24,406 nucleotides of DNA, taken from positions 1 to 24,406 of IMG/VR virus record IMGVR_UViG_3300034198_005655. One strand, given 5' to 3'. Below, one piece after another: positions 1 to 24,406 of the stretch. The notes beneath the pieces are model-generated. The model searched no databases and was not told the DNA's origin. It worked only from the letters and a program-made list of their open reading frames with translations. The translations under genes and the position numbers were made by a program. The stretch is from a virus. The number at the start of each line of letters is the position of its first letter. Positions within the stretch are counted from its first letter, which is position 1.

Positions 1-2
1 AA

Positions 3-263
3 ATGGCAAAGTCTCCGGCATGGCAAAGAGCAGAAGGGAAAAGTCCGGCGGGTGGTTTAAACGCGAAAGGACGCGCTTCGGCCAAGAAGCAGGGGATGAA
101 TCTAAAGCCTCCTGCCCCTCACCCAAAGACCAAGGAGTCCGCTGGTCGCAAAGCATCGTTTTGCGCCCGTATGACGGGGATGAAGAAGAAGTTAACGTCA
201 GCAAAGACAGCCAAAGACCCGAATAGCCGTATCAACAAGTCGTTAAAAGCGTGGAATTGTTAA
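3..263 (+). CDS. small basic phage protein (DUF6321-like)
   Basis: An 86-aa, very basic protein that opens with SPAWQRAEGKSPAGGLNAKG and continues GRASAKKQGMNLKPP. I recognise this Trp-Gln-Arg...Gly-Gly-Leu-Asn-Ala-Lys-Gly signature from small conserved proteins of many uncultured tailed phages (domain of unknown function, DUF6321-like, from memory). They usually sit among virion genes. Lys/Arg/Ser/Ala-rich composition suggests disorder and nucleic-acid or virion-surface contact, but no function is established. The ATG lies two bases inside the window, so its ribosome binding site is not visible and a longer upstream start cannot be excluded. The stop is 5 bp before the start of the cysteine-rich gene. 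A second frame open over 20-226 is a shadow. Confidence 0.72.
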   Translation: MAKSPAWQRAEGKSPAGGLNAKGRASAKKQGMNLKPPAPHPKTKESAGRKASFCARMTGMKKKLTSAKTAKDPNSRINKSLKAWNC

Positions 264-268
264 TTACC

Positions 269-712
269 ATGAAAATCAAAAAAGACGCAATTGGGCAAGA
301 GATTAAGAAAAGCTACGCCAGAAGAGGCGCTGAAATGGCTTGTCCTGTTGCCACACATGATATTCACGTTAATCTAAAAAACCGTAATAACGCTATTAAA
401 GAATACGGCTATGGTCCAATAAATCCACTAGAGCCCTCAACTGCTTTTTGGAAAGACAAAGCAGACATGTGGGAGACTACTCCTACCGAAGCAAAGACTT
501 CTCGATGTGGGAACTGTGCAGCGTTTATTCAAACGTCTTCTATGATGGAATGCATTGCTAATGGAATTAAGTCAGGGGACGAGGAAGAGGAAGAGTCTTA
601 CGAATCTCAGGTCGTAGAAGCAGCTAATTTAGGGTTTTGTGAGTTATTTCATTTCAAGTGCGCAGGAGATAGAACCTGTGATGCGTGGTTAGTTGGAGGC
701 CCTATTACATAA
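269..712 (+). CDS. cysteine-rich putative metal-binding phage protein
   Basis: A 147-aa protein with seven cysteines. Six of them form two clusters: C80-x2-C83-x11-C95 (RCGNCAAF...MECI) and C124-x6-C131-x5-C137 (GFCELFHFKCAGDRTCDAW). The spacing and the aromatic residues around them suggest a structural zinc or iron-sulphur site. An acidic run (DEEEEES, about 104-110) separates the two halves. I have seen similar 'GFC..x..FKC....TCDAW' endings in uncultured phages, but no function is known to me. The ATG at 269 was chosen over an in-frame GTG at 251, because the GTG would overlap the previous gene and neither start has a clear Shine-Dalgarno. The stop overlaps the next start (TAATG), indicating translational coupling to the structural gene that follows. 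Confidence 0.75.
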   Translation: MKIKKDAIGQEIKKSYARRGAEMACPVATHDIHVNLKNRNNAIKEYGYGPINPLEPSTAFWKDKADMWETTPTEAKTSRCGNCAAFIQTSSMMECIANGIKSGDEEEEESYESQVVEAANLGFCELFHFKCAGDRTCDAWLVGGPIT

Positions 713-2580
713 TGCCTTACCTAAGACTCACATTAAAGCCGGGTATAGATAAACAAAATACCGAATACGGCGCAGAAGGCGGATGGATCGATGGCGATTA
801 CATCCGCTTTCGCTATGGCCTGCCTGAAAAGCTAGGTGGATGGACACAGTTTGGAGACACGTTAGTCTACTTAGTGGGGGTAGTTAGTGAGGTTTTTTCA
901 TGGAACGCGTTAGATGGTGTACCTCATCTTTTGGTCGGAACTACACGTAAGCTGTATGCCTATGTAGGTGGTACATGGGGAGATGTAACGCCTTTAAGGG
1001 TTACCACCGCAGCGGGGGATATCACTTTTGCCGCGACTACCGGCAGTGATTTAGTCACGGTAACGGACGCGCTTCATGGGGCCATTAACGGAGATTTTGT
1101 CACATACAGTGGAGCAGTCAGTCTAGGCGGAAACGTCACCGCTACTTATCTCAATCAAGAGTTTGAAATCCAAGAAGTATTAACCACAAGTACGTACAGA
1201 ATTAAAGTAGGGGTGACTGCTAACTCTTCCGACGGTGGAAATGGTGGTGCGTCTGTGGTAGGCAAGTACCAGATCAACATCGGTTCAGCCGTTAACTATT
1301 TTGACTATGGTTGGGGAACGGGTACTTGGGGTCTATATTCGTGGGGAACACCGCGTCCTGCTTCAGCTGGTTTAACGCTCACCTCGCGTGTGTGGCAGTT
1401 AGATACTTTTGGCGAAGATGTAATTTGTCAGATCGTAAGTGGTGGCATCTATTTGTTTGATACCAGTGCGGGCGTGGTAAACAATCGTGCTACTGCAATT
1501 GCGGGTGCGCCTACTAAGAGTGAGTATGCTCTGGTATCTACCCCAGACAGGCATCTTGTTTGTTTCGGCACGGAATCCGTTATTGGTGACCCCACAACGC
1601 AAGACCCGATGTTTGTTCGATTCTCTAACCAAGAGGACATATTTACGTTTGCTGAATCCGCTATTAACACAGCGGGTGGTCAACGTTTAACAGACGGCAG
1701 TACGATTGTTACGGCGTTCCGTTCTCGCGGACAGATTCTTATCTTAACGGACACCTCCATACATGGTATGCAGTATGTGGGTCCTCCTTACACGTTTGGT
1801 TTTCAACAGTTAGGAAGTAACTGCGGATGTATTGGACCGCATGCAGGAGCTGACGTTAATGGCGTGGCGTTTTGGATGGGAACTGAAGCTTTTTACATGT
1901 TTAACGGTACGGTAAACAAGCTTCCAAGTACAGTTCAAGATTATGTGTTTAAAGATATTAATCTTGTTCAATCCACTAAAGTACACATAGGCATTAACTC
2001 TCAGTTTAACGAAGTAACGTGGTGGTATTGCTCTGCAACGTCTGACTACCTTGATCGTTTTGTTACGTTCAACTATTTAGAAGGCGTATGGTCTATCGGA
2101 TCAATGGCAAGAACCTCATGGGTAGATATTGGTACTTACACTAAGCCCATTGCCTCTGAGTATTTACCTACTAACACTGAAAATACCATCTCTACTATTT
2201 ATGGTTTAACAGCCGGTCGCTCGGTCTTGTATAACCAAGAGGATGGGAAAAATGGCAACGGCTCACCGATCACGTCGTATATCACGTCGGGCTATTTTGA
2301 CATCGGTGATGGCGATAGCATGCTGTACATGCGTCGTTTTATTCCTGATTTTAAAAATCAAATCGGGGATTTAACGGTACATCTCTTGTTACGTGCCTAT
2401 CCTCAAGCTACTGCAAGTCCAAGCTCACTAGACCCGTATATCATTACGCCTACTACAGAGAAAGTAGACACACGCGCGCGCGGGCGGCAGATTAGTTTGC
2501 GCATTGAAAGTTCTGCGCTAGGCGATAACTGGCGATATGGCACGTTGCGTGTAGACATTCAACCGGATGGTTTGAGATGA
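712..2580 (+). CDS. virion protein, head-completion/tail accessory type
   Basis: A 622-aa protein rich in Gly, Thr, Val and aromatic residues with no long helices, so probably beta-sheet rich (propeller or beta-sandwich repeats). The opening (MPYLRLTLKPGIDKQNTEYG, then GGW-x-D-x-D-x-IRFRYGLPEKLGGW) is one I associate with large tail/head-completion proteins of podovirus-like phages, in the style of P22 gp10 stabilisation proteins. This assignment rests on recollection and context, not on a residue-level motif. The ATG at 712 overlaps the upstream stop (TAATG); an earlier in-frame start at 685 would lie inside that gene. The 3' end overlaps the next start as ATGA at 2577-2580. It would act in the mature virion, probably near the portal or neck. 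Confidence 0.7.
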   Translation: MPYLRLTLKPGIDKQNTEYGAEGGWIDGDYIRFRYGLPEKLGGWTQFGDTLVYLVGVVSEVFSWNALDGVPHLLVGTTRKLYAYVGGTWGDVTPLRVTTAAGDITFAATTGSDLVTVTDALHGAINGDFVTYSGAVSLGGNVTATYLNQEFEIQEVLTTSTYRIKVGVTANSSDGGNGGASVVGKYQINIGSAVNYFDYGWGTGTWGLYSWGTPRPASAGLTLTSRVWQLDTFGEDVICQIVSGGIYLFDTSAGVVNNRATAIAGAPTKSEYALVSTPDRHLVCFGTESVIGDPTTQDPMFVRFSNQEDIFTFAESAINTAGGQRLTDGSTIVTAFRSRGQILILTDTSIHGMQYVGPPYTFGFQQLGSNCGCIGPHAGADVNGVAFWMGTEAFYMFNGTVNKLPSTVQDYVFKDINLVQSTKVHIGINSQFNEVTWWYCSATSDYLDRFVTFNYLEGVWSIGSMARTSWVDIGTYTKPIASEYLPTNTENTISTIYGLTAGRSVLYNQEDGKNGNGSPITSYITSGYFDIGDGDSMLYMRRFIPDFKNQIGDLTVHLLLRAYPQATASPSSLDPYIITPTTEKVDTRARGRQISLRIESSALGDNWRYGTLRVDIQPDGLR

Positions 2581-3998
2581 GTAAGATTACTAACGTCCGT
2601 CTGCCGAATGCGGCAGCGGGCGATTACAATCCGGACCAGATTAACCAACTCATTCGTTCGTTAGAACAGGTAATTCTTCAGCTTAATAGTACGTACACCC
2701 CGATAGTTACGGAGAACAAAGATGCGGCGCTTACATGGTTTGAATCGGGTGGCGGTTTTATGGACGACACTGGCATGACAATACCTGTTTCCATTGGCGG
2801 CACAAATACTGATGCGTTTGGACGACTGCGTGTAAGTGAACCCTACACGCTGTTTGATAGCCAGAGTCGCTATGCAGCAGACAATCAGTTTGATACCTCC
2901 ACAAGTGGTACAGGGTCAACTACTTTTAATACAAACCAAAGTAGCGTTAGTTTGGCGGTAACAGGTGGTGGCGTAGGCTCTGTAGTGCGTCAGACGTATC
3001 GCGTGTTTCCGTATCAACCCGGTAAAGGGTTATTGGTATTAGCTACGTTTGTCATGGACAACGGAACATCGGCTAACTTAAACCAAAAGGTTGGCTATTT
3101 TAATACGCAAAACGGTGTGTTTTTTCAGCGCACTAACGGCATAAATTCTTTTATTTTGCGCACTAATACGACCGGAACTCCATCGGATGCTCGAGCCGTG
3201 GCCCAATCTGCGTGGAACGGTGACAAGCTAGATGGCACAGGGGCAAGTGGTCTTACTTTAGACCTAACAAAGCCACAGATTCTGTGGATGGATTTTGAAT
3301 GGCTGGGTGTAGGTTCGGTACGCTGCGGTTTTATTATTAATGGCGCGTACATAGTCTGCCATACGTTTGATACCGCTAACGTCTACGGTAGTACCGTCTA
3401 TATGACCACAGCTATTTTGCCTGTGCGCTATGAGATTACTACGACCACAGCAGCCGTTGCCGCAACGCTTACGCAAATATGCAGTTCAGTAATTTCTGAA
3501 GGCGGGTTTGAACAAACGTCCATTGACCATGTGGCGCGACGCACCTCAGTGTTTACTAACATAGATACCACGGCGACGTTTTTTCCAATCGTGTCTATTC
3601 GTTTAGCGTCAACTAGCTTGGGCGCGGTTGTACTACCTAATCGTGTTCAGTTTTTACCGTTGACCAACCAGAATTATGAAATAGCATTACTAAAGAATCC
3701 TACTTTGACGGGCGCAACATGGGCGGCTACAGTTCCCTCTGACAGCAATGTGGAGTTTGATGTGGCAGCAACCGCAATATCTGCATCGGGAACCATTGCC
3801 CAGACAGACTACATAACAGCTAGTGGAAGTGCTGGGGTTAGTGAAACTGCTGCGCCAACAGGGTACAACTGGGATTTGCAACTGGGGGTGTCGTTGGCAG
3901 GTGTCAGCGATATTTATACTTTGGCAGTCAGAACGGTGGACGGTGCAACTAAAGGAAGCGGCGTAGGCTCACTTTCTTTCTATGATTTGACACAATAA
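2577..3998 (+). CDS. fibre-like structural protein with N-terminal virion anchor
   Basis: A 473-aa protein in two parts. Residues about 1-60 (MSKITNVRLPNAAAGDYNPD, then QINQLIRSLEQVILQLNSTY) form a short segment plus an amphipathic helix. I recall this kind of N-terminus from several unrelated phage proteins, which suggests a virion-anchoring module. From about residue 75 a beta-rich region begins with GGTNTDAFGRLRVSEPYTLF and continues with Thr/Gly/Ser-rich strands to the C-terminus, as in jelly-roll or concanavalin-like folds of receptor-binding or decoration proteins. No catalytic motif is apparent. The ATG overlaps the preceding stop (ATGA) and the gene ends in TAATG with its successor, so it is translated as part of the virion operon. 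Role: probable tail fibre, spike or surface protein; moderate certainty. Confidence 0.68.
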   Translation: MSKITNVRLPNAAAGDYNPDQINQLIRSLEQVILQLNSTYTPIVTENKDAALTWFESGGGFMDDTGMTIPVSIGGTNTDAFGRLRVSEPYTLFDSQSRYAADNQFDTSTSGTGSTTFNTNQSSVSLAVTGGGVGSVVRQTYRVFPYQPGKGLLVLATFVMDNGTSANLNQKVGYFNTQNGVFFQRTNGINSFILRTNTTGTPSDARAVAQSAWNGDKLDGTGASGLTLDLTKPQILWMDFEWLGVGSVRCGFIINGAYIVCHTFDTANVYGSTVYMTTAILPVRYEITTTTAAVAATLTQICSSVISEGGFEQTSIDHVARRTSVFTNIDTTATFFPIVSIRLASTSLGAVVLPNRVQFLPLTNQNYEIALLKNPTLTGATWAATVPSDSNVEFDVAATAISASGTIAQTDYITASGSAGVSETAAPTGYNWDLQLGVSLAGVSDIYTLAVRTVDGATKGSGVGSLSFYDLTQ

Positions 3999-4324
3999 TG
4001 GCTAATAAATACCTACGAAAATATTCCATTCCCTCTGCAGCGACTGAGACCACTCTTTATACTGTGCCAGACGCCAATACGGGTATTTTGCGCTCCTTAC
4101 GTGTAACCAATGCAGGAGCGGCGAGTGCGCTAATTACGGTCACTCAGTACACCAGTGGGGAGGCTCACTATTTGCAAAAGGTTCGAGCGCTGCCTGTTAA
4201 CGAGACCTTTGATGTCTTTAATGGCATCCCTTGCATTGTAGAAGCAGCAGACATTATTAAAGTGACATCATCCATTGCGGGTGTGCATTTTTATTTAAGC
4301 TATCTAGAAGTAGACAGAAACTAA
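3998..4324 (+). CDS. small beta-rich virion-associated protein
   Basis: A 108-aa protein (MANKYLRKYSIPSAATETTL ... VHFYLSYLEVDRN). It has alternating hydrophobic residues and a Thr/Ala/Val-rich composition, consistent with a single beta-sandwich. Short proteins of this kind, with a 'LYTVP.A.TGILRSLRVTNA' core, sit directly downstream of fibre-like proteins in many uncultured phages. They may be a fibre chaperone, trimerisation factor or minor capsid/tail decoration protein; no function is proven. It starts in a TAATG overlap with the gene upstream. It is followed by the only sizeable intergenic space of the late module, which makes it the last gene of the first structural segment. Confidence 0.7.
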   Translation: MANKYLRKYSIPSAATETTLYTVPDANTGILRSLRVTNAGAASALITVTQYTSGEAHYLQKVRALPVNETFDVFNGIPCIVEAADIIKVTSSIAGVHFYLSYLEVDRN

Positions 4325-4340
4325 TGATTTATCACATAAT
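4311..4340 (+). promoter_or_regulatory. sigma70-like promoter candidate in mid-late module
   Basis: TAGACA (4311-4316) and CATAAT (4335-4340) match the -35 and -10 consensus at 5 of 6 positions each, with an 18-bp spacer. Transcription would begin near 4346-4348, ahead of the block of internal virion genes. The -35 box lies inside the last codons of the preceding gene. Seen by pattern only. Confidence 0.4.
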
Positions 4341-4342
4341 TC

Positions 4343-4390
4343 TAGCCAACTTCGCGTTTGTAACGCGCGGCCCTGTGCGGCCATTGGCTA
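4343..4390 (+). promoter_or_regulatory. folded intergenic element (three-way-junction-like)
   Basis: The segment holds nested inverted repeats. An outer 7-bp stem TAGCCAA (4343-4349) / TTGGCTA (4384-4390) encloses a perfect hairpin CGCGTT-TGT-AACGCG (4353-4367) and a second short stem GGCC (4369-4372) / GGCC (4379-4382). CTTTTG follows the outer stem. It lies in the 84-bp gap between the small beta protein and the first large virion protein. It could be a weak terminator, a processing site or a structured leader for the downstream operon; the sequence alone does not decide. Confidence 0.55.
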
Positions 4391-4408
4391 CTTTTGAAAG
4401 GTACGAAC

Positions 4409-6466
4409 ATGGCTGACGCGATGCAGGGCATCATGTCTTTAGGCGCTGAAGCGCCCGAAGGTGCTCCACCCTCCTCATCTCCTGAAATTCCTCCAGAGGC
4501 GTTTCAAGGATTTTCCATGGCGCAGCAGGCAGCAGGCAACCCGCGTCAAACAACAAAAGACATGATGGACTCCATGCAAGAGGCTGATCCTGAACTGGTC
4601 TTACAGTTTAGGCAGATGCTTGCGTCCATCGATATGCCCGATGAGTTGATGGATGCCATGGGCAAGATGGTTGATACCATCATGGCAGAACCTCAACGTT
4701 ATGCAGAAATTCGAGAGAATTTTATAAAGGAAGGCGTCCCAGAGGAGTTACTGCCTCCTGAGTTTGATCCTGCCTATTTTATGGCGTTCAATCTTGCGTT
4801 GGATGAAATAGCCGACTCAAAAGCTCCTGTAACCCAAAACTTTGCACAAGGTGGTATTGCTACGTTGAATCCCGTCATGAAGGGCATCGCCAGTATGGGA
4901 CGCAATCAAGACACTCAACTAGCACACATCATGCCTTCGGAAGCTCGTATGCTCCGCCGTTATGGCGGCTCAGGCACCATGAACCCACGTACAGGACTTC
5001 CAGAGTTTTTTATTGGAAAAGTATTTAAGGCAGTAGGCAAAGCGTTTAAATCGGCAACAAAAGCGGTTACTGGCGCGGTTAAAGGTGTCATTAAGGGTGT
5101 AACGGGAGCCATTAAAAGCATTACGTCGAGCACTATTGGTAGGATGGTTTTAACCATCGGCGCTACGATGATATTGGGTCCAATGATAGCTCCTTATCTA
5201 GCCACAGTTGGTTTAGCGGGAGCTGCCACAGGTATTACAGCGGGCCTAGTAAGCACAGGTATTTCTTTGGCTACTGGTGCAAGCCTTAAAGATTCGTTAA
5301 AGCAGGGCTTAATTGCAGGCGTAACAGCGCAGGCCTTTCAGTATGGTTCAGATAAACTAGGCTTTAGTGCCGCTAAACCCGGACAAGGTGCTCCTGTTGT
5401 TGATAAATCAGTGGTTAACGTTGATGGCAAACTAGTTAATGCCGCTGAATTCATAGATGATGCAGCCATACCTAGCTCCAATCTTCCAAAGCCCGAATTA
5501 ACGCCTTCTAATTCTTTGAGCGTGGACACTCCGCCTATGTCTAACGCGGACTACATAAAACAAGCGACATTCAAAAACACTGGGCCTGCCCCTGTCGTAC
5601 CCCGTGAGGTACTTTCCTCTGCGTCTGCTCCACCTGCGGGTCCATTTGTTAATCCGCCTATTACAGGAGTGGATGCCGGGGGTAGTAGCCTTGTTAGCGG
5701 CTCCGGTGCAGGTAGTCCATTTATTAATCCACAAGTAAATGTAGGAGTGGATGCCGGTTCTAAGGCATATGAACTCGGTACTGTTGATAAGATAAAAAAC
5801 TTAGGCAACAGGGCATACGACACTGCAGCAGATGCGGCTAAGAGTACCTATCAGGGTGGAAAAGACATTTATAACGAATATCTTTCCCCGTCAGGCATTC
5901 AGTCGCGAGGTGCAACCGAAGCCTTGGCAAAAGTCCAAGAGATGTATCCGGGCGTTACGCCAGAACAAATAGCCATGGCTCCAGCAAACTCGATAATAGG
6001 GGAAGCGTACAGAAACGCGCTTCCCGGGGCCTTGGCAACATACGGCCCATTAGCCGCGACTATTGGTGCAACTGCTTATGGCTTGGGGGCATTTGAAGGG
6101 CAACCTGCTGAAAAGCCTGAAGCACCTGAGTTGGGTAGTGATGTTTTTGCGGCTAATCCACAAGACTACTTAGTCAATCAGGGTGGCGTAAATACTCGGT
6201 ATTACGGAGACATCCAAGGTGCGCAGTACGGCCCACAGAAGATGAAAACGGGTGGTATTGCAGACCTTCCTACTAAGTATCCACGTAAGAATGGCCCTAT
6301 AAACGGTCCCGGCACGGGCACATCAGACGATATCCCTGCCATGCTGTCGGATGGCGAGTTTGTCTTTACGGCTAAGGCTGTTCGTAACATGGGTGCTGGA
6401 TCACGGAGATTGGGTGCAAAGCGCATGTACACCATGATGAAAGCACTTGAGAAAAGGAGTGCGTAA
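4409..6466 (+). CDS. large putative internal virion / ejection protein
   Basis: A 685-aa protein with low-complexity ends. The N-terminal 60 residues are Pro/Ala/Ser/Met-rich. Residues about 203-235 carry basic amphipathic repeats (GKVFKAVGKAFKSATKAVTG, then VKGVIKGVTGAIKSI). Residues about 245-300 are strongly hydrophobic and Gly/Ala-rich (TIGATMILGPMIAPYLATVG), so the protein could insert into or cross a membrane. The C-terminus contains GTGTSDDIPAMLSDGEFVFT, a tail I recognise from large virion proteins of many uncultured phages. Gly-Gly motifs occur at 148-149 (FAQGGIA) and 615-616 (KTGGIAD). ATG 4409 is preceded by GAAAGG; an in-frame TTG at 4394 is less likely. Context suggests a DNA-ejection/pilot protein; that function is inferred. 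Confidence 0.66.
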   Translation: MADAMQGIMSLGAEAPEGAPPSSSPEIPPEAFQGFSMAQQAAGNPRQTTKDMMDSMQEADPELVLQFRQMLASIDMPDELMDAMGKMVDTIMAEPQRYAEIRENFIKEGVPEELLPPEFDPAYFMAFNLALDEIADSKAPVTQNFAQGGIATLNPVMKGIASMGRNQDTQLAHIMPSEARMLRRYGGSGTMNPRTGLPEFFIGKVFKAVGKAFKSATKAVTGAVKGVIKGVTGAIKSITSSTIGRMVLTIGATMILGPMIAPYLATVGLAGAATGITAGLVSTGISLATGASLKDSLKQGLIAGVTAQAFQYGSDKLGFSAAKPGQGAPVVDKSVVNVDGKLVNAAEFIDDAAIPSSNLPKPELTPSNSLSVDTPPMSNADYIKQATFKNTGPAPVVPREVLSSASAPPAGPFVNPPITGVDAGGSSLVSGSGAGSPFINPQVNVGVDAGSKAYELGTVDKIKNLGNRAYDTAADAAKSTYQGGKDIYNEYLSPSGIQSRGATEALAKVQEMYPGVTPEQIAMAPANSIIGEAYRNALPGALATYGPLAATIGATAYGLGAFEGQPAEKPEAPELGSDVFAANPQDYLVNQGGVNTRYYGDIQGAQYGPQKMKTGGIADLPTKYPRKNGPINGPGTGTSDDIPAMLSDGEFVFTAKAVRNMGAGSRRLGAKRMYTMMKALEKRSA
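5641..5757 (+). repeat. two imperfect direct repeats coding PF-x-NP...GVDAG
   Basis: Two units of about 40 bp, at 5641-5680 and 5716-5757, share TCCATTT-TTAATCC at one end and AGGAGTGGATGCCGG at the other. They encode PFVNPPITGVDAG and PFINPQVNVGVDAG in the 685-aa virion protein. The Gly/Ser-rich spacer between them suggests a duplicated linker, not a mobile sequence. Confidence 0.6.
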
Positions 6467-7593
6467 TGGCTACTGAATATAACGTACAAACGGTACAAGA
6501 AGCCCCAGCCGTTGAGGCAGCCCGACTAGGGCTGATGCAGTCGGCAAAGGACCTTGTAGCTAAGCCTATTGATTTAGCTGCTTATCAAACAGCAGGACTT
6601 TCTACGACACAGCGTCAAGCGATTGACGCGGCAAAAACAGGGGTAGGTGCGTACCAGCCTTTTCTTAATGCCGCTAGTCAAAATATTGGTGCAGGTATAG
6701 GTCTTACACAAGCGGGCGCAAAAGGTATCGCGGGGATTGATGTCGCTCCACAATACCAACAAGCATATGGAATGCTAGGTACTGGCGCACAACAAGCACA
6801 ACAAGCTGCGCAGACCATTGGCGGGGGCATGTATGGCTACGATCCTAGCCGTGCTGCTGCTTTCATGAACCCCTATCAGGAAGCCGTAACACAAAACGCG
6901 CTTGCCGAAATGCGCCGTCAAGGCACTATGGCAAGTCAAGGGCAAGCAGCACAAGCAATTCGCTCAGGGGCGTTTGGTGGAACACGTGAAGGTGTGCAAC
7001 GCGCAGAATCTGAACGTAATTTGCAAGACTTGATGCAACAACGAATCATGCAGGATTACTCGCAGAATTACGGTCAAGCACAGCAAGCCGCACAACAGTC
7101 TTTTGAAGCGCAACAAGGCCGTCAATTAGCTGGTGGTCAAGCATTGGGCAATGTTGCAAACATGTATGGTCAACTGGGTCAAGGTATCGGCTCATTAGCC
7201 GGTCAATACGGTCAGTTTGGCTTGCAACAGGGTGCTGCATTGGGTCAAATGGGTGGTCAGTTAGGCCAGCTAGGAACCCAACAAGCGGGTATAGGTCAAT
7301 TAGGCAGTCAATTAGGCCAAGGCGAGCAAGGGTTCTTGTTTAATCTGGGTTCTGCCGAACAGCAAAATGCACAACAGACGTTGGACGCAGCACGTGCCAC
7401 TCAGTCGCAAAAAGCAATGTTCCCATATCAGCAGTTGGCGTTTGTTTCTGACATTTACAAAGGTACCCCAAGTTCGCAGATTTCGACTACTGCAACAAGT
7501 GCACCTACGCCAAGTCCGCTAATGCAAGCGGCTAGTTTAGGTATTGCGGGTCTTTCGGCTGCCACTGGTGCCGCTAAAGCTGGTTTGTTTTAG
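6466..7593 (+). CDS. Gln/Gly/Ala-rich putative internal virion protein
   Basis: A 375-aa protein dominated by Gln, Gly, Ala and Leu. The N-terminal third is mostly helical. A central stretch, FMNPYQEAVTQNALAEMRRQ followed by AIRSGAFGGTREGVQRAESE, is typical of conserved internal virion proteins in aquatic podoviruses. Residues about 215-285 hold degenerate repeats of the form GQxGQLGxQ (for example LGQMGGQLGQLGTQQAGIGQ), and the C-terminus ends in a hydrophobic Ala/Gly helix (ASLGIAGLSAATGAAKAGLF). No enzyme motif is seen. AAAAGGAG lies just upstream and the ATG overlaps the previous stop (TAATG). By position and composition it could be the counterpart of small ejection proteins such as T7 gp14 or P22 gp7; this is inference from context. 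Confidence 0.66.
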   Translation: MATEYNVQTVQEAPAVEAARLGLMQSAKDLVAKPIDLAAYQTAGLSTTQRQAIDAAKTGVGAYQPFLNAASQNIGAGIGLTQAGAKGIAGIDVAPQYQQAYGMLGTGAQQAQQAAQTIGGGMYGYDPSRAAAFMNPYQEAVTQNALAEMRRQGTMASQGQAAQAIRSGAFGGTREGVQRAESERNLQDLMQQRIMQDYSQNYGQAQQAAQQSFEAQQGRQLAGGQALGNVANMYGQLGQGIGSLAGQYGQFGLQQGAALGQMGGQLGQLGTQQAGIGQLGSQLGQGEQGFLFNLGSAEQQNAQQTLDAARATQSQKAMFPYQQLAFVSDIYKGTPSSQISTTATSAPTPSPLMQAASLGIAGLSAATGAAKAGLF

Positions 7594-7601
7594 GAGCAAT
7601 G

Positions 7602-9710
7602 ATGAAATCAAAGGTATTGGACCGACCTTTATTTAAAGGCGACAAGTCCGGCATGTCGGAAGAAGAAGCCAGTAATGTTGGCATTATGGACGGCTTTATG
7701 GAAGCCGTGATGGCTGGCGAAATGGACGACAAAGAGGCAGAGGGCGAAGACTACGAAACTGAAAAGTTACTAGGCCGTAGGCCCGATTCCCCTGAAATTC
7801 TGATGAACAACCTCCGTGGTGACATGCGCTCAATAGATGCGCGGGTAGATGAACTCGCTGACATGGTAGGCATGAGAGCAGCACAAGACACACCTCAGGA
7901 GGTGTTAGCACTCCTGCAGCCCGTTCTAGCTGGACAAGCTGCACCACCAGCGATGCCTCCTGAAGCACAGGGTGGCATAGGTGGATTACCTATGGGAATG
8001 CCGCCTGCCCCTCCTGCTGCCGGTATAGGACCTGAGGTAGAACCCGGATCAGCGGTTTCAACGGTGCCACCTCCTATGGGAGACGAGGCACCTATGCCGC
8101 CGGAGGCGATGGGAGCAGAAGCTCCTATGCCACCAGAGGCTGCCGGTGGTATCGGATCGTTGCCCACGGGCCAAGAAGCACCTCCGCCAGTAGGTATGGC
8201 GCGTGGCGGGTATGTGCAACATTTTCAGGAAGGCGGAGACGCTGAACCTTTTATAGAGGGCTCCAATAGGGAGAATACAGAGCCCGACTATGGTGTTTAT
8301 TCTCCTGAGTTGATTGCACTCGCCGAACAGGAAGTAAGAAAACAGTTGGCTGAAAAGCCTGCGACTCCTCCTACTCTTAACCAAGCGATGTTGTCGCGTA
8401 TCCCACAGTACAAAGCTGTTCTGGGCGGCAGCAAGGATTTAACACAAGCGCAGATGCTGTTTGACATTGCGGGGGGCTTTTTAAATGTCGCTGCAGGCAC
8501 TGATGCAGAGGGTCGTCCAATACGTGGCGCTCCATCGTCTGCTATGCGTTTGGCAGCCGGTTTAAGAAACGTTCCAGCATTGGTTGGCGCACGTGCGGCT
8601 GAGTATCAAAAGTCGGACCGCGATGTCAAGATGATGGCAATGCAAGCAGGTGAGAAAGATATTGCTTTGGCCCGTGACTACAACTACAGGCTTATCGATG
8701 GTCAACGTAAACTATATACAGAAATACTTAAATCGAGTGCTAGGTCTAAGGACGCGGAAATTAAAGCTCGGGCCGCTTTTGAAAAAGACCCGTTTGGTAG
8801 TGGCCTTAAAGGTAAAGCATATGCTTTCCTCACTAAAAACGCGCCAGATTATGCAGCAGGTAAGTTAACTCCCGAAGGGGACAACAGATTTAGAAGCTCT
8901 TTGGCTATCGTCACTGAACCCAATTACATGATTAATCCACAAAACGGAGAGTTAATAGCATTACCCGTAAAAATCGCTCCATTTATAACAAACGCTGCTG
9001 CTCAACGAGAGAAGCTATCTAAAGTAACAAACAAAGATGGAAAAACGGTCATTAGCAACCCTATTCCTGTTGAAAGTACTACGACACCGGTTCCTGTTCA
9101 AAGTACTACGACGAGGCCTCCGGATACGCTATCCGCTGCTCCTGTTAGCGCTGCTCCTAAAAAAGATGGTGCGCCTGTAAAAAGGTCGACCACAATATAC
9201 GGTGCGGCTGATTTTGTAGCTGGGCCCGGAGCTTTTATTGCATCAAATATAGGGGAACGTATTCCGGGGATCGGCGGCAAGATAACTAAAGAAGGTGCTC
9301 AAGCCCGCAAAGTAGTTGCCACTGAGATGACCGACCTTGTTACAGTTTTGCAAAGTAGTCCAAAGCTGGCGGAAACGGAAAGAAAAGAGATTAAAAGCGA
9401 ATTAGAGATGACTAGCGTTGACTTTTTTAGTAGTCCGTCTACCTTTAAGAACAGGGTAATTGGTATAGAAGAGTACTTACAAAAAAGACTTATTGATGCG
9501 ATTAGGTCCTCTACGGCTAACGACGTTGATATGGCGGACAGGCACACTTATATGCGAATAGCTAATTCGATTAAAAACTTTCTTCCTAAGCTTGGGGTAC
9601 CTCCGCGAATTTATACGGAAGACGAGTTACAGAAACTTCCTGCCGGAAGTAAGTTTTTATGGCCTACTCCTAATGGCAAGGGGATGGAAGAGTATATCAA
9701 GGAAAACTAA
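7602..9710 (+). CDS. Pro/acidic-rich putative internal virion protein
   Basis: A 702-aa protein. Residues 1-110 are acidic and helical (MSEEEASNVGIMDGFMEAVM). Residues about 110-200 are a Pro/Met/Ala linker with EAPMPPEA repeats. Residues 199-213 carry the doubled Gly-Gly motif MARGGYVQHFQEGGD. The middle (about 280-400) is Ala/Arg-rich and helical. Another Thr/Pro linker (about 485-525) precedes a C-terminal helical region. No catalytic motif was found. AGGAG (7592-7596) is two bases from ATG 7599 but five from ATG 7602, so the second start is preferred. The stop overlaps the next gene (TAATG). A virion role is inferred from its place between two other low-complexity large proteins. Confidence 0.63.
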   Translation: MKSKVLDRPLFKGDKSGMSEEEASNVGIMDGFMEAVMAGEMDDKEAEGEDYETEKLLGRRPDSPEILMNNLRGDMRSIDARVDELADMVGMRAAQDTPQEVLALLQPVLAGQAAPPAMPPEAQGGIGGLPMGMPPAPPAAGIGPEVEPGSAVSTVPPPMGDEAPMPPEAMGAEAPMPPEAAGGIGSLPTGQEAPPPVGMARGGYVQHFQEGGDAEPFIEGSNRENTEPDYGVYSPELIALAEQEVRKQLAEKPATPPTLNQAMLSRIPQYKAVLGGSKDLTQAQMLFDIAGGFLNVAAGTDAEGRPIRGAPSSAMRLAAGLRNVPALVGARAAEYQKSDRDVKMMAMQAGEKDIALARDYNYRLIDGQRKLYTEILKSSARSKDAEIKARAAFEKDPFGSGLKGKAYAFLTKNAPDYAAGKLTPEGDNRFRSSLAIVTEPNYMINPQNGELIALPVKIAPFITNAAAQREKLSKVTNKDGKTVISNPIPVESTTTPVPVQSTTTRPPDTLSAAPVSAAPKKDGAPVKRSTTIYGAADFVAGPGAFIASNIGERIPGIGGKITKEGAQARKVVATEMTDLVTVLQSSPKLAETERKEIKSELEMTSVDFFSSPSTFKNRVIGIEEYLQKRLIDAIRSSTANDVDMADRHTYMRIANSIKNFLPKLGVPPRIYTEDELQKLPAGSKFLWPTPNGKGMEEYIKEN
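9064..9112 (+). repeat. 27-bp-period tandem repeat in Thr/Pro linker
   Basis: Two 22-bp copies (9064-9085 and 9091-9112) of TTCCTGTTSAAAGTACTACG+AC differ at one base and lie 27 bp, or nine codons, apart. They encode PVESTTT and PVQSTTT. A recent in-frame duplication in a flexible linker is the simplest explanation. Confidence 0.65.
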
Positions 9711-12700
9711 TGGCTAATGAAGACAATCAAAAGGCTATATATGCCCCTCCGAAAGGGGCAGTTAAATCAAGTACTACTGATGAAGTATTAGACGCAGTTA
9801 CGCTGGGCTTGTACGGGGCATTTACGGGTGAGGATAAAGTATCTCCCCCTAAAGGAGCAGTCCGATCCGAGCCTACAACATCGGAGACAGCGGCTGCCGT
9901 TGCTAGGGGTGCTACGAAAGGTCTTACCGAAAGTGCGCCTATTACCGGTGGCGTTATGTTGGGCTTAAAAGGGGCTAAGTACATTGCTCCCGCAGCAGGG
10001 CCTTATGCTCCATTAGTTACGGGAACCATGGCACTGGGTGGCGGAACAGCAGGCTACTTTTTGGGAGATAAGCTGTCGGATATGTTGCCCGAAAGGTTTA
10101 AGCAAGAGCCTGACCAAGAGTTATACCCATACTACTCAGGCGGAAGCACTTTCGGCCAAGCGATTGGCTATTCTCCTATGGCTTTTAATCTTCCGACTGC
10201 AATGGCAGGACGAATATCAAACGCAATTCGTCTGTCGGAGCCTGCTTTAGAGCAGTTTGGAATGAGAGCTGCGGGAAAGGCCGCTAAGTTTTTAACCGAC
10301 ACAGTTAAAGCGGTAGGTGAAAGTGCCATTAAATACCCTAAATCCTTTTTTACGGGAGAGGTAATAGGGGGCGCTGGAGCAGGAACTTTAGGGGGTGTTT
10401 CGGAATCCGAATATCCCGGACAACCCGGTCCTCGCTTGGCAGCAGAAGTAGTAGGCGGATTTTTTGCTCCGGGCCGGATGTTGATTAATAACGTAGGCAA
10501 TGCAAAATCAGTATTGACAGGCTTACTTGGATCATTCTCTAAAGAATCTAGAGAAGGACGTGCCGCGAACAAACTATATTCAATACTTACCGATTCTGGC
10601 GAAGACGTAGACAAAGTAATTAAGGCACTAGAAGCCAGTACTCCGGCAGGTATAAAGGCTACGGCAGGACAAAAGACAGGCGTTCGTTCTCTGTCTATCT
10701 TAGAAAATTCTCTTGCAAGAGATAGTGCTCGTTATGGCGCAGACATCACGGAACAAGGACAAAAAGCCATTCTTGCCTATGAAGGCTTGATTGAAAATCT
10801 TAAGAGAATTGGCACTCCTGAAGCGTTAAAACGTGCAGCACAAATGCGTGAGGACTATTACACGCAAATGATCCAAGGTCGCTTACATTCAGCCGAAATT
10901 AAATCAGCTGAAACCATCGCAAAGATTGGTAAGGACACGCCAGAAGCGCGTGAAAAAATTGGAACGCTTGTTTTTGACAATGTTTCTGATGCGCTGAAAG
11001 AAATACGTGGTCATGAAAAATGGTTGTGGAACCGTGCTTTAGTAGAGCTGAACAAAGTCAGTCCTAAAAAAGTAACTCGTACGGAGATGGTTCCTAATCC
11101 AAAGCTAGATGAGTTCAATAGATTTGAGTGGGAAGAGGCTGAACGTGCGAAAGGCGCGTCGTTTATGTCTGCACGTGCTTCTGCAAACAGGGAAGAGGCA
11201 CGTTTACGTCAATTCATCCCACAAAAAGTAACAGAGACTGTGTTTGCCGGTCGTCGAATAAGCGCAGACGAAACGGTTAAAACTTTTCTCCAGAGCTCGC
11301 TTGATATATCCAACGTGGTAGCTGCAGAAAATACCCCTGCTTTAGTCAAAAAAATTATGGCTGAACTGGGGGTCGATGCAGCAGCGATTACTAAGTATAA
11401 GAGTGGTCGTCTTACCCAAGAGTTTGCGGACAACCAAGTTGTTCCCGATAGGTATTTACCGCCTTTAAAGCAGGTTGATTTAAGCGAACTAGTCAACATG
11501 CGCTCCAACCTGTTGGAGTTGTCTCGTCAAGCGTCTATTAAAGGTGATCTGTCGGATGCTCGTCTGTATGGCACGATGGCAGAAGGCATGCTGAAAGATT
11601 TGGGTAAGATTAAATCAACATCGTTGGACGAAGCCCGACTATTTTCTAAAACACTTAACGATAGTTTTACACGAAGTTTTCCCGCAGAAATGCTGGCTAA
11701 AAAAGGAACTGGCGCGGCTGCAATGCCTCCAGAAACTTTAGTACAACAAGCGTTTGGGTCGTTTAATGATCTTACTTCTAAACGTATGCGGGAAATTGAA
11801 AGCGCAGTTGGGCTTTTACGTGGTAAATACAACGACGCAGTTACTAAGTTTGGTCCTCGTAGTAAACAAGCGCTTGAGCTAAAGCCTTTAGCAACTTTGG
11901 CTGATACCCGAGTTGTATCTATTCGTGATGCACATGATCGTATTTTACGTTTAGGTGCACTGAAGTCTATTGATGTACAAACTGGCCGAGTAGACCCTAG
12001 GAAACTACAAACATTTGTAAACGAAAATAAATCCATCTTAGATCAGATGAACATCACAGATGATCTAACGGATGCCGTTAAAGCAGAGAATTTATTCAAA
12101 GCAACACTGGACACTAATGGCGCTATCCAAAGAGGTTTGCGTAACCAAACTGCTTTTGCACAGGTACTGCGCTTTGAAAGTCCCTCCGCAGCTATTGCTG
12201 ATGCTTTAAATAGTAAATTTAAAGTTAGGAGTTTTTCTGGGATAGCTAAACTAGCTAAGTCAGGAGGACCAGAGGCGGTTGAGGGTTTAAAATCCAGCGT
12301 GTATGACTATGCTTTTTTAAAGGCAGGAGGAGATACCAACTTTAGTCCTACAGCCTTTAATAAAGCTATTTTTGAACCTCTTTCAGACAGACAGCCTTCC
12401 CTTTTTAATATTTTGCGCTCACAAGGCGTGATGAGTCTTCAAGAGGGTAAAAACCTAAAGCGTTTGATTGACCCCATGTTGAAAATTGAGCAGTCCATGG
12501 GAGACAGGAAATTGCTTGAAGGAGTGATACAAGGAGCAGACGCAGCCACTGAACTAGGTTTACGCGTAGTAGGTGCTAGGATGGGTACAATGATTTCTCG
12601 TGGTGAAAATCCCCTGATTGCGGGTCAAGCCGGTTCTGGCTTCATGCGAAATATGTTTAATAAGTCCCCCACGATCATGGTTCGAGGGATTATTGAAGAA

Positions 12701-13051
12701 GCGACAAAAGACCCCACAATGATGGCGCTCTTGCTTCGCAGAGGAAGAACGGAAAAAGAAAAGCTTTCCATCGCCCGTTCATTAAACACGTATTTAGGTG
12801 TTGCAGGACTCAACTACATGAAGTTTGAGGAACCTCCCGTACCGCCAGAAGAGCAGCGTGTAGATACTTCTGTAATGCGTCCCGCACAGCAAAGCGTGAC
12901 TCGTCGCCCACTGCCACCGACAGTACAGTCTCGCGGTGTACCCGGCTTTGGCACTAATGCTGCTTCCGCTGTTCCCGCCCCTCCACCTACTGGGGGCAAC
13001 AGTAGGGAAATGCTTCAGAAGCTGTTTCCTTACGACGCTACCTTGCGATAA
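9710..13051 (+). CDS. very large putative internal virion / DNA-ejection protein
   Basis: At 1113 aa this is the largest gene in the window. It starts with a duplicated APPKGAVKS / SPPKGAVRS segment. Gly/Ala-rich hydrophobic stretches follow (about 80-118, GVMLGLKGAKYIAPAAGPYA and VTGTMALGGGTAGYFLGDKL). Residues about 250-1000 are long, charged and helical. The last 60 residues are a Pro-rich disordered tail. Size, helical content and last position in the virion operon fit the large ejection protein of podoviruses (T7 gp16-like role). I see no lysozyme or transglycosylase Glu motif, so peptidoglycan activity is not supported. It starts in a TAATG overlap and is followed 8 bp later by the lysine-rich gene. 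Confidence 0.65.
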   Translation: MANEDNQKAIYAPPKGAVKSSTTDEVLDAVTLGLYGAFTGEDKVSPPKGAVRSEPTTSETAAAVARGATKGLTESAPITGGVMLGLKGAKYIAPAAGPYAPLVTGTMALGGGTAGYFLGDKLSDMLPERFKQEPDQELYPYYSGGSTFGQAIGYSPMAFNLPTAMAGRISNAIRLSEPALEQFGMRAAGKAAKFLTDTVKAVGESAIKYPKSFFTGEVIGGAGAGTLGGVSESEYPGQPGPRLAAEVVGGFFAPGRMLINNVGNAKSVLTGLLGSFSKESREGRAANKLYSILTDSGEDVDKVIKALEASTPAGIKATAGQKTGVRSLSILENSLARDSARYGADITEQGQKAILAYEGLIENLKRIGTPEALKRAAQMREDYYTQMIQGRLHSAEIKSAETIAKIGKDTPEAREKIGTLVFDNVSDALKEIRGHEKWLWNRALVELNKVSPKKVTRTEMVPNPKLDEFNRFEWEEAERAKGASFMSARASANREEARLRQFIPQKVTETVFAGRRISADETVKTFLQSSLDISNVVAAENTPALVKKIMAELGVDAAAITKYKSGRLTQEFADNQVVPDRYLPPLKQVDLSELVNMRSNLLELSRQASIKGDLSDARLYGTMAEGMLKDLGKIKSTSLDEARLFSKTLNDSFTRSFPAEMLAKKGTGAAAMPPETLVQQAFGSFNDLTSKRMREIESAVGLLRGKYNDAVTKFGPRSKQALELKPLATLADTRVVSIRDAHDRILRLGALKSIDVQTGRVDPRKLQTFVNENKSILDQMNITDDLTDAVKAENLFKATLDTNGAIQRGLRNQTAFAQVLRFESPSAAIADALNSKFKVRSFSGIAKLAKSGGPEAVEGLKSSVYDYAFLKAGGDTNFSPTAFNKAIFEPLSDRQPSLFNILRSQGVMSLQEGKNLKRLIDPMLKIEQSMGDRKLLEGVIQGADAATELGLRVVGARMGTMISRGENPLIAGQAGSGFMRNMFNKSPTIMVRGIIEEATKDPTMMALLLRRGRTEKEKLSIARSLNTYLGVAGLNYMKFEEPPVPPEEQRVDTSVMRPAQQSVTRRPLPPTVQSRGVPGFGTNAASAVPAPPPTGGNSREMLQKLFPYDATLR

Positions 13052-13059
13052 GGAATTTT

Positions 13060-13752
13060 ATGGCAACCAAAACAACAAGATCAAAGACACCCGTTAGGAA
13101 AACTCGAAAGTTTGGGGGAGGAGGTTCTGTGATGGATACTCCTTCTCGAGATATGCGTGATCCTGCTTATAGAAAAAAGCTAGAAAAAGAACAAGCACTA
13201 GAAACCTCTACCGATGATCTTGAGCTTGCATTAGGGGTGGGGGCGGTAAGAAAGGGAATTGGATTCCTAGTTAAAGACTTCAAAAACAGTATACAAAGAG
13301 CACCTAGTCGTTCTATTACAAAAGGCATACAGATAGGCTCTAAAACGCCTGAGGCCATATATAAAAAGGAATACGATAGGCTGCGCCAAATGGCCGACGA
13401 TGCCTTGGCACAGGGACGTAAAGTGTCTGAAAAAGAAGTTAAAGAGAAGGCAGACTACTGGACAAAGTATGAATTGAAAAAGATCAAAGACAATAAGCTA
13501 CCTCCAAGAAAAGATTTAATAAAAGAAGAGGTAAAAGATAAAGCTTTAAAAGCTGCGGAACGTGCGCTCTACGCTACTTCGTTTGAGAATGCTCCTAAAG
13601 TATTAAGATCGTTTCAAGATAAAGAAGAGAAGCCCGCTGCCCTGAAAAAAGGAGGAGCGGTAAAAAAGTCTACTAAGTCCAAGGTCAACAAACAGCTTGT
13701 CAAGCAACCAAAACGCATTGCCGCGAAGACTGCTAGGCTTCGGAAGTCTTAG
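13060..13752 (+). CDS. lysine-rich basic protein, unknown function
   Basis: A 230-aa, very basic protein. The N-terminus (KTPVRKTRKFGGGGSVMD) and C-terminus (AALKKGGAVKKSTKSKVNKQ, then KRIAAKTARLRKS) are disordered and Lys/Arg-rich. The centre (about 95-180) is a long charged helix. Gly-Gly motifs occur near both ends, as in the virion proteins upstream. AAGGA at 13050-13054 sits five bases before the ATG. It may be a DNA-associated virion protein packaged with the genome, or a small scaffold; I do not recognise the family. Its last 20 bp overlap the tail of the convergent nuclease gene. Confidence 0.6.
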   Translation: MATKTTRSKTPVRKTRKFGGGGSVMDTPSRDMRDPAYRKKLEKEQALETSTDDLELALGVGAVRKGIGFLVKDFKNSIQRAPSRSITKGIQIGSKTPEAIYKKEYDRLRQMADDALAQGRKVSEKEVKEKADYWTKYELKKIKDNKLPPRKDLIKEEVKDKALKAAERALYATSFENAPKVLRSFQDKEEKPAALKKGGAVKKSTKSKVNKQLVKQPKRIAAKTARLRKS

Positions 13753-13754
13753 TC
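13728..13754. terminator. hairpin at convergent gene ends
   Basis: AGGCTT-CGG-AAGTCT (13735-13749) forms a 6-bp stem with one G-T wobble. It is flanked by GACT (13728-13731) and AGTC (13751-13754), which extend it past a small internal loop. It contains the stop codons of both converging genes. There is no clear T-run on either side, so it would be a weak bidirectional terminator at best. Confidence 0.3.
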
Positions 13755-14425
13755 AAGAACTTCTCTACCCTCTCCATCCATTCTTTCTTATAGCGCTCGA
13801 ATTCATGACCAGCGGTTGTGAATTCTTGCGTTGTCCCATCCTGTACCGACACTAGTACCACGCCGTAATTAATGTTCGTCCCATGCACAATATCGTGTGC
13901 CATGGCATACGCGGCTAACTGGTGAAAGTAGTCCCCAATCCACTCATGCCGCTTAGGCTTGATGCTTTGTTTGAAGTCAACAATCGCCTCTTTCCCTCTG
14001 TAGACAGCGACTAAATCGGTAGTACCTGCGTACTTGTCTGGGTAGTACACGGGGACTTCTGACCCCCATATCTCATCGATGTTGGGAAAGAACTTGTTAA
14101 TGAGCCTGTGCCCCATCTCGTAGCCCCGCATCTGCAGCCAATCCTCTGCCACAGGCAACGGCTCACCCGCGATGAAGGACTCCATCACCTGATGCATGGC
14201 GGTTCCTACGTGCGCAGCGTCTCGCTTTATGCGCTCCGCTTCCTCTGCACCAATCCTCGCGGCCCACGCATCAAGGCTTGCGTTATCCTTGGTAGCGGAC
14301 AGGATGGTCGTCACACTGGGCATATGCCCATTTTTCTCGCTTTTGTATACACGTCCCGTGGATGTATCCACTCTTTCCATTTTTTGGTACACATAGGGGC
14401 TGGATACTTTGATTAGATTAGCCAT
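13733..14425 (-). CDS. RecB-like PD-(D/E)XK exonuclease
   Basis: A 230-aa protein with the ordered motifs of the RecB/lambda-exonuclease branch of PD-(D/E)XK nucleases. These are GTAMH with H78, E123 (GSEVPVYY), D137 in GTTDLVAVY, the D150-x-K152 pair in AIVDFKQS, and Q169-x3-Y173 in YFHQLAAYA. The family is metal-dependent and degrades or trims DNA ends. In phages it commonly serves end resection, recombination or host-DNA recycling. The ATG lies inside the end of the SNF2 helicase gene (13-bp overlap), and the GGAGAGGAG just upstream can serve as its ribosome binding site, so the two are co-translated. Confidence in the fold is high; the exact polarity and substrate are unknown. Confidence 0.87.
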   Translation of the reverse strand: MANLIKVSSPYVYQKMERVDTSTGRVYKSEKNGHMPSVTTILSATKDNASLDAWAARIGAEEAERIKRDAAHVGTAMHQVMESFIAGEPLPVAEDWLQMRGYEMGHRLINKFFPNIDEIWGSEVPVYYPDKYAGTTDLVAVYRGKEAIVDFKQSIKPKRHEWIGDYFHQLAAYAMAHDIVHGTNINYGVVLVSVQDGTTQEFTTAGHEFERYKKEWMERVEKFLTKTSEA

Positions 14426-15864
14426 GCCTTTAGCTCCTCTCCCATGACTTGGTTGGCAATATTGATTTTGTCTCGCAATGCTTTGACGATCTTTTCGTCC
14501 ACGGTTTTGGGGCAGATCAAATCGACGTAGGTCACGTTTTTAGTCTGCCCGATACGGTGAGCGCGGTCTTCAGATTGCAGGCGCTTCTCTAAGTCAAACG
14601 AGTTGCTGTAGTACACCACGATGCTGGCAGCCGTTAGCGTCAAGCCGTACCCGCCTGTGCTGGGGTTGCCCACAAAGAAGCGCATTGCGCTATCCGGATT
14701 CTGAAACTCTGACACTACGCGCTGGCGTTCATCCCCAGACGTGTCCCCGTAGTAAGTGCCCACTGCGCTCATACCGTAGGCTTCCTGTAGCGCCAGCTTG
14801 ATTGCTTCGATGTCATGGCGGTAGTTTGCCCAGATGATCATCTTGCCGTCCGACTCTTCCGTCACATTCAAGAGTTCTTTAATACGATTGTTCGGAAGGT
14901 GGAGCACGGTGCCATCATCAAGCTTCACGTGCCCACAGACGATCTGGTGCAGGCGCATAATTTGAGTCAGTGCGTTGACCGTGGACACCAGCCCTTCGCT
15001 AAACTGGGCAAGCGCCATCAACCGCATCTCGTTGTATGCCTTTACCTGTTCTTCAGTAAGATCAACCTCACGCTTAACGTACAGCTTCTCTGGTAGGTCT
15101 AAGCACTCTTCTTTGGTCACCCTGAAAGAGAACTTATCCAGCTTCTCCTTTAGCTCGTCCAAATGCCTAAAGCCCAGTATCTGCTTAAAGCTATGTGTCG
15201 CTAACTGCCGTTCCTGAAGGACCGCGTACCGCGCTTGGAACGTGTAATAGCTGGCATGCCCTAAGCAGTTAGGGGACAGAAACGCACATTGCTGATACAA
15301 ATCCATAGGACTCTTCGTGACAGGAGAGCCGGTCATGATGCGTCGATAGTGAGCTTCCTTACCTACCTTCAGTGCGTTCTTTGCACGTGCCGCTGATGGC
15401 GTTTTAATCGTCGTAGATTCATCAATTGCCATGAATCCGTTATGGCAGAGTAAGTACCTACTAGCAAACTTCACGCCTTTTTCTGTGGACAGTGCTTCAA
15501 TATTCATGACTAATATCTTTAAGTCTTCGCTTACTGTAAACAATTTATCTAACGCTTCTTTTTCTGCTTTCTTGGGAGTAGGTGACCACAGTGCCATTTG
15601 ATACACCACATGCGCAGGCATGTGTTTGGGTATCTCTGTATCCATCCAATTTCTATATACACCCTTGGGTGCAATGATTAATGCTGCATTAATTTCGCCG
15701 CGATCATACAACATGGCTATATTATTAATTAGCATAAAGCTCTTACCGGTCCCCATCTCCGAAAAGATAGCGGCCACTCGCTTCTCCCAAAAGCGCATTA
15801 AATAAGCCTGTTGATGTACAAAAGGTTTATTTTTATAAGGGTATGTTTCTAAAAATTTATCCAT
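14413..15864 (-). CDS. SNF2-family (SF2) DNA helicase/translocase
   Basis: A 483-aa protein with SWI2/SNF2 helicase motifs in order: motif I EMGTGKSFML (K41), motif II MAIDEST (148-151), motif III TGSPVTK (178-184), motif V GGYGLTLTAAS (404-414) and motif VI QSEDRAHRIGQ (430-440). It is a compact ATPase core without accessory domains. The family translocates on duplex DNA without necessarily unwinding it. In phages it is thought to help recombination, fork restart or protein removal. The start at 15864 (MDKFLETYPYKNK) was chosen over an in-frame ATG at 15900, because the residues between look non-conserved and AGAAAGAAAG precedes it. It is transcribed divergently from the replication genes and overlaps the nuclease at its 3' end. 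Confidence 0.88.
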   Translation of the reverse strand: MDKFLETYPYKNKPFVHQQAYLMRFWEKRVAAIFSEMGTGKSFMLINNIAMLYDRGEINAALIIAPKGVYRNWMDTEIPKHMPAHVVYQMALWSPTPKKAEKEALDKLFTVSEDLKILVMNIEALSTEKGVKFASRYLLCHNGFMAIDESTTIKTPSAARAKNALKVGKEAHYRRIMTGSPVTKSPMDLYQQCAFLSPNCLGHASYYTFQARYAVLQERQLATHSFKQILGFRHLDELKEKLDKFSFRVTKEECLDLPEKLYVKREVDLTEEQVKAYNEMRLMALAQFSEGLVSTVNALTQIMRLHQIVCGHVKLDDGTVLHLPNNRIKELLNVTEESDGKMIIWANYRHDIEAIKLALQEAYGMSAVGTYYGDTSGDERQRVVSEFQNPDSAMRFFVGNPSTGGYGLTLTAASIVVYYSNSFDLEKRLQSEDRAHRIGQTKNVTYVDLICPKTVDEKIVKALRDKINIANQVMGEELKAWLI

Positions 15865-15887
15865 AGCATTCTTTCTTTCTAAAGGGG

Positions 15888-15917
15888 TTGCAATTCCCAC
15901 GAAACTGAGTGTACACT
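15888..15917 (+). promoter_or_regulatory. promoter for replication operon
   Basis: TTGCAA (15888-15893) and TACACT (15912-15917) are spaced 18 bp apart, each matching the sigma70 consensus at 4 of 6 positions. Transcription would start near 15924, just ahead of AAAGGAG (15934-15940) and the GTG start at 15948. The -10 lies within the palindrome AGTGTACACT. Confidence 0.45.
15908..15917. promoter_or_regulatory. perfect 10-bp palindrome AGTGTACACT in divergent gap
   Basis: AGTGTACACT is its own reverse complement, so it presents TACACT as a -10-like hexamer on both strands. It sits between the divergent helicase and replication operons. On the - strand a TTTCTA (15931-15936) lies 17 bp upstream of that hexamer. 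It may be a bidirectional promoter core or a dimeric operator. Confidence 0.45.
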
Positions 15918-15947
15918 AATCGCTCGTACCTAGAAAGGAGAAATGAA

Positions 15948-16298
15948 GTGCCTAAAGTCTTTGTCGTCTCTGAAACAAGTCAACACAACATTGCAAGTGC
16001 AATGGACTTTGGAGACATTGAAACGATCTTGCCACCTAATGCGCAAGTGGCCTTCTCTGTTGCACCCACTGTCAAACGAGCTTATCGCGTATTAGATAAG
16101 TTTTGTGATGATGATTATCTATTGTTCATAGGTGATCCAACTGCTATGGCAATCGTATCTGCTGTAGCAGCAGAAAAAAATAACGGACGATTTAAATGTT
16201 TAAAGTGGGACAAATTTGAACGTCGTTATATCCCGATCCAAGTTGATCTACACCCCAAGAAAGGAGAAATGGCAAATGAGTTTGACGAATATATTTGA
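15948..16298 (+). CDS. conserved phage protein of unknown function
   Basis: A 116-aa protein (MPKVFVVSETSQHNIASAMD) with a well-ordered alpha/beta pattern and a conserved-looking core, DDYLLFIGDPTAMAIVSAVA then GRFKCLKWDKFERRYIPI. I recall near-identical 'GDPTAIAIASAVAA' proteins at the head of replication modules of uncultured phages, always without a function. The GTG start at 15948 is chosen because AAAGGAG lies seven bases upstream. An in-frame GTG at 15909 has no such signal, and an ATG at 15943 is in another frame. As first gene of the replication operon it is likely early. Its end overlaps the next gene by 23 bp. Confidence 0.72.
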   Translation: MPKVFVVSETSQHNIASAMDFGDIETILPPNAQVAFSVAPTVKRAYRVLDKFCDDDYLLFIGDPTAMAIVSAVAAEKNNGRFKCLKWDKFERRYIPIQVDLHPKKGEMANEFDEYI

Positions 16299-16830
16299 GC
16301 AGGATGCCGATGCCCTGCAGGTAAAGGATACTGATTTAGTAGGTATCGCTTTGATGGCAAAACGTGCAAAGCAACTCGAGAAAGAACTCGAGGATCAAGA
16401 AACAGTTGTAAAAGAAAAGAAAGAGCAGTACCGAAAACTAATCGAGGAAGCGATTCCTGAAGCGTTAGCGGGTTTAGGTATGAAGTCGTTCAAGATGGAA
16501 GATGGTTCGTCCATTGAAGTCAAATCTTTTTACTCTGCATCAATCTCTGAAGCACGTAGAGCAGAAGCGTTTGAATGGCTGCGAAACAATAACTTCGGTG
16601 ACTTGATCAAGAACACCGTATCAGTTCGCTTCGGACGCGGCGAAGAACAGTTATGTCAGCGCGCTATGGAGATGCTTACATCAAGTGGCTTTCCTGTAGA
16701 GCAAGCTGAAAAGGTTGAACCTATGACGTTAAAAGCATGGGTCAAAGAACGAGTGGAAAAAGGGTCCGAGTTTCCCTCTGAGTTGTTCGGTGTTTATATC
16801 GGCCAAAAAGCGACAATTAAATCAGTCTAA
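16276..16830 (+). CDS. coiled-coil replication-module protein, unknown function
   Basis: A 184-aa protein. Residues about 25-60 form a charged coiled coil (KRAKQLEKELEDQETVVKEK). A compact domain follows with GLGMKSFKMEDGSSIEVKSF, WLRNNNFGDLIKNTVSVRFG and a closing LFGVYIGQKATIKSV. The layout, coiled coil plus small beta-containing domain, occurs in phage replication/recombination accessory proteins (it resembles Gp157-type proteins in outline only; I cannot claim homology). The ATG at 16276 has AAGGAG nine bases upstream. In-frame codons back to 16216 exist but overlap the gene upstream. It lies between two conserved early genes, so a role in DNA metabolism is likely but unproven. Confidence 0.68.
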   Translation: MSLTNIFEQDADALQVKDTDLVGIALMAKRAKQLEKELEDQETVVKEKKEQYRKLIEEAIPEALAGLGMKSFKMEDGSSIEVKSFYSASISEARRAEAFEWLRNNNFGDLIKNTVSVRFGRGEEQLCQRAMEMLTSSGFPVEQAEKVEPMTLKAWVKERVEKGSEFPSELFGVYIGQKATIKSV

Positions 16831-16851
16831 TTTATTCAAGGAGCAAGAACC

Positions 16852-17622
16852 ATGGCAAAAGGAACAGCAGTGGCAGAAGCCACAACAGGTAACGCATTAG
16901 TACTCATGAGCAGTTTTGAAGAGGATGCGCAGTCCGGCTTTGATGGCATGAATCAGGAAGACTTTGCGCTTCCGTTTCTAAAGCTACTAACCAATACCTC
17001 ACCAGAGATTGGCGATGTAGAAGGTGCAGTGCCGGGTATGATCTATAACAGCGTTACAGGGACTCTCTTCGATGGTAAGAAGGGTATTCTGGTAGTTCCC
17101 TGTGCATACGTCAGGCAGTATATTGAATGGGCACCGCGTGGCAGCGGCTCTGGCGCACCTATAGCGATTTACCCCAGTACTAGCGACATCCTCTCCAAAA
17201 CTCATCGTGAGCCCGGAGAGAATCGGGATTACCTCGACAACGGTAATTACATCGAGAACACTGCCAATCACTATGTGATGGTGTTGGACGATAACGGTGT
17301 ACCTTCGCCCGCATTGATCGTGCTGAAATCCACGCAACTGAAGAAGTCGCGTAAGTGGAACAGTATGATGATGTCTATAAAAATGCCGGGCAAGAATGGT
17401 TTATTCACGCCTCCGATGTACTCACAAATCTATCGTTTGACTACTGTTAAAGAGTCGAACGACAAGGGCCAGTGGTTTGGTTGGGAAGTGGGTCACGTCA
17501 GTGCGATTGAAGATGCCAGTGTGTTTCAAGGAGCAAAAACTTTTGCCACGTCTGTATCGTCAGGCGATGTAAAGGTGAAGCATTCGGATGAAGAGGCTAC
17601 CTCTCCTTCTGCAGTGTTTTAA
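16852..17622 (+). CDS. candidate ssDNA-binding / replication accessory protein
   Basis: A 256-aa protein with an acidic N-terminus (SFEEDAQSGFDGMNQEDFAL), then a beta-rich domain: PFLKLLTNTSPEIGDVEGAV, IYNSVTGTLFDGKKGILVVP, YVRQYIEWAPRGSG and TQLKKSRKWNSMMMSIKMPG. Aromatic and basic residues on predicted strands and a Ser/Asp/Glu-rich C-terminus (HSDEEATSPSAVF) are what one expects of a phage ssDNA-binding protein, but the classical OB pattern is not clear. Similar proteins occur next to phage primase/polymerase genes in uncultured phages. AAGGAG at 16838-16843 with 8-bp spacing fixes the start. An intrinsic terminator follows directly, so it may be made in higher amounts than the genes downstream, consistent with a stoichiometric DNA binder. 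Function is inferred. Confidence 0.6.
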   Translation: MAKGTAVAEATTGNALVLMSSFEEDAQSGFDGMNQEDFALPFLKLLTNTSPEIGDVEGAVPGMIYNSVTGTLFDGKKGILVVPCAYVRQYIEWAPRGSGSGAPIAIYPSTSDILSKTHREPGENRDYLDNGNYIENTANHYVMVLDDNGVPSPALIVLKSTQLKKSRKWNSMMMSIKMPGKNGLFTPPMYSQIYRLTTVKESNDKGQWFGWEVGHVSAIEDASVFQGAKTFATSVSSGDVKVKHSDEEATSPSAVF

Positions 17623-17628
17623 TTGTGT

Positions 17629-17662
17629 GGGCCTGAAACCGTAAGGGAGTAGGGCCCTTTTT
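17629..17662 (+). terminator. intrinsic terminator inside replication operon
   Basis: GGGCC (17629-17633) pairs with GGCCC (17653-17657), followed directly by TTTTT (17658-17662). Within the loop CC-GTAA-GG can form a small GNRA-capped helix. It lies in the 56-bp gap between the candidate ssDNA-binding gene and the primase gene and would attenuate transcription into primase, helicase and polymerase. Confidence 0.65.
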
Positions 17663-17678
17663 GCCTGAGAAAGCAGAA

Positions 17679-19211
17679 ATGACTGACATCACCAAATTCA
17701 AATCGATTTTTGAGGGATTGGATATTGCTTATGGCACCTACAAAATCGAGAGGGCTAAGGACAGTGGCAAGCAGGCGGGAAAGGCTGTTGTCGTTCGTAA
17801 ACCACCAACTGACGATTTGTGGGTTGATCACTTGGAAGGTGTTGAGCCTTCCCTTGGCATTATTCCTATTCGCGCTGATAACCACTGCATATGGGGTTGT
17901 ATTGATATCGATCAGTACCCTCTGGATCATGCGGGCCTTATTGCGAAAGTTCGTAGGTTAAATCTTCCCTTAGTTGTGTGCCGCAGTAAATCAGGTGGCG
18001 CTCATATATTTTTATTTGTTAAGACCCCTATTCCTGCTGCTGAGATGCAGAGGTTTTTAAACACCTGTGCGAGTTTACTTGGAGAAGCTGGTCGTGAAAT
18101 TTTCCCGAAACAAACTGAAATCCTTGTTGAGCGCGGTGACACAGGCAACTTCCTTAACCTTCCGTATTTCGGGGGTGAAGAAACCATGCGTTACGCGATT
18201 AATGACGATGGAACAGCTTCCTCGCTTGATGAGTTCTATGCTCTCTACGACAAGTATGCCCAAGACGTGCCGCTTGTTCATCCGGAAGAGGCGAAAAAAG
18301 AAGCCGATACTCCAGCAAAGGACGGCCCCCCTTGTCTACAGGCATTGTGTGGTCAGGGATTTCCGGAAGGCACTCGCAACAACGGCTTATTTAACATCGG
18401 CATCTATTTAAAGAAGGCCGCCCCGGGTGAGTGGGAAAACAAACTCATGGAATACAACATGAAGTACTTTGGGCCGCCATTGCCGCTCAATGAACTTCAG
18501 ATCATCACTAAGCAGTTGAACAAAAAAGATTACAAGTACAAGTGCAAAGACGCACCATTAAACAGCTTCTGCAATTCAGGCTTGTGTAGAACACGCAAGC
18601 ATGGTGTAGGTGCGGACGGTCCTGACGCACCACAAATATCAAGCCTATCAAAATACAACTCTGAGCCACCGTTGTGGTTCTTGGACGTAAACGGCAAACG
18701 CATTGAGCTAGACACTGATCAACTGTTTAACCAGCCGCAGTTCCAAAAGTCCTGTGTTGAACGCTTGAATGTTCTGCCGCCTACACTGCGCAGACAAGAT
18801 TGGGAAAGCTTCTTAAACAGTTTGCTGCGTGAGATGGTAGAGCTTGAGCAAATACAAGATGCACCTGAAGACACCAGCTACACAGGTCGCTTCACTGACT
18901 TGCTAGAAGAGTTTACTACTCACTTGCAACAAGCGATGGACCGCGAAGAGATTCTCATGGGCCGCCCGTGGACGAATGAAGAAGATGCGATGGTGTACTT
19001 TCGCATCAAAGATTTAGAAGCACATTTAAAGCGCAGTAGTTTTACTAGTATGTCTGCACCTCGCATGGCCCAGAAACTTCGTGACATAGGTGGTGAGCCT
19101 ATTAGCTTATTTCTAAAAGGCCGTTCCGTACGCACTTGGCGGGTCCCACGTTTCGCGCGCCAAGAGTCACCCTTTGAAACGCCTGAACACAGAAAAGGAG
19201 CATTCTTCTAA
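17679..19211 (+). CDS. archaeo-eukaryotic-type primase (TOTE/PrimPol-like)
   Basis: A 510-aa protein. Residues about 1-200 match an AEP catalytic domain. The metal-binding D-x-D is CIDIDQYP (D76, D78), the second motif is SGGAHIFLF (H109), and a third conserved block is NLPYFGGEETMRY (160-172). Residues about 218-310 resemble a primase C-terminal (PriCT) helical domain, CLQALCGQGFPEGTRNNGLF. Cysteines at 289, 298 and 303, plus 219 or 224, could hold zinc or an Fe-S cluster. The C-terminal 200 residues are unassigned. It should prime, and may extend, DNA at the fork. The ATG at 17679 is preferred to an in-frame TTG at 17661, which lies in the terminator T-run. It overlaps the following gene by TAATG. 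Confidence 0.82.
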   Translation: MTDITKFKSIFEGLDIAYGTYKIERAKDSGKQAGKAVVVRKPPTDDLWVDHLEGVEPSLGIIPIRADNHCIWGCIDIDQYPLDHAGLIAKVRRLNLPLVVCRSKSGGAHIFLFVKTPIPAAEMQRFLNTCASLLGEAGREIFPKQTEILVERGDTGNFLNLPYFGGEETMRYAINDDGTASSLDEFYALYDKYAQDVPLVHPEEAKKEADTPAKDGPPCLQALCGQGFPEGTRNNGLFNIGIYLKKAAPGEWENKLMEYNMKYFGPPLPLNELQIITKQLNKKDYKYKCKDAPLNSFCNSGLCRTRKHGVGADGPDAPQISSLSKYNSEPPLWFLDVNGKRIELDTDQLFNQPQFQKSCVERLNVLPPTLRRQDWESFLNSLLREMVELEQIQDAPEDTSYTGRFTDLLEEFTTHLQQAMDREEILMGRPWTNEEDAMVYFRIKDLEAHLKRSSFTSMSAPRMAQKLRDIGGEPISLFLKGRSVRTWRVPRFARQESPFETPEHRKGAFF

Positions 19212-19453
19212 TGGACATTCTCGAACTACCAAAATTTAAAGATGCCGAACTAGGTATCTGCACTACGTGGCATGGCAAAGAACTTGTAGAACGTATTGTC
19301 TACGATGCTATAGCTATGGTTCATATTCTTGTTAAGCAAGAAGGCATGAGCGAAGAAGAGGCGGCTGAGTATATTGAACGTGAGTTTGTGTTTAAGTTTG
19401 CAGGGGACACACAGCCCATCATTCTTTGGTCCTCAGATGAACCCCGTACATAA
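19211..19453 (+). CDS. small acidic protein between primase and helicase
   Basis: An 80-aa protein (MDILELPKFKDAELGICTTW) with a central helix pair and the stretch GMSEEEAAEYIEREFVFKFA. No known motif. AAGGAG (19195-19200) lies ten bases before the ATG, which overlaps the primase stop (TAATG), and its own end overlaps the SF1 helicase start by 17 bp. Such tight coupling between two replisome genes suggests it is a partner or loader for one of them. That is inference from position only. Confidence 0.65.
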   Translation: MDILELPKFKDAELGICTTWHGKELVERIVYDAIAMVHILVKQEGMSEEEAAEYIEREFVFKFAGDTQPIILWSSDEPRT

Positions 19454-20939
19454 AGTATTCGGCCCCCCGGGGTCTGGCAAGACTACCTATCTTCTTGGTT
19501 TAGCGGAGAGCAAACTAGAAGAGGGAGTCGCTGCCAACAGTATTGGATACTTTGCGTTTACACGAAAGGCCGCATCAGAGGCCAAGGACCGTGCGATAAA
19601 GAAGTTCCCTCATTTAAAAGGGGAGATAGATTTTCCATGGTTTAGAACGTTGCACAGTCTAGCTTATCGCTGCTTAGGTCTGTCTGGTAAAGATGTAATG
19701 AAGCCAGAGCATTACAGAGAGTTTGCGCGAGAAGTTGGGTTAGACATGAGCATAGATACAGGAGAAGAAGATTTTGTTATTAGAACAGATAACCCCATCC
19801 TTAACGAGATCAATATCGCGCGTGTCCGTGGGACAGACCTCAAGACTCATTACAATTGTAGTGCGCTTAAAATCGAGTGGCACCATTTTGAGTATGTCGA
19901 ACGTGCTTACAGAAACTACAAAGAATCCAAGAATCTGCTGGATTTTACTGACATGCTCGAACACGTCGTTAGAGAGCCTGAATATCTGCCTCGATTGGGA
20001 GTCCTCATTATCGACGAAGCACAAGACCTATCGCAGCTACAGTGGCAATTGGTCTTTGAGCTTATTAGAAGAGCGGATCAGACGTACATTGCCGGAGACG
20101 ACGATCAAGCCGTGTATGTATGGGCCGGTGCTGACGTGCAAACCTTCCTTGGTATCGAGGGTGAAATCAAAATTCTTGAAAAGTCTTACCGCGTTCCTGC
20201 GTTAATCCATAGCCTTGCTAACCGTGTAGTAAATCGAATTCGCACACGACAAGATAAAACATGGAGTCCGCGTGAAGAAGTCGGTGTACTAAAAACGTAC
20301 GACCGATTTGAGAGCGTTGATCTTACTACCGGTGAGTGGCTTGTTCTTGCTTCAACGAATTACATGCTGAATGATTTGCATGAATGGATCAAGTCTCAAG
20401 GACTATTGTTCGAGCGCTACGGACAACGGAGCGTCTCAGAAAAAACGTTGATCGCTGTTATGGGCTGGGAGACGCTGCGCAAGGGTAACGAAATAGATTC
20501 GCAAACAGTAGAGATTGTTTACCGACACTTAGGCACTGAGTTTGTTAAGCGGGGACACAAGTCGCTTAAAACATTGAACCCAGAAAAGCTTTACACCATC
20601 GAGATGCTTGAAGCAGATCACGGACTACTTACTCGCGCTATCTGGCACGAGGTGCTGACAAAGATTAGCGAGAACCAACGTAGCTACATTATTTCTTTGC
20701 TTCGTCGTGGCGTGAAGCTCACGGGGGACGTTCCCATTCGACTCTCCACGATCCACGGAGCAAAAGGCGGGGAGGCGGACAACGTCTTACTGATCACGGA
20801 CCTCTCGCCTAAGTTCGCTAACGAGTATGCAAAGAACTCTGACGACATTAATCGTCTGCTGTATGTCGGCATTACTCGCGCCAGACAATCGCTGCACATC
20901 ATCCTTCCTAAAAACGAACAAAAAGGATTTAGATTTTGA
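19437..20939 (+). CDS. UvrD/Rep-type SF1 DNA helicase
   Basis: A 500-aa superfamily 1A helicase with all core motifs: Walker A GPPGSGKTT (9-17), Ia GYFAFTRKAA (37-46), II IIDEAQD (191-197), III IAGDDDQAVYVWAGA (218-232), IV EKSYRVP (248-254), V RLSTIHGAKGGE (435-446) and VI YVGITRARQ (476-484). It is shorter than bacterial UvrD (about 720 aa), with reduced 1B/2B insertions, closer to phage Dda-like helicases. It would unwind DNA with 3'-5' (UvrD-like) polarity at the fork or during recombination; polarity is inferred from the family. The ATG at 19437 starts just before the Walker A motif. No ribosome binding site is seen, so translation is probably coupled to the overlapping small gene. Confidence 0.9.
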   Translation: MNPVHKVFGPPGSGKTTYLLGLAESKLEEGVAANSIGYFAFTRKAASEAKDRAIKKFPHLKGEIDFPWFRTLHSLAYRCLGLSGKDVMKPEHYREFAREVGLDMSIDTGEEDFVIRTDNPILNEINIARVRGTDLKTHYNCSALKIEWHHFEYVERAYRNYKESKNLLDFTDMLEHVVREPEYLPRLGVLIIDEAQDLSQLQWQLVFELIRRADQTYIAGDDDQAVYVWAGADVQTFLGIEGEIKILEKSYRVPALIHSLANRVVNRIRTRQDKTWSPREEVGVLKTYDRFESVDLTTGEWLVLASTNYMLNDLHEWIKSQGLLFERYGQRSVSEKTLIAVMGWETLRKGNEIDSQTVEIVYRHLGTEFVKRGHKSLKTLNPEKLYTIEMLEADHGLLTRAIWHEVLTKISENQRSYIISLLRRGVKLTGDVPIRLSTIHGAKGGEADNVLLITDLSPKFANEYAKNSDDINRLLYVGITRARQSLHIILPKNEQKGFRF

Positions 20940-22804
20940 ACAAGACAATGCCGTTGTTTCCTACCCAGACGGAGTGGGTTCCGCCGTCTTCGTTTCCTGA
21001 CTTATCTTCCGCGAAGGAGATTGCAATTGACCTCGAAACCTGTGATCCGAACATGGAAAGTATGGGGCCGGGTTGGCCTCGCAATGATGGTTATATTGTT
21101 GGTTATGCAGTGGCCGTCGATGGTTGGGCCGGTTATTTTCCTATTGCTCATGCTGGCGGCGGTAACCTCGATAAGCGTCTTGTTGAGCGCTGGATACAGC
21201 GAGTATTGGAATTACCCGCTGACAAGGTCATGCATAACGCCGCGTATGACCTTGGATGGCTTAGAGTTAGCGGGTTCACTGTCAACGGACGAATTATTGA
21301 CACAATGTTGGCAGCGCCCTTGCTCGATGAAAACCGTTTCTCATACAGCCTCAATGCGCTTGGCTTCGACTACCTTAAAGAGACAAAATCAGAGCAAGGT
21401 CTTAAAGAAGCAGCTGGGGACTTTGGCGTTCATGCAAAGAAAGAACTCTGGAAGCTTCCGGCCCTCTATGTGGGCGCATACGCCGAACAAGATGCCGCCC
21501 TTACGCTCAAGCTCTGGCAATGTTTCAAACCTCTACTTATTAAAGACGAAGTCTCGTCCATCTTTACGCTGGAGTCAGAGCTACTTCCCGTCTTGGTATC
21601 TCTTACCCTCAAAGGAATACGCTTCGACAGAGATAAAGCTAAACGTGTTATCTCCGACTACCGAAAGAAAGAAATAAGCCTCATCAAAGACATTCGCAGT
21701 ATGTGCGACAGTCCTGTGGATATCTGGGCGGCGGCGTCTATTGCCTTGGGGTTTGACAACCTAAAGGTTCCCTATCCAAAGACCACTACGGGCCTGCCAA
21801 GCTTTACCAAGTCCTTCCTTGACTCCTGTGATCACCCAGTGGCAAAGATGATCGTGGAAGCACGTGAGATCAACAAAACACACGGAACGTTCTTGTCTCC
21901 CTACCTAGACTTCTCTGCTAGGGATGGGCGCATTCACCCACACGTGAACCAGCTACGCTCTGACGATGGTGGGACGGTCACAGGACGGCTCTCCATGGCT
22001 AACCCAAACCTGCAGCAAGTACCTGCCCGCCACGAAATCATCGGCCCGCTGGTGCGCTCTCTCTTCCTTCCCGAAGAAGGGGACATGTGGGCCGCATGTG
22101 ACTTCAGTTCTCAAGAACCACGGCTCCTGATCCACTACGCCAATCTTCTCGAGTTATCGGGCGCGGACAAGATTGTGGGCGCGTACAACAGCAACCCAGA
22201 CACAGACTTCCATCAGATGGTGGCCGACATGGCAGGAATTGGCCGCAAGCAAGCCAAGACCATCGGCCTAGGACTGATGTACGGCATGGGAAAGGGCAAA
22301 CTAGCTGGTCAGCTGGACATTTCAATAGAAGAAGCCTCTGAGCTTATGTCCCTCTTCCACCAAAAGGTGCCGTTCCTGCGCGGAACAGTGGACGCCGTCA
22401 TGAAGCGCATTGAGCATCCCGCCAGCGGTGGTGCCATTAGGACGCTATTGGGGCGCAAATGTCGCTTCCCGCTCTGGGAGCCGATGGAATGGGGCGTAAA
22501 CAAGGCGCTGCCGTTCGAGCAAGCGCGCATTGAATACGGCCCAAGGATCAAGCGGGCATGGACGTACAAGGGCTTGAACCGTCTGATACAGGGTTCTGCA
22601 GCAGATCAGACCAAAGCTGCCATGGTGGCGTTGTCCAAGGCTGGGTTTAACCTCCTCTTGCAGGTGCACGACGAGATTGCACTGTCGGTCAAGAACAAAG
22701 AAGAGGCGCTGGCCGCTGCTGAAGTCATGCAAAACGCTGTCAGATTAGAGGTTCCCAGCCGTGTAGATGTGGGTTTAGGCCAATCGTGGGGCGAAGCTGC
22801 ATAA
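20936..22804 (+). CDS. polA: family A DNA polymerase with 3'-5' exonuclease
   Basis: A 622-aa T7-like DNA polymerase. The proofreading exonuclease has Exo I IDLET (D32, E34), Exo II HNAAYD (D105) and Exo III YAEQD (Y182, D186). The polymerase domain has motif A CDFSSQEPR (D389), the O-helix RKQAKTIGLGLMYG (R437, K441, Y449) and motif C QVHDE (D579, E580). The residue aligned with E. coli Phe762 is Leu445. There is no 5'-3' exonuclease domain, as in T7. The TTG start at 20936 sits eight bases after AAAGGA and overlaps the helicase stop; ATG 20948 is the alternative and would remove four residues. The 3' half looks richer in G+C than the late genes. It replicates the phage genome with the upstream primase and helicase. 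Confidence 0.93.
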   Translation: MNKTMPLFPTQTEWVPPSSFPDLSSAKEIAIDLETCDPNMESMGPGWPRNDGYIVGYAVAVDGWAGYFPIAHAGGGNLDKRLVERWIQRVLELPADKVMHNAAYDLGWLRVSGFTVNGRIIDTMLAAPLLDENRFSYSLNALGFDYLKETKSEQGLKEAAGDFGVHAKKELWKLPALYVGAYAEQDAALTLKLWQCFKPLLIKDEVSSIFTLESELLPVLVSLTLKGIRFDRDKAKRVISDYRKKEISLIKDIRSMCDSPVDIWAAASIALGFDNLKVPYPKTTTGLPSFTKSFLDSCDHPVAKMIVEAREINKTHGTFLSPYLDFSARDGRIHPHVNQLRSDDGGTVTGRLSMANPNLQQVPARHEIIGPLVRSLFLPEEGDMWAACDFSSQEPRLLIHYANLLELSGADKIVGAYNSNPDTDFHQMVADMAGIGRKQAKTIGLGLMYGMGKGKLAGQLDISIEEASELMSLFHQKVPFLRGTVDAVMKRIEHPASGGAIRTLLGRKCRFPLWEPMEWGVNKALPFEQARIEYGPRIKRAWTYKGLNRLIQGSAADQTKAAMVALSKAGFNLLLQVHDEIALSVKNKEEALAAAEVMQNAVRLEVPSRVDVGLGQSWGEAA

Positions 22805-22810
22805 AAAGCT

Positions 22811-22837
22811 TTGCTCTTTGCGGAATTGATGTATACT
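22811..22837 (+). promoter_or_regulatory. promoter before small-gene cluster
   Basis: TATACT (22832-22837) matches the -10 consensus at 5 of 6 positions. The -35 is weak: TTGCTC at 22811-22816 with a 15-bp spacer, or TTTGCT at 22810-22815 with 16. The surroundings TGTATACTA echo TGTACACTA of the divergent promoter at 15.9 kb. AAAGGAG follows at 22849-22855. Confidence 0.4.
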
Positions 22838-22859
22838 ACGCAGAACAGAAAGGAGAAAT

Positions 22860-23135
22860 ATGTCTGATGGTGCTCACGGCCCCAGCTACAAGCGGCCTAA
22901 GAAGCGGGGAAGACCTAAAAAACGTGGGAAGCCACGCGTGTATCGCGGAACACCGCCCAGTGAGCGTAAAACGCCTTATAAACCCATGCTTATCCGGCCT
23001 TTAACGCATGCCATGGTCAAGGAACTAGCTGGGTACTACGAAACAAGCATGATGGACATAGTCCACAAGTTAATTGATGCAGCATTTAAAAAAACGCTAC
23101 TAAAGCTTGAAGAAGACGAGAAAGGAGAAAGTTAA
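22860..23135 (+). CDS. small AT-hook DNA-binding protein
   Basis: A 91-aa basic protein. Residues 14-25 (KKRGRPKKRGKP) contain one canonical AT-hook core, RGRP, and a second near-copy, RGKP; these insert into the minor groove of A/T-rich DNA. The C-terminal half (LTHAMVKELAGYYETSMMDI, then VHKLIDAAFKKTL) is two helices, reminiscent of ribbon-helix-helix dimers but without a clear strand. AAAGGAG sits four bases before the ATG and a -10-like TATACT lies upstream, so it heads its own transcription unit. It may be an early transcription regulator or DNA-organising factor. The AT-hook call is firm; the role is inferred. It ends in a TAATG overlap. Confidence 0.75.
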   Translation: MSDGAHGPSYKRPKKRGRPKKRGKPRVYRGTPPSERKTPYKPMLIRPLTHAMVKELAGYYETSMMDIVHKLIDAAFKKTLLKLEEDEKGES

Positions 23136-23419
23136 TGGAACAAATGCGATTGACCCATCAGACACAAATACTCATGGGAATTGAGGTAGAGTTTATTCTG
23201 CAGCCTCCAGAAACACTGCCTGATGTAGCACTGCCTTTAGCAGTAGACATCACTGGTGTTTTTGTGACGCTTAAAACGGCTCAAGACAAACCCCGACGAG
23301 TCAATATTCTTACTGCCTTATCCGACTCCGATATTATTAATTTAGAGGACGATATCCTCACTCCTGAGTTTGTAAATAACTATTACAAGGTGCTGGAATG
23401 GCAGAAGAAACTATCATGA
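23135..23419 (+). CDS. small protein of unknown function
   Basis: A 94-aa acidic protein (MEQMRLTHQTQILMGIEVEF) with alternating hydrophobic residues typical of beta strands (VDITGVFVTLKTA) and a helical C-terminus (LTPEFVNNYYKVLEWQKKLS). No motif or family recognised. It starts in a TAATG overlap behind AAAGGAGAAAG, a strong ribosome binding site, and its end overlaps the following gene by 22 bp. Expected to be an early accessory gene by position. Confidence 0.62.
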   Translation: MEQMRLTHQTQILMGIEVEFILQPPETLPDVALPLAVDITGVFVTLKTAQDKPRRVNILTALSDSDIINLEDDILTPEFVNNYYKVLEWQKKLS

Positions 23420-23643
23420 AGCATAGCAACCCTAACACCATCGAGCATTGGAAAAAACTCTCAGAGCGTTATCGTAAGCAACGCGATAGAGCTGTTCGTG
23501 AGATTCAGTGCTTACGAAAAGAATTGTATATCGCTACCGGAGAAGCAAAAGACGGTAATGACTACCTTCGTCAGATCAAGGCCACTAAAGTACGCTCTCC
23601 CGTGTACGTGAGAGTACTCAATCTTTTTAGGGGAACGCTATGA
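23398..23643 (+). CDS. small basic coiled-coil protein
   Basis: An 81-aa basic protein. Residues about 15-45 are a heptad-like charged helix (HWKKLSERYRKQRDRAVREI, then QCLRKELYIA). The C-terminus KVRSPVYVRVLNLFRGTL is basic. The ATG at 23398 has AAGG seven bases upstream; ATG 23416 (MKHSN) is a possible shorter start without a good signal. It ends as ATGA with the next gene. No family recognised. Confidence 0.58.
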   Translation: MAEETIMKHSNPNTIEHWKKLSERYRKQRDRAVREIQCLRKELYIATGEAKDGNDYLRQIKATKVRSPVYVRVLNLFRGTL

Positions 23644-23837
23644 GGTTTACTGAGCTACTTCGAGACATGTCTGAGCACGTCGAGCGCCATGATTGCGATT
23701 CTATTTCTTCGGTGCTGCGTACCGCTGCCGACATTATCGACGAGTCCGGCCTGTACAAAATGCGCTGGGCTGCGTTGTCCGAAGAGATATCGAAACTTAA
23801 AAAAGAACTTGAAGCATTAAAAGGAAAAGACACGTGA
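23640..23837 (+). CDS. small helical protein with C-terminal coiled coil
   Basis: A 65-aa protein (MRFTELLRDMSEHVERHDCD) made of two or three helices. The last, SEEISKLKKELEALKGKDT, is a clear heptad coiled coil and a likely dimerisation element. The start overlaps the previous stop (ATGA), with AGGGGA upstream, and its stop overlaps a GTG start (GTGA). Function unknown; similar helical micro-proteins are common in phage early regions. Confidence 0.58.
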   Translation: MRFTELLRDMSEHVERHDCDSISSVLRTAADIIDESGLYKMRWAALSEEISKLKKELEALKGKDT

Positions 23838-24040
23838 ATAAAGAAAACTTCTTCGATATTAGACTATTCGTACCATGGGCCAAAATCCTCTGGTCTTACG
23901 CTTTCTGGCCGTTGGTGGCCTTTTGCATTGGTCTATTTATAGGAGCCACGGACGCCGAATCACGGATCACGTCCGACTGCAAGTTTGCACAAGCGTTCCG
24001 CGTCTCATCTCAAGCGTTTACTTGTCAAAGGAAAATATGA
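23834..24040 (+). CDS. small single-pass membrane protein with two cysteines
   Basis: A 68-aa protein. The cytoplasmic-looking N-terminus (MNKENFFDIRLFVPWAK) is followed by a hydrophobic segment at about 18-38 (ILWSYAFWPLVAFCIGLFIG). The short polar tail TSDCKFAQAFRVSSQAFTCQ has two Cys 15 residues apart that could form a disulphide if the tail is periplasmic. The GTG start at 23834 is supported by AAAAGGAAAAG upstream and the GTGA overlap. Its stop overlaps the next start (ATGA). A host envelope role (superinfection exclusion, lysis accessory) is possible but unproven. Confidence 0.6.
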   Translation: MNKENFFDIRLFVPWAKILWSYAFWPLVAFCIGLFIGATDAESRITSDCKFAQAFRVSSQAFTCQRKI

Positions 24041-24258
24041 TGAAAGCATTTCCGGGTAACAGATTTGAAGGTATGGAGTTGCGGGACTACTTTGCTGCTA
24101 GAGCTATGCAAGTACGTATGCCACAGATAAGAGAGATGTTTATTGATGGGACATTTGAAGATTGGGATAACGAAGCAATACCTTCACTTGCTAAAGACGC
24201 ATATGCCATTGCTGACGCGATGATGAAAGCACGAGAAATTAAAAATGAAACCACTTGA
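24037..24258 (+). CDS. small conserved phage protein
   Basis: A 73-aa protein beginning MMKAFPGNRFEGMELRDYFA and ending ALAKDAYAIADAMMKARE-like (here SLAKDAYAIADAMMKAREIK). The 'GMELRDYFAARAM...AYAIADAMMKAR' pattern is familiar from short proteins of many tailed phages and prophages, always of unknown function. AAAGGA (24027-24032) precedes two adjacent in-frame ATGs, 24037 and 24040; the first overlaps the upstream stop as ATGA, the second has the better spacing. Its end overlaps the next gene by 14 bp. Confidence 0.68.
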   Translation: MMKAFPGNRFEGMELRDYFAARAMQVRMPQIREMFIDGTFEDWDNEAIPSLAKDAYAIADAMMKAREIKNETT

Positions 24259-24406
24259 GATTTTAGCCGTTGCGTTCTACATAACCATAGCCCTGTTCTC
24301 TTTGTGGTACGGCGCAAAAGTTATTTCAGGAGAGCGGCAGATCATGTGTGGCGTAGCAGAGATTAATCCAGACTTCAGCGCAGCCGACCGCCTGCGCTGC
24401 AAACAA
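24245..24406 (+). CDS. partial membrane protein running off the window
   Basis: An open frame of 54 codons with no stop before the window ends. It starts MKPLEILAVAFYITIALFSL, so residues about 5-24 form one membrane span. The tail MCGVAEINPDFSAADRLRC places two Cys 17 residues apart, closely like the tail of the membrane protein two genes earlier. The ATG overlaps the end of the preceding gene by 14 bp. A small host-envelope protein is likely; the family is not recognised and the C-terminus is missing. Confidence 0.6.
   Translation, partial: MKPLEILAVAFYITIALFSLWYGAKVISGERQIMCGVAEINPDFSAADRLRCKQ

Follow-up and report, generated by a model that had tools for sequence, protein, structure and literature searches.

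Related Replication Genes in Published Phages

Phages encode AEP primases almost as frequently as DnaG-like primases, according to a published survey (PMC5862659), so that the premise of an earlier sequence-only reading of the DNA analyzed here, namely that such enzymes are foreign to phages, is not borne out. The set of replication genes described below is itself already known, being present in the published genomes of R5C (PMC5454422), Pan1 (PMC9837993), HTVC023P, DSL-LC04 and SH-Ab 15497. PolA, a helicase and the primase have served as conserved markers for pelagiphages of the HTVC023P type (PMC9599517). For the PolA protein of SH-Ab 15497, polymerase activity with a preference for Z has been reported (PMC8599892). 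DSL-LC04 (OR003939, Dishui Lake; proposed 'Dishuiviridae') has been annotated, and the passages seen of its description contain no replication mechanism (PMC10611076). In keyword passages from the literature on carrier phages, no discussion of a missing ring helicase or of a shared tail was found. These two features, a tail common to the primase and the gp34-like protein and a proposed ring-free fork, are what the present analysis adds to the literature covered.

The Replication Cassette of the Window

The window, i.e., the whole stretch of DNA that was analyzed, is an entire virus record of 24.4 kb. Its right half holds a replication cassette, and the genes to the left of it are mostly virion genes. 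The cassette is made up as follows:

13733..14425, minus strand: PD-(D/E)XK exonuclease (PF12705, 4.9e-05; phrog_298 exonuclease, 5.5e-54)
14413..15900, minus strand: SNF2-type SF2 helicase, the second conserved motor of the cassette (PF00176, 1.3e-22; phrog_62 DNA helicase, 4.8e-122)
15909..16298, plus strand: Pam3 gp32-like protein (PF23992, 1.6e-25)
16216..16830, plus strand: Pam3 gp33-like protein, belonging with SNF2 and gp34 to a transferable unit (PF23984, 1.2e-34)
16852..17622, plus strand: Pam3 gp34-like protein, putatively an OB protein resembling SSBs, with a C-terminal tail proposed for docking (PF23977, 3.8e-63)
17679..19211, plus strand: AEP primase of 510 aa, starting at ATG 17679 (AEP-TOTE PF22548, 3.4e-13; phrog_21866 'primase', 1.4e-96)
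19211..19453, plus strand: 80-aa ORF (phrog_13182, 1.5e-10)
19437..20939, plus strand: UvrD/PcrA-like SF1 helicase, proposed fork helicase (UvrD-helicase PF00580, 1.6e-30)
20948..22804, plus strand: family A DNA polymerase (PolA) with a 3'-5' exonuclease domain (PF00476, 9.9e-57; PF01612, 1.3e-08)

The coordinates and profile matches agree with the sequence-only reading that an AEP primase, an 80-aa ORF, a UvrD-type SF1 helicase and a family A polymerase lie in one operon. The stretch that it delimited, 16852-22804, does end with PolA, but it begins at the start of gp34 and not at that of the primase. Similarly, its list of primase, SF1 helicase and PolA was correct as far as it went, but left out the SNF2, exonuclease and gp32/33/34-like genes at 13733-17622. 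In the adjoining virion block, two large ORFs of 703 and 1113 aa (7599-9710 and 9710-13051) have no PHROG match; the DSL-LC04 gene in the matching place, next to its exonuclease, is annotated as a DNA transfer protein.

Distribution and Conservation of the Cassette

Matches to the primase were found in 25 GenBank phages and in at least 599 stretches of virus contigs, with one weak match only among plasmids. By megablast, DSL-LC04, a circular genome of 61.5 kb with identical gene order, is the single related phage record. The order primase-SF1-PolA is kept in all 160 loci that have the three genes; as the loci were collected by means of the primase, its own universality is no evidence. Among 80 close virus-contig relatives, SF1 and PolA are present in all 42 that cover 5 kb downstream, and gp34, gp33 and SNF2 in all 30 that cover 4.5 kb upstream. 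No terminase or capsid similarity was detectable between DSL-LC04 and the carriers DMU1 and ct3Et533, implying that the cassette either passes from one virion type to another or far predates their divergence.

The 80-aa ORF behaves differently from the genes around it. The sequence-only reading had cast its product as a coupler between primase and helicase. It is absent from 129 of the 160 loci, however, and lies after SF1 in three others and after PolA in one, which rules it out as a linker.

The SNF2-gp33-gp34 unit has a distribution of its own, as it is common to phiVC8, Carpasinavirus XcP1 and Pbunavirus KPP12, but not to T7. In phiVC8 it is found with PolA and an AEP-SF3 fusion as the primase, while XcP1 and KPP12 have DNA polymerase III alpha, which indicates that the unit combines with different primases and polymerases. 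Across these loci of the unit (L239:16902-20265, L240:15321-18583 and L238:29253-32118), the polymerases are unrelated.

A Proposed Fork Without a Ring Helicase

We lean, with some reserve, towards a reading in which these genes form the core of a tailed phage's replication machinery. Primers would come from the AEP primase and be extended by the family A polymerase, and unwinding would be carried out by non-ring motors, with no DnaB/gp4, SF3 or MCM ring. The motor at the fork would most likely be the UvrD-like SF1 helicase, partnered by the SNF2-type SF2 helicase, while the gp34-like protein would coat single-stranded DNA. Finally, the C-terminal tails of the primase and gp34, with their acidic residues and a terminal Phe, usually as -PF, would occupy the same pocket on another replisome protein and thereby tie priming to the rest of the replisome, much as the T7 tails do.

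The sequence-only reading had noted the lack of a TOPRIM/DnaB-type primase-helicase. Indeed, DnaB_C has no match in the 24.4-kb window. Nevertheless, the record is probably an incomplete contig, a fragment of a virus genome, given that its relatives measure 42-78 kb, so that this absence alone proves little. The search for a DnaB- or gp4-like gene elsewhere in the genome was therefore made in relatives, in 26 other carriers, of which 12 are phages whose genomes were deposited as complete and 14 are long virus contigs. None of them has a match over the family cut-off to DnaB_C, Toprim_2, DUF5906 (SF3), MCM or AAA_25, while the positive controls were detected in T7 (DnaB, TOPRIM and AAA_25) and phiVC8 (SF3). 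Sub-threshold P-loop matches of ~11-17 bits do occur in the carriers, several of them on the SF1 gene itself.

UvrD passes its cut-off in 25 of the 26 carriers, the contig of the 26th ending right after the primase, and it is absent from T7 and phiVC8. Conversely, on bacterial contigs several relatives of the AEP carry a fused helicase of SF3 type (DUF5906) or RecA type (AAA_25) and have no SF1 gene nearby, so that an unfused primase with a separate SF1 helicase looks like the alternative arrangement. In addition, ct52p938, a distantly related AEP carrier whose module is a different one, has a DnaB-like gene, and no SF1, PolA or gp34 profile match was obtained in the 20 kb examined. SF1 is proposed to take over the task of the ring mainly because its carriers are without a ring and carriers of ring genes or fused AEPs are without SF1, a complementary pattern that rests on few independent ring-bearing comparisons. 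Four loci (L206, L208, L209 and L218) have a stand-alone AEP gene and no SF1 in the stretch examined. L208 and L209 have SNF2, gp32 and gp33 downstream as in DMU1, and their SF1 gene may lie past the contig end; the contigs of L206 and L218 are bacterial and lack the cassette altogether.

The SF1 protein has intact Walker A and B and SF1 motifs and both UvrD N- and C-terminal domains, and it matches solved DNA helicase II structures (1.5e-18). Its start is likely ATG 19437, as the upstream TTG 19374 only adds a stretch that is missing from the DSL-LC04 gene. The motifs of the SNF2 protein are intact as well. In L017:11639-14077, the SF1 ORF is 812 aa long, in comparison with the usual ~500, and it shows in its middle an intein splicing domain (PF14890, 2.2e-06) below the curated cut-off; from its sequence, the cassette helicase of L017 likely carries an intein. 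Nanhaivirus Pan1 and R5C (L007, L008) also carry a second UvrD-type helicase.

Enzymes of the UvrD and SNF2 families are mostly repair, recombination or accessory motors. The host DnaB ring might be recruited as the fork helicase, with the phage supplying primers and polymerase, and with SF1 and SNF2 serving as recombination or repair motors. The absence of a phage ring helicase from the 26 carriers would be equally expected if the host ring were used, and the exonuclease of the window cassette would fit recombination. On the other hand, the SF1 gene is as conserved as that of the polymerase and always sits between it and the primase gene. Moreover, phiVC8 keeps SNF2, gp33, gp34 and PolA and has a primase with an SF3-type domain and no SF1, suggesting that SF1 takes the place of a fork helicase of the phage's own. 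Recruitment of the host ring is considered unlikely, though it is the most serious of the alternatives.

Another division of labor, in which the SNF2-type helicase has the main role at the fork and SF1 an accessory one, appears quite improbable. The SNF2-gp33-gp34 unit is admittedly the more widely kept, and DnaB was not found in phiVC8 (PolA and SF3), KPP12 or XcP1 (both polymerase III alpha), which all have it. Yet it is SF1 and not SNF2 that tracks the absence of a ring among the tested genomes, with SNF2 and SF3 occurring together in phiVC8, and proteins of the SNF2 family usually translocate along dsDNA rather than separate its strands.

The Primase

Judged by its sequence, the product of 17679-19211 is a primase of the AEP superfamily, AEP-TOTE/CAPP-like, with intact DxD and SxH-type His motifs and predicted primer-synthesis activity. 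The motifs reported by the sequence-only reading are in place, DID at 76-78 and GGAH at 106-109, numbered from ATG 17679, and the phrog_21866 match spans nearly the full length of the protein. Across 53 sequences there is no variation at residues D76, D78, K104, S105, H109 and E140, the last of which would, from its position, be the third catalytic acid. The solved structure nearest to the AEP domain is that of CAPP in a primer-initiation complex (profile E=5e-16; Foldseek 1.9e-11); a PDB search with the single primase sequence gave no match, whereas the profile search matched CAPP. The link to the TOTE conflict system consists of the Pfam domain name only; the gene is surrounded by a phage replication cassette.

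The AlphaFold2 model of the primase, from 53 sequences, has a mean pLDDT of 87.3 and a pTM of 0.68; the folded alignments of this study comprise the window and contig-derived sequences only. It consists of an AEP domain (~1-206), helices (218-282), a Cys cluster (C289, C298 and C303), a C-terminal domain (~320-490) and a tail ending in F. The C-terminal part had been described as unassigned. This is no longer so for residues ~218-282, which are PriCT-1-like in 38 of the 53 family members with weak to moderate scores, nor for the Cys cluster that follows them, but it does hold for the last domain, for which the whole-model Foldseek search returned no convincing PDB match. An ATPase motor within the primase itself was considered and discarded, as no Walker A motif is present in 202 of the 205 module primases.

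That the AEP protein is a repair or restart PrimPol, with normal priming by host DnaG or transcripts, is improbable: some AEP enzymes do act in repair, and host DnaG could serve a phage that has no TOPRIM primase, but the strict linkage of the AEP gene to SF1 and PolA is in keeping with a role in replication, as is the occurrence of related AEPs fused to ring-type helicases.

The Polymerase

The polymerase belongs to family A, as the sequence-only reading had it, and its motifs are intact (DFSSQEPR, RKQAKTIGLGLMYG, VHDE and IDLET). The description 'T7-sized' was loose, given lengths of 618-622 aa versus 704 for T7 gp5. In the alignment of the two proteins, 7 residues of the 618-aa PolA stand opposite a 76-residue stretch of T7 gp5, which we take from its position to be the thioredoxin-binding insert. 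The same short stretch is found in DpoZ of phiVC8 and in five other carriers. The proposal that a T7-like ancestor swapped its priming-unwinding unit is contradicted by this polymerase without the thioredoxin-binding insert and by the sharing of SNF2, gp33 and gp34 with phiVC8, Carpasinavirus and Pbunavirus.

The gp34-Like Protein and the Shared Tail

The AlphaFold2 model of gp34 has a mean pLDDT of 86.7. Its best PDB matches in Foldseek, all weak, are bacterial SSBs, the best one being SsbA (E=0.023) and none falling below 0.001, and one annotated phage SSB was found in BFVD (5.8e-4). The protein probably coats single-stranded DNA; against such a role, DMU1, a carrier, and phiVC8, a partial relative, also encode another predicted SSB.

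Many members of the gp34 family end like the tail of bacterial SSBs, e.g., in DDIPF, with a mean net acidity of +3.0 over the last 20 residues, and the ending of the primase is of the same kind. A terminal F is present in 45 of 65 non-redundant primases and 50 of 69 non-redundant gp34 proteins, while elsewhere in the cassette it occurs in 2/87 SF1, 0/47 PolA, 0/55 SNF2 and 0/76 gp33 proteins. Conservation is limited to the last two residues, at which pairwise identity is 0.53/0.37 for the primase and 0.54/0.45 for gp34, versus ~0.06-0.2 further in, where the tail drifts. The endings vary in some lineages; for example, the primases of R5C and Pan1 end in -EA. Within a genome, the tails of the two proteins agree in 46 of 62 pairs, with 32.1 expected, a value reached in 0 of 20,000 phylogeny-free shuffles. 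However, a tree-aware test of independent pairs was not significant, its power being low with ~10 changes per tail on the tree, and covariation of the tails was accordingly not retained as support.

In T7, gp2.5 and gp4 both end in DF, and the acidic tail of gp4 is known to bind the T7 polymerase (PMC12593628). Together with the tail common to the primase and gp34, these features led to the proposal of a shared docking pocket. By analogy, a common partner might receive both the primase and the gp34 tail in a single pocket, and this docking is proposed as the coupler that the sequence-only reading had looked for in the C-terminus of the primase and the 80-aa protein. A stronger version remains tentative and, on balance, rather doubtful: that a large phage group replicates its DNA ring-free by means of SF1 and SNF2, and that the SSB-like peptide of the primase and the SSB of the phage compete for the same pocket, in convergence with T7 gp4 and gp2.5.

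If the ring-free reading is true, whether a dsDNA phage can run a full fork on non-ring helicases could be tested in culturable phages, namely DMU1 on Acinetobacter and R5C on Dinoroseobacter, and the tail shared by primase and SSB-like protein would make the link between an AEP primase and a family A polymerase accessible through just two residues. As some Z-DNA phages and abundant marine pelagiphages have this cassette at the core of their replication, the mechanism would apply widely.

Comparison with Known Systems

The closest system, DSL-LC04, has the same genes in the same order, i.e., exonuclease, SNF2, gp32/33/34, primase, small ORF, SF1 and PolA. Its primase is 79-80% identical to that of the window, and sequence divergence is the only difference. 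The HTVC023P-type pelagiphages, Dinoroseobacter phage R5C and Pseudanabaena phage Pan1 (Nanhaivirus) share the AEP primase, SF1, PolA, gp33 and gp34 with the window, and SNF2 is seen in R5C, Pan1 and HTVC027P-like contigs. They differ from it in having no homologue of the 80-aa ORF; R5C and Pan1 have primases without the -PF ending and add annotated homologues of DNA polymerase III gamma/tau and epsilon, as well as beta in Pan1.

The Z-DNA phages SH-Ab 15497, DMU1 and their relatives have the AEP primase, SNF2, gp32/33/34, SF1 and PolA as in the window. In contrast, they carry a PurZ-like adenylosuccinate synthetase, and their SNF2 gene follows that of the primase on the same strand. No PurZ-like gene was found in DSL-LC04 or other close relatives of the window, the phage of which, from this gene content, is probably not a Z-DNA phage. 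Cassette carriers that do have an adenylosuccinate synthetase-like gene (L003, L005, L011, L012, L013, L098 and L099, the last two being virus contigs) are likely Z-DNA phages, judging from these PurZ candidates. phiVC8 shares SNF2, the gp33-like and gp34-like proteins and PolA with the window, but its primase combines Prim-Pol, PriCT_2 and DUF5906, an SF3-type helicase domain, and it has no SF1.

T7 resembles the window in its family A polymerase and in the acidic tail with terminal Phe at the end of both its primase-helicase and its SSB. It differs by the TOPRIM-DnaB ring of gp4 and the thioredoxin-binding insert of its polymerase, neither of which is seen here. Finally, the CAPP protein of Marinitoga (7nqd, 7nqf and 7p9j) is alike by profile and fold in its AEP domain, the only part that is shared; its setting in Marinitoga is CRISPR-associated, whereas the primase of the window sits in a phage replication cassette.
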